The notes under the pieces were generated by a model. It did no database searches, was not told the DNA's origin, and worked only from the letters and a program-made list of their open reading frames with translations. Shown here piece by piece: positions 1 to 64,000 of a stretch of 64,000 nt of DNA (its first letter is position 1; every line of letters starts with the position of its first letter). The position numbers were made by a program, and so were the translations under genes. The stretch lies in assembly GCF_030053775.1 (NCBI RefSeq), contig NZ_CP125669.1, positions 62,001 to 126,000 of the forward strand, read 5' to 3'. Source of the DNA: Acinetobacter corruptisaponis (GTDB taxonomy: Bacteria; Pseudomonadota; Gammaproteobacteria; Pseudomonadales; Moraxellaceae).

Positions 1-36
1 GCTGCGAGCTACACCGATAAAACTGAAGCCGCTTAA
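1..36 (+). CDS. C-terminal end of upstream gene, probably mesX (DUF1852)
   Basis: Frame 1 is open from the window edge and ends at the TAA at 34-36, giving the tail AASYTDKTEAA. Only eleven codons are visible, so the product cannot be identified from sequence. The next gene, 31 bases downstream on the same strand, is a MesD-type methionine synthase. That family is known to require the DUF1852 protein MesX, usually encoded next to it, so MesX is the likely identity by context only. Confidence 0.45.
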   Translation, partial: AASYTDKTEAA

Positions 37-67
37 ATTCACCAATTTATAGAAAAGATGATTGATC

Positions 68-1102
68 ATGACGAAAATATTATTACCGACTTCAACTGCG
101 GGTAGCTTGCCGAAGCCATCTTGGATTGCAGAACCTGAGAAACTTTGGTCGCCTTGGAAATTAGAGGGCGATGACCTGATTCAAGGCAAACGTGATGCGT
201 TGCTGGTATCCTTGCAGGAACAACTCCATGCAGGCATTGATATTGTCAGTGATGGTGAGCAGACCCGCCAGCATTTTGTCACCACCTTTATTGAACATCT
301 GCATGGCGTTGATTTTGAAAAACGTGAAACGGTCAGAATCCGCAATCGTTATGATGCCAGTGTCCCGACTGTATTTGATGCGGTTTCTCGTCAAAAGCCA
401 GTTTTCGTGGAAGATGCCAAGTTTTTACGTCAGCACACCACACAACCAATTAAATGGGCATTGCCAGGTCCAATGACCATGATTGATACGCTGTATGATG
501 CGCATTATAAAAGCCGTGAAAAACTAGCTTGGGAATTTGCCAAAATCCTCAATGAAGAAGCCAAAGAGTTAGAAGCGGCAGGTGTGGATATTATCCAGTT
601 TGATGAGCCTGCATTTAATGTGTTCTTTGATGAAGTGAATGACTGGGGTGTTACCACTTTAGAACGGGCCATTGAAGGACTGAAATGTGAAACGGCTGTG
701 CATATTTGCTACGGCTACGGCATCAAGGCCAATACTGACTGGAAAAAGACGCTCGGTTCAGAATGGCGACAATATGAAGAAGCTTTTCCAAAGCTGCAAC
801 AGTCTAAAATTGATATTGTTTCACTGGAATGTCATAACTCACGTGTACCAATGGATTTGATTGAACTGATTCGTGGTAAAAAAGTCATGGTTGGTGCGAT
901 TGACGTGGCAATCAACACCATTGAAACACCTGAAGAAGTTGCAGATACCTTGCGTAAGGCACTGCAATTTGTGGATGCGGATAAACTTTATCCATCTACT
1001 AACTGTGGTATGACTCCATTATCTCGTGATGTTGCTAGAGGCAAGTTACATGCGTTAAGCGCAGGTGCGGAAATCGTCCGTAAAGAAATCTTGGGCAAAT
1101 AA
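68..1102 (+). CDS. mesD: Core methionine synthase, MesD type (folate-independent)
   Basis: This 344-residue protein corresponds to only the catalytic C-terminal domain of cobalamin-independent methionine synthase MetE; the folate-binding N-terminal half is absent. It should methylate homocysteine to methionine in the cytoplasm. The MetE zinc ligands are visible: His212 and Cys214 (AVHICYG), Glu254 (SLECHN) and Cys313 (TNCGMTP). Published work on core methionine synthases describes the MesD family in aerobes, including Acinetobacter, as needing the DUF1852 protein MesX and oxygen but not methyl-folate or cobalamin. The methyl donor is unknown. I chose ATG 68 over an in-frame TTG at 62. A strong hairpin 30 bases after the stop separates it from the flavin reductase gene. 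MesD rather than another core family is inferred from the organism and the short form. Confidence 0.8.
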   Translation: MTKILLPTSTAGSLPKPSWIAEPEKLWSPWKLEGDDLIQGKRDALLVSLQEQLHAGIDIVSDGEQTRQHFVTTFIEHLHGVDFEKRETVRIRNRYDASVPTVFDAVSRQKPVFVEDAKFLRQHTTQPIKWALPGPMTMIDTLYDAHYKSREKLAWEFAKILNEEAKELEAAGVDIIQFDEPAFNVFFDEVNDWGVTTLERAIEGLKCETAVHICYGYGIKANTDWKKTLGSEWRQYEEAFPKLQQSKIDIVSLECHNSRVPMDLIELIRGKKVMVGAIDVAINTIETPEEVADTLRKALQFVDADKLYPSTNCGMTPLSRDVARGKLHALSAGAEIVRKEILGK

Positions 1103-1131
1103 TTGAGCATTGAAAGCATAATGTAAAAGTG

Positions 1132-1171
1132 ACCTGTTTAATGGGTGTTTAGGATTAAACAGGTTATTTTT
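1132..1171 (+). terminator. Rho-independent terminator after mesD
   Basis: An 11-bp perfect stem, ACCTGTTTAAT (1132-1142) and ATTAAACAGGT (1154-1164), is followed by TATTTTTATT. It lies between mesD and the flavin reductase gene and rules out the upstream GTG at 1145 as the start of the latter. Confidence 0.8.
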
Positions 1172-1183
1172 ATTGGGAATAAA

Positions 1184-1693
1184 ATGATGATTGAAGCAAT
1201 AGACTTTAGAAATGCAATGTCGTTGTTAAGCAGTGCGGTCAATGTGGTGACCACAGCAGGGGCATCAGGTCGTTATGGCTTTACAGCATCTGCAGTGTGT
1301 GGTGTGTCGGATAGTCCTGCGACTTTATTGGTGTGTATGAATAGAGCTGCGAGTTCGCATATTCATTTTATCGAAAATAAAATCCTAAGTGTCAATGTGT
1401 TGGCTGAACATCAGCAACATCTTTCTAATGCATTTTCCTCTAAAATCAGTCCAGAAGAGCGCTTTAAACAAGCCATTTGGACAGAACTGGAAACAGGTTC
1501 ACCGATTTTAACAGATGCTTTAGTTAGCTTTGATTGTGAGATTGAGCAAATTCAGGAAGTGGGCACACATAGTATTTTTATCTGCCGTATTGTTGCAATT
1601 CAACAAAGTCAGCAAGAACAAGGCTTGGTTCATTTTAATCGTGCTTATTATCATGTCGGGCATCATGTGTCAGGCAAAACTCGTTCAATCTAA
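1184..1693 (+). CDS. Flavin reductase family protein (HpaC/RutF-like)
   Basis: This 169-residue protein has the FMN-binding split-barrel fold typical of the small reductase components that supply reduced flavin to oxygenases (HpaC, RutF). The family pattern is seen in the N-terminal VNVVTTAGASGRYGFTASAVCGVS and in the later LSVNVLAEHQQHLSNAF stretch. The start is ATG 1184 (or 1187) because the upstream in-frame GTG lies inside the mesD terminator; GGGA precedes it. Because MesD function is oxygen-dependent, a flavin reductase just downstream could be a functional partner, but the terminator argues for separate transcription. No monooxygenase is adjacent in the window, so its true partner is not shown. 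Confidence 0.8.
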   Translation: MMIEAIDFRNAMSLLSSAVNVVTTAGASGRYGFTASAVCGVSDSPATLLVCMNRAASSHIHFIENKILSVNVLAEHQQHLSNAFSSKISPEERFKQAIWTELETGSPILTDALVSFDCEIEQIQEVGTHSIFICRIVAIQQSQQEQGLVHFNRAYYHVGHHVSGKTRSI

Positions 1694-1734
1694 CGCTGTA
1701 TTTAACCTCCAATTTTTAAGCAAGTATCTCTATC

Positions 1735-2535
1735 GTGGAATTAATCATTTTTTTTGCAATCGGCGCATTGGCTGGATTTGCCGCTGGGCTGTTTGGTGTG
1801 GGTGGTGGAACAATTATTGTTCCGATTCTATATATCGTGTTTACCCAAATGGGTTATGACCCTGAAGTGATCATGCACTTGGCTTTAGGGACATCGTTGG
1901 CAACCATTATCGTCACCTCGATCAGTTCATTGATGGCACACAATAAAAATGGTGCGGTCATCTGGTCAGTCTTTAAAAATCTAACGCCTGGCATGGCGGT
2001 TGGATCTTTTTTTGGAGCGGGGATTGCAGGATTATTGTCTGGCGCACATTTGCAACTGATCATTGGCATTTTTGTGATCTGGGTTGCCTATACCATGTTT
2101 ATGGGGGCAAAAAAGGTCATTGATCAGACGAAACAGCTTCCATCCACTCCTAAACAAGTTGTTGCAGGGACAGGAATTGGTGTGGCTTCTGCAATTTTTG
2201 GGATTGGAGGAGGCAGTTTAACTGTACCTTATCTCAATCATTATGGCGTAGTGATGCAGAAAGCGGTGGGGACATCAGCCGCATGTGGTTTACCGATTGC
2301 TATCGCTGGCGCTTTGGGATTCATGTTTTTTGGAATGAAAGAGCATATCAATGTGCCGAATAGTATTGGCTATGTGCATATTTATGCGTTCTTGGGCATT
2401 AGTATCATGAGTTTCTTTACCGCAAAGCTGGGTGCAAAAGCGGCACATGCCTTATCACCAGCCGTGTTGAAAAAATGTTTTGCTGTCATGTTGTGTATCG
2501 TGGGGTGTTTCTTCATTTTTAAGGGATTACATTGA
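1735..2535 (+). CDS. Sulfite exporter TauE/SafE family membrane protein
   Basis: A 266-residue hydrophobic inner-membrane protein of the TauE/SafE family (PF01925), with about eight predicted membrane segments. The family's internal duplication is visible as two matching glycine-rich motifs, GLFGVGGGTIIVPIL near residue 19 and AIFGIGGGSLTVPYL near residue 152. Members export small sulfur or organic anions such as sulfite and sulfoacetate; the substrate here cannot be read from sequence. The start is GTG 1735, the only one that keeps the first membrane segment complete. It sits 41 bases after the flavin reductase and may share its transcript. Proximity to methionine synthesis makes a sulfur compound plausible. 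Confidence 0.85.
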   Translation: MELIIFFAIGALAGFAAGLFGVGGGTIIVPILYIVFTQMGYDPEVIMHLALGTSLATIIVTSISSLMAHNKNGAVIWSVFKNLTPGMAVGSFFGAGIAGLLSGAHLQLIIGIFVIWVAYTMFMGAKKVIDQTKQLPSTPKQVVAGTGIGVASAIFGIGGGSLTVPYLNHYGVVMQKAVGTSAACGLPIAIAGALGFMFFGMKEHINVPNSIGYVHIYAFLGISIMSFFTAKLGAKAAHALSPAVLKKCFAVMLCIVGCFFIFKGLH

Positions 2536-2584
2536 GATAGAGGGAGGTTGATTTCCTCTGATGAAAAGTCCACTCAGTAATCTG

Positions 2585-2611
2585 CACCCTTTAAATCTAA
2601 TTTAAAGGGTG
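2585..2611. terminator. Stem-loop between convergent genes
   Basis: A perfect 12-bp stem, CACCCTTTAAAT and ATTTAAAGGGTG with a 3-base loop, lies between the convergent TauE and hydrolase genes. There is no good T-run on either side, so it may be a weak or bidirectional terminator. Confidence 0.5.
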
Positions 2612-2675
2612 ATTTGCTATGGCTAAATATTCCCATAATTTTTGATACATTCGATGAATAAACTCACCGTCGTAT

Positions 2676-3704
2676 TTATTCCCGCCACCAGCGTGTGTTT
2701 GCCTGTGGGGCTTCAAGATTCAGCATTTCGCCCATTTGTGGTGTACACACGACCACATCTTGATGCTCAGCCAATGCCACAATGCGTTCAAATGGATCAT
2801 CCCAGACATGCAGTGCCAGATCAAAAGTTCCATTATGTATAGGCAAAAGATTTTTGCCTTTTAAGTCCAGATGGGCTTGTAGAGTTTGTTCAGGGTGCAT
2901 GTGGACATCAGGCCAATCCTGACCATAAGCCCCTGTTTCAATCAACGTCATATCAAAAGGACCATAGTGTTCCCCAATTTCTTTAAAGCCATTAAAGTAG
3001 CCTGTGTCTCCACTAAAGAATATACGCAGGTCATTATCAATAATGACCCATGATGCCCATAAGGTGGCATTGCTATCAGATATGCCACGACCTGAGAAAT
3101 GATGTGCGGGTGTCGCAACTAAATGTAGGCCGTGAATGTGGGTGTCTTGCCACCAGTCCAGTTGCTGGACTTTGTCCGCAGGTACGCCCCATTTGATCAA
3201 GGTATCTCCAACACCAAGCGGGGTGATGAAGTGTTCCACCTTATCCATCAGTTGCATGATTGCATCATGGTCAAGATGATCATAATGGTTATGCGACAAG
3301 ATTACCCCTTTGATGGGTGGTAGCTCGGCAATGTTGATTGGTGGTAGGTGAAAGCGTTTTGGCCCGATCCATTGAAAGGGTGAGGCACGTTTGGAAAATA
3401 CGGGATCTGTCAGCCAAAATTCACCACGCAACTTTAATAACATAGTTGAATGTCCAAGCCGAAACAGGGAGCGATCAGGTGCGGCAAGTAATTGCTGCTG
3501 TGTGAGGGTTATTACAGGAATGGGCTTATTGGGTACAGTGCCAGCAGGTTTATTAAATGCAAAGCGCCACATAAGTTGCAGGGTTTTCCACAAAGTCGTT
3601 TTATGTAGGTTGGGGCTTAGATTCCAGAAGCGTCCATTACGTTTTTGAGAGGATAGTGGAGGTTTATTAATACCCTCTATGTTTTTATAGATCATATTCA
3701 TCAT
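2676..3704 (-). CDS. MBL-fold metal-dependent hydrolase, NAPE-PLD/UlaG-like
   Basis: A 342-residue metallo-beta-lactamase-fold hydrolase. The metal-binding motif HxHxDH is seen as SHNHYDHLDHD, followed by FSGDTGYF and a late LPIHNGTFDLALH, the arrangement found in the UlaG and N-acylphosphatidylethanolamine phospholipase D branch. These enzymes use two metal ions to cleave phosphodiesters or lactones; the substrate is not predictable. The first ATG (3704) has AAAGG six bases upstream. A hydrophobic stretch near residues 30-50 could be a membrane anchor. It lies downstream of a TetR regulator on the same strand, and a palindrome in its promoter region nearly matches the one before that regulator, so it is probably the regulator's target. 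Confidence 0.85.
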   Translation of the reverse strand: MMNMIYKNIEGINKPPLSSQKRNGRFWNLSPNLHKTTLWKTLQLMWRFAFNKPAGTVPNKPIPVITLTQQQLLAAPDRSLFRLGHSTMLLKLRGEFWLTDPVFSKRASPFQWIGPKRFHLPPINIAELPPIKGVILSHNHYDHLDHDAIMQLMDKVEHFITPLGVGDTLIKWGVPADKVQQLDWWQDTHIHGLHLVATPAHHFSGRGISDSNATLWASWVIIDNDLRIFFSGDTGYFNGFKEIGEHYGPFDMTLIETGAYGQDWPDVHMHPEQTLQAHLDLKGKNLLPIHNGTFDLALHVWDDPFERIVALAEHQDVVVCTPQMGEMLNLEAPQANTRWWRE

Positions 3705-3787
3705 ATTTTACCTTTAACGGGATTGGGGTGGTTGATTTATAAAACTCATCACAGTAGGCAAAAGAGTAAACAGGATGAGATAAATCA

Positions 3788-3819
3788 GTGATTAATTAAA
3801 TGAGTAATTAATCACTCAT
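3788..3819. promoter_or_regulatory. Putative TetR operator upstream of the MBL hydrolase
   Basis: Two overlapping dyads are present: GTGATTAATTA (3788-3798) with TAATTAATCAC (3805-3815), and the 20-bp near-palindrome ATGAGTAATTAATCACTCAT (3800-3819). The latter closely matches the site at 4456-4475 upstream of the adjacent TetR gene. It lies about 80-115 bases upstream of the hydrolase start. Confidence 0.7.
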
Positions 3820-3833
3820 TAATTGGGTTTTAA

Positions 3834-3857
3834 AAATAAAGACATATGTCTTTATTT
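3834..3857 (-). terminator. 24-bp perfect palindrome after the TetR gene
   Basis: A perfect palindrome with core AAAGACATATGTCTTT, extended by AAAT and ATTT on the two sides, begins ten bases past the TetR stop codon on the minus strand and is followed there by a T-rich run. It is a plausible weak terminator; a protein-binding site is the alternative because the stem is AT-rich. Confidence 0.4.
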
Positions 3858-3867
3858 AAAGAGATAA

Positions 3868-4440
3868 CTACATTATTGCTACGGCATGCCAAAATGCTTC
3901 AAAACCTGACTCACGATAGCTTTCAGCAGACATTGGGTCTTGCACCATAAAATTTATACTCACTTCAGCCATTGCGCCAAATATTGAACCGATAAAAAGC
4001 GGGGGATAGTCACGTAAACATCCCTTATCAACTTGATTCTGGATGGATTGGGTTAAGTCGCAAAACGATTGCATCCCAATTTGTTTGCTTTGTTCAGTAA
4101 TTTGTTCAGATGTTGACAGTTGTGCCATAACCTTACGTTTCTGGGGAGCACTGATTCCCCAGTTCAAATAGCTTTGCCAGACATGGTGCATTTGTGCTTT
4201 AAGATCGGTATCTGTAGGGTAACCCAACATCATGACGTGGCGTAGCTCAGCTTTTAAAGAAAGATAAAGCTGATTCAGCAGTTCTTCCTTACTGTTAAAA
4301 TAGGTAAACAAGGTGCCCTCTGCAACACCTGCAAGCTTGGCGATCTTTGATGTTGGGGCACGTTCGCCCATCTCAGCGAGCACTTCAACAGCCGCATTTA
4401 AGATAGCATCACGTTTATCATTACTGCGAGGGCGAGCCAT
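3868..4440 (-). CDS. TetR/AcrR family transcriptional regulator
   Basis: A 190-residue TetR-family repressor. The N-terminal helix-turn-helix is clear: ILNAAVEVLAEMGERAPTSK, then IAKLAGVAEGTLFTYFNSKEE at about residues 33-53. The C-terminal half is the variable ligand-binding and dimerisation domain. A 20-bp palindrome 16 bases upstream of its start, and a nearly identical one before the downstream hydrolase gene, suggest autoregulation plus control of that hydrolase. No clear Shine-Dalgarno precedes the ATG at 4440. The ligand is unknown. Confidence 0.9.
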   Translation of the reverse strand: MARPRSNDKRDAILNAAVEVLAEMGERAPTSKIAKLAGVAEGTLFTYFNSKEELLNQLYLSLKAELRHVMMLGYPTDTDLKAQMHHVWQSYLNWGISAPQKRKVMAQLSTSEQITEQSKQIGMQSFCDLTQSIQNQVDKGCLRDYPPLFIGSIFGAMAEVSINFMVQDPMSAESYRESGFEAFWHAVAIM

Positions 4441-4455
4441 AATTTAAAAACATAA

Positions 4456-4475
4456 ATGAGTGATTGATCAATCAT
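4456..4475. promoter_or_regulatory. Putative TetR operator at its own promoter
   Basis: The sequence ATGAGTGATTGATCAATCAT has nested dyad symmetry and closely matches the element at 3800-3819 (ATGAGTAATTAATCACTCAT). It lies 16 bases upstream of the TetR start codon, where binding would block transcription. Confidence 0.7.
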
Positions 4476-4555
4476 AGCTGAAATTAGATAAAGATCAAGA
4501 ATATTTTGTAAGGATATTTGGGTTGAGGGGGTAATATAATATTTATATTTCCTAT

Positions 4556-5230
4556 TCAATCCCAGTATTTAGGTTTTGGCGGAGGTGTGGTCACGTCCGA
4601 TTTGGTATAAAGATGATGGGATAACAATGAGCTCCATAACTTAATATAGCGGTTAAAGAACTCAGTTGTTTTGGCTGTATGGGAAGTAATGTGCATATCT
4701 TCAACCATGCCGCGTAAAACCCATTGTGTTAAAATAATCAGGTCTCCGACATTATCTATGTCAGATTTTGAGGCCAGATAATGTTCTGCCGCATCTCTGG
4801 TGGTTTTGTAGGAAATAATCCATAAATGCTGTAACTTTGCAGCAAGTTCAGGTTCATGTCTGCTGGCAACCAATAATTCCAGTAATGCAGAAGCTTCAGG
4901 AGTTTTTAACAAACTTGCCCCCGCCATAATCAGACTTTCAAGGCGATCTTCCGAGTTCTCCATTTTTTTGATGATTTTACCCAAAGAAATATAGATTTTT
5001 TTGATCAACTGTTCCGCAGTTGCCTCCATCAATGCCGCTTTGGAGGGAAAATGATGAATGGGTGCGCCTCTTGAAACTTTAGCGGTACTAATGATTTTAC
5101 TAATCGTGGTGCCCGTATAGCCATCATTGACCAAACATTCTAGCGTTGCCTCAATTAAGCGTTCTCGCATGGCTTCACTACGTTCATGCTGGGTAAGTCT
5201 GGGAGCGGTTGATTTCACTGGGTTACACAT
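4556..5230 (-). CDS. TetR/AcrR family regulator divergent from the acyl-CoA operon
   Basis: The reading frame is open from 5317, but I place the start at ATG 5230 (MCNPVKSTAPRL), giving 224 residues, because the longer form would extend across the intergenic region into the operator. The DNA-binding domain is seen as LIEATLECLVNDGYTGTTIS followed by IISTAKVSRGAPIHHFPSKA. It is transcribed away from the acyl-CoA dehydrogenase operon at 5393, with a 20-bp imperfect palindrome between them. A repressor that responds to an acyl-CoA or its parent acid is the likely role, by analogy with other TetR regulators of fatty-acid operons. Confidence 0.88.
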   Translation of the reverse strand: MCNPVKSTAPRLTQHERSEAMRERLIEATLECLVNDGYTGTTISKIISTAKVSRGAPIHHFPSKAALMEATAEQLIKKIYISLGKIIKKMENSEDRLESLIMAGASLLKTPEASALLELLVASRHEPELAAKLQHLWIISYKTTRDAAEHYLASKSDIDNVGDLIILTQWVLRGMVEDMHITSHTAKTTEFFNRYIKLWSSLLSHHLYTKSDVTTPPPKPKYWD

Positions 5231-5316
5231 TTTCAATTGGTTTTTTCGACTATAGCAAATGAATAAATAGCCTGACAATATTGGCTTGACGACTTTAATA
5301 TAGCATGTTAAAAACA

Positions 5317-5336
5317 TACCGTACGTACGTATTGTA
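5317..5336. promoter_or_regulatory. Putative operator between TetR and acyl-CoA dehydrogenase genes
   Basis: The 20 bases TACCGTACGTACGTATTGTA pair at 8 of 10 dyad positions around the core TACGTA. The site lies 57 bases before the acyl-CoA dehydrogenase start and 87 before the TetR start, as expected for a shared operator. Confidence 0.65.
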
Positions 5337-5392
5337 AATAAAAAGAAAGGCGTACCATTATTCTTTTAAATGATCTATGGAACTGAACAAAA

Positions 5393-6580
5393 ATGAATAC
5401 CATGTTGAATGCCGTGCATGTACCTGAACCGCTTAGCCCAATGATTCCCCGTACCTTATTTAGTGCGGAGCATGAGGCTTTCCGCACTACAGCCCGTCGT
5501 TTCTTTGAAACCGAAATTGCGCCATTCCATGAAAAATGGGCAGAGCAGCAACATATTGATCGACAACTCTGGAATCGGGCAGGTGAACTGGGTTTATTGT
5601 GCTGCACCATGCCAGAACAATATGGTGGTTCAGGGGTTGACCGTCTTTATTCGATGATCTTGATTGAGGAACAGGCACGGGTGGGTGATTCTGCATCTGG
5701 TTTTGCACTACATTCTGACATTGTGGCGAACTACATCAATAATTTTGGCAATGAAGAACAAAAACAGGCTTGGTTGCCGAAGATGGCAACTGGTGAAGTG
5801 GTTACAGCAATTGCCATGACTGAACCAGGAACTGGATCAGATTTACAGGCCATTCGTACGACTGCAATTGAAGATGGCGATGATTATATTGTCAATGGTT
5901 CCAAAATCTTTATTACCAATGGCTATCTGTGTGATATGGCTGTAGTCGCGGTTAAAACAGGAACCAGCGAGAGTGGTGCGCAAAATGTCTCTCTCATGAT
6001 TATTGAGGCAGACCGTGAGGGATTTAGTAAAGGTAAGCCACTTAAAAAGGTGGGTATGCACGGTCAGGATACCTGTGAACTGTTCTTTAATGATATGCGT
6101 GTACCAAAGTCCAATTTGCTAGGTGTGGAGGGCATGGGCTTCTTTATGCTGATGAAAGAGTTGGCATGGGAACGCATGATGATTGGCATTATCTGTGCGG
6201 CAAGTGCAGAGGGGGCATTGGCAAGCACGGTTGAATATGTGAAATCCCGTAAAGCCTTTGGTAAATCTGTTGCGACTTTCCAAAACACCCGTTTCAAACT
6301 AGCGGAACTCCGTTCAGAAACACAGATTGCCCGTGTATTTGTAGATCGCTGTATGGAACAGATTTTAAAAAATGAATTATCGGTAGAAGCTGCCTGTGCC
6401 GCCAAATATTGGGTATCCGATTTAGCCAGCAAGGTTGTGGATGAGTGCGTGCAGTTGCATGGTGGTTATGGCTATATGCTGGAATATCCAATTGCCCGTG
6501 CCTATCTGGATATCCGTCCGAACCGAATTTATGGTGGCACCAATGAAATCATGAAAGAGTTGATTTCACGCACCATTTAA
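5393..6580 (+). CDS. Acyl-CoA dehydrogenase
   Basis: A 395-residue FAD-dependent acyl-CoA dehydrogenase of usual family length. It catalyses the alpha,beta-desaturation that begins beta-oxidation. The three family domains are recognisable: N-terminal helical (FFETEIAPFHEKWAE), middle beta (AIAMTEPGTGSDLQAIRTTA, a signature for FAD and substrate binding) and C-terminal helical (VQLHGGYGYMLEYPIARAYLD, NRIYGGTNEIMKELI). It is the first gene of an operon with a multifunctional hydratase/dehydrogenase and an SCPx-type thiolase, so together they encode a full oxidation cycle. The set resembles systems for branched, cyclic or sterol-like acyl chains rather than the common FadBA complex. The Shine-Dalgarno is weak. 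Confidence 0.92.
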   Translation: MNTMLNAVHVPEPLSPMIPRTLFSAEHEAFRTTARRFFETEIAPFHEKWAEQQHIDRQLWNRAGELGLLCCTMPEQYGGSGVDRLYSMILIEEQARVGDSASGFALHSDIVANYINNFGNEEQKQAWLPKMATGEVVTAIAMTEPGTGSDLQAIRTTAIEDGDDYIVNGSKIFITNGYLCDMAVVAVKTGTSESGAQNVSLMIIEADREGFSKGKPLKKVGMHGQDTCELFFNDMRVPKSNLLGVEGMGFFMLMKELAWERMMIGIICAASAEGALASTVEYVKSRKAFGKSVATFQNTRFKLAELRSETQIARVFVDRCMEQILKNELSVEAACAAKYWVSDLASKVVDECVQLHGGYGYMLEYPIARAYLDIRPNRIYGGTNEIMKELISRTI

Positions 6581-6619
6581 AACATGAATTGATTTAAAAA
6601 TATAGGAAGAAAAATAACA

Positions 6620-9600
6620 ATGTCGGAATTACGTTTTGATGGACGAGTGGCAATTGTCACAGGTGCGGGTGGTGGTTTAGGGCGACAACATGCGCTGACA
6701 CTGGCAGCACGAGGCTGTAAGGTGGTGGTCAATGATTTGGGCGGTAGCGCTCATGGAGCTGGTCATTCCTCATTGGCTGCGGATCAGGTGGTGGAGGAAA
6801 TCCGTGCGATGGGCGGTGAAGCGGTTGCCAATTACGATTCCGTGGAAAATGGCGAGGCAATCGTACAAACTGCCCTCGACCATTTTGGCACCGTGGATAT
6901 TGTCATCAATAATGCGGGGATTCTGCGTGATGTCAGTTTTGCCAAAATGACTGAGCAGGACTGGGATTTAGTCATGCGGGTACATCTCAACGGCAGTAAA
7001 AGTGTTTCCCATGCTGCTTGGCCCATCATGCGTGAAAAAGGCTATGGTCGAATTATCATGACCACGTCTGCGGCAGGTATCTACGGCAATTTTGGTCAGG
7101 CCAATTATTGTGCGGCTAAACTGGGAATTTTAGGTCTAGCCAACTGTCTGGCAGAAGAGGGCCGCAGTAAAAATATTTTCGTCAATACCATTGCACCTTT
7201 GGCAGCATCACGTTTGACTGAAACGGTGATGCCTCCTGAGTTACTGGCATTGCTGAAACCCGAAGCGGTCAGTCCTCTGGTGGCATGGTTATGCCATGAA
7301 AACTGTAAAGAGACTAAAGGATTGTTTGAAGTCGGTGCAGGCTTTATCGCCAAATTACGCTGGGAACGTACGCTGGGTCATTCGTTTCCCAATAATCGTG
7401 AATTTAATATAGATGACGTGGTGGCACGCTGGAATAAAATCACTGACTTTAATGAATCAACCCATCCAGACAGCACCACCGAATCCTTTACCCCAATTTT
7501 AGATGGGATCAACCACCCAAGTTTGGGCGGTAATGAATTTATTGATTTGGATGAGGCAGCTAAGGCGGAACTGGTGCTGGAGTCATCTTACGATGAAAGG
7601 GACCTGTCCCTGTATGCACTGGGAATTGGTGCAGCACGTGATCCACTGGACAAGTCCGAGTTGAAATATGTGTATGAACTGGGTGAGTTTGCGGCCATTC
7701 CAACCTATGGTGCGATGCCACAACTGAATGCCATGCTGGCTGCTGCCAAAACAGGAATCTTTAGTTTACCTGGCATGAACTTTGGTTTTGATCGCCTGCT
7801 GCATGGTGAGCAGTATATGGAGATCAAGCGTCCATTACCTCCACATGCCAAATTGCGCCACGTATTCAGGTTTAAGGAAGCATTTGATAAAGCACCAAAT
7901 GCTGTAGTCACTTTTGCGATTTCCACTCAGGATGAGTCGGGTGAGGAAATTGCCTACAACGAAATGACTTCATTTGTACGAGGTGCAGGTGGGTGGGGCG
8001 GTGACCGTGGTCCATCAGGGGAGGTGAATACACCACCAGACCGTGAACCAGATGTGATTATTGAAGAAAAAACTGATGCCAACCAGACCTTGTTGTATCG
8101 CCTGTCAGGGGACTGGAATCCGCTGCATGCCGATCCTGACTTTGCAAAAGCTTTCGGTTTTGAAAAACCGATCCTGCATGGCATGTGTACTTTCGGCTAT
8201 TGTGGCCGTCATGTGATCAAGGCGTTTTGTAATAATGATGAGCGTTATTTCAAGAGCATCAAGGTACGTTTTGCCAAGAGTGTATTTCCTGGTGATACGC
8301 TGGTCACTAAAATGTGGAAAGAGTCGGATAACCGCATTATCTTTGAAACCAGTGTCAAAGAACGCAATGAGGTTGTGATTAAGAATGCTGTGGTTGAACT
8401 GTATTCCGAGATTCCAAAAGCGGCAGCGAAGCCAAAAGTGGTGAATCAACAGACCGAAGTGGTTAGCCAAAGCACTGAACCAGACCGTTTAATTGCCAGT
8501 GATGTGTTTAAAGTGGTTGCAGATTATGTGGCGCAACATCCTGAACTGGTGGATAAAACCAAAACAGTATTTCTGTTTAAGCTGAAAAATCCTGAATCCG
8601 TGTGGACGCTGGACCTGAAAAATGGAAAGGGTGGATGCCAAAAAGGTGAAACTGAAAAAGCTGACGTGACACTGGAAATGAACGAGGAGCATCTGGAAAC
8701 CGTGGTCACCAGTTCATTGGCTGATGTGCAAAAACTGTTTTTTGGTGGTCAGTTAAAAATTGGCGGTAATGTCATGGCTTCCAATAAACTGACTGTGCTA
8801 CAGGACATCAATGCAGCACGTTATCAGGAAGTGAAACAGCAACGTCTTGCCAGTGCAGGTGCTACTACAACATCGAATGAACAAGCTGAAACTGCCCAAA
8901 ATACTGAAATTACATTGGCTGATGTCTTTAACGCTGTGAATGACTATCTCAATGAAAAAGGTGATTTGGCAGAAAAAACCAAAACCACTTTCCAGTTCCA
9001 TATCCATAACCCAGATTCAAACTGGTTTATTGACCTGAAAAATGGCAAAGGTGGTGCAGGGGCAGGCGATATTGATAAACCTGACGTGACTTTGGATATG
9101 GATGAGCAACATATTCCAACCGTGTTTGGTGGTTCACTGGCTGATGTGCAAAAACTGTTCTTTGGCGGTCAGCTCAAGATTGCGGGCAATGTCATGGCAT
9201 CAAATAAATTGACCATGCTACAGGACATGGGACAGCAGCGTGTTGAGGCAGCACGGGATAAGCGTATTGCTTCAGGCACAGTTTCTCAGGCAATAACAGC
9301 GAATAGCCCAGAACCTAAAAAACCGATGGATGCAAATGCTGTACTGATTTTTGCAGCATTACAAAAGCAAATTGAACAGATTCCAGTCAAGACAGGACGC
9401 ATTCAATTTAATATCACTGAACCCACAGCACAATGGACGGTTGATTTTGCACAGGCCACTGTCATGCAAGGTGAGGCTGACCAAGCCGATGTAACTTTTA
9501 GTCTAAGTGATAGCCATTTACTTGAGATTGTACAAGGTAAACGAGATAGCCGTGACCTGTATCAGCATGGTGAGTTACGTGTCGATGGTGACATTAAGCT

Positions 9601-9637
9601 GACCCAGCAACTACAAAACCTGATTGGCTTAATTTAA
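6620..9637 (+). CDS. Multifunctional beta-oxidation enzyme: SDR + MaoC hydratase + three SCP2 domains
   Basis: A 1005-residue fusion resembling peroxisomal multifunctional enzyme 2. Residues 1-300 are a short-chain dehydrogenase with TGAGGGLG, NNAG (97-100), Tyr163 and Lys167, expected to oxidise (3R)-hydroxyacyl-CoA. Residues about 320-600 are a double hot-dog MaoC/hydratase-2 region, with the catalytic pair Asp498 and His503 in SGDWNPLHADP. Three sterol-carrier-protein-2 domains follow at about 625-735, 765-875 and 905-1003, joined by low-complexity linkers. The first two share 29 of 31 residues in one stretch, showing recent duplication; the third is more diverged. Human HSD17B4 has a single SCP2 domain. 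It sits between the acyl-CoA dehydrogenase and thiolase genes, 12 bases before the latter. The SCP2 domains probably bind hydrophobic acyl-CoA substrates. Confidence 0.9.
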   Translation: MSELRFDGRVAIVTGAGGGLGRQHALTLAARGCKVVVNDLGGSAHGAGHSSLAADQVVEEIRAMGGEAVANYDSVENGEAIVQTALDHFGTVDIVINNAGILRDVSFAKMTEQDWDLVMRVHLNGSKSVSHAAWPIMREKGYGRIIMTTSAAGIYGNFGQANYCAAKLGILGLANCLAEEGRSKNIFVNTIAPLAASRLTETVMPPELLALLKPEAVSPLVAWLCHENCKETKGLFEVGAGFIAKLRWERTLGHSFPNNREFNIDDVVARWNKITDFNESTHPDSTTESFTPILDGINHPSLGGNEFIDLDEAAKAELVLESSYDERDLSLYALGIGAARDPLDKSELKYVYELGEFAAIPTYGAMPQLNAMLAAAKTGIFSLPGMNFGFDRLLHGEQYMEIKRPLPPHAKLRHVFRFKEAFDKAPNAVVTFAISTQDESGEEIAYNEMTSFVRGAGGWGGDRGPSGEVNTPPDREPDVIIEEKTDANQTLLYRLSGDWNPLHADPDFAKAFGFEKPILHGMCTFGYCGRHVIKAFCNNDERYFKSIKVRFAKSVFPGDTLVTKMWKESDNRIIFETSVKERNEVVIKNAVVELYSEIPKAAAKPKVVNQQTEVVSQSTEPDRLIASDVFKVVADYVAQHPELVDKTKTVFLFKLKNPESVWTLDLKNGKGGCQKGETEKADVTLEMNEEHLETVVTSSLADVQKLFFGGQLKIGGNVMASNKLTVLQDINAARYQEVKQQRLASAGATTTSNEQAETAQNTEITLADVFNAVNDYLNEKGDLAEKTKTTFQFHIHNPDSNWFIDLKNGKGGAGAGDIDKPDVTLDMDEQHIPTVFGGSLADVQKLFFGGQLKIAGNVMASNKLTMLQDMGQQRVEAARDKRIASGTVSQAITANSPEPKKPMDANAVLIFAALQKQIEQIPVKTGRIQFNITEPTAQWTVDFAQATVMQGEADQADVTFSLSDSHLLEIVQGKRDSRDLYQHGELRVDGDIKLTQQLQNLIGLI
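8714..9226 (+). repeat. Internal SCP2 domain duplication
   Basis: Segments 8714-8806 and 9134-9226 encode 31-residue stretches that differ at only two positions (shared core SLADVQKLFFGGQLKI then GNVMASNKLT). They are 420 bases apart, matching one SCP2 domain plus linker. Synonymous differences between copies show the duplication is not very recent. Confidence 0.85.
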
Positions 9638-9649
9638 AAGGATAACAAC

Positions 9650-10831
9650 ATGAAACGTAGTGTAAATGTCATTGGGGTCGGGATGACCAAATTCGCCAAG
9701 CCAGGTTCAAGCCCAGAATATTATGAAATGGCGCGTGAAGCGGGACAGCTTGCCCTAAAAGATGCAGGCATCAGCTATAACGAAGTCGAACAGGCCTTTG
9801 CAGGCTATGTCTATGGCGACTCAACCTGTGGGCAACGTGCTGTGTATGAGTTGGGACTGACAGGGATTCCTGTGGTTAATGTCAATAACAACTGTTCAAC
9901 TGGTTCAAGTGCTTTGTTCTTGGCACGTCAGGCGATTGAGGGTGGTTTGGCAGAGTGCGTGATTGCCATTGGCTTTGAAAAAATGGAAAAAGGGGCATTG
10001 GGTGCAAAATTCAATGACCGTGAAACTCCGATGGGGCAACATGCTCAGGTAATGCTCGATGTGCAGGGTTTTAATTCTGCTCCGCCAGCCGCACAAATGT
10101 TTGGTGGTGCTGGGCGTGAATATCGCTGGTTGCATGGCACCAAAAAGGAAACTTTCGGCAAAATCGCTGAAAAAGCCCGTAAACATGCCAGCAACAATCC
10201 GTATGCCTTATTTGGTCAGGTATTGTCACTGGAACAAATCATGGCCTCCGATGAGGTGTTTGATCCATTGACCCGTTTCCAGTGCTGTCCACCGACCTGT
10301 GGCGCAGGGGCTGCGATTCTCTGTTCAGATGAATTTGCCAGAAAACATGGGATTAGTAATCCTGTATATATTGCTGCCCAAGCCATGACTACCGATTATG
10401 CCAGCAGTTTTGATGAAAAGAGCATGATTAAAATGGTCGGTTATGACATGACCAAAAAAGCTGCTCAGCAGGTCTATGAAATGGCAGGGATTGGGGCAGA
10501 AGATGTCGATGTGATTGAGTTGCATGACTGTTTCACTGCCAATGAATTGCTGACTTATGAGGGCTTGGGACTATGTGCCGAGGGTACGGCAGAACAGTTT
10601 ATCTGGGATGGTGACAATACCTATGGTGGCAAATATGTCACCAACCCATCAGGTGGTTTGCTGTCCAAGGGACATCCGCTTGGTGCAACAGGCTTGGCAC
10701 AGTGTACCGAACTGGTGTGGCAACTACGCGGTACAGCCGAAAAACGTCAGGTTGAGAATGCCCGAATTGCCTTGCAGCACAATCTGGGCTTGGGCGGAGC
10801 ATGCGTGGTGACGATGTATCGTCGGGATTAA
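9650..10831 (+). CDS. Thiolase, SCPx/lipid-transfer type acetyl-CoA acyltransferase
   Basis: A 393-residue thiolase of the SCP-x subfamily, completing the beta-oxidation cycle by CoA-dependent cleavage of 3-ketoacyl-CoA. The nucleophile Cys82 lies in [13 protein letters not shown]. The active-site histidine motif is [12 protein letters not shown], and the second cysteine region is replaced by the family-typical [14 protein letters not shown]. This branch differs from the FadA type and is common in sterol and branched-chain degradation operons. The gene follows the multifunctional enzyme with AAAAGGATAACAAC before the ATG. The SCP2 function normally fused to mammalian SCPx is here carried by the preceding protein. 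Confidence 0.9.
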
Positions 10832-10843
10832 CAGGTTGCAAGG

Positions 10844-10880
10844 GCGTTTTATATCTCGGATCGAAAGGGATATAAAACGC
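10844..10880 (+). other. Intercistronic stem-loop
   Basis: A perfect 12-bp stem, GCGTTTTATATC (10844-10855) and GATATAAAACGC (10869-10880), with a 13-base loop. No T-run follows, so it more likely protects or processes the mRNA, or attenuates transcription, than fully terminates it between the thiolase and downstream gene. Confidence 0.6.
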
Positions 10881-10906
10881 TGCGCATTGTAGATAAGGAT
10901 ATTGTC

Positions 10907-11761
10907 ATGGGAATATTGCATAAAAAATGGTTGAAAAAAAACGCCTATCCCGTGTTATTGCCGACACGGCGGGACATTCAATTTAACTTGCCAGCCGATA
11001 AAATCATGAATTGGCATACGGATGCTGGAGATATCTTTACGGCCTTGCTCAATACCTTTTCGATTGTGCTGCCCGTTGGCGAACGTTTCTTTATTGATGC
11101 AGTTCGGGCCCATCGAGAAATGATTACCGACCCTGACCTAAAAAAGGCCGTGACCGCATTTATTGGTCAGGAGGCGATGCATGGACGGGAACATGAAGCC
11201 TACAATGCGGCATTGTTTGCCCGTAGTCCGATTGCGCCTAAGTTTGAACAACTGGTCAGTGATATTTTTGTGCTGCTAAAAAAATACCTGCCACCCCATA
11301 TGTGGCTGAGTGGCACGATAGCACTTGAGCATTTTACCGCTTTACTGGCGGATAGTTTATTAACAGAACCACGCCTTTTTGAGGGGGCTGATCCTGATTT
11401 TGAGGCAATTTGGCGTTGGCATGCCCTGGAGGAAACCGAACATAAGGCAGTTGCGTTTGATGTCTGGGATACAGTGAAAGGACGGGGTTTAGTGGCGTAT
11501 GGTGAGCGTAGTCTAGGCTTGGTGATTGCAACAGTGTTATTTTGGGGATTGGTGATTCCCACTTTTTTGATCATGCTCAAGGATGAAAGAAAACTCACTG
11601 ATTTAAAAGGCTGGCGTAAATTTTACCGCTATACCTTTGGTGATATTGGTGCGTTGCGGATTCAGTTCATAAATTATACTGATTATTTTCGCCCTAATTT
11701 TCATCCTTGGGATCATGACAATCGCAGGTGTCTTGAACAGATCAATAACCTATATAAATAA
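10907..11761 (+). CDS. Metal-dependent hydrolase family protein (PF10118), ferritin-like di-iron
   Basis: A 284-residue member of the family annotated as predicted metal-dependent hydrolase. Helical motifs rich in metal ligands are visible: GQEAMHGREHEAYN, LEHFTALLADSLL and WRWHALEETEHKAVAFDVWD. They suggest a ferritin-like di-iron centre, closer to an oxygenase or desaturase fold than a classical hydrolase. One hydrophobic segment lies near residue 210 (IATVLFWGLVIPTFLIML). It is last in the acyl-CoA operon, with AAGGA seven bases before its ATG, after an intercistronic hairpin. Its biochemical role is not established; acting on a membrane lipid or hydrophobic acyl substrate is an inference from context. 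Confidence 0.8.
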   Translation: MGILHKKWLKKNAYPVLLPTRRDIQFNLPADKIMNWHTDAGDIFTALLNTFSIVLPVGERFFIDAVRAHREMITDPDLKKAVTAFIGQEAMHGREHEAYNAALFARSPIAPKFEQLVSDIFVLLKKYLPPHMWLSGTIALEHFTALLADSLLTEPRLFEGADPDFEAIWRWHALEETEHKAVAFDVWDTVKGRGLVAYGERSLGLVIATVLFWGLVIPTFLIMLKDERKLTDLKGWRKFYRYTFGDIGALRIQFINYTDYFRPNFHPWDHDNRRCLEQINNLYK

Positions 11762-12370
11762 TAAATTTTCAACAAGTCATTAAATGAGGAGAATGCCTAA
11801 ACATTTTTATGAATGCTTGGGCTATCAAATTATTGGGCAATCCACTTACATGAACGTGGATATCTCCACACTCAGGAAAGCTGCAATAACCATACAGCAA
11901 AGGCTTCACTAAAACAGAATTCGTTCAGCCTAAAATAACAACAGGGCAACCAAGATAGCACCGATTACCAGTTTTCAGGTTCATGCAACATTTAATATTT
12001 ATCCCGCAGTGCCACTTTTGTTCAAAAGACCATATTAGCCATAGTAAATTATTGGTGCCTAAAATAAGACTATTACTGGATTTTTTGGGTACAGCAACTG
12101 CCCGATAAATTTTAAGGACAGGTCGAAGTGGAGGTTTCTATAAAATTCACATGAAAAAAACTCATGGGTGATATACTTTTTCTCACTTTTTATTATTTCC
12201 TGTTTATGACATTTTATTCAGACTAGGAATACCAACCAGTTTACTTGGATAACATGAACACTGCTGAGGAGCATAGTGAAACTCAATATATGATCTTATT
12301 TCATCATTATTTTTTATGAGATTTTGAGTAATTCTTAGATATGGAAGTATGGGACAAATTAGGAGTGTCC
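11762..12370. other. Long spacer with possible gene remnants
   Basis: About 600 bases carry no convincing intact gene. A 39-codon ORF at 11793-11912 (MPKHFYECLGYQ...) has a GAGGAG just before it but only two bases of spacing, so I doubt it. On the minus strand around 11925-11985 one frame reads LVIGAILVALLLF followed by a stop, which looks like a transporter membrane segment from a decayed gene. The spacer also holds one CATGA-N7-TCATG dyad at 12150-12166 and presumably the LysR promoter. Confidence 0.4.
12150..12166. promoter_or_regulatory. CATGA-N7-TCATG dyad, copy 1 (LysR upstream region)
   Basis: CATGAAAAAAACTCATG: perfect 5-bp arms around a 7-base A-rich spacer, 204 bases before the LysR start. 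One of five copies found in the promoter regions of this block. Confidence 0.6.
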
Positions 12371-13291
12371 ATGAGAATCAAACCACTGCCACCCATGAAT
12401 AGCCTGATTGTATTTGAGGCAGCCGCACGCCACCTCAGCTTTACCCAGGCTGCAAATGAACTCAATGTTACCCAAGGCGCGATTAGTCGCCAGATTCGAC
12501 AGTTGGAAGAATATTTGGGCAAAGAGCTGTTTGTTAGGGCAAATCGCAACATTTCTTTAACGCCTGCTGGCTTGCAGTATTATCACACGATCTATAGTGC
12601 CTTGCTGGACGTGGCTCAAGCGACTGCTGAAATAAAGAAATGGCAAGGTGAACATCAGGTTACTATTGTGACAACCAATGCCATGGCTGCACTTTGGCTG
12701 TTACCTAAGGTGGCTACCTTTCAGCAAAATGAAGGAATTGATTTAAGAATATTAACGACAGAGAATATTCTTGATTTGCAAAAAATGGACTGTGATTTGG
12801 CCTTATTTTACTGCAAGGTTCCTCCTGTCGGTATGAAAGTTACTCCTTTATTTCCTGAAGAAGTTTTTCCAGTATGCAGTCCAGCTTATCTTGCCCAATT
12901 TCAGGAAAAAACGATTGATAATATTTTTGGAAAAAGTCTGCTGTCTCTGGATGAGTCTCAAAAGGATTGGATTAACTGGGCAGAGTGGTTTGCACTGGTG
13001 GATTATCCAATCTTTAAACCGAGGAACAGGGTCAATATTAATAATTACCCTTTGTTAATACAGGCTGCCATTAACGGTCAGGGCGTGGCTTTGGCATGGA
13101 GTTCTTTGGTTGATGATTATTTACAGAGTGGAGCATTAGTCCGCCCTGTAGAAACGATATTATGTAGTCAGGCAAACTTTTGTATGTTGGAACCATCTGA
13201 CAGAGGGGTGATTCCTTCAAGCGTAAAACAATTCCGTAGCTGGTTAATGGATCAGTTACCAGGACAGGTGGGGCAAAAAGGTTTGGGATAA
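12371..13291 (+). CDS. LysR family transcriptional regulator (GcvA-like)
   Basis: A 306-residue LysR-type regulator. The N-terminal winged helix is clear: PPMNSLIVFEAAARHLSFTQ, then AANELNVTQGAISRQIRQLE and LFVRANRNISLTPAG. A periplasmic-binding-protein-like effector domain follows. The PPMNSL(I)VFEAAARHLSFT opening is typical of the GcvA branch. ATG 12371 is chosen over the in-frame 12341 because AGGAG lies five bases before it. It converges on the BCCT transporter gene and lies next to the Rieske oxygenase operon, so it probably senses that operon's substrate. A CATGA-N7-TCATG dyad upstream, repeated at the operon promoters, is a candidate binding site. Confidence 0.92.
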   Translation: MRIKPLPPMNSLIVFEAAARHLSFTQAANELNVTQGAISRQIRQLEEYLGKELFVRANRNISLTPAGLQYYHTIYSALLDVAQATAEIKKWQGEHQVTIVTTNAMAALWLLPKVATFQQNEGIDLRILTTENILDLQKMDCDLALFYCKVPPVGMKVTPLFPEEVFPVCSPAYLAQFQEKTIDNIFGKSLLSLDESQKDWINWAEWFALVDYPIFKPRNRVNINNYPLLIQAAINGQGVALAWSSLVDDYLQSGALVRPVETILCSQANFCMLEPSDRGVIPSSVKQFRSWLMDQLPGQVGQKGLG

Positions 13292-13320
13292 TTTAAAACA
13301 TTCATCCATCAAAGGAAATA

Positions 13321-13351
13321 AAAAACAGGAATCTTTAAGATTCCTGTTTTT
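13321..13351. terminator. Bidirectional terminator between LysR and BCCT genes
   Basis: AAAAACAGGAATCT (13321-13334) pairs with AGATTCCTGTTTTT across a short loop. The A-tract on one side and T-tract on the other serve both converging transcripts. Confidence 0.85.
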
Positions 13352-13371
13352 GGTTAACAGTTATTTTTTAT

Positions 13372-15039
13372 TCAGTTTTTGGTGCTATCCACTGATTCCT
13401 TTACGGTCTTGAACTCATCAGGGCGTAAATGTTCAGGCATCATTACCCATGCTTGAGGATCTTGGCGTAAACTTTTAATAAGTGAGGCGCACATCACCAT
13501 CAACAAAATTGAGATGGGGAAGCCTGCAATCACGCATGCGGTTTTAATGGCAGACAGTCCGCCTGCCAATAATAAGCCACCGCTAATGAGTGGAATAATG
13601 ACAGCCCAAGTCAAACGTATGCCTACAGATGGATTGGTTGAACCATTGGTATCTAGAAAACACAATACTAGTGCCCCTGAGTTGGCGATGGTAATAATGT
13701 GGATCGACAGTAACAAGCATAGTAAGGCACTTAAAAAAAGTGTTGTGGTGTGGTTCGATGAAAGATGGTCGAAGAACACAAATACGGCACGGGCAGGGTC
13801 TTCTTTCGTTGCTTCAGCAATGGTAACTTCATGTGTGGTTTTCCCTGCTGATGGAGTGGAGGATTGAGTTGTTTTAACAACCACCTCTTGAGCAATAGGT
13901 TGCTGATGGTTGGCTTTTTCAATTTTAAGGGCAGCGCCACCAAATGCGGCAATCCAGATAAAGGTCAGTAAGGTTGGGGCGGCAAGTGAACCGAGAATAA
14001 CCTCACGAATGGTACGCCCCCTTGAAATGCGCGCAATGAATAATCCAACAAAAGGTGCCCATGTCATCCACCATGGCCAATAATATGCTGTCCACCAACT
14101 TTGCCATGCTGTGTCTTTTTGAGCGTCACTCCATAAACTCATACCCACAATGTTTTGTAGATAGTCGCCTAAACCCTCAAAGAAAGCATTAAAAATATAA
14201 CGGGTTGAGCCAATTAAAATGACGGCAATCACCAGAAAATAAGAGAGAACCATATTTCCTTCAGCGATCATTTTAAAACCCTTACTAATTGCGGAGAGTA
14301 AAGATAAGGTTGCAAAAACACCTAAAATAAGCACAAGGACCAATTGGATTTTAACGTCAATATTAATGCCAAAACTATGGTTCAAACCCACATTGAGTTC
14401 CAAAATACCCATACTAATGGCTTGGGAGACTCCAAAAGCAGTTAAGACAATTGTCGTAATATCAACAATATTACCAATTGTTCCATAAATTTTATCACCA
14501 ATAAAAGGATGTAAAACTGAACGGCAAGCCAAAGGTAAATCTTTACGATAGGCAAAATAACCTAAAGCCACGGCAGACAATGAGAATAGTGCCCAGGGAT
14601 GCAAACCCCAGTGGAAAAAGGTCAGTTGCATTGCCATTCGGGCGGACTCATCAGAGAAGTCCTTGGTAAATGGGTTGTTGGCATAATGGCTAATGGGTTC
14701 AGCCACTGACCAGAACATTAGTCCAATCCCCATACCACATGAAAATAACATACAGATCCAGGCGATATTACTATATTCAGGCTTTTCATTATCCTTACCT
14801 AAACGAATATGCCCAAAACGACTCATACATAAATAAATAAGGAAACCGACTAGAAATGTTGCCAAAAAAAGTAAATACCATTTTGCATTGGTTAATAAGG
14901 CATTGGAAATCATTCCAAAATATTCACCTGCCTGTTTTTCATAAAAAATACAAAATGCAATGAATAGAAAAAGTAATACCTTTGAAACAATCGTAACCGT
15001 TGGATTTAGTCCAGATAGAACTTTTGTTGTTGTACGCAT
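13372..15039 (-). CDS. BCCT family transporter (betaine/carnitine/choline type)
   Basis: A 555-residue secondary transporter of the BCCT family, expected to have twelve membrane segments and import quaternary-ammonium or betaine-like solutes. Family signatures are WSVAEPISHYANNP, the following WGLHPWALFSLSAVALGYFAYR, and the tryptophan-rich core WWTAYYWPWWMTWAPFVGLF with RGRTIREVILG. About 50 hydrophilic residues after AALKIEKAN (SSTPSAGKTTHEV...) form an unusually long extramembrane loop. A strong GGAGGAG precedes the ATG, with a 10-bp stem hairpin just upstream. The gene diverges from the Rieske oxygenase operon, and two CATGA-type dyads lie between them, so it is probably the substrate importer for that operon. 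Confidence 0.92.
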   Translation of the reverse strand: MRTTTKVLSGLNPTVTIVSKVLLFLFIAFCIFYEKQAGEYFGMISNALLTNAKWYLLFLATFLVGFLIYLCMSRFGHIRLGKDNEKPEYSNIAWICMLFSCGMGIGLMFWSVAEPISHYANNPFTKDFSDESARMAMQLTFFHWGLHPWALFSLSAVALGYFAYRKDLPLACRSVLHPFIGDKIYGTIGNIVDITTIVLTAFGVSQAISMGILELNVGLNHSFGINIDVKIQLVLVLILGVFATLSLLSAISKGFKMIAEGNMVLSYFLVIAVILIGSTRYIFNAFFEGLGDYLQNIVGMSLWSDAQKDTAWQSWWTAYYWPWWMTWAPFVGLFIARISRGRTIREVILGSLAAPTLLTFIWIAAFGGAALKIEKANHQQPIAQEVVVKTTQSSTPSAGKTTHEVTIAEATKEDPARAVFVFFDHLSSNHTTTLFLSALLCLLLSIHIITIANSGALVLCFLDTNGSTNPSVGIRLTWAVIIPLISGGLLLAGGLSAIKTACVIAGFPISILLMVMCASLIKSLRQDPQAWVMMPEHLRPDEFKTVKESVDSTKN

Positions 15040-15062
15040 AACTCCTCCTTGGATGCGTTACA

Positions 15063-15085
15063 AACAGCTAAAACCTTTAGCTGTT
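15063..15085 (-). promoter_or_regulatory. Leader hairpin of the BCCT gene
   Basis: AACAGCTAAA (15063-15072) and TTTAGCTGTT (15076-15085) form a perfect 10-bp stem with a 3-base loop, starting 24 bases upstream of the BCCT start codon and just before its Shine-Dalgarno. It could be an mRNA control element or a repressor site. Confidence 0.55.
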
Positions 15086-15131
15086 GGATGCGATAATACA
15101 GAGTAGTAATGAGTACGAAGATCCCTCAACT

Positions 15132-15166
15132 GATTTATTCTCATTCACCAGTGAGTTTTAATCATG
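15132..15166. promoter_or_regulatory. Extended dyad, copy 2 (BCCT/Rieske intergenic)
   Basis: GATTTATTCTCA (15132-15143) is followed at fixed spacing by TGA-N7-TCATG (15152-15166). The same 12-mer at the same distance accompanies copy 5 at 24715-24749. The left arm is degenerate here (AGTGA instead of CATGA). Confidence 0.6.
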
Positions 15167-15217
15167 CACATATTGTTTTTAGGCATTTAACTCATCCAAT
15201 AAAGCATTTTCAGGCTA

Positions 15218-15234
15218 CATGATAAAAACTCATA
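15218..15234. promoter_or_regulatory. CATGA-N7-TCAT dyad, copy 3 (BCCT/Rieske intergenic)
   Basis: CATGATAAAAACTCATA: nine of ten arm positions fit the consensus. It lies 137 bases before the Rieske oxygenase start. Confidence 0.6.
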
Positions 15235-15325
15235 GATACCTAGCCAAAAAGTCGTTTGTCACTTTGAATCGTGTTTAACACAATCTTTATCAAGCAGCAC
15301 ATGATGCCAACGCATAGTTAATAGC

Positions 15326-15345
15326 AACGCAGGGAGTTCTGCGTT
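15326..15345 (+). promoter_or_regulatory. Leader hairpin of the Rieske operon
   Basis: AACGCAG (15326-15332) and CTGCGTT (15339-15345) with a 6-base loop lie 25 bases before the Rieske start. This may be an mRNA leader structure or an operator; nothing else identifies it. Confidence 0.4.
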
Positions 15346-15370
15346 ATTCAAAATAAATGGAGATTATCAG

Positions 15371-16561
15371 ATGAATAGTCAAGTTAGCCAGCAACTGATT
15401 ACGGTTCAGCAAATCGACAATGTATTAAACCCTATTACTGAATCCAATGGTATGCCAAATATGGCGTATACCAGCGATGCATACTTTAATTTTGAGCGTG
15501 ACAATATCTTAAGCAAAACCTGGGTATGTGTCGGTTTTGCTTCTGATTTACCTAAAAATAATTATGTGAAACCTGTGGATTTCATGGGCATGCCATTGGT
15601 GATGATGCGCAACCGTGATGGTTTGGTTCAGGTTTTCCACAATGTCTGTAGCCATCGTGGCATGCAGCTTGTGCATGATGAGGGAGCCATTGAGGGGGTG
15701 ATTCGTTGTCCATATCACTCTTGGAGTTATGACCTAAATGGTAACCTGAAAGGCACACCGCATGTTGGCGGAATTGGTCAGCATAAAGATGAACGCTTTA
15801 AATGTGAAAAACATGGCCTAAAGGCACTCCGTTCGGCAATCTGGATGGACATGGTTTTTGTCAATATTTCAGGTGATGCAGCATCATTTGAAGAACATAT
15901 TGCGCCATTGGTGCAGCGCTGGAAACCTTTCCTCGGAGAAAATGGTTTAGACCTGATTCATAGCAGTAAAATTGGTTCACATTTTGAACTTCCAGTAAAA
16001 AGTAACTGGAAACTCACGGTCGAAAACTATTGTGAGGCCTATCACTTGCCGTGGGTACATCCTGCATTAAACAGCTATTCAAAACTTGAAGACCACTACA
16101 ACATCATGTTCGAAGATCGTTTTGCAGGACAGGGCAGTTATAAATACAACCTGTCTGCAACCGCAGGAACGCATTTGCCAAAATTCCCAAGCTGGCCAGA
16201 AGACCAGTTACGCCATGCTGAATATGTGGCGGTATTTCCAAATGTACTGTTAGGTATTCAGGCAGATCATGCCTTTGCCATGATGATTGACCCGATTGCA
16301 CCCGAAAAAACCATTGAAAAACTGCGTTTGTACTATGTTGGCGATGAATCACTAGACCCTAAATATGATGCATGCCGTGCAGCAACGCTGGAATCATGGA
16401 AAGTGGTATTTGCTGAAGATGTTTTTGCAGTTGAGACCATGCAAAAAGGCCGTCATTCTCCTGGTTTTGGTGGTGGTGTGTTCTCACCTGAAATGGACTT
16501 GCCCACACATTTCTTCCAACAGTGGTTGGCAACCCAAGCTAAAAAGGCATTGGAGGCATAA
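15371..16561 (+). CDS. Rieske non-heme iron oxygenase, alpha subunit
   Basis: A 396-residue Rieske oxygenase. The [2Fe-2S] ligands are Cys93, His95, Cys113 and His116 (VCSHRGM and RCPYHSW). The mononuclear iron site is the facial triad His225, His230 (ENYCEAYHLPWVH) and probably Asp350 (FAEDVF). Such enzymes hydroxylate or N-dealkylate using electrons from a reductase. Its association with a BCCT importer, an aldehyde dehydrogenase and a DAO-type amine oxidase favours a betaine-like or N-methyl substrate, as in glycine betaine (GbcA), carnitine (CntA) and stachydrine (Stc2) catabolism. No beta subunit is encoded nearby, as is usual in that group. No plant-type ferredoxin reductase is adjacent; the rubredoxin-reductase fusion downstream is the candidate electron donor. 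Confidence 0.92.
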   Translation: MNSQVSQQLITVQQIDNVLNPITESNGMPNMAYTSDAYFNFERDNILSKTWVCVGFASDLPKNNYVKPVDFMGMPLVMMRNRDGLVQVFHNVCSHRGMQLVHDEGAIEGVIRCPYHSWSYDLNGNLKGTPHVGGIGQHKDERFKCEKHGLKALRSAIWMDMVFVNISGDAASFEEHIAPLVQRWKPFLGENGLDLIHSSKIGSHFELPVKSNWKLTVENYCEAYHLPWVHPALNSYSKLEDHYNIMFEDRFAGQGSYKYNLSATAGTHLPKFPSWPEDQLRHAEYVAVFPNVLLGIQADHAFAMMIDPIAPEKTIEKLRLYYVGDESLDPKYDACRAATLESWKVVFAEDVFAVETMQKGRHSPGFGGGVFSPEMDLPTHFFQQWLATQAKKALEA

Positions 16562-16562
16562 T

Positions 16563-17993
16563 ATGCAGCATTACCTCAATTATGTTGGTGGCCAATGGCT
16601 GGATAGTTCCCGCCAATTGCAAGTCATCAACCCTGCGACAGCAGAAGTGTTTGCAACAGTTGCCCAGGCAGGTATTGACGATGCCGATGCCGCTATGGCA
16701 GCCGCATGCCGTTGTACCAATAGTGGTGCATTAACCGATGTCCGTCCTGCACAACGCACTGCCTGGATGCTTAAAGCTGCCGCCGCAATCCGTGAATTTA
16801 CCGAAGAGGGCGCTTTAATCCTTTGTCGTGAGAATGGCAAAAATCTGGATACTGCCCGTGAAGAGTTTGATGAGGCGGCACGTTATTTTGAATATTACGC
16901 AGGTATGGCAGATAAGGTCGAAGGTATTTCTGTTCCTTTGGGTAAGGATTACGTTGATTTTACCTCCTATATTCCAATGGGTGTTTCGGTTCAGATCGTA
17001 CCGTGGAATTTCCCCGTTTCAATTTGTGCCCGTTCACTTGCGCCCGCTTTGGCGGCAGGAAACGCCGTTGTGGTGAAATCGCCAGAAGTCTCACCGTTGG
17101 GTATGGTGCTGTTGTTTAGGGCACTTGAAAAAGCTGGCTTTCCACAAGGTGCGATTAACCTGTTGTGCGGTAAAGGTTCAGAAGTCGGTACCCATCTGGT
17201 TAAACATCAGTATACCAATCAAATTGTATTTACAGGTTCAGTCCCCACAGGCCAGCGTATTTTAAAAGATGCAGCAGAACGTGCTACGCCATCCGTGATG
17301 GAACTGGGTGGAAAATCAGCCGCAATCGCCTTTGCTGATGTTGATTTAGAGCAGTTATTACGCAGTGTCAAAGTGGGTATTTTCTATAACTCTGGACAGG
17401 TCTGTTCAGCCATGTCGCGTTTGTTGGTACATCGCAGCCGTTATGACGAGGTGAAAAATGCTGTGGTGGCACTGGCGGAAAGCCTGAGTATTGGGATTGG
17501 TGAAGACAATGCTGAACTGACTCCAGTGGTGTCTAAAGATCAGCAGCAGCAAATACTGGCAATGATCGAGAAAGCACGCCTAGAGGGAGCCAATATTTTA
17601 ACAGGTGGTACAGCTCCTGAGTTGGCAGGCTATTTTGTTTTACCAACAATTGTTGAGGCAACACCAAATCTATCAATTGCACAGCAGGAAGTGTTTGGGC
17701 CTGTCATGGTGATCATGCCATTTGATGATGAAGATGAAGCCGTTGCGATAGCCAATGGCACGGACTTTGGTTTGGTGGCAGGCGTTTTTGGTGAAAATCT
17801 TAACCAGACATTACGTGTTGCAAACCGTTTGATTGCAGGTCAGGTATTTATCAATGAATGGTTTGCAGGTGGGATTGAAACCCCATTTGGGGGTGTTGGC
17901 CTATCGGGTTTTGGTCGTGAGAAAGGGCAGGAAGCCATCTACAGTTATGTGCAGACCCGCAATATTGGGATTCGTCTGAAACATAACGCATAA
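16563..17993 (+). CDS. NAD(P)-dependent aldehyde dehydrogenase
   Basis: A 476-residue aldehyde dehydrogenase of usual length. It begins at ATG 16563, directly after the Rieske stop codon; a longer in-frame ORF from 16365 overlaps the Rieske gene and is spurious. Cofactor and active-site motifs are [20 protein letters not shown], the glutamate region [13 protein letters not shown] and the catalytic cysteine in [12 protein letters not shown]. It should oxidise an aldehyde formed by the Rieske oxygenase or by the DAO-family enzyme. Family resemblance is to betaine-aldehyde-type enzymes, but the exact substrate cannot be assigned. Tight spacing shows translational coupling with the oxygenase. Confidence 0.92.
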
Positions 17994-18018
17994 ATTGGGA
18001 TATAAGGGAATAGACACG

Positions 18019-19371
18019 ATGAGAAAGTGGTTATGTATTGTCTGTGGCTGGATCTATGACGAAGTAAAAGGCTGGCCAGAAGATGGGATTGCTCCAGGCA
18101 CAAAATGGGAAGATGTCCCAGAAGACTGGCTGTGTCCTGATTGTCAGGTCGGCAAAGCTGATTTTGAAATGCTGGATATTACTGATACTGATATTGAGAT
18201 AGAAGAACCACAGGTGATCAGTGTGGTTGAGCCTATCGTGATCATTGGCAGTGGACATGCAGGTTATCAACTGGCTTTGGCATTACGCAAGCAATCTCAG
18301 GATGTGTCTATTACCGTATTTACCGCAGATGATGGGGCGATTTATAGCAAGCCTGCCTTATCCAATGCCTTGGCTTTGGGTAAGGATGGGGACAGTCTGG
18401 TTCGTGAAACAGCTTTGAGCTGGGAAAAACATCTCAATGTACGTGTCTATCCCCATACCAAAGTTACCCAGATTGACCGTGCCAATAAAAAAATCCAGAC
18501 CTCAATTGGTGAATATCCATATGGTCGTCTGGTATTGGCAACGGGTGCCACCCCAATTGTGGTGCCAATTCAGGGCGATACCTCAGCCGTTCTGAGTGTC
18601 AATGATTTGGCTGATTATCGTCATTTCCGTCAGCAACTGACAGGTAAACAGCATGTCACCGTTTTGGGTGATGGCCTGATTGGATGTGAATTTGCCAATG
18701 ATCTGGCCGTTCATGGTATTCAGGTTTCCGTGGTTGGATTGGGTCAGTGGGCAATGCAGCGTTTGATTCCACAACCTTTAGGCAATGCCTTGCAACAGGC
18801 ACTGAGCCAGCTGGGGGTGGAGTGGAAACTGCAAAATAGTATCCATTCAATTCTGGCGGTCAATAATCGTTATCAGGTGACATTGCAGGGTGGACAACAG
18901 TTTGAAACCGACCTTATTGTCAGTGCTGTGGGCTTACGTCCAAATATTGCTTTAGCCCAGACAGCGGGTCTGGATACCGCACGGGGTATTTTGACAGGCT
19001 TGGATCACCGTACCAGTGATGCATCTATTTTTGCGCTGGGTGACTGTGCCGAGGTGAATGGGCAGTGGACACCCTATATCGCGCCAATTAACCAGGCGAT
19101 TCCAGCCCTGACTGATAATTTGCTTGGCAAGAACCAAACCACGCAATTACAGGACAGCCCTGTCATTGTCAAAACCCCAGTTTTACCGCTATCGCTTCTC
19201 CCTGCGATGAGTGAGGGGGAGTGGCGTATTGAACAACAGAATGATGAATGGGCAGCAGGTTTTTATGATGCAACGGGCAAGTTGACAGGCTTTGCGTTAC
19301 TTGGCCGCCAATTGCAGCAACACCGTAGCCAATGGCTTGCCAAACTCAATACCCATCCAGCTACAGTTTAA
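18019..19371 (+). CDS. Rubredoxin fused to FAD/NAD(P) rubredoxin-type reductase
   Basis: A 450-residue fusion. Residues 1-50 are a rubredoxin with iron ligands Cys6, Cys9, Cys39 and Cys42 ([10 protein letters not shown] and [10 protein letters not shown]). After an acidic linker, residues about 75-450 are a pyridine-nucleotide-disulfide-type flavoprotein like rubredoxin reductase or NorW: FAD motif [21 protein letters not shown] motif [18 protein letters not shown] and FALGDCAEV. Electrons should pass from NAD(P)H through FAD to the rubredoxin iron, and then probably to the Rieske oxygenase encoded upstream. ATG 18019 is chosen because it starts the rubredoxin exactly; the frame is open from 17995. 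Separate rubredoxin and reductase genes are usual in Acinetobacter alkane oxidation, so the fusion is notable. Confidence 0.9.
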
Positions 19372-19382
19372 GGACGAACGAA

Positions 19383-20702
19383 ATGATCGCTTTACCAAAT
19401 GATGATAAAAGTTGTGGTTGGTATGATGTTTTGCCAATGAGGACTAAGCCTGTTCAAAAGCTTACAGGTACACAACAAGCGGACTATGCCATTATTGGTG
19501 CAGGTTTTGCGGGCTTGGCGGCAGCCCGCAGGCTCTCTGAACTAAAACCCAATGCCCGTATTATTTTGGTTGACGCACAATGTGTTGCCGAGGGGGCATC
19601 TGGCCGTAATTCGGGTTTTGTGATTGATTTACCGCATAAATTTTCTTTAGAACATCCCGACCCAGCATTAAAGCAAAAGTTATTGAGCCTGAATCGTTCA
19701 GCGATTGCTCAGCTACAGGGTTTGGTGGATAAGTTCCATATAGACTGTCAGTGGTCGGCGGCAGGCAAATATCAGGGAGCTGTTGGAGAGCTTGGAGAAA
19801 CGCATCTCGCCCATTTTGAACACTTGATGAAAGACTTGGGTGAAGAATATCGTTGGGTGGAAAAGGCTGAACTGAAAAAGGTAATAGGGACAGACTACTA
19901 TAGTCGAGCGATTTTTACACCAAATTCATATTTGATGCAACCAGCAGCCTTGGTTCGTGGCATGGGTGAAAATCTGCCAGAAAATGTCGAATTGCTGGAA
20001 CAGTCTCCAATTCGCAGCCTACAAAAGCAAAATGGGCAATGGCTATTACAAGGCGACAATGGCTCAATCATTAGCCCTAAACTATTGCTGGGAACCAGTA
20101 TCTTCACCAAAGAGTTTGGTTATCTGAAAAATCGTTTATTGCCTGTGATGACTTTCGCCAGCTGGACACGTCCACTGACTGATCAGGAAATGAAAGTCTA
20201 TAACGGTGAACAGGATTGGGGGCTGACTCCTGCCCATCACGCAGGTACAACCTTACGCATGACGGCAGACCGCCGTATCCTGATCCGCAATACCTATAAG
20301 CATGTACCGAAGTATGGTGCGAACGTCAGTGATTATGCCCGACAACAAATTCATAACGAACATCGTAAGGCATTCTTAAACCGATATCCTGATTTGGCAG
20401 ATGTACCGTTTACCCATACATGGGGTGGCGTTTATGCCATTTCACGTAACTTTACCAATTTCTTTGGTGAGCTGGATGAGGGGGTTTATGCCAGTGCCTG
20501 TGACAATGGTGTTGGTGCAGCATGGGGAACAATCTCAGGCACATTACTTGCCGATCTAGTGGTTGGGGCCGATTCCCAAGCCTTGAGAGATATTCGCTAT
20601 GTCACAGGAATGCCAAGTTTAAATCCACCAGAACCATTTTTGGGCATGGGAGTGAAATTCCGTATCGCCTTGGCGAAGTGGCAAAGCAAGAGTGAGCTAT
20701 AA
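19383..20702 (+). CDS. FAD-dependent amine oxidoreductase, DAO family (PuuB-like)
   Basis: A 439-residue flavoprotein of the D-amino-acid oxidase family. The FAD-binding motif YAIIGAGFAGLAAARRLSEL starts near residue 36, followed by GASGRNSGFVIDLPHKFS, a pattern seen in gamma-glutamylputrescine oxidase and sarcosine-oxidase relatives. It should oxidise a secondary or N-methyl amine and release an aldehyde. ATG 19383 has TAAGGA upstream and follows the rubredoxin-reductase gene by eleven bases. With the Rieske oxygenase upstream, a two-step N-dealkylation is suggested: the oxygenase acts on a quaternary or tertiary amine, and this enzyme acts on the product. Confidence 0.88.
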   Translation: MIALPNDDKSCGWYDVLPMRTKPVQKLTGTQQADYAIIGAGFAGLAAARRLSELKPNARIILVDAQCVAEGASGRNSGFVIDLPHKFSLEHPDPALKQKLLSLNRSAIAQLQGLVDKFHIDCQWSAAGKYQGAVGELGETHLAHFEHLMKDLGEEYRWVEKAELKKVIGTDYYSRAIFTPNSYLMQPAALVRGMGENLPENVELLEQSPIRSLQKQNGQWLLQGDNGSIISPKLLLGTSIFTKEFGYLKNRLLPVMTFASWTRPLTDQEMKVYNGEQDWGLTPAHHAGTTLRMTADRRILIRNTYKHVPKYGANVSDYARQQIHNEHRKAFLNRYPDLADVPFTHTWGGVYAISRNFTNFFGELDEGVYASACDNGVGAAWGTISGTLLADLVVGADSQALRDIRYVTGMPSLNPPEPFLGMGVKFRIALAKWQSKSEL

Positions 20703-20714
20703 AAGGATATCAGC

Positions 20715-21068
20715 ATGAAAGAAGTTCGTTTAGTCGATAGTAAAGAGCTTGATTTTAATCTGCGTGGGGAGACGCCAACAGGCACAGCCTATGTGGCACG
20801 TGCATTGGGCGCAGATGTATCTCCTAATATAGGCATTGGTTTTGCCTGTTGGGAGGGGGCGGAAGTCTCCTGGAAACTACTCTATGACGAAGTGATTTTT
20901 GTAATTGAAGGCTGCTTTGAACTGACTGCCAATGGTCAGAAATATGAGGTTCGCCCTGGACAAATGCTCTGGATACCAGAGGGTACTGACCTGGTTTATG
21001 GCGGTCATGCGACCTTTGGCTATGTGGTACATCCAGGTAACTGGAAAGAGCTACATGGCTTAACCTAA
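20715..21068 (+). CDS. Small cupin-domain protein (EutQ-like)
   Basis: A 117-residue single cupin. The beta-barrel pattern is visible: SWKLLYDEVIFVIEGCFELT, NGQKYEVRPGQMLWIPEGT and a glycine-rich end. Histidine metal ligands are sparse: the usual HxH of cupin motif 1 is replaced (LLYDE), as in EutQ-like ethanolamine proteins. It may therefore be non-catalytic or a ligand binder. It is the last gene of the Rieske operon, 12 bases after the amine oxidase. Its function in the pathway is unknown. Confidence 0.8.
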   Translation: MKEVRLVDSKELDFNLRGETPTGTAYVARALGADVSPNIGIGFACWEGAEVSWKLLYDEVIFVIEGCFELTANGQKYEVRPGQMLWIPEGTDLVYGGHATFGYVVHPGNWKELHGLT

Positions 21069-21266
21069 AGCTTTAAATCTATTTTTGACATTCTTTTTAA
21101 AGTGACTTGAAAACAGGTTGCTCTTATAGATTCCACCTGAATTTAAAAACTTTTAAAGCTCAATTTTAGGGAATGGTTTACCTGAAAGGGGTTTTTATTG
21201 TCAAAAAAGTGAAATAGGAAACAGGATCAAGTTTCTTGGTACACACATCTAAACAAGGATTTTTAA

Positions 21267-22445
21267 ATGAATACAATAATTTATCGTAATTTTGGAATGG
21301 GCTTATTTGTATTTGGGATGGCATTGTCGACCTTTGCTGGCATTACAATAGGTGATCCAAAAGCTGATACGGGTGCCTTTACGGTTTCAGGTACTCTACG
21401 TGCCAAATACAACTACAAAGACTATGGTCATGATGTTGACCTAGATAATAGTGTTCAGTTTGATGCTGCAATTATCAACTTAGGGTATGAGTCACCAAAT
21501 GTATTTGCCAATGCGCAATGGCGTTGTTATCAGTGGAATGATCTATGTGATTTCTCAACCTTGGTTTCTGCATACGCTGGCTATCGCCTAAATGAGACGG
21601 ATAACGTTACCCTTGGTTTACAGCCCGTTCCTTTTGGTCCAGGTCGTTATTGGGACAGCAGCTTTTATGCGGGTCTCAACTATACAATGGGGCTTCAGGA
21701 TGTGCTCAATCTAGGCTTGAATTATCATGCGGAGTTGCCATCAGCGACCAAGGTTGATTTGGCTTATTTTGTGAGAGATGGAGGCAACTATACAGGAACA
21801 GCGGATAATGATACTGCCCGTTACTCGGCCAATATAGTCAAAACAGACAACCCAACCATGACCAGCCTCAAAGAAAAGAATATGGTGGTGGCACGTGTGA
21901 GCCAGGACCTCAGCTTTTTAAATCATGATGACTTAAAAATGGCAGTTGGTGGAAGCTATTGGTATTCGCAGCTTGATAACAAGCGTAATGGTGAAGAGGG
22001 TAATCGTAAGGCATGGTCTTTATTTAATACCATTCATTACCAGAATTTCGGCTTAACGCTTACGGGTGGACAGATTGAAATAGATAACAAGGATCCAATT
22101 TCCAGTTATTCAACTTTTGGTTCATTTGACGCCGAATACAATATTGCAAATAAGGGAACTTTTTATTCAGTTGACATGAATTATACATTTAAGAATGTAA
22201 AGGATAATCTGAATGTTACGCCTTATATCGTCCTGAGTGGATTCAATAAGGAGGAAAATGGCTTTCAAGATTCACAACGCAATATCATTGGTGCAGCCTG
22301 GAACCATAAAAATATTTCCCTTTATACAGAATATGTTATGAGTAAAAATGATGTATTCATTGGTGGAAATACTGATTCATTTGCAGCAGGCGATGATGGT
22401 AAATGGAAAAAGTTGGTGAATCTCATGTTTATGTATAGTTTTTAA
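21267..22445 (+). CDS. Outer-membrane porin, paralogue of the gene at 57212
   Basis: A 392-residue protein with an N-terminal signal peptide ending near STFA-GITIGD and a C-terminal aromatic residue (MYSF), as expected for an outer-membrane beta-barrel. It is clearly related to the protein at 57212-58384: shared stretches include RCYQW/RCYQY, LCDFST, Q(P)xPFG.GR and LNYHAELP/VNYHAELP, and length is equal within two residues. A conserved cysteine pair (RCYQ, LCDF) may form a disulfide. Each porin follows a catabolic operon, so it probably admits that operon's substrate. The preceding 198-base spacer holds no other gene, so it may have its own promoter. Confidence 0.85.
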   Translation: MNTIIYRNFGMGLFVFGMALSTFAGITIGDPKADTGAFTVSGTLRAKYNYKDYGHDVDLDNSVQFDAAIINLGYESPNVFANAQWRCYQWNDLCDFSTLVSAYAGYRLNETDNVTLGLQPVPFGPGRYWDSSFYAGLNYTMGLQDVLNLGLNYHAELPSATKVDLAYFVRDGGNYTGTADNDTARYSANIVKTDNPTMTSLKEKNMVVARVSQDLSFLNHDDLKMAVGGSYWYSQLDNKRNGEEGNRKAWSLFNTIHYQNFGLTLTGGQIEIDNKDPISSYSTFGSFDAEYNIANKGTFYSVDMNYTFKNVKDNLNVTPYIVLSGFNKEENGFQDSQRNIIGAAWNHKNISLYTEYVMSKNDVFIGGNTDSFAAGDDGKWKKLVNLMFMYSF

Positions 22446-22455
22446 AGATAGGTTG

Positions 22456-22488
22456 AAAAATATGGGCGCTCCTAGCGCCCATATTTTT
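22456..22488. terminator. Bidirectional terminator between porin and EamA genes
   Basis: AAAAATATGGGCGCT and AGCGCCCATATTTTT form a 15-bp perfect stem around CCT, with T-tracts for both converging transcripts. Confidence 0.92.
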
Positions 22489-22498
22489 TTGATTTTAT

Positions 22499-23425
22499 TT
22501 AATCCATTAAACGTTTTTTAGATAAAGTGATTATCATCACCCCAATAATATTAAATATGCAGCCTAGCCATTGAACCATATTTAAGTGCTCATTTAAAAA
22601 TAGCACAGCTAATAAAATAGTCAGAATCGGACTGATTGCAGAAATCATGGCTGACTGTGATGATCCTAAGTATTCGATACTCAGAACCAGTAAGATGGTT
22701 GGTAGAACAGTCACAAATAAGCCAAGTATAATGCCATAACCATAAATACTGAGGGGTAACTCACTCAATAGGATAAATGGTTGAGGTGTGGTCATAAAAA
22801 AATGGATTAAAGTACCGATACATGCGGCAGAGAGGGATAATCCAGTCAAATTCCATGAACCAAACTTCTGGATTAAGGGTGGAGTGAGTAATAGATAACA
22901 GGCAAAGGTGATGGCACTGGTAAAAACCAGACTTGCCCCCAACCAAAAATTCCCCTGTTCTGGCATGGCTTGTTGTTCCTGCAACATCACCAATAAGGTT
23001 CCACCATAGCTGAGTATCAAGGCAAAAATGACTTTCGGATGTAGTTTTTGTTTAAATATAAATCTGGATAAAACCACGGTTAAAGTAGGATAAAGAAATA
23101 AAATAATTCGTTCTAAAGTGGCACTAATAAACATTAGACCAAAAAAATCAAACCAACTGGAGATATAATAACCGAGCATAGCGACAAAGATTAAATATAA
23201 CCATGTTCTTAAACCTACTTTTGGAGTTTTTTTACGAAAGAACCAGCAGATCAATAAGAAAAATGGTAAGGCACTCAGCATCCGAATGGCCATTAAGGTA
23301 ATGGCTTCAAGATTGGGAGTGATCGCATAGGCTTGTTTAATAAAAATGGCTTTACTACTGAAGAGTAGTGCAGAGATGAGAGCAAACAATGCACCGAGTT
23401 GAAGAGATAACCCTGTTTTTTTCAT
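22499..23425 (-). CDS. EamA/DMT family transporter
   Basis: A 308-residue drug/metabolite transporter protein with about ten membrane segments in two EamA repeats. The second repeat ends with SAISPILTILLAVLFLNEHLNMVQW, the family's conserved end. Such proteins export amino acids or other metabolites. Its start lies three bases beyond the stop of the upstream EamA gene, so the two are cotranscribed. The substrate is unknown. Placement beside the Rieske operon and a shared dyad motif suggest export of a pathway compound or analogue. Confidence 0.88.
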   Translation of the reverse strand: MKKTGLSLQLGALFALISALLFSSKAIFIKQAYAITPNLEAITLMAIRMLSALPFFLLICWFFRKKTPKVGLRTWLYLIFVAMLGYYISSWFDFFGLMFISATLERIILFLYPTLTVVLSRFIFKQKLHPKVIFALILSYGGTLLVMLQEQQAMPEQGNFWLGASLVFTSAITFACYLLLTPPLIQKFGSWNLTGLSLSAACIGTLIHFFMTTPQPFILLSELPLSIYGYGIILGLFVTVLPTILLVLSIEYLGSSQSAMISAISPILTILLAVLFLNEHLNMVQWLGCIFNIIGVMIITLSKKRLMD

Positions 23426-23428
23426 TAT

Positions 23429-24316
23429 CTACTCTTTTATAGATTTCTTGCGGATGGATAGCCAGCATAATAATGAACCCAGCGTGACAGTAACTGTGCC
23501 ATACCAAAAGTTTATGGAAAGATGCGAGCTGAGCATTAGAGCTGAAAATATAGAGGAAAGAATGGGGGTGAAATAGGCCAGCATAATTAGAATAGATAAA
23601 TTACCCTTAATAATGCCCACATTCCAGGCCAAATAACCCATTGAAAAGAAAAATGCATTAATTGCAATAATAAGATACGCACTGAAGCTACTGACATTGG
23701 GTAATACAAAACCTTGGGTTAAAAAGGTGAGTATCCACAAGGCAATCGCTGTAAGAATAAAGTACAGAGAAACAGCATTGACCCCATTACTCTGTTTTTT
23801 TACATAGATGGAATATCCAGCCCAAAGCATGGCAGATAGAAAGATAAGAGAATAACTTAATGGATCTTTGGTAAGGCTATCAATGAAATTAATTTCTGGG
23901 TGATAGTTAATAAGTATAACCCCGAAGAAACTAATCAAAATTCCAATAATACTAAAAAAATTAACTTTTTCCTCTTTTAAAAAAGCAAGCATTATGATTG
24001 ATAATGTTGGCCAAGTATTGAATAGGATATACATTTCAATCGATTTTTCTGAGGAACTTGCAAATGTAATGGAAAAAGCAAAACATAGTTCAAAAATTAC
24101 AAAAAGTAGGCTGGAAATAATCAGGAATTTTCTGGAGACTTTTTTAAAGTCAGGCAGGCCATAAAGTGAAAATAGAATGATGGCACTCAACGTATAAACA
24201 TAAGTAACAGTATAGATTGGTCCAAAATTCTCTTTTGAAAGACGTAATAATCCAACCAAATTTGCCCAAAGAACTAAAGCTAAAATACCAATCAATGTGG
24301 AAATATTACTATTCAT
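23429..24316 (-). CDS. EamA/DMT family transporter
   Basis: A 295-residue transporter with ten predicted membrane segments. The start is ATG 24316 (MNSNISTLIG), which has AGGGAAG upstream, rather than the longer frame at 24340. Sequence is AT-rich and the protein is diverged from its neighbour, so the pair is not a recent duplication; two half-different subunits may form one exporter. A perfect CATGA-N7-TCATG dyad lies 86 bases upstream, linking it to the LysR/Rieske regulon. Confidence 0.88.
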   Translation of the reverse strand: MNSNISTLIGILALVLWANLVGLLRLSKENFGPIYTVTYVYTLSAIILFSLYGLPDFKKVSRKFLIISSLLFVIFELCFAFSITFASSSEKSIEMYILFNTWPTLSIIMLAFLKEEKVNFFSIIGILISFFGVILINYHPEINFIDSLTKDPLSYSLIFLSAMLWAGYSIYVKKQSNGVNAVSLYFILTAIALWILTFLTQGFVLPNVSSFSAYLIIAINAFFFSMGYLAWNVGIIKGNLSILIMLAYFTPILSSIFSALMLSSHLSINFWYGTVTVTLGSLLCWLSIRKKSIKE

Positions 24317-24401
24317 GGTGACTTCCCTGTCTAATAACATGATATTAATTTTTAATAGACTTATTTAGAAGAGAGGTTCATACGATGAATTAGCATGGGT
24401 T

Positions 24402-24418
24402 CATGATTTTTTATCATG
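24402..24418. promoter_or_regulatory. CATGA-N7-TCATG dyad, copy 4 (EamA promoter)
   Basis: CATGATTTTTTATCATG: perfect 5-bp arms, extendable inward to 6 bp, lying 86 bases before the upstream EamA start and 28 bases beyond the antitoxin stop. Confidence 0.65.
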
Positions 24419-24445
24419 CAAAAATTGATGGCTATATTAAAAAAT

Positions 24446-24646
24446 TTAATAATTGTCTGGATGTAAATATTTTTTTAAATATGAGGCATCATATTCAGCT
24501 TTTTTGTAGGCTTCATAAGATGCTTTACTGATAATCACTGCAGGTTCTTTACCTTTACGTGTGATTTCCACAGGATGACCTGCTGATGCTTGATCCATCA
24601 GCATGGAAAGCTGAGCTCTGGCATTAGAATAATTCCAACTGATCAT
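24446..24646 (-). CDS. Phd/YefM-family antitoxin, no toxin partner
   Basis: A 66-residue protein with the Phd/YefM N-terminal DNA-binding pattern (NYSNARAQLSMLMDQA, then PVEITRKGKEPAVIISKASYEAY) and a short C-terminal tail. In type II systems this family neutralises RelE/ParE or Doc toxins encoded directly downstream. Here the next 105 bases hold no ORF and the next gene is a transporter, so no toxin is adjacent. It may be a remnant of a lost module or a solitary regulator. Confidence 0.85.
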   Translation of the reverse strand: MISWNYSNARAQLSMLMDQASAGHPVEITRKGKEPAVIISKASYEAYKKAEYDASYLKKYLHPDNY

Positions 24647-24714
24647 TTTTAAATTCCATTCATTATTTTATAGATAGGGCTAAAAGATAAGAAAGAGTGC
24701 AAGGTGGCTCAATC

Positions 24715-24749
24715 GATTTATTCTCAATCTCTAATGATTTTTTGTCATG
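24715..24749. promoter_or_regulatory. Extended dyad, copy 5 (antitoxin/AraC intergenic)
   Basis: GATTTATTCTCA (24715-24726), then AATGATTTTTTGTCATG (24733-24749), nine of ten arm positions matching. The 12-mer and its distance to the dyad equal those of copy 2. Confidence 0.6.
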
Positions 24750-24902
24750 AATGGAATCAATAGATATAATCTTAATCTGGCAGTGGAAACTTTATTAATT
24801 TAAAGGCACTAAACTTTTAGTTGATACCTTTTATTCACTTGACAGTTTTAAATTTTCTATTTGATACTTTCCGCCATTAGAAAATCAAAAGAGACAAATG
24901 GA

Positions 24903-25922
24903 TTGGTCAAGCCTCTACATCAGAGAATAATTCCAGAAACCTACGTACAGCTTCTGTTTGAATATCTGGAAAAACAGGGGCATGACCCCGAAAGCGTACT
25001 GGGTGAAGTTTGGCCCATCCCAAATCCGAATGGCCTTGGTGGAGTGGGGGTTGGGCATTGGCAAAGTCTTTTGGAAACAGCCAGAAGCTATTTAAATGAT
25101 CCCCTGATTGGTCTGCATGTGGGCCAAACCATTACGGCCCGTCATCTCGGGGTTTTGGGAGCAGTACTTTCAGCATGTGATAATTTTTTCACAGCAATGC
25201 AGCGTTTTGAACGTTATCAGCGGCTGATCTTTGATGTGGTGCCAGCCAATATCAAGATTCTTGATGACTATGTGGAACTCACTTGGGATATTGAAGAGTA
25301 TCAGGCGGGTGGTTTGGTTGATGAAACGGGCCGCACTGTGATGGTCCAGTTCGGTCGTAGTCTGATTCGGGGTAAAGATAGCTTACGGGCGGTACACTTT
25401 ATCCACCAGCAGCCAGAAGATATTAAACCTTATGAAGATTATTTTGGTTGTCCCGTGCTTTTTGAGCAGCCCGTTCCACTGATTCGTTTTGGTCTGGAAA
25501 TGCTAAGTCTTCCATTAAAAACACCTGATGCAACACTGATGGCCATATTGGATAAACATGCTGACCAGTTGATTGCAAGCCTGCCTTATGTGGATGAGAT
25601 GATTGAGCAGGTGCGCAAACATATTGCCCATTTGCTGCATCAGGGTGAACCAGATATCGATCAACTTTTGGATCATCTGCATTATTCCCGCCGTACCTTG
25701 CAGCGACGCTTGACAGAAGCGGGCACCAGCTTTCGTAAGGAACTGAATTTTGTGCGTTATGAAATGGCAAAATCTTACTTGAAAGACCACAGGTTACAGA
25801 TTGTGGAAATTGCATTGTTACTAGGGTATTCAGAACATAGCGCCTTTACCCGAGCCTATAAGGAATGGTCAGGTAAAACACCGCAACAGGAACAACTTAC
25901 GAGAGTTTTAAACAAACAATGA
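24903..25922 (+). CDS. AraC family transcriptional regulator
   Basis: An AraC-type activator of about 340 residues with an N-terminal PF12625-like ligand domain (ITARHLGVLGAVLSACDNFF) and a C-terminal double helix-turn-helix (YSRRTLQRRLTEAGTSFRKE and IVEIALLLGYSEHSAFTRAY). This architecture is shared by ArgR/OruR-type regulators of amino-acid catabolism. The start is uncertain: no ATG is available in frame, and TTG codons at 24861 or 24903 are the options; I use the second because a purine-rich GAGA precedes it. It may control the adjacent EamA pair or the Rieske operon, since a dyad of the block lies upstream. Confidence 0.85.
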   Translation: MVKPLHQRIIPETYVQLLFEYLEKQGHDPESVLGEVWPIPNPNGLGGVGVGHWQSLLETARSYLNDPLIGLHVGQTITARHLGVLGAVLSACDNFFTAMQRFERYQRLIFDVVPANIKILDDYVELTWDIEEYQAGGLVDETGRTVMVQFGRSLIRGKDSLRAVHFIHQQPEDIKPYEDYFGCPVLFEQPVPLIRFGLEMLSLPLKTPDATLMAILDKHADQLIASLPYVDEMIEQVRKHIAHLLHQGEPDIDQLLDHLHYSRRTLQRRLTEAGTSFRKELNFVRYEMAKSYLKDHRLQIVEIALLLGYSEHSAFTRAYKEWSGKTPQQEQLTRVLNKQ

Positions 25923-25929
25923 GAAAAGC

Positions 25930-25948
25930 AAGGGGAGATATACCCCTT
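25930..25948. terminator. Hairpin between AraC and TonB-receptor genes
   Basis: AAGGGG (25930-25935) and CCCCTT (25943-25948) form a short GC-rich stem between convergent genes. No T-run follows, so termination is only presumed. Confidence 0.4.
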
Positions 25949-25996
25949 ACCTTAGGATTAGACAATGACGTAAATCCTCTCATTCATCAACCATAA

Positions 25997-28525
25997 TTAC
26001 CAATCATATTTTAAACCCACTCTAAAGTTGGTTGGTGCACCATAATAACTATTGGTGGTAGCTAAATGATATTTTTCATTGAATAGGTTATTAAGATTGA
26101 AATTCAATATCAACTGATCATTGATTTTATAACGTGCCATTAAATCGACCAAAGCATAGCTACCCTGAGTAAATCGACCTGTATTAGACACGGTATTTTT
26201 TTCATAAATTTCACTTTGCCAACGAACACCGCCACCTACAGTGATCGCTTCATCAAGATAAGGTAAGGTATAGGTGGTAAACAGTTTAGCTGTGTTGTCT
26301 GGTACGTTGGTGTTTAATCTTTTATCCTGATTATCTGTAGACAGATTACGTGTAAAGCTGGTTGAAATTTGCCATACATCCGTAATTTTACCTGTTGCCT
26401 CAATTTCAAAACCGCGACTTTCTGTTCCAGACTCAGCCCGATATGCTTGAGAACCATCTGGAGCTAATACTCCAGTAATTGCCACGGCTTTGTTGTCTTC
26501 TTTAGTCTGATAAATTGCGGCACCGATATTTAATTGATTATCAAAGAATTCACCCTTAATTCCCAATTCGGTACTTTTGCCTACCAATGGTTCTATATAA
26601 CTTCCTGTAACGGTTTTTCTATCTTGTGGTGAAAAAATATTGGTATAGCTGGCATAGCCTGTCCAATGTTCAGTGAAATCATAAGTTACCCCAATATAAG
26701 GAATGACCTCACCATTTTCTTCCCGCTTAAGATAGCTTGTGCTGTTGTCAGCATTTGAATGGTCACCTGTGATTCTTTGCCAATCTTCAACACGAGTTCC
26801 CAGAATAACAGCCAGATCATCCGTTGCCTTTAAACGAATAGCACCAAAAATAGATTTGCTACGATCATCACCACTATACCAACCATCGATTTGAGTTGCA
26901 GGTCTGCTTGGAGTATCGCCATTCCATGTAAAAATATTATCCAGATTGCCATCCCATGACATATCGTTGTTCCATCCAGAATAGGTTGGGCGTTTGTTTT
27001 TACTTTGAGTATAAGTAGTGCCCAAAACCACATCATGGGTTTGATTCAATAAATCAAATGAACCGTTCAAGGTTAAGTTAAATAAATCCTGAGTTGGGCG
27101 ATAATCCCAGCGGGTTGCATAAAGCATTGCACCGCTGCCTGTGGCTTTATCAATCCCTTTGCTTGAAAAGGTATAGCCAACAACCTCATCGGAATCTGTA
27201 ATGGTTCGTGACACAATGCCTTTTAACTTCCATCGATCATTGAGTTGATGCTCAAGATCTGCAAAGAAAGCAGTTGTTGTACGGTCTGAGCCTGTCCAGC
27301 TCGCAGCCGCTGAATCTGAACGTGACCAATCAATCAAGGAACCATCAGTATAAAAGCTTGGTAAACCACCTCGTGCAACACCAGACAGGTCCATCTGTTG
27401 ATAACTGACACCCAGACTCCCTTTGGTTTTTTCACTAAGGTCTGCTTCTACCACAGCATAAGCAATTTTGCGCTCTTCATTGTAGCGATCAATATAGGAA
27501 TCTGAATTTTGATAGGCAAATAGAGTACGTCCGCGGACAGTACCTGATGCATTTAATGGACTGGAAATATCAATGTCGGTACGATAATAATTCCAGGAAC
27601 CCAAATCAGCACTGACTGAGGCCTTAAAATCTTGTAGGGGTTTTTTACGAACCATATTGATACTGGCACTTGCTGTACCCGAACCTGTCATTAAACCATT
27701 GGCGCCACGAACAACCTCAACACGGTCAAATAAGGCCATATCTTGGCTTTGGAAAATACTTGAATATGAACTCATTAGTTTGACACCATCCAGTAGATAG
27801 TTATCGACCTGCTGACCTCGCGCGTAAATAGGGGAGTTGTCACTACCGATATTTCCCCCTTGTTTAATTGACAGCCCAGCCGCTTGACTTACCACATCGG
27901 TTAATTGGGTTAAGTTCTGGTCTTTCATTTGTTGGTTGGTAATAATACTCACCAACTGTGGTGTTTCCTTAAGGGTTAAGGCTAAGCCAGTTGAAGCTGT
28001 TGACGCTTTCGCTGTATATGATCCAGAACCCTCTGTGGTTAGGTTATTGGCTTTATCCGCACTCAAATGAATGGTTGCTAATTGCACAGCGCCTGTTTTG
28101 TTATTGGTGGAATTCGCTTCTGTTCCATTTGCTTTTGTATGAATAGGCGCCAGTTGAACCACTTTAGGTTCGGCAACTGCCGTAGCTGATTTTGCCTGAA
28201 TGCTATATCCCGCATTCGTCACTTTAATAGCCTCAAATGGATGTGCTTTGAGTAATTGTTCTAAAGCTTCATCTACAGCGTAATTTCCTTTCAGTGAAAC
28301 ACTCTTGATCTTTGCAAGGGCAGTGGTGTCGTAACTAATCGTCGTAGCTGTTTGAATGGCCAACTGCTTGAGTGCCTGATCAAGTGTGGTTTGCGCAATG
28401 GAAATACTATAAACATTTGCGGCATACACAGAACTGGTGCTGATACTGGTGACAATAACGGGTATACCCCATAATACTGCACGTATTGCCAAAGCCAATC
28501 TACTTTTTGCCTGATCATCTTTCAT
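25997..28525 (-). CDS. TonB-dependent siderophore receptor with STN signalling domain
   Basis: An 842-residue outer-membrane receptor. After the signal peptide (through about VYA at residue 34), residues 38-110 are a secretin/TonB short N-terminal domain (ISIAQTTLDQALKQLAIQ), the mark of transducer-type receptors such as FecA and FpvA. A linker, TonB-box region, plug (LTDVVSQAAGLSIKQGG, YARGQQVDNYLLDG) and 22-strand barrel ending in FRVGLKYDW follow. It should import a ferric siderophore with TonB and signal to the FecR-like anti-sigma protein encoded just upstream. No siderophore biosynthesis genes are nearby, so a foreign siderophore is likely. Confidence 0.93.
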   Translation of the reverse strand: MKDDQAKSRLALAIRAVLWGIPVIVTSISTSSVYAANVYSISIAQTTLDQALKQLAIQTATTISYDTTALAKIKSVSLKGNYAVDEALEQLLKAHPFEAIKVTNAGYSIQAKSATAVAEPKVVQLAPIHTKANGTEANSTNNKTGAVQLATIHLSADKANNLTTEGSGSYTAKASTASTGLALTLKETPQLVSIITNQQMKDQNLTQLTDVVSQAAGLSIKQGGNIGSDNSPIYARGQQVDNYLLDGVKLMSSYSSIFQSQDMALFDRVEVVRGANGLMTGSGTASASINMVRKKPLQDFKASVSADLGSWNYYRTDIDISSPLNASGTVRGRTLFAYQNSDSYIDRYNEERKIAYAVVEADLSEKTKGSLGVSYQQMDLSGVARGGLPSFYTDGSLIDWSRSDSAAASWTGSDRTTTAFFADLEHQLNDRWKLKGIVSRTITDSDEVVGYTFSSKGIDKATGSGAMLYATRWDYRPTQDLFNLTLNGSFDLLNQTHDVVLGTTYTQSKNKRPTYSGWNNDMSWDGNLDNIFTWNGDTPSRPATQIDGWYSGDDRSKSIFGAIRLKATDDLAVILGTRVEDWQRITGDHSNADNSTSYLKREENGEVIPYIGVTYDFTEHWTGYASYTNIFSPQDRKTVTGSYIEPLVGKSTELGIKGEFFDNQLNIGAAIYQTKEDNKAVAITGVLAPDGSQAYRAESGTESRGFEIEATGKITDVWQISTSFTRNLSTDNQDKRLNTNVPDNTAKLFTTYTLPYLDEAITVGGGVRWQSEIYEKNTVSNTGRFTQGSYALVDLMARYKINDQLILNFNLNNLFNEKYHLATTNSYYGAPTNFRVGLKYDW

Positions 28526-28591
28526 GTGGTTTTCTCGACTGGGAGTATATTTCTCTATAAGTCGGATCAGCCCAGAAAAAGGATCAAGTTT

Positions 28592-29548
28592 TTATCTTTT
28601 TTTTATTTTTAATAGATAAGGACTGTAGTAGCTCAGCTCAAGCTGATGGGTATATGCCAGTGTTTCCAGGCTTTGCTGGGTGTTTTGCAGTGAAAATACT
28701 CCAGAAATATGGATATCTTTTAGCTCAGGATCAATGAAGTAAGTACCTTTCTTATAACGATAAAGTTCATCAAGAACTTTTTGCAATGGCCATTGTTCTA
28801 CCACTAAAAGCTGCTGTGTCCAATAGGGTTTGTCATTTTCAAGGGCAATTGGTTTTGAAATATGACTGCTATCGAAAAAAGTACGTTGACCCTGTTGCAG
28901 AATCTGACGTTGGGAAGAGACCTGCGGCTGGATGGCAACAGCATGTTGATACACTTTCACTTTTGTTTGTTCGCGATGTTCCTGACGAACTGTAAACTGG
29001 GTACCCAATGCTTCGACAGAGCCATTCTGGGTTTCAACCATAAATGGGCGATTTTGAGGGTCTTTCGCAGTCTGAATATAAATTTCACCTTCAATCAGTT
29101 TAATCTGCCGAATCTGCTGGGAAAAATTCACCTGAATATAACTATCACTTGCCAAAATTAACTGTGAACCATCTTTTAAAGGAATGGTTTTAATTTCACC
29201 AATTTCAGTATGATAGTCAGATTGCCATTTTGCCCAAGGCATCAAATACATCGCTAAACCCAGTGCAAATAGTCCTGAAAGGCTGAACAGCATATTCCGT
29301 TTTGTCGTCTGGTTAAATTTTTGATTGGACTGAACTAAAGATTCAGAGGGAAAGTTATTTGCAAGTCCTGTTAAGCCTTGGGTGAATTTTTCAATCTGTT
29401 GAATCGCTAAAGCATGTTGTTTTTTTTCTGCTTTCCATTGTTCAAATTGTTGCTGCTGGATTTCTGTCATTTCTCCTGAATGTAATAGAACTAGCCAGTC
29501 TGCGGCTGCGTCCAAGACATGAGGTGGAATTTTAGAGAAATGAGACAT
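28592..29548 (-). CDS. FecR-family anti-sigma/sigma regulator
   Basis: A 318-residue inner-membrane regulator. The N-terminal DUF4880-like part (DAAADWLVLLHSGEMTEIQQQQFEQW) binds the sigma factor; a single membrane helix lies near residues 89-107 (MLFSLSGLFALGLAMYLMPW); the periplasmic FecR domain follows (GEIKTIPLKDGSQLILASDS and FMVETQNGSVEALGTQF), ending in an STN-like segment. It should relay the receptor's ligand signal to the sigma factor. It lies between the sigma factor and receptor genes in the classical fecI-fecR-fecA order. Confidence 0.92.
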   Translation of the reverse strand: MSHFSKIPPHVLDAAADWLVLLHSGEMTEIQQQQFEQWKAEKKQHALAIQQIEKFTQGLTGLANNFPSESLVQSNQKFNQTTKRNMLFSLSGLFALGLAMYLMPWAKWQSDYHTEIGEIKTIPLKDGSQLILASDSYIQVNFSQQIRQIKLIEGEIYIQTAKDPQNRPFMVETQNGSVEALGTQFTVRQEHREQTKVKVYQHAVAIQPQVSSQRQILQQGQRTFFDSSHISKPIALENDKPYWTQQLLVVEQWPLQKVLDELYRYKKGTYFIDPELKDIHISGVFSLQNTQQSLETLAYTHQLELSYYSPYLLKIKKR

Positions 29549-29568
29549 AGCGGCAATAATTGATGCGT

Positions 29569-30084
29569 TTAACTTGTCTGATTATAAAGGCTTATGCAGG
29601 CCAGAAAAGCCTGTTTCATATCTCTTTTTACAGTTGCTTCGGAAATATTCATTTTTTCGCTAATGGCTTGATAGGTCATTCCATCCAGTTGCGACATTAA
29701 AAAAACCTGGGCTGTACGGGTTGGAAGTTTTTCCAGCATTAAATGAACCTGATACAAGGTTTCCCTGATACACACCTCATGTTCAGCCGTTGGAGAATAT
29801 TCTTCGGGCAGTTGTGCCAGGGCATCCAGATAAAGATGTTCCACATGCTGGCGTCGCCAATGGTCAATAATCACATGCTTGGCGATTCCCATCAGCCATG
29901 CCTGAGGTTCCTTAATTTTTTCAAAGCAATATTCACTTTTTAAGGCACGATAAAAAACTTCCTGACTCAGGTCTTCTGATTGATGGTGATGCTGGAGCTT
30001 ATGTTTAAACCATGCCAGCAAGGTGGTTTGTTGAGACCGATAAATTTCACTAAACCATAACTGTTTTTCTACATTCAGGTTCAT
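29569..30084 (-). CDS. ECF sigma factor, FecI family
   Basis: A 171-residue iron-starvation sigma factor. Region 2 is seen as HHQSEDLSQEVFYRALKSE with AWLMGIAKHVIIDHWRRQ; region 4 as LPTRTAQVFLMSQLDGMTYQAISEKMNISEATVKRDM. I start at ATG 30084 (MNLNVEKQLW); the longer frame needs a TTG with no ribosome site. A Fur-box-like sequence lies about 70-85 bases upstream, so expression should rise in iron starvation, after which the sigma factor drives the receptor gene. Confidence 0.92.
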   Translation of the reverse strand: MNLNVEKQLWFSEIYRSQQTTLLAWFKHKLQHHHQSEDLSQEVFYRALKSEYCFEKIKEPQAWLMGIAKHVIIDHWRRQHVEHLYLDALAQLPEEYSPTAEHEVCIRETLYQVHLMLEKLPTRTAQVFLMSQLDGMTYQAISEKMNISEATVKRDMKQAFLACISLYNQTS

Positions 30085-30150
30085 AGCAGGAAGTCCACAA
30101 ATTGGCTGGAAGATGTGCAATTAAAGGAGAATTTAAAAATGTTTTTAAAT

Positions 30151-30169
30151 AATAATGATAATTGTTCTT
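30151..30169. promoter_or_regulatory. Fur-box-like site between fecI-like gene and RND operon
   Basis: AATAATGATAATTGTTCTT matches the 19-bp Fur consensus at 14 positions by eye. It lies between the divergent sigma-factor and efflux operons and could control either or both. Confidence 0.65.
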
Positions 30170-30314
30170 AATATCAATAGAATTGTATACAAACTTTTAC
30201 ATAAAGAAATGATCTGGTTTGGTGTGTTATTCGACTAATCCAATAGAGGGACTTTTTGTTTCCCTGATCTTCCACCTGATGAATGCTTTTTAGTTTGACC
30301 AAGTAGAGAATGTA

Positions 30315-31526
30315 ATGAGTAAGCAACCTCTTGATTTAACAACACAACCACATTCTCAGCAGAATAAAATCAAATGGCTGATAGGACTTATCCTTTTAAT
30401 GTTCCTGATATTGTGGGGCTGGAATTTCTGGAAAAAATCTCAAGCTGAAAAACAGGACTCGTTTAGCCAATGGAGTAAACCTGTCCCTGTACGTGTGGTG
30501 GGGGTGCAGCGGGGTGACCTGCAACTTGAGATTAAAGCGATTGGTACAGTTGTGCCTGCCAGTACGGTCAATGTACAAAGTCAGGTTTCAGGTGTATTGC
30601 AAAAAATCTATTTTCAAGAGGGACAATACATTCAGAAAGGGCAGTTACTGGCACAGATTGACCCTACGCCATTTCAGGTCGCATTGGCTCAGGCTCAAGG
30701 TACACAGCAACAAAACTTGGCTCAGTTACACAATGCACAGAGCGAATTGGCACGTTATCAATTGCTATATAAACAGGACTCGATTGCCAGGCAACAGGTT
30801 GATCAACAACAAGCCTTGGTGAATCAGCTTAAGGGGCAAATACAGGCCAATCAGGCACAGGTCGATGCAGCCAAACTGCAACTGTCTTATACCAAAATTT
30901 ATGCGCCGATTGATGGTCGGGTCGGGTTTCGCCTGAAAGATGCTGGCAATTTGATACAGGCCAATGAAGCAACAGGCCTATTGAGCATTACTCAGGTTCA
31001 TCCCATCTATGTCCAGTTCGCCGTGGCTGAAAACTATCTAGATATTGTTCGTGAGGCTTCCAAAAATAAACAAAGTATTCGCGTAAGTGCTTGGGATCGT
31101 GCAGAACAAAAACAGTTGGCTACAGGTTCGGTACAAGCATTGGATAATCAAATTGATCTCAATACAGGCACCCTTAAAGTTAAAGCCGTCTTTGCCAATA
31201 CTGATGATGCTTTATTTCCTAATCAATTCGTCAATGTCCGCTTAAATGCCAAGACACTGCATAATGTTGTGCATTTGCCAAGTGATGCTATTCAGCATGG
31301 GGCAAAAGGAACCTATGTCTATATTATCAATAAAGAAAATAAAGCCGAAGTTCGGATGCTCAAGCTTGGCATGGTTTCTCAAGGACAAACGGAAATTGTC
31401 GAGGGCTTACAAGGCAATGAGCGTGTTGTCTTAGAAGGGATTGACCGACTTTCAGAAGGGCAAGACGTTCAGGTGGTTCAGGATGATCATGCACATCCAG
31501 CGCAAGCAAAAACTGTGGCTGGATAA
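30315..31526 (+). CDS. RND efflux periplasmic adaptor (MdtA-like)
   Basis: A 403-residue membrane-fusion protein. One N-terminal membrane anchor ([20 protein letters not shown]) is followed by a lipoyl half-motif ([39 protein letters not shown]), a coiled-coil hairpin (about residues 125-195) and beta-barrel regions. It links the inner-membrane pumps encoded downstream to an outer-membrane channel. It starts the efflux operon and diverges from the fecI-like gene across a Fur-box-like site. Confidence 0.92.
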
Positions 31527-31530
31527 TGAA

Positions 31531-34500
31531 ATGAATATCTCAAGATTCTTTATCCTGCGACCCGTAGCAACTACATTATTGATGTTGGCACTGTTTTTCA
31601 GTGGCTTACTGGTCTGGCGTTTATTACCTGTGTCTGCCTTGCCGCAGGTCGATTATCCCATTATTCAGATTTATACCTTTCAACCTGGGGCAAATCCAGA
31701 CACTGTCCAGCGCACCATCACTTCGCCTTTAGAACGGGAAATGGGCAAGATTGCTGGCTTAAAACAAATGTCATCCAGTAGTTCAGTCGGTGCATCGGTG
31801 ATCACCCTGCAATTTGAACTGAGTGCTGAATTGGGAATCGTTGAGCAAGAAGTGCAATCGGCTTTAAGTACCGCCAGCAGCAAATTGCCAAATGATTTAC
31901 CGACACCGCCGATTTATCGAAAGGTCAATCCTGCCGATGTGCCTGTCATTACACTGGCGATTAGTTCAGATACCTTGCCATTAACCACGGTCTACGACAT
32001 GGTTGATACCCGCGTCGCACAAAAGTTGTCACAGCTTTCAGGTGTGGGCATGGTCAGTTTGGCTGGTGGGCAGCGTCCAGCGATTCGGGTACAGATGAAT
32101 CCGAGTGCATTGGCCGCATTTAAACTGAGTGCAGAAGATGTCCGCGCTGCGATTTCGGCAGCCAATGCCAATCAACCCAAAGGTAGTTTTGATGGGCCGT
32201 ATCGTTCTACCATGCTCGATGCCAATGATCAAATGCGTTCCGTTGCAGACTATGAGAATTTAATTTTACGTTGGAATAATGGCGCGCCAATTCGCTTAAA
32301 AGATGTTGCACAAGTCATCGAGGGCAGTGAAGATCGTTATATGGCGGCATGGGCAGATAGCCAATCTGCGATTTTAGTCAATATACAGCGCCAGCCGAAT
32401 GCCAATGTGATCGAAGTGGCTGATCAAATCAAAAAAATATTACCAGAGTTGCAACAAAACCTCCCAGATAATGTGCATATCCGTGTGCTGACAGATCGCA
32501 CTGAAAGCATTCGTAGCTCAATTAAAGATGTACAAAAAGAATTGGTTTTCGCCGTTTGTTTGGTGGTGCTGGTTACATTCTTATTCTTGCGCAATTTTGC
32601 CGCGACCCTGATTCCAAGTGTTGCCGTGCCACTGTCGATTATCGGCACATTTGTGCTGATGTATTTTCTTGGTTTCTCGGTCAATAATTTGACTTTAATG
32701 GCGCTGACCATTGCCACAGGCTTTGTTGTGGATGATGCGATTGTGATGCTAGAGAACATTGCACGGCATCGGGAGTCTGGGGAAAGTATGTTACAGGCGG
32801 CTTTAAAAGGCTCCAAGGAAATTGGTTTTACCCTGATTTCACTCACGGTTTCGCTGATCGCAGTTTTGATTCCTTTGCTGTTTATGGGGGATGTGGTTGG
32901 ACGTTTATTCCATGAATTTGCGGTGACATTGGCTGCTGCGATTGCAATTTCTCTGGTGGTTTCACTGACACTTACCCCAATGATGTGTGCCTATCTACTC
33001 AAAGACTCAGCACAGCATACAGAGAAAACGAGTCGATGGAATCTTGATAGTGTGATTGGGCATTATGCAAAATTACTGCAATGTGTGCTGCGACATCAAA
33101 CCTTGACCCTAATGGTGATGTTTGCAACGGTGGTTTTGGCAGGACTTCTATATTGGTTTATCCCCAAAGGCTTTTTCCCTGTTCAGGACAATGGTGTGAT
33201 TCAAGTGGTGACTGAAGCACCAGATCAGATTTCTTTTCAGGCGATGAGTGAACGTCAACATGCGTTGGCAAACGTCATTCTAAAAGATCCTGCGGTGGCC
33301 AGTTTGTCATCATTTATTGGTGTAGATGCCAATAATCCCAAGTTAAGTAATGGAGGTATTCTGATCAATTTAAAACCGCATGCTGAACGTGATCAAGCCG
33401 CTGAAGTGATTGCTCGGTTACGTGAAGACTTTATTCAAGTTCAGGGAATCAAAGGTTGGATGCAACCTGTACAAGAGTTGAGTATTGAAGACAAAATTAG
33501 CCGTACCCAATATCAACTGAGTTTGACTGCACCGAAAGCCCAGCTATTAGAGCAGTGGACACCTAAACTGGTACAGGCATTGGCACAACATGCTGCCTTT
33601 GTAGAGGTCACCAGTGAAGATTCGGGGCAGGGTTTACAAGCCTATATTGAGGTCAATCGTGATGCAGCAGCACGTTTAGGGCTAAGCGTTGAAGATATTA
33701 GTTTGGCTTTGCAAAATTTATTTGCGCAACGCCAAATAGCGACTTTATATACTCAGTCAAATCAATATCGAATTGTATTGGAACTCGACCCGAAATTAAC
33801 CCAAGGCATTGAAGCGCTTAATCAAACTTATATTCATAACAGCATTGGGCAAGCGATTTTATTAAGCTCTGTTGCAACGATTGTGCAAAAACATGCACCG
33901 ATTATTTTACAGCACCAGTCTCAATTTCCTGCGGTTGGAATTTCGTTTAATTTGGCAAAGGATGTCTCCTTAGGTGAAGCAATTGAAGCGATTGAGCAGG
34001 TTCAGCAAAGTCTTGATTTGCCTCCTGAGCTAGATTTGCAATTACAAGGCGCGGCAGCAGCGTTTAAAAACTCTCAGCAACATACCTTGTGGTTAGTGAT
34101 TGCCGCCATTGTGACCATGTACATTGTTTTGGGAATGCTTTACGAGAGTTTTATTCACCCGATTACCATTCTTTCTACTTTGCCCTCAGCGGCGATTGGT
34201 GCCTTGTTGGCACTGTTTATGGTCAATCAACCGCTGGATATGATTGCCCTGATTGGGATTATTTTATTGATTGGTCTGGTCAAGAAGAATGGCATCATGA
34301 TGGTTGATTTTGCTTTAGCTGCACAACGCAATCAGGGCTTATCTGCTGAACAGGCGATTTATCAGGCTGCGTTATTACGCTTTCGTCCCATCTTGATGAC
34401 CACACTGGCCGCATTGGTTGGTGCAATTCCGCTGATGCTCGCTTCAGGTTCAGGCGCAGAGTTACGTCAGCCTTTAGGGATTGTGATGGTGGGCGGCTTA

Positions 34501-34617
34501 TTGCTTAGTCAGGTTTTAACCTTATTTACCACACCTGTGGTGTACCTGTTCTTTGATGGACTAAAGCAGAATCAAGATGAACCTGTCGTATCAGATCAGG
34601 CAGGAACATGCGAATGA
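31531..34617 (+). CDS. RND efflux permease (MdtB/MuxB-like)
   Basis: A 1028-residue RND pump with twelve membrane segments, two large periplasmic loops and the proton-relay aspartates in [21 protein letters not shown] 31531 ([17 protein letters not shown]) lies four bases after the adaptor stop; the frame is open from 31441 but the upstream part overlaps the adaptor. Two different permeases in one operon is the MdtBC/MuxBC arrangement, in which they form a mixed trimer. Exported substrates of that group include bile salts, novobiocin and siderophore-related molecules. Confidence 0.93.
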
Positions 34618-37600
34618 ACCTGCTGTCTACTTTTATTCATCGTCCTGTAGCCAGTATTTTGCTTGCAACTGCAATTGTCCTGCTTGGGATATTGGCTTAT
34701 TGGCGCTTGCCTGTGGCGGCATTACCACAGGCAGATATTCCAACCATTGTGGTACGTGCTAATTTGCCAGGCGCAAGCCCCGAAAGTATGTCCGCAACGG
34801 TGGCGACCCCTTTGGAACGCGCCATGATGGGCGTGTCTGGGGTAAAGGCAATTAACTCATCCAGTAATCAAAGCTCGACACAGGTGGTTTTACATTTTGA
34901 TTTAAATACCGATATCAATGAGGCGGCACGTGAGGTTCAGGCCGCGATTAATGTGGCAATGTCACAGTTACCCTCAGGTATGCCAAGCCCACCCGAATAT
35001 TTCAAGATTAATCCCAGCCAAAGCCCCATTTTCTATTTGGCGCTGAGTTCACCACAGCTTTCAGCAGGCAAGCTGTATGAGATTGCATCCAATCAATTAC
35101 AGCCCAATCTGGCACAAATCAGTGGTGTTGGTGAAGTGGAGATTGATGGTGCATCCATGCCCGCCGTGCGCATAACCATTAATCCAAATGCACTGATTTC
35201 TATGGGCGTTTCATTAGAACAGGTGCGACAGGCAGTTGCGAACAGTAATGTGGTGCAAGCATTGGGTGTGGTTGAGCAACAACAATTGCGTTGGCAAGTG
35301 GCGCTCTCAACCCAGTTAAAAACAGCGCAGGATTTTGCCAATCTGGTGATTAAGCAAACTGATGCTGGCATGGTACGTTTAAAAGATATTGCGGAAGTGA
35401 TGGACTCAGTTGAAAACCGTTATGTCAGTGGTTTTCATAATGGTCAACCTGCGGTTATTTTAAAAATCAGTCGTCAACCGAATGCCAATACCATTGCCAC
35501 GATTGACCAGATTCAGGCCAGATTGCCTGCTTTAAGTCGATTAATCCCAAGTGATGCGAAATTAACCGTGGTAATGGATGGCTCGAATATTGTTCGCGCC
35601 AGTTTAAGTGAAGCACGGGATACCTTGATTTTCTCCATGTTGTTGGTTGTGATCGTGGTGGTATTGATGCTAGGCCGATTGCAAAGTGCCGTGATTCCAG
35701 CCATGGCATTGCTGGTCACATTGGTTGGTGTTTGTAGTCTGATTTATCTGGCTGGTTTTTCTCTCAATAATCTTTCGATTATGGCGATGATTGTCGCGAT
35801 TAGCTTGGTCGTGGATGATGCCATTGTGGTGTTAGAAAATATTGAGCGATATATCGAACAGGGATGTGCTCCACTCCAAGCGGCTGTAAAAGGTATTCAG
35901 GAAGTTGGCTTTACCTTGATCGCCATGAACTTGGCATTGATGGTGATTTTCCTTTCTGTTTTGTTTATGGGGGGCGTGATTGAACGTCTGTTTAGAGAGT
36001 TTTCGCTGACCTTGGTCTTTGTGATTGTGCTCTCTGTATTTGTTTCTCTTGTTTTAACCCCAAGCTTATCGGCACGTTGTTTAAAGCCTTTGAGCAAGCA
36101 TAAGCCGCAGAAACTTTATCGTTATAGTCATGATTTTATTCAAACGTTAACCCAATCTTATATTGGTTCTTTAAGGTGGGTGTTAAAGCATGGCTATCTC
36201 ATCGTGGTGCTGTGGCTAGGTGCAATCATTGCCTCGGTCTATTTATATGATTTACTGCCTAAACGTGTGTTGCCAGAACAAGATACAGGGCGTGTTGGGG
36301 CATTCATTCGGGGCGATGATGGTTTCTCTTTTCAAATTATGCAGCCCAAAATCGCTGCTTTTACCCAAGCCCTGATTGCTGACCCTGCGGTTCAGGATGT
36401 GGTGGGTACTTCGGGTGGCGGTGGTGGGATGACCAATTCATTTCTGATGGTGAGTCTTAAACCGAAAGCCGAACGAGATGGATTAAGCTCCAAAGAGGTG
36501 GTTGAACGGTTAAAGCGCAATGCGCCTTGGCAGGCAGGTGCCGTTTTTTCTGCCAGTGTAGAGCAGGATTTACAGTTGGATGATCCTTTTGCCAGTAGCA
36601 ATGCTCAGGAATATTTACTCTTGCTGCAATCGGATAATGTGAGCTTGCTGCGTGAATGGGCGCCTAAAGTTGCCGAAGCCATGAAAAAACTGCCTGAGTT
36701 AGACGAAGTCGAGACACAAGGTGATGAGGGGGCACAGCATGTTACGCTGGATATTGATCGTGAAGCAGCAAAGCGCTTGGGTGTTGATATTGACGGTATT
36801 GCCAGTGTGCTGAATAACTCCTTTTCACAGCGCCAGATTTCCACCATTTATGATCAGAATGATCAGTTCCATGTGGTGATGGAGGTAGATCGTCGTTTTA
36901 CCGAACATCCTGAAGCTTTGGCAGATGTCAAAGTACCCAATCAGCAAGGTGAGTCTGTGCCTTTAAGCAATTTCGCCACATGGTCTTATGGGATTAGTAA
37001 TGACCGTATTTATCGTCGTAATCAATATGCAGCAATGGGTGTTGGCTATGTGGTGAAGAATGGCTATAGCTATGAACAGGCTGATGCTGCGATTCGAAGT
37101 GTGTTACCCACAATCATGTTGCCTAAAGAAATTTTTATAACCACAGATCGAGATGTGGAAAGTGAAAGCCTACAGGCAGGGCTGAGTACACCTGCTTTGA
37201 TTGTTGCGGTGATCATGCTGATTTTTATTGTTCTTGGTGTGACTTATGAAAGTATTGTGCATCCATTTACGATTCTATCGACCATTCCAACGGCTGCTTT
37301 GGGGGCTTTATTCAGCTTATGGCTGTTTAACATTCCGTTTAGTCTGATTGCCTTATTAGGCCTGTTTTTACTGATCGGGATTGTGGTGAAGAATGCCATA
37401 TTGTTGATTGATTTTACTATTCAACAACGCCGTCAAGGTCATACAGCGATGGATGCTGTCATTGCGGCAGCGACGTTACGTTTTCGCCCTATTCTAATGA
37501 CCAACACGGCTGCTTTATTGGGGGCAATTCCACTGGCATTGGGTTGGGGCGAGGGTGCTGAAATGCGTCAGCCTTTAGGTGTTGCCATTGTCGGTGGACT

Positions 37601-37721
37601 GGCTTTGGGACAACTTTTAACTTTGTATACCACACCTGTGATGTATTTAATTTTGGAAAATATTGCTCAGTTGTTTAAGAACTTGATGATGAAATTTAAT
37701 GTTTTTCATTGCAGCAAATAG
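34614..37721 (+). CDS. RND efflux permease (MdtC/MuxC-like)
   Basis: The second RND pump subunit, 1035 residues if begun at ATG 34614. That start overlaps the previous stop as ATGA and has AGGAA seven bases upstream; ATG 34608 is the alternative but leaves almost no spacing. Features are the N-terminal [19 protein letters not shown], periplasmic domains, and the relay [19 protein letters not shown]. Sequence is clearly related to but distinct from the preceding permease, supporting a heteromeric pump rather than a recent duplicate. Confidence 0.93.
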
Positions 37722-37731
37722 GAAGTCTTTT

Positions 37732-39132
37732 ATGAAAAAAACAGTATTCACACTTTCTATGAGCTTGAGTTGTGTCATGTTCTTGACGGCTTGTCATTCA
37801 ACACTCAGGCCTGCGACCTATGAAAAGCCAATGATTCAGAGTGCGGAGCAATATAAATATGCAGGTTTGAAATGGGTTGAAGTATCAACACTCTCAACCG
37901 AAAAACAGGCTTGGTGGGAAATTTACCATGACCCGATCCTGTCAGGATTGATACAGCAACTCAATCATCAGAATCTAACTGTACAACAAGCTGAAGCACG
38001 ATATCGACATGCCATCGCGTTGGTGGATGAACAAGGTGCAGCTTATTCGCCAACGTTGAATTTGGCGGCTGGTGCAAATCGTGGTGAAACTAAAAATCTA
38101 GGGAAAAATCGCCAGTTTAGTAGCAATTTAACCGCCAGTTGGATACCTGATCTGTGGGGACGTGTTGCCAAAGCCGTCGAGGGGCAACAGGCCAATATGC
38201 AGGCTTCGGCTGCGGATGTGGCTGCAATAAAACTGAGCCAACAGTTACTAGCAGCGGATAGTTATTGGAACATTCGCCTGTACGATGCAAAACTTGATGT
38301 ACTTAAACAGACGCAACAGAGTTATGAACGTTCGGTACGTATTTTACAGCAACAATATCAAGCTGGACTGATTGCACGTGCCGATGTGATTCAGGCAGAA
38401 ACTCAATTGAAGCAAGTTCTGACTCAGCAATTGGAAGCACAGCGTAACCGCTACTTACAAGAAAATATCTTGGCTGTTTTACTTGGGCAAAGTGTGGCTG
38501 ACTTTAATTTGCATAAAGCTGCTTATCAATTTAATACGCCGAAAATCCCAATGCAGATTCCAAGTCGTCTCTTGAGCCAACGCCCTGATGTGATTCGTAG
38601 TGAACGGGAACTCGCTTTGACCCATGCTCAACTAGGATTAGCCCAAACTGCATGGTTGCCTGATATTAGCATTGGTCTGGATACTGCACTGAATAGTCAG
38701 GTATTTAGTACGCTATTTCAGTCGCCTCAGTCGGTCTGGTCGATTGGTATAAAAGCCATGGGTACGATATATGATGGTGGCAAACGTAACGCAGCGCTTA
38801 AACAGGCACAAGCCAATTATGAGGAAAAACTTGCAGCCTATAAACATGCTGTTTTGACTGGCTGGAAAGAAGTTGAAGATGGATTGATTCAGGCAACGAA
38901 CTTTCAATTACAGCTTGAGGAACAACAGCAGCTTTTAAAGCTTTCAGTTGAAAATGAACGGGTTGCAGCCCAACGTTATAAAGCGGGTTTAGTCAGCTAT
39001 CTGGAAGTGGCAACTGCACAGAATTTGCGATTAGGTGCAGAAGAGCGTCTATTGGAACTACAACAATCTCATATAAAAAACTCTGCTCAGTTGGTGGCTG
39101 CATTGGGGGGAGGAATATTTATTCCTGAATAA
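37732..39132 (+). CDS. Outer-membrane efflux lipoprotein, NodT/OprM type
   Basis: A 466-residue TolC-like channel. The signal peptide ends in the lipobox MFLTAC, so Cys20 or so is probably lipidated. The two repeated helical hairpins of the OEP family are present (LTVQQAEARYRHAIALVDEQ and VENERVAAQRYKAGLVSYLE). ATG 37732 has AGGAAG upstream. It completes an adaptor plus two-permease plus channel operon, so the tripartite pump is self-contained. Confidence 0.92.
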   Translation: MKKTVFTLSMSLSCVMFLTACHSTLRPATYEKPMIQSAEQYKYAGLKWVEVSTLSTEKQAWWEIYHDPILSGLIQQLNHQNLTVQQAEARYRHAIALVDEQGAAYSPTLNLAAGANRGETKNLGKNRQFSSNLTASWIPDLWGRVAKAVEGQQANMQASAADVAAIKLSQQLLAADSYWNIRLYDAKLDVLKQTQQSYERSVRILQQQYQAGLIARADVIQAETQLKQVLTQQLEAQRNRYLQENILAVLLGQSVADFNLHKAAYQFNTPKIPMQIPSRLLSQRPDVIRSERELALTHAQLGLAQTAWLPDISIGLDTALNSQVFSTLFQSPQSVWSIGIKAMGTIYDGGKRNAALKQAQANYEEKLAAYKHAVLTGWKEVEDGLIQATNFQLQLEEQQQLLKLSVENERVAAQRYKAGLVSYLEVATAQNLRLGAEERLLELQQSHIKNSAQLVAALGGGIFIPE

Positions 39133-39247
39133 CATTAATCATGATTAAACATTTGAACTGATAGACAGAACAATGTTTTTTACCAGAAGTTCTAAATCTA
39201 TGTGGAACAATTATGACTAAATGGTAGAATTTTTATGTAAAATTAAT

Positions 39248-39266
39248 AATAATGATTATCATTTAT
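39248..39266. promoter_or_regulatory. Fur-box-like site upstream of the second TonB receptor
   Basis: AATAATGATTATCATTTAT contains the palindrome AATGATTATCATT and matches the Fur consensus at 14 of 19 positions by eye, 67 bases before the receptor start. Confidence 0.75.
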
Positions 39267-39332
39267 ATTGTTATTTTATTTATTTAATGTATGATTTATG
39301 AAAATTTTTAAGCAATTTTTAAGGTCGATGTA

Positions 39333-42194
39333 ATGATCAATAAAAACCTCTCTCTCATTCCTCCTACTTTCTTAAGAACGAAACTTTATATTTCTGTTGT
39401 AGGGGTTATTTTTTCATCCATGGCATGTGCCCAGGATGCCCAGCAAGGCACGGCAACATTACCAACAATTGCTGTGACCGCAGGCAAGGAAGAAGTTGCC
39501 TATAAGTCTGGCAATATGGATATTCCCCGTACAGAAAATGATGTGCAGGCATATACCATGATTACCCAGGAAGAACTGGAACGATCAGGTGCAACCACTG
39601 TCACCGAAGCGATTGCCAAGTTACTACCCATGGCAACTTCAACCAACAATTCAAGTTATTTCACCGCAACCTCCAGCCAAATTAACTTACGGGGCTTGGG
39701 GGCAAGCCAGACTTTGGTCTTGATTAATGGCCGCCGTAGCGCAGGTACAGGTAACCGTGGTACAGCAGAGTCAACCCAGCAACCCAACTTAAATAATATT
39801 CCTTTGGCAGCGATTGAGCGTATTGAAGTATTACCTACCTCAGCAGCAGCGATTTATGGAAGTGGAGCTGTAGGTGGGGTGATTAATGTCATTCTGCGCA
39901 AGGATTATGTGGGTACTGATATTGATTTGCGCTATGCGGATACGACGGATAACAAGCAACCTGTTAAGTCATTGAATGTGGTTTCAGGTTTTTCCCTGGA
40001 AGATGGTCGTACCCATGTCATGTTGACAGCCTCTAAAAAAGATCAGGATGGGTTATTGGTTAGGGAGCGTCCTTATAAAAATAAAGAGCGTCAGAATATT
40101 TTAAAAAATAATCCAGATGTGATTTATGGGACAACAAAAGACAATAAAGGCAATACTGTGGCCAATAATCCTCCTCCTGGAAATCTAACCAACATTCGTA
40201 CAAAGGATGGGTCAGAGTTGATGTCTGGATGGGGATCTTCCATTGCCCATATTCCAGCGGGTTGGGATGGAAATGTAAATCACTTGGGTCAGGGTTATGC
40301 ATTGGGATTAGGGTCGGGAGTAACAGCGTGGTCTGGAAATTCACCAATCCTATATGATACTGATACAGAATCTGTGGGGCTTTCCATCAATCGTGATTTT
40401 ACTGATCGCTTAAATGTCTTTCTTGAAGCAGGTTATGAGCGAGAAAAGGGTTGGGGCTATAATGATGCACCACATGGCTATGGTGTGGTCACGGTCAGTA
40501 AAAATAGTCCACACAATCCCTTTGGCAAGGATATTCTGGTGAACTATGTTCTTGGTGCAGATAGTTTTGGCGCATGGTCTAAAGATACTTTCCAGACAAC
40601 ACAGAAGAAAGCTGCCACGGGTTTTACTTTTGATTTAACGCCTGAATGGCTACTGTCTGCGGATTATGCGTGGAGTAAATCTGATATTCGCCAACGTTAT
40701 ATCCGCAAAGGAACAACAAATCCAAAAGCGGTGCAGTGGAACAAGGATACCGCAAGTAATTCAATTGACTTTATTGAAGACTATACAAACAAGTCAACAG
40801 ACCTGATCCAGAAATATTGGCATTACACCAAAAACAATACCCAGCAAACCCTCAATGATATGTCAATTCGTGCAACAGGCCCAATTGCCACTTGGTACGC
40901 GGGGGATATTCAACTGGCAACAGGGATTGAACACCGTCGTTATGAAAGCGAGGGTTTTGCTGACCATCAATATGTAGACAATCCATGGGTTAAACCAACA
41001 GAGCGAAAAACCCAGACATCAAGTGTTTATGCAGAATTTAATGTGCCATTGATTTCACCTGAACAAAATATTCCTTTTGCCAAGTCGCTTGAGATGCAAT
41101 TGGCAACACGCTATGAAGATTTCAAAGTTTCGGCAAAAGTACCTCAATACGATTCTAAAGCTGACTCCACCACAGGTTATAAGTCTAACTTATTGGGTTA
41201 TAGCGACTCTGGCACAGCTAAGTTTGATGCGATTACACCAACCCTTGGTTTTAAGTTTGTACCAAATGATCAAGTCATGTTCCGTGCATCATATAGTGAG
41301 GGTTTTGTAACACCCACGGTTGGTCAATTAGCCTTGCCAACAATTGCTGAAAATACCAGTACCTCTTTAAAAGACCCTGTTACAGGTAAGATGCTGGGTA
41401 CAGACACCGATATTATTTCTGGTGGGAATCCGAATATCACGCCAGAAAAATCAAAAAGTTATAATTTTGGTATGGTCTTAACCCCTGAAATGATTGAGAA
41501 CCTGCGTTTATCTGTAGACTACTATCAAATTAAAAAAACCAACAATATTACTTCGGTTGCAGCCCAATACATTTTGGATAATCAGGGGAAGTACGCTGAT
41601 CGGGTAAAGCGTGATGCCAATGGTAATGTTGAATCGATTGATACTACTTCATTTAATGCTTTAGGTTTAAAGACCAAGGGGATTGATACCAATCTCAATT
41701 ATGCTTTTGATAGTCTAATTGGGAATACCTCGTTGAATCTTGGGTATACCTATGTAAAAGAATATCTACAACAGGATTCAGTCACCTCCCCTATAACTGA
41801 TTTTGTGTCTATTGGCAGCAATAGTGCAGACTATCCGTTAAAACATCGTGCCAATGCTTCAATCTATTTACAGCCAAATGATACATGGGGCTTTGGTTGG
41901 GCTGCTCAGTATTATGGTGCTTACACCATTGAGAATGCCTCAGCGATTCTGAATCAGACAGGCCAGAATGCAACTGAATTAAAGATCAAGGATCAGATTT
42001 ACCATGATGTGTTTGCAAAAGCAAAATTACCTTTATCAAAACGAAACATGGTTAAAGCGGCAGAAGTAGGTTTTGGTATCCAAAACTTGTTTAATGACTA
42101 CACCGTGGATATGTCCAGTTCATCTGGATATATCAGCAAATATAGCGATCCACGTGGTCGTCAATACTATCTGAATCTTAAATTCTCTTTCTAA
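39333..42194 (+). CDS. TonB-dependent receptor
   Basis: A 953-residue outer-membrane receptor. The signal peptide ends near MACA-QDAQQ. A TonB box-like LPTIAVTAG, plug (EELERSGATTVTEAIAKLLP, INLRGLGASQTLVLINGRRS, AAIYGSGAVGGVINVILRKD) and barrel ending in LNLKFSF follow. It has no STN domain, so unlike the receptor at 25997 it is not a signal transducer. The plug type is common in receptors whose ligands are not simple catecholates. With a Fur-like site upstream and PepSY-type genes downstream, it probably takes up an iron-siderophore or other iron complex. Confidence 0.92.
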   Translation: MINKNLSLIPPTFLRTKLYISVVGVIFSSMACAQDAQQGTATLPTIAVTAGKEEVAYKSGNMDIPRTENDVQAYTMITQEELERSGATTVTEAIAKLLPMATSTNNSSYFTATSSQINLRGLGASQTLVLINGRRSAGTGNRGTAESTQQPNLNNIPLAAIERIEVLPTSAAAIYGSGAVGGVINVILRKDYVGTDIDLRYADTTDNKQPVKSLNVVSGFSLEDGRTHVMLTASKKDQDGLLVRERPYKNKERQNILKNNPDVIYGTTKDNKGNTVANNPPPGNLTNIRTKDGSELMSGWGSSIAHIPAGWDGNVNHLGQGYALGLGSGVTAWSGNSPILYDTDTESVGLSINRDFTDRLNVFLEAGYEREKGWGYNDAPHGYGVVTVSKNSPHNPFGKDILVNYVLGADSFGAWSKDTFQTTQKKAATGFTFDLTPEWLLSADYAWSKSDIRQRYIRKGTTNPKAVQWNKDTASNSIDFIEDYTNKSTDLIQKYWHYTKNNTQQTLNDMSIRATGPIATWYAGDIQLATGIEHRRYESEGFADHQYVDNPWVKPTERKTQTSSVYAEFNVPLISPEQNIPFAKSLEMQLATRYEDFKVSAKVPQYDSKADSTTGYKSNLLGYSDSGTAKFDAITPTLGFKFVPNDQVMFRASYSEGFVTPTVGQLALPTIAENTSTSLKDPVTGKMLGTDTDIISGGNPNITPEKSKSYNFGMVLTPEMIENLRLSVDYYQIKKTNNITSVAAQYILDNQGKYADRVKRDANGNVESIDTTSFNALGLKTKGIDTNLNYAFDSLIGNTSLNLGYTYVKEYLQQDSVTSPITDFVSIGSNSADYPLKHRANASIYLQPNDTWGFGWAAQYYGAYTIENASAILNQTGQNATELKIKDQIYHDVFAKAKLPLSKRNMVKAAEVGFGIQNLFNDYTVDMSSSSGYISKYSDPRGRQYYLNLKFSF

Positions 42195-42209
42195 TCAGTG
42201 AATAAATGA

Positions 42210-42250
42210 AATGACTATTATCGTTCGAATAGTAGTCATTTTTTATTTTT
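42210..42250 (+). terminator. Terminator or attenuator after the TonB receptor
   Basis: AATGACTA (42210-42217) and TAGTCATT (42233-42240) form a stem followed directly by TTTTATTTTT. It lies just 13 bases before the next ATG, so partial read-through is expected. Confidence 0.65.
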
Positions 42251-42262
42251 GGAATCTTTTTT

Positions 42263-42622
42263 ATGACTACTGATCTGATCGCTCCCGTGGAACAGCCTGT
42301 TCCAACCAAAATATCTTCCAAAAAAGTAAAAACGAATAAGAAGTCAATCATTCGCTATCGCGTCATGATTTTCTTCCGATTTATTTTGGCTCTCTTTGGT
42401 GGTTATTATTTTGCAGCAATTGCAGCCATGTTGATGGGCCAGTTTTTTCATACCGAACCTTTAAAAGCCAATGCAGTGATGAGTGCCACCATGCTGGCTT
42501 TTATCCTGCATTGTGGTGTGTTCATTTGGGTGTTTATGGTCAGCTCGACTTTAAAGGCATGGTTGGGTGTTATTTTGCCCAGTGTATTGATGACCGTGGT
42601 TTACTGGCTGATCAAGGGATAA
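42263..42622 (+). CDS. DUF3649 small membrane protein, iron-uptake associated
   Basis: A 119-residue inner-membrane protein with about three membrane helices (FILALFGGYYFAAIAAMLMG, AVMSATMLAFILHCGVFIWVFMV and LGVILPSVLMTVVYWLI). The family commonly sits beside PepSY and DUF3325 genes in iron-siderophore loci. It is followed seven bases later by the PepSY gene. Its individual function is not known. Confidence 0.8.
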   Translation: MTTDLIAPVEQPVPTKISSKKVKTNKKSIIRYRVMIFFRFILALFGGYYFAAIAAMLMGQFFHTEPLKANAVMSATMLAFILHCGVFIWVFMVSSTLKAWLGVILPSVLMTVVYWLIKG

Positions 42623-42629
42623 GTGTATT

Positions 42630-44315
42630 ATGCGTACTGATGGTAAGAACGAGGGCGCACGCCAGTCGATGTCATGGCTGCATACATGGATCAGCCTGTT
42701 GCTTGGCTGGCTGCTTTATGCCGTATTTTTAACAGGAACCCTGAGTTTTTTCCAGAATGAAATCACGGTCTGGATGAAACCTGAACTGCATCAATCAATC
42801 AATAATACCTCACAGCAACAGCAACTCAGTTATGCTTTGCAATACCTGAATGAAAGGGGACAAAAAGCTGAAAGCTGGAATATCCGATTTGCCAATGAAC
42901 GCCAACCCGCCATTACTTTAAATATTCGCAAGGCAGGGGAAAGCCGCCGCCGTAATGGGGAAATTTATCTGGATGCCGCAACAGGACAGGAAATCAAGGC
43001 AAGGGAAACACGGGGTGGAGGTTTTCTCTATCGTTTCCATTTTGAATTGTATGGCATGGACCGCATTTGGGGACGCTGGATTGTGGGGATCGCCACAATG
43101 TTTATGTTTGTTGCCATTATCAGTGGCATTATTACCCATAAAAAGATTTTTAAGGATTTCTTTACTTTTCGTCCCGCAAAGGGACAGCGTTCCTGGCTAG
43201 ATGCCCATAATGCAACTGCCGTGTTTGCATTGCCTTTTCATATCATGATTACCTTTAGTGGCCTTTTATTATTGATGTATTTATTCATGCCGTGGTCAAT
43301 GAAGAGTAACTATGGCGATGGACAGGCATTTTACCAGGTCATCAATGAACCAGTGGCCAAAACACCTGAGCAGGCACGTTTATTGGCTGAGCAGAAACGT
43401 AAAGAGGCCCAGGAACGCGGTGGTCGAGGTGAGCGAGGGGGCAGAGGTGATGATCAAGCCAAAAAGCCTGAGCTTAGCCCAGCCCCCATGGTTGATATTC
43501 TTGCATTGAATCATTCAGTTCAGCAGCAATGGAAAGATAATCCAATCGCCTATATTCGAGTGAATAAACCGAATACGGTAGAATCAGACATTGAATTCAA
43601 TGCGACACGCACGACCACATTACTTGACCGTGAAAGTATCCCAACGCTTAAGTTTAATGGAGTAACAGGGCGGGTGATTGATGAAGCCCAACCTGTAAAC
43701 TCGACACCAAAAGCAATTTATACCTTGGTGACATGGCTGCATATGGCGCATGGCGTGGATGCAGTATTACGCTGGCTACTGTTTTTGTCAGGTGTGCTTG
43801 GCACAATGATGGTGGCAACAGGGCTAATACTATGGACAGTTAAACGGGCACCTGATGTACAGAAACTCGGTTATAAACCATTTGGACATCGCTTCGTTGA
43901 GGTGATGAACGTCGCGGCGATTATTGGATTGCCTATTGCCTGCGCAGCATATTTCTGGTCAAACCGTTTCATTTCAGTACAAATTGCTGAGCGTTCACCT
44001 ATTGAGATCAAGGTATTTTTCTATACATGGTTAGCCACTTTAATTTATGCGATTGTCCGTCAGCATCGTCAGGCATGGCTTGAGTTATTGGCTTTGGCGG
44101 CAGCAATGTATCTCATTACCCCAATCCTGAATATTGCTACAGGTGGTCGCGCTCTATGGAGCAGCATTTATCATGGGCAATGGATGGTGGCAAGTTTTGA
44201 CCTTATATGCCTGATTCTAGGTATGCTGTTTGCCTATAGCTATTATAAGTTAAAACGTTATCAAGGCCTGCCTGTCAAAGCGAAGAAAGTGGCAAAGAAA
44301 GAGGAGCAAGCCTAA
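42630..44315 (+). CDS. PepSY-associated membrane protein, putative ferric-siderophore reductase
   Basis: A 561-residue inner-membrane protein with PepSY_TM organisation: helix WISLLLGWLLYAVFLTGTLSFF, periplasmic PepSY-like domain, then further helices (WIVGIATMFMFVAIISGIITH; AVFALPFHIMITFSGLLLLM; WLLFLSGVLGTMMVATGLIL). Periodic histidines in the helices could bind heme. Relatives such as FoxB and PiuB support iron release from siderophores at the inner membrane. An arginine/glycine-rich stretch (RGGRGERGGRGDDQ) lies in the middle loop and is unusual. It overlaps the next gene by one base. Confidence 0.88.
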   Translation: MRTDGKNEGARQSMSWLHTWISLLLGWLLYAVFLTGTLSFFQNEITVWMKPELHQSINNTSQQQQLSYALQYLNERGQKAESWNIRFANERQPAITLNIRKAGESRRRNGEIYLDAATGQEIKARETRGGGFLYRFHFELYGMDRIWGRWIVGIATMFMFVAIISGIITHKKIFKDFFTFRPAKGQRSWLDAHNATAVFALPFHIMITFSGLLLLMYLFMPWSMKSNYGDGQAFYQVINEPVAKTPEQARLLAEQKRKEAQERGGRGERGGRGDDQAKKPELSPAPMVDILALNHSVQQQWKDNPIAYIRVNKPNTVESDIEFNATRTTTLLDRESIPTLKFNGVTGRVIDEAQPVNSTPKAIYTLVTWLHMAHGVDAVLRWLLFLSGVLGTMMVATGLILWTVKRAPDVQKLGYKPFGHRFVEVMNVAAIIGLPIACAAYFWSNRFISVQIAERSPIEIKVFFYTWLATLIYAIVRQHRQAWLELLALAAAMYLITPILNIATGGRALWSSIYHGQWMVASFDLICLILGMLFAYSYYKLKRYQGLPVKAKKVAKKEEQA

Positions 44316-44650
44316 TGTCTGCATGGATTTTATGGTGTATCTCAGTTTTTGCTTTCAGTAGTCTGGCATGTGGTATGAACAAGCATCAGCGAGATATTTT
44401 TACAGCTAAGGTGACTGAACAGAAAACCCGTTTATTTCAAATTGTTGGCTGGGTTGTCCTTGCTGTTTCAGCAGTGCTTGTACTGTTTTGGAAAGGTGCT
44501 TCTATTGGTATGACCGAATGGCTGGGTTGTTTGACTTTTGCTGCCTTGGCAGTAGGTTTAACGCTGACCTATTTCCCTAAAAAACTATTTCAGTTAAATG
44601 GGGTGGTTGCAGGTCTGTTCGTTATTTTGTTGATTGTATTTCTGATTTAA
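44315..44650 (+). CDS. DUF3325 small membrane protein
   Basis: A 111-residue inner-membrane protein with three or four helices. Its ATG shares a base with the stop of the PepSY gene (TAATG), showing coupled translation. DUF3325 proteins are typical partners of DUF3649 and PepSY proteins in iron-uptake operons. The conserved GMNKHQRDIF after the first helix is visible. Its biochemical role is unknown. Confidence 0.8.
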   Translation: MSAWILWCISVFAFSSLACGMNKHQRDIFTAKVTEQKTRLFQIVGWVVLAVSAVLVLFWKGASIGMTEWLGCLTFAALAVGLTLTYFPKKLFQLNGVVAGLFVILLIVFLI

Positions 44651-44682
44651 AGTGATTTATTTGCTACTATTGTTAGTAAATG

Positions 44683-44712
44683 TCCCCACATTCTTTTTCA
44701 ACGGTGTGGGGA
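44683..44712 (+). terminator. Hairpin after the DUF3325 gene
   Basis: TCCCCACA (44683-44690) and TGTGGGGA (44705-44712) form an 8-bp GC-rich stem 32 bases after the stop. It lacks a T-run, so factor-independent termination is uncertain. Confidence 0.4.
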
Positions 44713-44954
44713 TGACTGTAAATTTAGTCTGGCGATAATATATGATCGCGAAATACATTTCCAAATAGAATTAGATAGATTCAACAAAAGTTAATACTTA
44801 ACTTGCCTAAACCTTATGCATGTAGGCTCTGGGAGAGCTAGAGTAAATTCATCTGATAAAAATTCCAGAATAAATTTAGATGGTTGAAATTTGAATACAA
44901 ATATATTTTTTCAGGATTTAGAGAATAATCCTAAAAGATGATACAGATTAAAAA

Positions 44955-45410
44955 TCATCTTTGACGGCTCTCCAGGCGTTTGAGCACCAGTTTATAGATC
45001 GAATCCAGATAATCATTTAATGGTGTCAAAACCTGACCAGATTTACTTCGCACATACTTAAAATAAGGTGTGAGAGGATAGAGATTACTCTCACAGACAA
45101 TTACTTTCTGGAATTTATCCTTATCAAACTGGTCTGCGGTAATATCAATGATGATGCCATTCACAATCAGGTAACAGTGCGATATTTCTGGCATTCTAGA
45201 CGTTACCTGAACCTTGCCTTCCCGATAGTCAGGTTTAATTTGATGAACAGTTAATAAGTAGTATTGCAATAGTTCACAGGCATCTGCACCACATTCCTTG
45301 GGGAACTTACTAAATATTCCAGTGATAAAGCCATTCGTAACATGATCTAAAGCATCACGAAACTCATTCGCAATACTGGTCAGTTTTTCGACCTCATTTT
45401 GATAAGCCAT
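44955..45410 (-). CDS. Hypothetical protein, possible transglutaminase-like cysteine-peptidase fold
   Basis: A 151-residue protein I do not recognise by name. The order FPKECGADACELLQYYLL (about 36-53), then SHCYLIVNGIIIDITADQF (about 77-95), recalls the Cys-His-Asp spacing of transglutaminase-like or papain-fold proteins, where the histidine precedes a strand ending in D-x-T-x-x-QF. Catalytic residues would be Cys40 or Cys45, His78 and Asp89. This is inference from a pattern only. It has no obvious operon partners; an IS element lies 122 bases upstream. Confidence 0.7.
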   Translation of the reverse strand: MAYQNEVEKLTSIANEFRDALDHVTNGFITGIFSKFPKECGADACELLQYYLLTVHQIKPDYREGKVQVTSRMPEISHCYLIVNGIIIDITADQFDKDKFQKVIVCESNLYPLTPYFKYVRSKSGQVLTPLNDYLDSIYKLVLKRLESRQR

Positions 45411-45532
45411 ATAATTTTCTTTCTTTAAGTCATTTGCCTTAGTTATTATTAAAACTGATTAATTGTGAAATTGAATTAATTTTAACAGTTAAATTGTTAA
45501 TAATATAATGAGTTGTAGTTTTTTATTACTTA

Positions 45533-46504
45533 ACCTGAATCACGGATAAGCCATAGACTTGAAAAAGAGAAGGACTAGAGCCATCAGTTAGTTACCACAC
45601 AAAACTTACGACTCTAGTCCTTATGTTCGATAGTACCCAATTATTCTGTATAATTGATGATTTCTTTCTAAAATTTGAATCAGTTTACTGGAAATTCTTA
45701 AAGCAAAATCTTAAATGCCTAAGAATTCGCCCTGCACAGCTCAGTATTTCTGAAATTGTCTTTATTGCAATTTGGTATAAACATTCACATTTCAATAACT
45801 TTAAAGCATTCTTTACGGCACTGAGACATAACTATCTTCATTTATTCAAAAGCCTGCCTTGTTACCAACGTATGATTTACCTGATCAATACTCATCAACT
45901 GGCTTTACATGCCTTACATTTCGCCCTGATGAAAGATCAGCAAAGTTCTTATTTATGGATCGATTCAACGACATTGGCTGTCTGTAAAAATCAGCGAATA
46001 AAAAGACATAAATCGCTAGCAGCAATTGCAACTCGTGGTAAAAGTTCTATGGGTTGGTTCTTTGGTTGTAAGTTGCATGTACTTATGAATCAGTCAGGTG
46101 AAATACTCAGCACAGCTTTATCAAATGGGCATACAGCAGATATAAAAATGGTTGAACAGTTAGTCAAAGGAATGACTGCTAAATTGTATGCTGATCGTGG
46201 CTATATTAGTCATGAATTAAAGAGTAAATTAAGAGTACAAGATATTGATTTAATTACCTATCACCGAAAGAACATGAAATCTATACAGTTATCAAAAGCA
46301 GATGAATACCATCTGAAACAACGCAATAAAATAGAAACTTTATTCAGTTTGCTGAAGGGGGCGTACAATCTAGTGACGACTAGAGCGAGAAGTGTTGCAG
46401 GCTATTTAGCTGGTATTTATGCATCTTTATGTGCTTATCAAATATGTCATCAAAACAAGCCGATGATTCGTATTATGGAAATATCGGCTTAAACAAGATT
46501 CGGG
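45533..46504 (+). mobile_element. IS982-family insertion sequence with 7-bp target duplication
   Basis: A 972-base element. Imperfect terminal inverted repeats begin ACCTGAATC at the left (45533) and end GATTCGGG at the right (46504); about 14 of 20 positions match. It is flanked by the direct repeat TTACTTA (45526-45532 and 46505-46511). It carries one transposase gene. The insertion lies between genes and does not visibly break an ORF. Confidence 0.88.
45623..46492 (+). CDS. IS982-family transposase
   Basis: A 289-residue DDE transposase of the length usual for IS982. The catalytic residues are in LWIDSTTLAVC, LYADRGYISHEL and RNKIETLFSLLKGAYNL. The C-terminal TTRARSVAGYLAGIYASLCAYQI is typical of the family. 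The frame is intact from an ATG 90 bases inside the left end to a stop 12 bases before the right end, so the element is potentially active. Confidence 0.93.
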   Translation: MFDSTQLFCIIDDFFLKFESVYWKFLKQNLKCLRIRPAQLSISEIVFIAIWYKHSHFNNFKAFFTALRHNYLHLFKSLPCYQRMIYLINTHQLALHALHFALMKDQQSSYLWIDSTTLAVCKNQRIKRHKSLAAIATRGKSSMGWFFGCKLHVLMNQSGEILSTALSNGHTADIKMVEQLVKGMTAKLYADRGYISHELKSKLRVQDIDLITYHRKNMKSIQLSKADEYHLKQRNKIETLFSLLKGAYNLVTTRARSVAGYLAGIYASLCAYQICHQNKPMIRIMEISA

Positions 46505-46676
46505 TTACTTACTAAATTTAGTTTTTTAACGGTTATCGAACTGGGTGTGCTTTGTAATTTTTTTAATAATTATCATTGTGTTGTATAAAAAGATGTTTAG
46601 ATTTGTATGACTTAACTTTAAAGAATAATTTTTTGTATTATAAAAGGAGTAGAGCTGACTTACAGGGGGATTAAAA

Positions 46677-46898
46677 ATGTTAAAAATTATGAAGCTTGAA
46701 GAGAAAATTACTCAACTCGGGATAGGTGAGTTCTTGTTTGTCGGCCGTGATTTTAATATTAATGAAATGCAAAGCATACTTCACTATCTTAGAAATCTTG
46801 AAACAAAAAGGGTATTGGAAATTGTATATACCCATAAGGAGTCTGAAACAGGCACTTATTTAATTGATTTGATAAAAATACAAAAGATTCAAAGGTAG
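46677..46898 (+). CDS. Hypothetical small protein
   Basis: A 73-residue protein with no recognised family. It is rich in charged residues, with a predicted helix-strand pattern (EEKITQLGIGEFLFVGRDFN; LRNLETKRVLEIVYTHKESE). GGGGGATT lies just before the ATG, a good ribosome site. It could be a small regulatory or DNA-associated protein common to the genus, but nothing shows a function. Confidence 0.55.
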   Translation: MLKIMKLEEKITQLGIGEFLFVGRDFNINEMQSILHYLRNLETKRVLEIVYTHKESETGTYLIDLIKIQKIQR

Positions 46899-47041
46899 AG
46901 AGTAAAAAATGTTCAATTAGTATTTTAAAATATAGTACTGAGAATATTTAAAAGCCTTTTGTTTTTAGTCTATGATATTGATTTAAATGTTTATTTATTC
47001 CTGGAAAATTAAATGTTTAAAATAAACAACAAAATGAATGT

Positions 47042-47070
47042 TTGACCTCATCCTTAATAAGGAGTATAAC
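47042..47070 (+). promoter_or_regulatory. Promoter of the tRNA-fMet gene
   Basis: TTGACC (47042-47047) and TATAAC (47065-47070) are spaced by 17 bases, a near-consensus sigma-70 promoter 13 bases before the tRNA. Confidence 0.75.
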
Positions 47071-47083
47071 GCTAACTCCCTAA

Positions 47084-47160
<77 letters not shown>

Positions 47161-47333
47161 ATATTTTTTGCTCTGTGATGTTTGTAAGGTCATTATTATT
47201 CAATGGATAATTGACCAGATTAGCTTAAATAACCCTAAATAAAGCTAAAAATTATTAAATTCTAGAAATGTCGTTCTATTTCCTCATCTATCTAGTGTTG
47301 TAGTAAATCCAAATAAATCGCTTGAGCTCAGTA

Positions 47334-47567
47334 ATGAGTGATTTTGTTTTGAAAATTATTAATGAATGGTATGTTGCAAAAGCCTGTAATGGCAATGAAA
47401 TTAGTGTGCAAATTATCCCCCTAAAACGCCAGCAGAGCACCATCAATGGCTTTAAATGGGTGGAAGTTGGAAAGAAAGTGCTTTTATCCTCTGGACAGGA
47501 GGTTGAGCTTAATCTGGATGGTCGAAGTTTTTATACCTCTGTAAATAATCTGTATCATTTGACTTAA
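47334..47567 (+). CDS. Hypothetical small protein
   Basis: A 77-residue protein of unknown family (from ATG 47334; an in-frame TTG lies at 47322). A mixed strand pattern (FVLKIINEWYVAK, ISVQIIPLKRQ, FKWVEVGKKVLLSSGQEVEL) suggests a small beta-rich fold. The ribosome site is weak. It lies alone between the tRNA and the cold-shock gene. Confidence 0.5.
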   Translation: MSDFVLKIINEWYVAKACNGNEISVQIIPLKRQQSTINGFKWVEVGKKVLLSSGQEVELNLDGRSFYTSVNNLYHLT

Positions 47568-47765
47568 TTTTAAATAAAGATTGCAAATGGTAGATAAGGG
47601 CGTATAGTGAATTAAGACGATAGGAAAATATTTTTGTCTCATTAAAATTCTTATTATGCAGTTTTAATTTTTATCTTTGCTTATTTGATATTTTAGTTTC
47701 AAAGTCTATTATTTTAAAGTTAAAAATCTTATTAATATATTCTCTAAAAGAGAAAGGATATAGTT

Positions 47766-47987
47766 ATGTCTAGTTATATGAATGGTACAGTAAAGTGGTT
47801 TAATGAAACCAAAGGTTTTGGTTTTATCCAGTCGGATAATGGTCAGGATGTTTTCGCCCATTATAGTGAAATTGCAAATAATGGCTTTAAGACCCTGTTT
47901 GAGGGGCAACGTGTTAAGTTTGACGTAATGCAAGGCAAGAAAGGGCTTCAGGCAAGCAATATTACGGTGATGCCTTTAAGCTCTTAA
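47766..47987 (+). CDS. Cold-shock protein (CspA family)
   Basis: A 73-residue OB-fold nucleic-acid-binding protein. Both RNP motifs are intact: [15 protein letters not shown] and DVFAHYSEI. It should act as an RNA chaperone. GAGAAAGGATATAGTT precedes the ATG with a good Shine-Dalgarno. The preceding 198 bases are AT-rich and without a gene; they probably include the long leader usual for this family. A terminator hairpin lies 150 bases after the stop; the space between contains no supported gene. Confidence 0.93.
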
Positions 47988-48136
47988 TTGCAGACATGGT
48001 TTTGATCGAATCCGTAGGCGATACGGTATATTTGAGCAGTAAAGAGAATAAGCGTATTCCTTGAATTGGTCTATGTCAGACTATAACTGATAGGTTCAAA
48101 TTATAACGCAAAGCATGAGATCGCATCATGCCGATC

Positions 48137-48168
48137 AAAAACCCACTTTTTACTAGAGTGGGTTTTTT
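48137..48168 (+). terminator. Rho-independent terminator
   Basis: AAAAACCCACT (48137-48147) and AGTGGGTTTTTT (48157-48168) form a strong stem with a T-tract, ending the cold-shock transcript. Confidence 0.85.
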
Positions 48169-48213
48169 ACTCATCATTATTTTAAATTCTGGTAAATACA
48201 TGATTAGAATGCA

Positions 48214-48570
48214 ATGAAAATAAATATTTTTATTCCAGTTGTCATGATTTTATCAATCTAGGGGTGTCAAAAAGAAACAGATAATATTTACAGTACACTT
48301 GAGTTTAATCATGTTAATAAGAAAATATTATATTATTTAAATGTTTTAGATAGCATATATTTTTCTAAAGAAGAAAAAGTAAAAATACTATGTACAAGTT
48401 ATCCTCACCTATATAGATATGAATATATACCTGCCTTATTAAAAGTTGTTCCAGACAAATATAACAAAGAAAATTTATTGAATGAGCTTGATTTCACCAT
48501 GCAGTATTACCAAGGTAAGCTTGAAATTGAGTGTCATCATTTGATTGTGAATAAAGCCATAACTTCTTAA
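48214..48570 (+). pseudogene. Small lipoprotein gene with an amber codon in its signal peptide
   Basis: The frame from ATG 48214 reads MKINIFIPVVMILSI, then TAG (48259-48261), then GCQKETDNIYSTLEF and on without interruption to TAA at 48568. Reading through gives 117 residues with a typical lipoprotein signal whose lipobox would end in G-C. The stop falls at the residue two before the lipidated cysteine, where serine (TCG) or a similar residue would fit. The uninterrupted 102 codons after the stop argue for a recent mutation or for suppression. No family is recognised; codon use is AT-rich. Confidence 0.7.
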
Positions 48571-48910
48571 AGATAACAATTGATGTTTTGAAAGATGGAT
48601 AGGGCTAAAAGGATATACTCCTAATGAGAACTTTGCTGATAGCATAAACTTGAAAGTGGTTCCAATGGTAGTCTTCGTTGCAGTCAGTAGCAAGCGTGTT
48701 CGATCATGATTGATAAACATGGCACTCATATGAAACTCTAGATTTTTTATATAGTAGGGGTAAGCGTTCCAGAACTCTTTGTTATCAATGACGTAACAAA
48801 AGATTAATTTTTATCATTAAAGCTATATAAAAGACATAATGAATAAGAATCATTACAATTTGAAATAATCCTGCTGTCATAATTTAAGAAAACAACTGCG
48901 GGAAATAATA
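48571..48910 (+). other. Spacer with decayed coding remnant
   Basis: After the lipoprotein pseudogene no intact gene is visible for 340 bases. A stretch at 48584-48709 is open in one frame without a start (reading includes GLKGYTPNENFADSINLKVV), and a neighbouring frame just upstream reads KITIDVLKDG before a stop. This looks like a frame-shifted gene remnant. Confidence 0.4.
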
Positions 48911-49363
48911 ATGCCTCAATATTTAAGAATAGCTGAAAATGTGTACAGGAACTTTCAGGAAAATGATAAGTTTGTGGCTGATAAACAGGAATGTTTAAAC
49001 CTAATTATCAAACAGATTCGTAGGGAGTTGGTCGATACGGATTTGAAGCTGCTCTATAACTATATTGATTTCGCTGATGGATTTAACAGGCCTGTAACAG
49101 ATGGGAAAATCAGTCTGGATATTAGTCTAATCCCAAGCTATAAGCATAAGGATGAGTTTGTTCTATGGCTTGCAGGGTTTATTGAAAAAATTACTGAGGG
49201 CGGGGTCAAGCGGTTGCCGCCGCTACATCAGGACATACCACCAGAATTTACCTTTCAAAGTGATCCAAATGTGATTTTAGATATACGAAATGAACACAGT
49301 GGTGAACGCATTATTTCCTATTTTAGAAGTGATGATTTTGCTGAGGAAATTAAGAATATTTAA
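48911..49363 (+). CDS. Hypothetical protein
   Basis: A 150-residue soluble protein of unknown family. It is predicted largely helical at the N-terminus (CLNLIIKQIRRELVDTDLKLLYNYIDF), with a proline-rich middle (KRLPPLHQDIPPEF) and a mixed C-terminus. GGGAAATAATA precedes the ATG, a modest ribosome site. It lies in a patch of decayed genes, so it may be an accessory gene of the same origin. No function can be assigned. Confidence 0.6.
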   Translation: MPQYLRIAENVYRNFQENDKFVADKQECLNLIIKQIRRELVDTDLKLLYNYIDFADGFNRPVTDGKISLDISLIPSYKHKDEFVLWLAGFIEKITEGGVKRLPPLHQDIPPEFTFQSDPNVILDIRNEHSGERIISYFRSDDFAEEIKNI

Positions 49364-49461
49364 TTTCCAAGGAGATAGAGATTTTTTATGGTTTGAAGCA
49401 GAAAATCATATTTATAAAAAGAGAGAATCTGGAGTCTTTCTTTCTATAAATATTTTTGGGA

Positions 49462-49749
49462 TCAACCCAGACTTTCCACAATACTGATCATCACCTCAGC
49501 GCAACCTTGGCGGGCAGCTCTGGCCTTGCTGTATTCTTCTGAATGATAACAAGCCTGCGCTGTTGCTAGGTCAAAAAACTCGATAATGACATGGCGTTGA
49601 TATTCTGGCCCCTCCATACAGACGGACTCACCACCGCGGGCAAGGAATTTAGCCCCATATTTTTCAAAGGCCAAGGGTGCCAGAGCCATATATTGTTTAT
49701 ATTGTTCCAGATCGTGAATGGTTACGTGGGCAATCCAGTAGGCAGACAT
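49462..49749 (-). CDS. DUF1330 domain protein
   Basis: A 95-residue dimeric alpha-beta barrel protein of the DUF1330 family. The family pattern is clear: YWIAHVTIHDLEQYKQYMAL, KFLARGGESVCMEG, RHVIIEFFDLATAQACYHS. Its role is unknown, though such proteins often accompany aromatic or heterocycle catabolic genes. It lies directly downstream of the GntR regulator on the same strand, suggesting cotranscription with it and membership in the catabolic block. Confidence 0.88.
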   Translation of the reverse strand: MSAYWIAHVTIHDLEQYKQYMALAPLAFEKYGAKFLARGGESVCMEGPEYQRHVIIEFFDLATAQACYHSEEYSKARAARQGCAEVMISIVESLG

Positions 49750-49805
49750 TGATTTTCTTCCTTGATTTTAAAGTTTTGATAATCTTCTGTATCTCATACA
49801 AAAAA

Positions 49806-50471
49806 TTAGCCATTATTTAAGATGTTTTTAGCAACGGTTGCCGCTTCCGCGATATGTTCAGCCACAGCCTGTTTGGCTTTTTCAGGGTCTTTATATAAAT
49901 AGATCGCTTCACACATATTCTTAATGCGTTGATAGCCTGAAATTTCACGTTTGGTGGATTTCATGGTCATGGCACGCAGGCGGCTGATCCGTCCATTTAA
50001 ACGTTGTACCACTTCCCAGGCAATCTGGTGCTTGGCTGTGGTAAAAATGGTTTCGTACAGTTTAGCTGATGTTGAAATAATTAAATTAATATCATCATGA
50101 GCAAAGGCCTGTTCAAGTTCTGACAATAATTCCTTAAGGGTGTCACTGGTTTGTTCCGTGAGGTTTTTTGTACAGTCCGCAACTGCACTTTGCTCCAATA
50201 AAAGACGAATCTCGTAGATTTGCGATGCAATCTCCCAATTTAGCAGGGAAACAATAGGGCCTTTATTTGGCAGGATTTCCACCAGGCCCTCTGCCTCTAA
50301 ATAGCGAATCACTTCGCGTACCACAGAACGGCTAACCCCCAGCTCTTCACACAGGGTTCTTTCAACCAGCCTTTTACCTGAAGGAAAGTAGCCCGTAATA
50401 ATGGCGTTGCGGACTTTTCCTAAACATAGCTCTCGCAGGGTTACAGGTGGATTTTCAATTTTAAGATTCAT
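49806..50471 (-). CDS. GntR family regulator (FadR/FCD subgroup)
   Basis: A GntR regulator of 221 residues from ATG 50471 (232 if from ATG 50504; neither has a strong ribosome site). The winged helix is seen in LGKVRNAIITGYFPSGKRLV and LCEELGVSRSVVREVIRYLEAEGL; the C-terminal FCD effector domain includes YEIRLLLEQSAVADC. It diverges from the AA_synth gene that opens the catabolic operon. A perfect palindrome between them, repeated with one change before the dehydrogenase gene at 58593, is the probable operator, so it should repress both transcripts until the substrate or a metabolite binds. Confidence 0.92.
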   Translation of the reverse strand: MNLKIENPPVTLRELCLGKVRNAIITGYFPSGKRLVERTLCEELGVSRSVVREVIRYLEAEGLVEILPNKGPIVSLLNWEIASQIYEIRLLLEQSAVADCTKNLTEQTSDTLKELLSELEQAFAHDDINLIISTSAKLYETIFTTAKHQIAWEVVQRLNGRISRLRAMTMKSTKREISGYQRIKNMCEAIYLYKDPEKAKQAVAEHIAEAATVAKNILNNG

Positions 50472-50565
50472 AGATGACCAATCGTTCCCAATTTCATTAT
50501 GCAAATTTTGTTACATCTGTCTTGTCTAAAAACAGCATAGCAAACTCTTGCTTTTTTTTCATTAT

Positions 50566-50587
50566 GTATTATGGTATACCATAATAC
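50566..50587. promoter_or_regulatory. GntR-type operator, perfect 22-bp palindrome
   Basis: The core ATTATGGTATACCATAAT is extended by GT and AC to a perfect 22-bp palindrome. It fits the family pattern of short inverted repeats with a TGGT-ACCA centre, and lies 36 bases before the AA_synth start, overlapping the likely promoter. Confidence 0.85.
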
Positions 50588-50622
50588 AAGTTAAAAGATA
50601 AATTCACTCGCAAGGAAATGCC

Positions 50623-51225
50623 ATGAATCTAATCCGTAAAACAGTACTTCACGTTGAAACGACCTATGTCGATGGCGGTAAAGAGGCAGCAACACCATTA
50701 AAGATGGTGGCGGCTGCGGCTGTGATTAAAAATCCGTGGGCAGGGCAAGGCTATGTTGAAAACCTGACACCTGAAATTCGTCGTATTGCACCTATTTTAA
50801 GTGAGCACCTCACCAAGCTGATTATTGATGAGGTTGGTTCAGGTGAAGCTGTGGAGGCATTTGGTAAAAGTGCGGTAGTGGGGCTGGATGGCGAGCTTGA
50901 ACATGCATCCGCGCTTATCCATACCTTACATTTTGGTAACACTTACCGTGGTGCGGTTGGCGCAAAATCTTATCTAGCCTTTAACAACACACGCGGTCCA
51001 GCCAATGCACCAATCCTGATTCCCATGATGGATAAAAATGATGAGGGTCGCCGTTCACACTATTTGACCCTACAGTTTGCCATTCCAGATGCACCCGCGG
51101 CTGGTGAGTTGGTGGTTGTGATTGGTGCGGCTACAGGGGGTCGTCCACATCATCGTATTGGCGACCGTTATCAGGATTTAAAGGAATTAGGTCATGATCT
51201 CGAAAATCCAGCAGCTGTCAAATAA
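50623..51225 (+). CDS. Amino acid synthesis family protein (PF06684, AA_synth)
   Basis: A 200-residue protein of the AA_synth family (formerly DUF1185, with solved relatives of unknown activity). Conserved-looking segments are VVGLDGELEHASALIHTLHFG and the ending GGRPHHRIGDRYQD. It is the first gene of the GntR-controlled operon, with AAGGAA before the ATG. Its end overlaps the next gene by 32 bases. Despite its family name there is no evidence for amino-acid synthesis; catabolic context suggests a role in cyclic-amide or heterocycle breakdown. Confidence 0.85.
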   Translation: MNLIRKTVLHVETTYVDGGKEAATPLKMVAAAAVIKNPWAGQGYVENLTPEIRRIAPILSEHLTKLIIDEVGSGEAVEAFGKSAVVGLDGELEHASALIHTLHFGNTYRGAVGAKSYLAFNNTRGPANAPILIPMMDKNDEGRRSHYLTLQFAIPDAPAAGELVVVIGAATGGRPHHRIGDRYQDLKELGHDLENPAAVK

Positions 51226-51985
51226 CCGTGTTGCTCATTATTTTGAGCAGGGTGAGGGAGAACCACTGGTTCTGATTCATGGCGTGGGAATGCAGGCGGC
51301 AGCATGGACTCCACAAATTGAGTATTTCTCAAAATATTACCGAGTGATTTCTGTGGATATGCCAGGTCATGGACAAAGCACCAAGTTGGCGGATGATGCG
51401 TCGTTGCAGGACTTTGTAAACTGGACCATCGAGTTTATTACCGCATTAGGTTTAGGTGCGGTGAATCTGGCGGGCCATTCAATGGGTTCGCTGATTACCA
51501 CAGGTGTAAGTGCCACCCGTCCAGATTTGGTAAAACGGATGGCGGTGCTGAACGGGGTGTATAAACGTACCCCAGAGGCAAAGGATGCAGTGATCCAGCG
51601 GGCGGAAGAATTAAAGACAGGCCATATTGACATTGAGACACCATTGCAGCGCTGGTTTGGCGATAGTGAAATTGAGCAGCAGGCTGCACGCAAGGTGAAA
51701 TCATGGTTGGAGGATGTTGATATGTCTGGCTATGCAACGGCCTATTCAGCCTTTGCACGAGGTGATGCGGTATATGCGGATCAATGGTCAAACATTCACT
51801 GTCCAGCCCTGATTTTAACAGGCACGGGTGATCCCAACTCAACTGCGGAAATGGCAATCCAGATGGCCAGTCAGGCAAAAAATGGCAAGGCGGTTGTGAT
51901 TGAGAATGAACGCCATATGGTGAACCTGACCGCACCAGACAAAGTGAACAATGCAATGCAGGCATGGTTGGAAACCAGCGTCTAG
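51194..51985 (+). CDS. Alpha/beta hydrolase
   Basis: A 263-residue alpha/beta-hydrolase-fold enzyme. The oxyanion region is LIHGVGMQAAAW, the nucleophile elbow GHSMGS (Ser97 or so), the acid near LTGTGDPNST and the final histidine in NERHMVNL. It could hydrolyse an ester, enol-lactone or C-C bond, or an aminoacrylate-like product as RutD does. AAGGA before the ATG lies inside the preceding gene. It is followed by flavin reductase and luciferase-like monooxygenase genes, the same trio as rutD-rutF-rutA. Confidence 0.9.
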   Translation: MISKIQQLSNNRVAHYFEQGEGEPLVLIHGVGMQAAAWTPQIEYFSKYYRVISVDMPGHGQSTKLADDASLQDFVNWTIEFITALGLGAVNLAGHSMGSLITTGVSATRPDLVKRMAVLNGVYKRTPEAKDAVIQRAEELKTGHIDIETPLQRWFGDSEIEQQAARKVKSWLEDVDMSGYATAYSAFARGDAVYADQWSNIHCPALILTGTGDPNSTAEMAIQMASQAKNGKAVVIENERHMVNLTAPDKVNNAMQAWLETSV

Positions 51986-52015
51986 ATTGCCACACATCAA
52001 TGAAGGAATATGACA

Positions 52016-52948
52016 ATGAGTGAAATGGAAACTGTCAATAAAATACGTGAGCTTCGTGATGCCTTTGGATCATTTATGACGGGCGTGACAGTGGTGACCA
52101 CCTGTAAAGAGGATGGAACACCATTAGGCTTTACCGCAAACTCCTTTGCTTCGGTGTCTCTGGACCCAGCGCTGCTTTTGGTGAGCATTGCCAAGACATC
52201 CAGCAACTACCATAACTTTGCCAGCGCATCACACTTTGCTATCAATATCCTGTCGGAAGAGCAAAAGGATGTGTCCAATACCTTTGCTCGCCCAAGTGAT
52301 GACCGTTTTGCCAATTTTGCATGGTCAACAAGTGAAAATCAGAATCCATTGATTGATGGTGTGAGTGCATGGTTTGACTGCACCACGTATCAAATTGTTG
52401 ATGCTGGCGATCATGCCATCCTGATTGGTCAGGTTGAGAATTTCGCCTCAGCAGGCTTTGCGGGCCTTGGTTATTACCGTGGTGCATATTTCACCCCAGC
52501 CAAATCATCTACCGATGTGATTTCAGGCATGAAAGTGATGATGATGGCGTTAATTGGGCATGAAAACCAGATTCTGCTTGAACAAACGGCTGACAATAAA
52601 TGGACATTGCCGCATTTGCTGGTGGATAAGGATGGGGCGGAAAAAGCACTGGAAAAAATCTTTGCAGCCTACCAGCCAGAGGCATCACCGAGTTTTATCT
52701 ACTCTGTCTATGATGATGTGACCACGCAGCAGCAATATATCGCTTTCCTTTGTAATACCCCTGTACCGACGGCGCATAAAGGTCAATTTGTGGACCTGAA
52801 TGAGCTTGAACAGCTAACTTTTGTGGACAGCGCGTTGCAGAGCATGTTGATGCGCTATCGCAAGGAAAATCATCTGAAAACCTATGGCGTTTATTACGGT
52901 AATCAAACCAGTGGAACGGTTCGTCAAATTGTTAAAGAGGAAGTTTAA
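52016..52948 (+). CDS. Flavin reductase fused to a Nudix-like domain
   Basis: A 310-residue two-domain protein. Residues 1-160 are an FMN reductase of the HpaC/RutF type (AFGSFMTGVTVVTT, GFTANSFASVSLDPALLLVS, HFAINILSEEQKDVS). Residues about 175-290 look like a Nudix fold (MMMALIGHENQILLEQTADN, WTLPHLLVDKDG) but lack the catalytic GX5EX7REUXEEXGU box, so this half is probably a binding or regulatory domain. ATG 52016 has AAGGA eight bases upstream; ATG 52010 is too close. It should supply reduced flavin to the monooxygenase encoded next. Confidence 0.88.
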   Translation: MSEMETVNKIRELRDAFGSFMTGVTVVTTCKEDGTPLGFTANSFASVSLDPALLLVSIAKTSSNYHNFASASHFAINILSEEQKDVSNTFARPSDDRFANFAWSTSENQNPLIDGVSAWFDCTTYQIVDAGDHAILIGQVENFASAGFAGLGYYRGAYFTPAKSSTDVISGMKVMMMALIGHENQILLEQTADNKWTLPHLLVDKDGAEKALEKIFAAYQPEASPSFIYSVYDDVTTQQQYIAFLCNTPVPTAHKGQFVDLNELEQLTFVDSALQSMLMRYRKENHLKTYGVYYGNQTSGTVRQIVKEEV

Positions 52949-52950
52949 CC

Positions 52951-53988
52951 ATGCGCTTTTCATTATTTGTACACATGGAACGTGTTTCTGACCAACAAAC
53001 GCAAAAGCAGCTTTATGATGAAATGATCGAGCTGTGCCAGATTGCCGACCGTGGTGGCATGCATGCCATCTGGACAGGTGAACACCATGCCATGAACTTT
53101 ACCATTGCGCCAAACCCGTTTATCAACCTGGCTGACCTTGCCAACAAAACCCAGCATGTGCGTTTGGGTACGGGAACGGTGGTTGCGCCATTCTGGCATC
53201 CGATTAAGCTGGCGGGTGAGGCTGCCATGACCGACATTATCACCAATGGCCGTCTGGATATCGGGATTGCGCGTGGAGCCTACTCATTTGAATATGAACG
53301 CATGGTGCCAGGCATGGATGCATGGAGCGCGGGTCAGCGTTTACGTGAAATGATCCCAGCAATTAAAAACTTGTGGAAAGGCGACTACGAACATAATGGC
53401 GAGTTTTGGCAGTTCCCTAAAACTACATCTGCACCACAACCATTGCAGCAGCCACATCCACCCATCTGGGTGGCGGCGCGTGATCCCAACAGCCATGAAT
53501 TTGCGGTACAGAACGGCTGTAATGTGCAGGTGACACCGTTGCATTTCGGTGATGATGAAGTTGAGAAATTGATGGGTCATTTCAATGCGGCCTGTGAGAA
53601 GTTTGCCGATGTGCCACGCCCTGAAATCATGCTGCTGCGTCATACCTATGTGGCGGACAGTGAACAGGACGCGCAGTTGGCGGCGGATGAAATCAACAGC
53701 TTCTATAATTATTTTGGTGCATGGTTTAAAAATGAGCGTGAAATTACCCAAGGCTTGATCGCGCCGATTAGTAAGGAAGAAATGGCACAACATCCATTCT
53801 ATACACCAGAAGCCATGCGTAAAAATAACGTGATTGGTCAGGCACAGGAAGTGATTGACCGCTTAAAAGCGTATGAGGCAATGGGTTATAACGAATATTC
53901 ATTCTGGATTGATACGGGCATGAGCTTTGAACGTAAGAAAGCCTCACTGGAACGTATGATCAATGAAGTGATGCCTGCATTTGCATAG
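52951..53988 (+). CDS. Luciferase-like (LLM class) flavin-dependent monooxygenase
   Basis: A 345-residue bacterial-luciferase-like oxygenase (PF00296), using reduced flavin and O2. Family features include the N-terminal barrel strand FSLFVHMERVSD, GGMHAIWTGEHHAMNF, TQHVRLGTGTVVAPFWHPIKLA and NGRLDIGIARGAYSFEY. It starts two bases after the flavin reductase stop, with GAGGAAG upstream, so the two form a two-component system. Homologous logic in RutA (uracil) and PyrA (pyridine) suggests oxidative ring opening of a nitrogen heterocycle. The substrate is not determined. Confidence 0.92.
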   Translation: MRFSLFVHMERVSDQQTQKQLYDEMIELCQIADRGGMHAIWTGEHHAMNFTIAPNPFINLADLANKTQHVRLGTGTVVAPFWHPIKLAGEAAMTDIITNGRLDIGIARGAYSFEYERMVPGMDAWSAGQRLREMIPAIKNLWKGDYEHNGEFWQFPKTTSAPQPLQQPHPPIWVAARDPNSHEFAVQNGCNVQVTPLHFGDDEVEKLMGHFNAACEKFADVPRPEIMLLRHTYVADSEQDAQLAADEINSFYNYFGAWFKNEREITQGLIAPISKEEMAQHPFYTPEAMRKNNVIGQAQEVIDRLKAYEAMGYNEYSFWIDTGMSFERKKASLERMINEVMPAFA

Positions 53989-53998
53989 GAGAGAAGAC

Positions 53999-55468
53999 AT
54001 GACTTCTCAATTCCAGTTGTACATTAATGGTCAGTTTGAGGATGGTGCTGCGCAGTTTGACAGCATCAATCCAGCGACAGGTCAGGTCTGGGCAAAAATG
54101 CCTGAGGCACGTAGTGATGAAGTCAACCGTGCGGTTGCTGCGGCATCACAGGCCTTGCAGGATAGTGCGTGGGCGGGCCTGACCGCATCACAGCGTGGCA
54201 AGTTGCTGTATAAACTTGCCGACCTGATTGAAAAGTCTGCACCACAACTGGCGCAGTATGAAACCAGTGACACAGGCAAGATCATTCGTGAAACTTCCAG
54301 CCAGATTGCCTATGTGGCGGAATACTACCGCTACTATGCAGGGATTGCGGACAAGCTTGAGGGCAGTTATCTACCCATCGACAAGCAGGATATGCAGGCC
54401 TGGACCATCCGCGAGCCTGTCGGGGTGGTGGCTGCGATTGTTCCCTGGAACAGCCAGCTATTTCTGTCAGCGGTTAAAGTTGGCCCAGCCCTGGCTGCGG
54501 GATGTACAGTTGTACTGAAAGCCTCGGAGGAGGGACCCGCACCGTTACTTGCCTTTGCCCGTCTGGTTCATGAAGCAGGATTTCCAGCAGGTGTGGTCAA
54601 TGTCATTACGGGCTTTGGTCCTGAATGTGGTGCGGTACTGAGTAGCCATCCAGATGTGGCGCATGTGGCATTTACGGGCGGCCCCGAAACCGCACGCCAT
54701 ATTGTGCGTAATTCGGCTGAAAACCTTGCCAAAGTGTCCCTTGAGCTGGGTGGAAAGTCTCCATTTATCGTGTTCGCAGATGCAGACCTACAAAGCGCAG
54801 TCAATGCACAGGTGGCCGCAATCTTTGCCGCTACTGGACAAAGCTGTGTCGCAGGTTCCCGTTTACTGGTTGAGGAAAGCATCAAGGATGAGTTTGTGCA
54901 GCGTTTGGTTGAACGTGTGCAAAGTATCAAAATTGGTTTGCCTGATGATATGGCAACTGAATATGGCCCTTTATGTACCTTACGCCAGCGCCATAAGATT
55001 GAGCAGGTGGTGGCAAGTTCCATTCAGCAAGGTGCGAAACTGTTGACAGGTGGTAAATCACTGGATCGTGAGGGCTATTATTATCCGCCAACAATTTTAG
55101 ATTGTAGTGATGTGCCACAGGCGGACTGTGTCATGACTGAACTGTTTGGCCCTGTATTGTCTGTGGTCAGTTTTAGCACTGAAGCAGAAGCTATCCATAA
55201 AGCCAACAACACGCCTTATGGGCTTGCCGCAGGTGTATTTACCAATCATTTAAGCCGTGCCCACCGTATGACCAAGGCACTTCAGTCAGGCATTGTCTGG
55301 TTGAATACCTACCGTGCTGTATCACCGCTTGCACCTTTTGGTGGTCATGGCCTGTCTGGTCACGGGCGTGAAGGTGGTTCCGATGCGGTGCTGGATTACA
55401 CCACCACTAAAACCGTGTGGCTGCGTACTTCAGACCAGCCGATTGATGATCCCTTTGTGATGCGATAG
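53999..55468 (+). CDS. Aldehyde dehydrogenase
   Basis: A 489-residue NAD(P)-dependent aldehyde dehydrogenase. Motifs are AAIVPWNSQLFLSAVKVGPALA, the glutamate region SLELGGKSPFIVFADADL and the catalytic cysteine in ATGQSCVAGSRLLV. ATG 53999 follows GGAGAG; the frame is open from 53981 within the preceding gene. It probably oxidises the aldehyde released by ring opening. The sequence is distinct from the aldehyde dehydrogenases at 16563 and 58593, so each handles a separate substrate. Confidence 0.92.
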   Translation: MTSQFQLYINGQFEDGAAQFDSINPATGQVWAKMPEARSDEVNRAVAAASQALQDSAWAGLTASQRGKLLYKLADLIEKSAPQLAQYETSDTGKIIRETSSQIAYVAEYYRYYAGIADKLEGSYLPIDKQDMQAWTIREPVGVVAAIVPWNSQLFLSAVKVGPALAAGCTVVLKASEEGPAPLLAFARLVHEAGFPAGVVNVITGFGPECGAVLSSHPDVAHVAFTGGPETARHIVRNSAENLAKVSLELGGKSPFIVFADADLQSAVNAQVAAIFAATGQSCVAGSRLLVEESIKDEFVQRLVERVQSIKIGLPDDMATEYGPLCTLRQRHKIEQVVASSIQQGAKLLTGGKSLDREGYYYPPTILDCSDVPQADCVMTELFGPVLSVVSFSTEAEAIHKANNTPYGLAAGVFTNHLSRAHRMTKALQSGIVWLNTYRAVSPLAPFGGHGLSGHGREGGSDAVLDYTTTKTVWLRTSDQPIDDPFVMR

Positions 55469-55785
55469 CACTGTAAAGAGAGAGGAAAGGATGTTGAGTT
55501 TCAGGGATGAATCTATGCAGATATTGAATTTCAGAATCCTATAAACCGAATCGTGGTTTAAAAAGATTGTTGTTGTTGGGCCTTAAAACGCATCAACCGT
55601 GTTCACTTGATCTTTTTTTGCCATTTATTCCTCAAAACTGCTGAAAACCAGTGTGTAACAACGACAGAAATAGAGGTCAGGTCATCTGGATATGGCACTG
55701 ACCAGGCAGGTTGTGAAACCTAAGTTTACTCTCACAAATAGATTGATATTGAGGAAAATGAGTTCCTCAAAGAGAGATTAAGGAT
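55469..55785 (+). other. Spacer with a possible 17-residue ORF and a leader hairpin
   Basis: An ORF of 17 residues at 55491-55544 (MLSFRDESMQILNFRIL) has AGAGAGGAAAGG before its ATG; it could be a leader peptide or chance. TTGAGGAA (55749-55756) and TTCCTCAA (55763-55770) form an 8-bp stem just before the permease ribosome site. Otherwise I see nothing in this stretch. Confidence 0.4.
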
Positions 55786-57186
55786 ATGAGCCAAAATGAA
55801 AAAAATGCTTTCGCGATAGAAAGCCATTCAATTGATTACGTCGATCCATCAGAACGCAACGGCAAGGTTCGCGATCTGTTCACCCTATGGTTCTGTACCA
55901 ACATTGCACCTTTGGCGGTTATTACGGGTGCGATGTCAATGTTAACCTTTAATTTAAGCCTGATCAGTGCCTTGGTGGCGATTTGCTGTGGGCACTTTTT
56001 TGGCGCCGCGATTCTGGCACTGACCTCTGCACAGGGACCACAGGTCGGTATTCCACAAATGATTCAAAGCCGTGCGCAGTTTGGGCGTTATGGTGCTTTG
56101 CTGGTGGTGCTGTTCACCACCCTGATTTATCTTGGTTTCTTCATTTCCAACATTATCCTGTCTGGAAAAACCCTGCATACCGTTGTTCCAGCCATTCCTG
56201 TTCCAACTGCCACCGTGATTGGGGCAATTGCCGCCACCACCATTGGCATTGTGGGCTATCACCTCATTCATAAATTTAACAAGATTGGCACCTGGTTTAT
56301 GGGTGGATCATTACTGATTGGCTTGATGATCATGATTCCGCATATCAATGCCGATGTATTGGCAAAAGGCGCTTTCAACATGAAAGGCTGGTTTGCCATG
56401 TTTGGCCTGTGTGCGGTTTGGCAAATCAGTTTCTCACCATACACTTCAGACTATTCAAGATATTTACCTAAAAGTATCGGGATTTATAAACCTTTTATCT
56501 ATACCTATCTCGGTGCGTCACTGGGAACAATTTTTGCGATGGGCTTTGGTACGGTTGCGGTCAGCATCGGTTCAGGTACGGATGCGATGGAGGCGGTCAA
56601 GTCAGGCACAGGCATATTCGGTTATGTACTGATGATTTTGTTCCTCTGCAACATCATCGGCCATAACGCCATGAACCTGTATGGCGCGGTTCTGTCCTGT
56701 ATCACTTCAATCCAGACCTTTGCAGGGCAATGGATACCCAGTAAAAATGTCCGTATCGCGCTGTCCATTGTTGTACTTATTCTTGCCACATTCACCGCAT
56801 TGTGGGCTTCAAGCAACTTCATCAGTTTCTTCCTGAATGTGATTTTTGCCTTGCTATTTATTCTGGTGCCTTGGGTGGCGATTAACCTGCTGGATTTCTA
56901 TGTCATCAACAGGAAATCCTATGATATTCAATCTATCTTTGCACAGGACGGTGGCGTTTACGGCAAGTTTAATGCCAAAGCCCTCACTGCCTATTTTATT
57001 GGTATCGTGGTTCAAATTCCTTTCCTGACCAATGCGTTTTTCACAGGACCATTTGCCAACCTGATTCCCGATGTGGATGTGTCGTGGGTGATTGGTTTGG
57101 TGGTCACTTTTGTTGTGTATTACCTGTTTAATCTGGGAAAGATTAAATGCGCAAGTCCAGCATTCAACGCCAAGGCACAACACTGA
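55786..57186 (+). CDS. NCS1-family purine/cytosine/allantoin-type permease
   Basis: A 466-residue inner-membrane transporter of the nucleobase-cation-symport-1 family, with about twelve membrane segments. The N-terminal NIAPLAVITGAMSMLTFNLSL and GPQVGIPQMIQSRAQFGRYG are characteristic of the CodB-like branch, as is SFSPYTSDYSRYLP. Members import cytosine, purines, allantoin, hydantoins, pyridoxine or thiamine, all N-heterocycles. This is the strongest hint that the pathway substrate is a ring nitrogen compound. TTAAGGAT precedes the ATG. Confidence 0.9.
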   Translation: MSQNEKNAFAIESHSIDYVDPSERNGKVRDLFTLWFCTNIAPLAVITGAMSMLTFNLSLISALVAICCGHFFGAAILALTSAQGPQVGIPQMIQSRAQFGRYGALLVVLFTTLIYLGFFISNIILSGKTLHTVVPAIPVPTATVIGAIAATTIGIVGYHLIHKFNKIGTWFMGGSLLIGLMIMIPHINADVLAKGAFNMKGWFAMFGLCAVWQISFSPYTSDYSRYLPKSIGIYKPFIYTYLGASLGTIFAMGFGTVAVSIGSGTDAMEAVKSGTGIFGYVLMILFLCNIIGHNAMNLYGAVLSCITSIQTFAGQWIPSKNVRIALSIVVLILATFTALWASSNFISFFLNVIFALLFILVPWVAINLLDFYVINRKSYDIQSIFAQDGGVYGKFNAKALTAYFIGIVVQIPFLTNAFFTGPFANLIPDVDVSWVIGLVVTFVVYYLFNLGKIKCASPAFNAKAQH

Positions 57187-57211
57187 ACATGAAATGAAAG
57201 GAATCTAAAAC

Positions 57212-58384
57212 ATGAAAAGAACTTATTTACAGCTTGCATTGGCCTCTGCGCTAACCGCAATGATTACACCAGGTTATGCAGGCATCAGCTTTGGTGATGC
57301 TAATAGTGAAACAGGTAAACTCACCGTTGCTGGTTATATACGTGGCAATTACCAGCTCAAGCACTATGGTGAAGATGCTGATGACCAGAAACTTCGTTTT
57401 GACGCAGCGCAACTGAAACTGGATTATGAACGTGGTGACCTGTTTGGCCATGCGGAATACCGTTGTTATCAATATGAACGCCTCTGTGATTTTTCCACCA
57501 TGATTGATGCCTATGTGGGCTACCACCTTAATCAAACCGACCAGCTTGTGGTGGGAATGCAGCCGATTCCATTTGGTGCGGGGCGCTTTTGGGGCAACAG
57601 TTTATATGGCAGCATCAACACCACCGCAGGGCTGGAAGATGTACACAATGTCGGTGTGAACTATCATGCTGAGTTGCCAACAGCAACCAAGTTTGATGTG
57701 GGGTATTTTGCCATTGATGGTGGTCATTACTCAGGCCAGTACACCCCTGATTCGGGACGCTATACCTCAAATTATGTCCATTCTGATGATCCGACCCAAA
57801 CCGATCTACAGGAAAAAAATATGTGGATTGCACGCATCAACCAGGATATTGCATTGGGGATTGATGGCTTGGGTACACAGGTGGGAGCGTCCTACTGGAG
57901 ATCCGACATTAACAATAACAGCACGGATCAGACAGGTCGCCGTGAGGCTTGGGCAGTCTTTGGCAAGGTCAATTATGGCAATTTGGGTGTGACCCTGACA
58001 GGGGGCAAAAATGATGTGAGCAATAAGGACCTTGTCCAACCAGATGCATCATTGATGGGTTCTTATGACAGTGAATATCAGGTTGCCAATAAAGCCAGCT
58101 ATTACACCGTAGATGCAGGTTATAGTTTTAAGAATGTAGGCAAGATTGGTCATATTACCCCATATGTCATGCATAGCCGATATGACAAGGATATGGATGC
58201 AGCCAAGGATTCCATCCGTAATATTATTGGCGTGACTATCGATCATAAACAACTGTCATTGGTGGCAGAATATATTATGGGCAAGAATGACCCGTTTATT
58301 GGTGGAACCGCAAGCTCATTGGCGCAGGGCGATGACAATAAATGGAATAAGTTGCTGAATTTGACTTTATTCTATTATTTCTAA
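57212..58384 (+). CDS. Outer-membrane porin, paralogue of the gene at 21267
   Basis: A 390-residue beta-barrel protein with a signal peptide ending near GYA-GISFGD and a terminal phenylalanine (FYYF). It matches the protein at 21267 along its whole length; shared features are RCYQ, LCDFST, MQPIPFGAGRFWG and NYHAELPTATK. It follows the permease gene by 25 bases, so an outer-membrane pore and inner-membrane carrier are made together. A cysteine pair in the same positions as in the paralogue may form a disulfide. Confidence 0.88.
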   Translation: MKRTYLQLALASALTAMITPGYAGISFGDANSETGKLTVAGYIRGNYQLKHYGEDADDQKLRFDAAQLKLDYERGDLFGHAEYRCYQYERLCDFSTMIDAYVGYHLNQTDQLVVGMQPIPFGAGRFWGNSLYGSINTTAGLEDVHNVGVNYHAELPTATKFDVGYFAIDGGHYSGQYTPDSGRYTSNYVHSDDPTQTDLQEKNMWIARINQDIALGIDGLGTQVGASYWRSDINNNSTDQTGRREAWAVFGKVNYGNLGVTLTGGKNDVSNKDLVQPDASLMGSYDSEYQVANKASYYTVDAGYSFKNVGKIGHITPYVMHSRYDKDMDAAKDSIRNIIGVTIDHKQLSLVAEYIMGKNDPFIGGTASSLAQGDDNKWNKLLNLTLFYYF

Positions 58385-58428
58385 GGCAATGCAATACGTC
58401 GGGCAACCGAAAAAATTTTTCAAGATTT

Positions 58429-58447
58429 TTATGGTATGCCATAATAC
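58429..58447. promoter_or_regulatory. Second GntR-type operator
   Basis: TTATGGTATGCCATAATAC repeats the operator at 50566-50587 with one change near the centre (GCC for ACC). It lies 146 bases before the dehydrogenase gene at 58593. Confidence 0.8.
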
Positions 58448-58592
58448 AAAAACTTTTAACCATTTTCCCATTTAACGAAAATGCTTAAATGGGATAAGAA
58501 ATTAGTCCTGAAATTAGAAAGAATCAGCAGGCTTAATTATTATTGATGCTGTTCTTAAACTGATTGATGGACACTGTATGGAAAGGTGATTT

Positions 58593-60044
58593 ATGCAACT
58601 CGATCAAATGCCCCTGTTTCACCAGCAAGCCTTTGTTGCTGGGCAATGGTGTGATGCTGACAGCCAGCAGACCACAGACATCTATAATCCTGCGACACAG
58701 GAAATTATTGGGACTGTGCCGAATATGGGTAAGGCCGAGGCGGAACGGGCAATTCAGGCTGCGATGAATGGCTGGACAGCATGGAAAAATAAAACTGCCA
58801 AAGACCGTTCCATCATTTTAAAAAAATGGTTTGACTTGATGGTGCAGCACGCGGATGAGTTGGCATTTATCCTCACCAGTGAACAGGGTAAACCGCTTGC
58901 CGAGGCAAGGGGGGAAATCCTCTACGCCGCCAGTTTTATTGAATGGTTTGCTGAAGAAGCCAAACGTGTTTATGGCGATGTGATTCCGAGTCCTTATTCA
59001 GATGCCCGTATCGTTGTCAGTAAACAGCCGATTGGTCTGGTTGCCGCCATTACACCGTGGAATTTTCCTGCGGCCATGATTACCCGTAAGGTGGGACCTG
59101 CATTGGCGGCGGGTTGTCCGTGTATTGTCAAACCTGCACCTGAAACGCCGTTTACCGCATTGGCCTTGGTTGATCTGGCGCTGCAGGCAGGTGTTCCTGC
59201 GGAGATTTTTACGGTCATCACGGGAGATGCGGTCACTATTGGCGATGCGATTTTTGAAAGTGACGATGTGCGTAAATTTACTTTTACGGGTTCAACACCA
59301 GTGGGTAAATTGCTGTATCAACGTTCAGCACAAACCCTGAAAAAGGTGTCCCTGGAATTGGGTGGTAATGCGCCATTTATCGTGTTTGATGATGCTGATC
59401 TGGATGCTGCAATTGAAGGGGCACTCATTGCCAAATACCGCAATGCAGGACAGACCTGTGTCTGCGTCAACCGTTTTCTGGTTCAGGCAGGTATTTACGA
59501 GAAATTTATTGCCGCATTGAAAGAAAAAGTGGCAGCCTTTGCAATCGGTAATGGCTTGCAGCAGGGCAATGAGATTGGCCCACTAATCAATGAAAATGCG
59601 GTGAAAAAAGTCGAGGCGCATGTGGCGGATGCGTTGGCAAAATCAGCCCGTTTAATTGCAGGCGGTCAACGTCATGGTGCAGGTGAACTGTTCTATCAAC
59701 CCACCATTATTGCTGATGTTACAAGTGAAATGGATGTTGCGACGCAGGAAACCTTTGGTCCTTTGGCCGCCATCTTTAAATTTGAGACTGAACAGCAGGC
59801 GCTTGAAATGGCGAATGCCACTGAGTTTGGTTTGGCCGCCTATTGCTATACGCAGGATTTGGGACGAGCCTGGCGTATGAGTGAGCAGCTTGAATATGGA
59901 ATGGTCGGGATTAACAAGGGCCTGATCTCCAATGAAGTTGCGCCGTTTGGTGGGGTTAAGTCCTCAGGCTTGGGGCGTGAAGGCTCAAAATATGGTATGG
60001 ATGACTATCTGGAAATTAAATATACCTTGTTTGGAGGTATTTAA
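58593..60044 (+). CDS. Succinate-semialdehyde-type dehydrogenase (GabD-like)
   Basis: A 483-residue aldehyde dehydrogenase of the succinate/glutarate-semialdehyde branch. Motifs are AAITPWNFPAAMITRKVGPALA, the glutamate in SLELGGNAPFIVFDDADLD and the cysteine in NAGQTCVCVNRFLVQ, a CxC pair typical of GabD. It should produce succinate or a similar diacid that feeds the TCA cycle. It opens a short operon with its own copy of the GntR operator. GGAAAGGTG lies before the ATG. The exact semialdehyde is inferred from family only. Confidence 0.88.
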   Translation: MQLDQMPLFHQQAFVAGQWCDADSQQTTDIYNPATQEIIGTVPNMGKAEAERAIQAAMNGWTAWKNKTAKDRSIILKKWFDLMVQHADELAFILTSEQGKPLAEARGEILYAASFIEWFAEEAKRVYGDVIPSPYSDARIVVSKQPIGLVAAITPWNFPAAMITRKVGPALAAGCPCIVKPAPETPFTALALVDLALQAGVPAEIFTVITGDAVTIGDAIFESDDVRKFTFTGSTPVGKLLYQRSAQTLKKVSLELGGNAPFIVFDDADLDAAIEGALIAKYRNAGQTCVCVNRFLVQAGIYEKFIAALKEKVAAFAIGNGLQQGNEIGPLINENAVKKVEAHVADALAKSARLIAGGQRHGAGELFYQPTIIADVTSEMDVATQETFGPLAAIFKFETEQQALEMANATEFGLAAYCYTQDLGRAWRMSEQLEYGMVGINKGLISNEVAPFGGVKSSGLGREGSKYGMDDYLEIKYTLFGGI

Positions 60045-60431
60045 ATGAGTAATGAAAAGTTTGAAAAAGGTCTGGCAATTCGTAAACAGGTTTTGGGTGA
60101 GGAATATGTCAATAATTCCATCAATAATGCCGATGATTTTAATTTGCCCTTGCAGGAGTTGGTGACGGAATATTGCTGGGGTGCGGTCTGGGGACGTGAG
60201 GAACTGAGTAAGCCTGAACGCAGCCTGATTAATCTGGCGATGATTTCTGCACTGAATCGCCCGCATGAACTGAAACTACATGTCAAGGGCGCATTGCGCA
60301 ATGGCGTGCCGAAAGAAAAAATCCGTGAAGTACTGTTACAAGTCGCCATCTATTGTGGTGTGCCTGCGGCAGTGGATAGCTTCCGTATCGCCAAGGAAGC
60401 GATCAAGGAATATGAGCAGGAAAATAGCTGA
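60045..60431 (+). CDS. Carboxymuconolactone decarboxylase (CMD) family protein
   Basis: A 128-residue alpha-helical protein of the CMD family, similar in size to PcaC. The family core is present: WGREELSKPERSLINLAMI, LKLHVKGALRNGVPKEKIREVL and IYCGVPAAVDSFRIAKEA. It lacks the CxxC redox pair of the AhpD branch, so a lactone decarboxylase-type rather than peroxidase role is more likely. Its ATG directly follows the dehydrogenase stop, with GGAGG inside that gene, so the two are coupled. Confidence 0.9.
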   Translation: MSNEKFEKGLAIRKQVLGEEYVNNSINNADDFNLPLQELVTEYCWGAVWGREELSKPERSLINLAMISALNRPHELKLHVKGALRNGVPKEKIREVLLQVAIYCGVPAAVDSFRIAKEAIKEYEQENS

Positions 60432-60748
60432 TTAAATTATTGGGCAGAGATCATACTTGAATAAATGTGAGATTTGCCCAAGGACATGGTTTAGAAATCT
60501 ACAAATGCAAAAAGAATTTACATCATTCACTATGATTTAAACTGAAATCATGATTATGCTGATAGATCATTTATTTTCTAAATAGTGAATGGCTTGGTAT
60601 ATAGGCATGTATATGCAGTCTTGGGCAGTAATGGTGTAAATTATTGCCCAGCCAAAGTTCTTTGTAGCGGGTCTGTTTGAATATTAAAAGCCTGCGGAAC
60701 TTAAGTAAATAAAATTTGATATGTGACGGAACATTTAAAGAGTACGGT
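60432..60748. promoter_or_regulatory. Malic-enzyme upstream region with repeated TTGGGCA/TGCCCA arms
   Basis: TTGGGCA (60440-60446) pairs with TGCCCAA (60475-60481). A second hairpin is TGGGCAGTAAT (60622-60632) with ATTATTGCCCA (60640-60650), ten of eleven bases pairing. The four similar arms may be a regulator's sites. No gene is visible here. Confidence 0.45.
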
Positions 60749-62449
60749 ATGTTTGTGAATTCTGGTAAAACTAAAAAACCTTTGTATATTCCTTATGCTG
60801 GAAATGCTCTTTTAGAACTTCCTTTATTAAATAAGGGGTCTGCCTTTTCTGAAGAGGAACGGGAAAATTTCAATTTACATGGCTTGGTTCCCTACAACAT
60901 TGAAAGCATTGAGGAACAAACACAACGTTCCTATCAGCAGTACCTTTCATTCGACAACGACCTAAACAGGCATATTTATCTAAGAAATATACAGGACACC
61001 AACGAAACCCTTTTCTATCGCCTGCTCGGCCAGCATCTGGATGAAATGCTGCCGATCATCTATACCCCAACAGTGGGTGAGGCCTGCCAGCGATTCTCAG
61101 ATATTTATCGCCGTCATCGTGGCATTTTCATTTCATATCCTGAACGCCAATACATTGACCAGATTATTCATAATGTGAATAAGAAAAATGTAAAGGTCAT
61201 CGTGATCACGGATGGCGAACGTATTCTTGGCCTAGGTGATCAGGGCATTGGCGGGATGGGAATCCCAATTGGAAAGTTATCGCTCTATACAGCATGTGGT
61301 GGCATCAGCCCAGCCTATACCTTGCCAATCACTATTGATGTGGGCACCAATAATCAGGAATTACTCAACGATCCAATTTATATGGGCTGGAAGCAACCGC
61401 GTATTCGGGGTGAGCAATATTACCAGTTTGTTGAAGAAATTATTGCTGCGGTGCGTGCACGCTGGCCAAATGTTCTGATCCAGTTTGAAGATTTTGCCCA
61501 ACAAAATGCCATGCCGTTACTCACCCAGTATCGGGATAAAATTTGCTGTTTTAATGATGATATACAGGGTACGGCTGCGGTGACGGTTGCGACACTCATT
61601 GCAGCATCACGGGCACAGGGCAAACAACTCAAGGACCAAACCATTACCTTTGTGGGTGCAGGCTCGGCAGGTTGTGGAATTGCTGAACATATTGTAAGGC
61701 AAATGATTGATGAGGGTCTAAGCGACCATGAGGCCCGTTCACGCATCTTTATGGTGGACCGTTTTGGCTTGATGACAGATCAGCAGCCAAACCTGTTGGA
61801 TTTCCAGCAAAAACTTGCCACACCAGTTCATGCAATTACAGGATGGGAACATTCAGGGGAACTGGTTTCGCTTCTGGATGTGGTGAAAAACGCCAAACCA
61901 AGTATCCTGATTGGTGTCTCTGGACAGGCTGGATTATTTAGCGAAGAGGTGATCAAGACCTTGGCTAAATATTATAAGCACCCAATTATACTGCCACTAT
62001 CCAACCCAACCTCCCAAGTGGAAGCACAGCCTAAAGATATTATTGAGTGGACACAAGGTGCAGCAATTGTGGCGACAGGCAGCCCATTTGCACCTGTCTA
62101 TTTTCAGGAAAAATATTATTCAATTGCCCAGTGCAACAACTCCTATATTTTTCCTGGCATAGGGCTGGGTGTCATTGCATGTGGAGCAAGCCATATCAGC
62201 GATGCAATGTTGATGGCTGCAAGTACCGCCTTGGCGGACTGTTCACCACGCTTGAAGAATGCGGCAGCTGATTTATTGCCAAATATCAATGATATTCAGC
62301 AAGTTTCCAGGTTCATTGCATTTAAGGTGGCAAAAGCTGCAATGGCGGATGGTTTGGCCGTACCCATGAGCAATGATGCGCTGGCACTGGCAATAGAAAA
62401 CAATTTCTGGACACCTGAGTATCGAAATTATCGTCGGGTGGTGTTTTAG
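60749..62449 (+). CDS. maeA: NAD-dependent malic enzyme
   Basis: A 566-residue malic enzyme of the large SfcA/MaeA type, decarboxylating malate to pyruvate with NAD. Motifs are [16 protein letters not shown] with the catalytic tyrosine, [22 protein letters not shown], the metal site FEDFAQQNA and [13 protein letters not shown], and the dinucleotide-binding [19 protein letters not shown] 60749 follows AAAGAG; the frame is open from a TTG at 60716. Pathways ending in succinate or acetyl-CoA need this step to make pyruvate, so location after the semialdehyde dehydrogenase block makes sense, though its own promoter is probable. Confidence 0.93.
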
Positions 62450-62459
62450 CTCAAAACAG

Positions 62460-63347
62460 TTAGCTAAGATACTGATGCGCAAAGTCAGCAATTTCCCGTA
62501 TAGATTGGTTGGCTTCTTTTAAAATTCCTGCATGAAACTGGAAAACATGACCCACGCCATTGTAGACCTTAGATTGAACAGTTACGCCATCTTTCTCTAG
62601 TTTTTGTGCGATGCGTTTGGCATCGTCCAAAAGCAGTTCTTCGGTACCCACATGAATTAAGGTGGGTGCTAAACCGTTTAAATCGGCATAAAGTGGAGAG
62701 CAGGATGGAGAGGTTACTTGTTGTTTGCCAGAATAATTTTTTGCACACCATTGCAACCATTCTGGACTCAGCATTGCGTCACGGGCAATATGAGTCTTTA
62801 AACTTTCCCCTGATAAGCTTAAATCGACCCATGGCGAAAGCAGCACCAGTGCAGCAGGCTGTGGCAGTCCAGCTTCACGAATCGCTATTGCCATTAATAG
62901 GTTTAAACCACCGCCAGCAGAGTCCCCAGCAATGATTAATTTATTTGGGTCTTGCCCACTGGCTAACAGGGTTTTATACACAAACAAGGCATCTTCCATT
63001 GCGGCAGGGCTTGGATGTTCTGGAGCCAAACGGTATTCAGGAAGCCAGACCTTAGCTTGAATGGCATGACCAAGATGTGCTGCCAGTTTGATATGACTTT
63101 TGGCACTGCCAACCACATAGCCACCACCATGCAAATATAAAACACCATAACCCTCTAATGTGGTTTTAGGCCGAATTTCGAGGGTGGGAATCTGACCAAT
63201 CATTTGTTTTTGCGTTTTATAGCCAGACGGACCCATTAAGATGGTGCTTGCCAGATCACTGCATAAACGTTGAATCTTCAGTGGAACTTTAGGCGATAAG
63301 GCAGGGCGCAAGGTATGGCTGATGGTCCAGGCGAGAACTTGCTTCAT
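62460..63347 (-). CDS. Alpha/beta hydrolase, hormone-sensitive-lipase (HSL) type esterase
   Basis: A 295-residue esterase of family IV. The oxyanion motif is YLHGGGYVVGS, the nucleophile is in IAGDSAGGGLNLL, and the acid and histidine lie near IHVGTEELLLDD and GVGHVFQFH. It should cleave short- to medium-chain esters in the cytoplasm. It converges with the malic enzyme gene with only ten bases between. A terminator separates it from the SDR gene upstream on the same strand. Confidence 0.92.
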   Translation of the reverse strand: MKQVLAWTISHTLRPALSPKVPLKIQRLCSDLASTILMGPSGYKTQKQMIGQIPTLEIRPKTTLEGYGVLYLHGGGYVVGSAKSHIKLAAHLGHAIQAKVWLPEYRLAPEHPSPAAMEDALFVYKTLLASGQDPNKLIIAGDSAGGGLNLLMAIAIREAGLPQPAALVLLSPWVDLSLSGESLKTHIARDAMLSPEWLQWCAKNYSGKQQVTSPSCSPLYADLNGLAPTLIHVGTEELLLDDAKRIAQKLEKDGVTVQSKVYNGVGHVFQFHAGILKEANQSIREIADFAHQYLS

Positions 63348-63380
63348 AAATAATGACTCATATCTGCTATTAAAAAAAGA

Positions 63381-63402
63381 TTGACCATCTATGGATGGTC
63401 AA
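63381..63402 (-). terminator. Terminator after the SDR gene
   Basis: TTGACCATC (63381-63389) and GATGGTCAA (63394-63402) form a 9-bp stem; on the minus strand it is followed by TCTTTTTTT, ending the SDR transcript. Confidence 0.85.
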
Positions 63403-63422
63403 TAAAAAAAGTGATCTTAAAA

Positions 63423-64000
63423 TTATTTAAGAAAACGTGCCTGCAAAGCGGTCGCTGTTGCAAATATTTTCTGATATCCCTGTGGCATAAGGCGTTGAAG
63501 AATATCCACGGCTTTGGCATTGGCACCAATCAGTAAACGGCGGCTATTTTTTTGTACAGCTTTTAAAATAAGCGCTGCGGCTTCTTCAGCAGGAGTGCGC
63601 AATATTTTGTCAAACGCATCCTGACTTTTTGCAGGGTCCATGCCTAAACTTGTTACACTGTTATTAATCCGTGCTGCCTTGGCAATATTGGTACGGATAC
63701 CGCCAGGATGAACACAAGTTGCACTAACGCCCAACTTTTCTATATCCAGTTCCTGACCCAATGCTTCGGTAAAACCGCGCACTGCAAACTTACTGGCATT
63801 ATAGGCACTTTGGGTCGGTTGGGCAGTCAAGCCAAACATACTTGAAATATTGATGATATGTCCGTCGCCACTCTGTTTTAGGTAGGGTAGAAACTCTTTG
63901 GTGCCATAAACCACACCCCAAAAATTAATGCCAATCAGCCATTCAAGGTCTTCGTAACTCACACCCTTGGCAGTACTACCAATCGCAACACCCGCGTTGT
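63423..64000 (-). CDS. Short-chain dehydrogenase/reductase, N-terminus beyond window
   Basis: The minus-strand frame is open to the window edge, beginning there with NAGVAIGS, the NAG motif of classical SDR enzymes; the Rossmann glycine motif must lie outside. The catalytic serine and YxxxK are seen in INISSMFGLTAQPTQSAYNASKFA. The visible 192 residues end with a positively charged tail. Substrate is not predictable. An internal GTG at 63962 gives a shorter ORF that should not be taken as the start. Confidence 0.88.
   Translation of the reverse strand, partial: NAGVAIGSTAKGVSYEDLEWLIGINFWGVVYGTKEFLPYLKQSGDGHIINISSMFGLTAQPTQSAYNASKFAVRGFTEALGQELDIEKLGVSATCVHPGGIRTNIAKAARINNSVTSLGMDPAKSQDAFDKILRTPAEEAAALILKAVQKNSRRLLIGANAKAVDILQRLMPQGYQKIFATATALQARFLK

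What the first reader, a model, noticed from the sequence alone, without database searches (positions are those of the whole stretch)
15371..21068. Rieske oxygenase paired with a rubredoxin-reductase fusion
The operon encodes a complete Rieske oxygenase but no plant-type [2Fe-2S] reductase or ferredoxin, the usual donors. Instead it encodes a rubredoxin fused to an NAD(P)H:FAD reductase. If this feeds the oxygenase, it is an unusual electron chain in which a one-electron FeS4 carrier serves a Rieske centre.
Basis: partly seen in the sequence, partly recalled or inferred. Interest (0 to 1): 0.72.

Follow-up and report, generated by a model that had tools for sequence, protein, structure and literature searches.

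The report
Rieske oxygenase with rubredoxin-reductase fusion
A bacterial gene cluster pairs an oxygen-using enzyme, probably for breaking down betaine-like compounds, with an electron-delivery protein of a type usually met in alkane breakdown, which hints at an undescribed wiring of a well-known enzyme class.

Summary
In detail: an Acinetobacter operon (15371-21068) encodes a Rieske oxygenase (RO), an aldehyde dehydrogenase (ALDH), an intact rubredoxin/NAD(P)H-reductase fusion, a DAO-type flavoprotein and a EutQ-like cupin, with no plant-type reductase or ferredoxin. The RO has the bridging glutamate and tyrosine of CntA-like quaternary-ammonium ROs. Comparison favours the fusion as its donor. 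In 175 Acinetobacter genomes RO and fusion occur in the same 20, 2.6-2.8 kb apart. Elsewhere 33 of 34 loci with a close fusion carry RO-ALDH-fusion; 0 of 46 with more distant rubredoxin-reductase matches do. Three loci drop flavoprotein and cupin but keep RO, ALDH and fusion; one genome keeps only the rubredoxin. In 5 of 8 roseobacter records examined a related RO lies beside a PDR/VanB-type reductase instead. Two lysines implicated in docking E. coli YeaW's plant-type reductase are replaced by E/Q and D in all 45 fusion-linked ROs. Against: many relatives show no local donor, one lost the whole fusion gene, a coevolution test added nothing, and no biochemistry exists. Rubredoxin has precedents in Rhodococcus RO systems. 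New variant of a known kind; electron route well supported by comparison, unproven by experiment.

The parts
12341..13291 (+). LysR-family regulator (GcvA-like)
   Evidence: Pfam HTH_1 and LysR_substrate (given from 12371); LysR gene found in most fusion loci
13372..15039 (-). BCCT transporter, divergent from the oxygenase; probable substrate uptake
   Evidence: PF02028; TIGR00842 430 bits over its cut-off, betaine and BetT equivalog models below theirs
15371..16561 (+). Rieske oxygenase, CntA-like group Va by residues
   Evidence: PF00355 and PF00848; nearest PDB sequence CntA; ligands, E222 and Y220; fold
16548..17993 (+). aldehyde dehydrogenase, betaine-aldehyde-dehydrogenase-like
   Evidence: PF00171; BADH model 401 bits, below its cut-off 668.6; nearest PDB betaine-aldehyde dehydrogenase
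18019..18183 (+). rubredoxin domain of the fusion (residues 1-55; Cys 6, 9, 39, 42)
   Evidence: PF00301; cysteines invariant in 29 rows
18184..18228 (+). variable linker between rubredoxin and reductase
   Evidence: alignment gaps; pLDDT under 50 at residues 54-68
18229..19371 (+). FAD/NAD(P)H rubredoxin-reductase domain of the fusion with C-terminal rubredoxin-binding domain
   Evidence: PF07992, PF18113; best PDB match 2v3a by sequence and fold
19380..20702 (+). DAO-family FAD oxidoreductase
   Evidence: PF01266; missing in three Marinobacterium loci that keep the fusion
20715..21068 (+). EutQ-like cupin
   Evidence: PF06249
21267..22445 (+). porin-like outer-membrane protein, probably the last gene of the unit
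   Evidence: matched by phmmer downstream of the cupin in the six Acinetobacter loci (L031-L035, L061); no Pfam or NCBIfam match; name by my reading
22455..22489 (+). terminator-like hairpin
   Evidence: pattern scan; not proof of function

Best explanation
This is a catabolic operon for a quaternary-ammonium (betaine-like) compound in which a rubredoxin is the electron donor of a Rieske oxygenase. BCCT imports the substrate (inferred). The RO oxidises it and an aldehyde results, which the co-encoded ALDH oxidises; the DAO flavoprotein then treats a remaining amine (all inferred from family and gene order). Electrons go NAD(P)H -> FAD -> rubredoxin FeS4, inside one fusion polypeptide, -> Rieske [2Fe-2S] -> bridging Glu222 -> mononuclear iron. 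Shown here: presence, integrity, strict linkage and conservation of the parts, and the ligand and bridging residues. Inferred: the transfer from rubredoxin to the Rieske centre, and the substrate.
For: Same 20 of 175 Acinetobacter genomes have RO and fusion, same strand, 2648-2825 bp apart. 33 of 34 genome-contig loci with a fusion of at least 48% identity carry RO-ALDH-fusion in that order; 0 of 46 loci with more distant matches (42-45%) show an RO. DAO and cupin are missing in 3 of the 33, RO and ALDH in none. G987 keeps a lone rubredoxin in the fusion's place with no room for a reductase. The five plasmid records with an RO of at least 60% identity have the fusion; none of the 77 roseobacter records (RO below 60%, E up to 1e-85) is among the 36 records with a match to the fusion protein. 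PDR/VanB reductase beside the related RO in 5 of 8 roseobacter records examined. Own genome: no reductase of CntB/GbcB/VanB kind beside either RO. Basic residues at the YeaW Lys104 and Lys117 places replaced by Q/E and D in 45 of 45 fusion-linked ROs. Oxygenase type: bridging Glu in 79 of 79 and Tyr/Phe at the CntA Tyr203 place in 79 of 79 aligned ROs (criteria from PMC7948474 passages).
Against: Linkage within one operon is inherited as a block, so the Acinetobacter co-occurrence is not 20 independent events. G055 has the RO operon without any rubredoxin or reductase gene in it, though a rubredoxin-plus-reductase pair lies elsewhere in that genome. Among 12 class-level genomes with RO relatives none has the fusion nearby, and most of the 16 order-level ones have no donor seen nearby. 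A mirror-tree test gave no RO-reductase signal beyond shared descent (partial correlation -0.16). The Arg83 place does not separate donor classes. Reported rubredoxin potentials are higher than those of oxygenase Rieske centres (recalled), so the step may be uphill. L064 is a 48% fusion with no RO on its contig. No biochemistry.
Confidence: 0.7

Rival explanations
1. The RO takes its electrons from a housekeeping ferredoxin or from one of the desaturase-linked FNR-Fer2 reductases encoded elsewhere; the fusion serves another step or protects against peroxide made by the DAO enzyme.
For: Three ferredoxins and three FNR-Fer2 reductases exist in the genome. Many RO relatives have no local donor and G055 lacks the fusion gene in its operon.
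Against: The fusion follows RO and ALDH, not DAO: three Marinobacterium loci keep it without DAO and cupin. Each of the three FNR-Fer2 reductases lies beside a desaturase-like gene. The docking lysines for a plant-type reductase are absent.
Confidence: 0.2
2. Any rubredoxin system will do: the operon's fusion is a convenience copy, and the RO is equally served by the separate rubredoxin and rubredoxin reductase of the cell.
For: G055 keeps the RO without the fusion gene but has a rubredoxin-plus-reductase pair elsewhere; G987 keeps only the rubredoxin and has a second rubredoxin. The window's genome has a second rubredoxin reductase.
Against: The fusion is present and open in 20 of 20 Acinetobacter genomes with the RO although separate rubredoxin reductases are common in the genus.
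Confidence: 0.3
3. The RO acts on an N-methylated heteroaromatic betaine (for example homarine) or another ring compound, and is not an aliphatic quaternary-amine oxygenase.
For: Records of relatives are annotated 'aromatic ring-hydroxylating dioxygenase subunit alpha', a generic label. BCCT transporters might carry pyridinium betaines (recalled). A conserved bacterial homarine pathway is cited in PMC13390433 (passage), but that paper is not held, so its genes could not be compared.
Against: Nearest sequences, folds and key residues are those of group V quaternary-ammonium enzymes, though Z scores of aromatic ROs are only 1-2 lower. Sarcosine-oxidase-type genes lie beside several RO relatives.
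Confidence: 0.2

Closest known systems
Carnitine monooxygenase CntA/CntB (YeaW/YeaX), group Va Rieske oxygenase
   Same: Oxygenase fold, Rieske and iron ligands, bridging glutamate, tyrosine for the ammonium group
   Different: Donor is a rubredoxin/reductase fusion instead of an FMN plant-type [2Fe-2S] reductase; carboxylate-binding Tyr225, Asn270, Tyr295 and the Cys206/Cys209 pair are not kept; docking lysines lost
Pseudomonas aeruginosa rubredoxin 2 / rubredoxin reductase (2v3a, 2v3b)
   Same: Both halves of the fusion match best to these two solved proteins; reductase fold
   Different: There two separate proteins; here fused and linked to a Rieske oxygenase
Three-component Rieske dioxygenases with BphA4/TodA-type reductases
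   Same: Reductase half has the same fold
   Different: Carrier is a rubredoxin fused to the reductase, not a separate [2Fe-2S] ferredoxin
Rhodococcus naphthalene and o-xylene oxygenase systems with rubredoxin
   Same: Rubredoxin listed as carrier or reported crucial beside a Rieske oxygenase (PMC5209329, passages; PMC4591350, passages)
   Different: Aromatic dioxygenases with large and small subunits in an actinobacterium; the listed rubredoxins are separate proteins; primary papers not read
Glycine betaine monooxygenase GbcA/GbcB
   Same: Best NCBIfam match of the oxygenase
   Different: Far below the equivalog cut-off (125 of 670 bits); Tyr at the place where group Vb is said to have Asn (PMC7948474 passages); no GbcB in the operon

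Membership tests
Group Va quaternary-ammonium Rieske oxygenases | Rieske CxH...CxxH cluster ligands and iron histidines | tested here: met
   C93, H95, C113, H116, H225, H230; conserved in 79 of 79 aligned ROs
Group Va quaternary-ammonium Rieske oxygenases | bridging glutamate (CntA E205) | tested here: met
   E222; Glu in 79 of 79
Group Va quaternary-ammonium Rieske oxygenases | aromatic residue at CntA position 203 (Asn in group Vb) | tested here: met
   Y220; Tyr or Phe in 79 of 79; criterion from PMC7948474 passages
Group Va quaternary-ammonium Rieske oxygenases | quaternary-ammonium substrate | not testable with these tools
   needs enzyme assay
Carnitine monooxygenase CntA/CntB | plant-type FMN reductase CntB as partner | tested here: not met
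   none in the operon; genome-wide Fer2 reductases lie beside desaturase-like genes
Carnitine monooxygenase CntA/CntB | carboxylate-binding Tyr225, Asn270, Tyr295 | tested here: not met
   H242, G295, L318 (the alignment is less sure at the last two)
Glycine betaine monooxygenase GbcA | score over the NCBIfam equivalog cut-off | tested here: not met
   125.1 bits, cut-off 670
Rubredoxin reductase | Pyr_redox_2 with rubredoxin-binding C-terminal domain | tested here: met
   PF07992 181 bits, PF18113 67.1 bits; 2v3a first in fold search
Rubredoxin | four Cys FeS4 site | tested here: met
   C6, C9, C39, C42 invariant in 29 rows
AlkG2-type (electron-transfer-competent) rubredoxin | two CXXCG motifs (criterion as given in PMC8918992, passage) | tested here: inconclusive
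   CIVCG and CPDCQ in the window; the residue after the fourth Cys varies (G, L, H, K, Q) among the fusions
Rieske oxygenase electron donor | electron transfer from the fusion to the RO | not testable with these tools
   needs reconstitution

The most novel reading that the evidence does not exclude
A distinct electron-supply class of Rieske oxygenases: a quaternary-ammonium monooxygenase lineage whose dedicated donor is a self-contained NAD(P)H-FAD-rubredoxin polypeptide, in which the rubredoxin, and not a [2Fe-2S] ferredoxin, is the obligate carrier; rubredoxin and plant-type donors have been exchanged within one oxygenase family, with remodelling of the docking face.
Probability: 0.62. Interest if true: 0.68.

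Novelty: new variant of a known kind. Interest (0 to 1): 0.58.

Why it matters
Rieske oxygenases are classed partly by their electron-transfer partners, and partner choice limits their use as biocatalysts. A natural one-polypeptide rubredoxin donor linked to one oxygenase lineage in seven named genera would add a donor type, tie alkane-type electron carriers to betaine catabolism, and offer a compact partner for engineering. It also makes a question testable inside one protein family: how a Rieske protein's docking face changes when its donor changes from [2Fe-2S] to FeS4.

Tried and rejected
Chance or annotation artefact: rejected; the fusion frame is open in 20 of 20 Acinetobacter genomes that have the RO.

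That any rubredoxin/reductase fusion goes with an RO: rejected; the 46 more distant loci show no RO (several are short contigs), and two of them read by eye (L077, L080) hold fusions in what looks like a UbiA-type neighbourhood. L064 (48%) is a fusion without an RO on its 11.3-kb contig.

Mirror-tree test for extra RO-reductase coevolution: nothing beyond shared descent (37 loci with all six genes, of 43 considered, plus the window). Net charge of the Rieske domain: fusion-linked mean 0.22, VanB-linked 3.20, no-local-donor 1.12; suggestive but confounded by descent. The residue table used chain numbering where the papers' numbering was meant; one search replaces it.

Substrate: carnitine and glycine betaine judged unlikely as the natural substrate on residues and profiles. 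Homarine considered; the key paper is not held, so left open. Choline-type oxidation (a bacterial counterpart of plant choline monooxygenase plus betaine-aldehyde dehydrogenase) is compatible but untested.

G949: its fusion is spread over three frames; assembly error or decay cannot be told apart. It was counted as fusion-linked in the tree and in the residue table. Eight near-duplicate or partial rows (L040, L042, L044, L047, L051, L059, L179, L193) were dropped before the tree. GbcB in L176 is about 3 kb from the RO with other genes between and may serve another oxygenase, so it is weak evidence of donor exchange. The tree is a quick one (21 of 68 inner branches open) with a very long outgroup row. 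'No local donor' rests on phmmer with three FNR-Fer2 proteins, the rubredoxin and the reductase at E 1e-5 and on reading the genes of some loci by eye, so a divergent reductase could have been missed; in L125 a 27-bit FNR-Fer2 match lies 7.7 kb away.

Literature: no description of this operon or of a rubredoxin donor for group V ROs turned up in searches (an open-licence library only; listings and abstract starts seen).
Full report
WHAT IS THERE. The window lies in a 4.15-Mb genome whose close relatives are Acinetobacter. Beside a divergent BCCT transporter, five genes run on the + strand with overlaps or gaps of at most 25 bases: RO, ALDH, rubredoxin/reductase fusion, DAO-type flavoprotein, EutQ-like cupin. 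A porin-like gene and a terminator-like hairpin follow. The fusion is one 450-residue frame: rubredoxin, a variable linker, then an FAD/NAD(P)H reductase with the rubredoxin-binding C-terminal domain. An AlphaFold2 model (mean pLDDT 87, residues 54-68 under 50) matches P. aeruginosa rubredoxin reductase best (2v3a, TM-score 0.94 by target length). I could not read coordinates, so the placing of the rubredoxin against the FAD was not examined.

WHICH OXYGENASE. By sequence the closest solved proteins are CntA chains. By fold they are CntA (6zgp_G, Z 30.3, rmsd 3.7, 343 aligned) and the stachydrine-demethylase entries (3vca, Z 29.6, rmsd 4.0, 359 aligned), with aromatic dioxygenases only one to two Z units lower (model pLDDT 80, low round the cluster loops). 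The Rieske ligands, iron histidines, bridging glutamate and the aromatic residue said to mark group Va are present here and in all 79 aligned relatives (criteria from PMC7948474, abstract and passages). The CntA cysteine pair and its carboxylate-binding residues are not. I therefore call it a group Va-like oxygenase by residues, of unknown substrate, and not CntA or GbcA. CntA releases an aldehyde (malic semialdehyde; PMC10952381 passages), and choline and benzalkonium oxygenases do so too (recalled), which suits the ALDH that follows the RO.

IS THE FUSION TIED TO THE OXYGENASE? In 175 Acinetobacter genomes the RO occurs in 20 and the open-frame fusion (65-100% identity) in exactly the same 20, 2648-2825 bp apart on one strand. 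The other rubredoxin/reductase matches at that threshold, which bring in 42 more genomes, are 41-46% identical and hold stop codons inside the match, as separate neighbouring genes would. Because the operon is inherited as one piece this shows linkage, not 20 independent events. In genome contigs, 33 of the 34 loci with a fusion of at least 48% identity carry RO-ALDH-fusion in the same order, and none of the 46 others shows an RO (the 80 loci are the best 80 of a capped list). Three Marinobacterium loci (L057, L059, L062) lack DAO and cupin; none of the 33 lacks RO or ALDH. In the plasmid collection the five records with an RO of at least 60% identity are also the five with a fusion of 48% or more; none of the 77 Phaeobacter, Leisingera and Ruegeria records (RO at 47-50% in the rows seen) is among the 36 records that match the fusion protein at E 1e-60 (60 of 82 and 36 of 36 rows listed).

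WHAT HAPPENS WHERE THE FUSION IS MISSING. In the genus of G843 (124 genomes) the RO occurs in 7: four have the intact fusion, one (G949) a frame-broken one, one (G987) only a rubredoxin gene in the fusion's place, and one (G055) nothing between ALDH and DAO. The G987 rubredoxin is 76% identical to the window's over 58 residues; that genome has a second rubredoxin and only 29-34% identical reductase-like matches. So the carrier can outlast its reductase. G055 has a rubredoxin-plus-reductase pair elsewhere. Of the 16 further order-level genomes with an RO (390 searched), four have the fusion (G843, G815, G736, G901), G669 is cut at the contig end inside a rubredoxin-bearing frame, G766 is cut right after the RO, G055 has none, G746 has a true GbcB (680 bits, cut-off 500) about 3 kb away, and eight show no donor nearby. 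The 12 class-level genomes with RO relatives (369 searched) show none nearby, and none has a rubredoxin-plus-reductase match at E 1e-30. Several relatives lie beside sarcosine-oxidase-type genes (by eye; one scored 480.8 bits with the soxB model, below its cut-off of 529.45). In roseobacters the related RO has a PDR/VanB-family reductase divergent from its LysR gene in 5 of 8 records examined (two Ruegeria, three Phaeobacter species) and none in three Leisingera records; both Ruegeria records also hold sarcosine oxidase and BCCT genes in the same stretch.

DOCKING FACE. In E. coli YeaW a surface round Arg83, Lys104 and Lys117 was proposed to receive the plant-type reductase (PMC9508527, abstract and passages). 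In 45 fusion-linked ROs these places are Q/N/K (36/4/5), Q/E (29/16) and D (45). In the five VanB-linked ROs they are G, R and G; in 26 without a local donor they are mixed, with a basic residue at the Lys104 place in 9. Two of the three places thus lack any basic residue in every fusion-linked RO. Descent confounds this, and Arg83 does not separate the classes.

TREE. On a quick tree of 71 ROs, 33 rows form a well-supported set (99) with 31 fusion-linked rows, the rubredoxin-only row and the row that lost the gene; a second set of ten rows (89) holds eight fusion-linked rows and two without local donor. The label 'fusion' needs 5 changes against a mean of 23.6 on shuffled labels. One early acquisition with losses, or two acquisitions, both fit. 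A mirror-tree test found no RO-reductase signal beyond shared descent.

OTHER DONORS IN THE SAME CELL. The genome's six Fer2 matches are three small ferredoxins and three FNR-Fer2 reductases beside desaturase-like genes; its only other RO-like protein (351 aa) has no reductase beside it within the 3.3 kb seen. A housekeeping donor cannot be excluded. Rubredoxin potentials are generally higher than those of oxygenase Rieske centres (recalled), so the transfer may be uphill and pulled by O2 chemistry; this is the main chemical doubt.

KNOWN OR NEW. A rubredoxin in a Rieske system has precedent: PMC5209329 lists Rub1 with a Rhodococcus naphthalene dioxygenase and says that a rubredoxin was crucial for o-xylene oxidation in R. 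opacus TKN14 (passages); PMC4591350 lists rubredoxin genes among the nar genes (passages). The primary paper was not held. I found no report of a rubredoxin donor for the quaternary-ammonium group, nor of a rubredoxin/reductase fusion serving an RO, in ten searches of an open-licence library. The 2026 homarine-pathway paper cited in PMC13390433 (passage) might describe a related operon and was not readable here. Verdict: new variant of a known kind, with the electron route well supported by comparison and unproven by experiment.

Noticed in passing
L138:781-1836 (own genome, G000:C1 near 786,400): A second Rieske oxygenase-like gene (351 aa) beside a LysR gene, with no reductase in the 3.3 kb seen.
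   Followed up: partly
L145, L146, L147 (own genome): Three similar pairs of an FNR-Fer2 reductase and a fatty-acid-desaturase-like protein in one genome (names by eye).
   Followed up: no
G046:C20:43587-45209 and G746:C40:1673-3253: Open frames of 563 and 551 residues that match the rubredoxin twice and the reductase once, as in a double-rubredoxin/reductase fusion, away from the RO.
   Followed up: no
L077 and L080, about 6200-9370: Rubredoxin/reductase fusions in Halieaceae-type genomes beside what looks like a UbiA-type gene (by eye), so fusion is not confined to RO operons.
   Followed up: partly
L187:16219-17466 (Pseudomonas sp. MPC6 plasmid): A DddP-like (DMSP lyase family, 440.5 bits, below the cut-off of 600) gene between MFS and BCCT genes downstream of the operon.
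   Followed up: no
L185:11628-11867 and L188:11580-11819: A conserved 79-residue protein of unknown function follows ALDH in roseobacter clusters; it is not a rubredoxin.
   Followed up: partly
window 21267-22445: Porin-like protein with no Pfam or NCBIfam match, matched downstream of the operon in the Acinetobacter loci.
   Followed up: no
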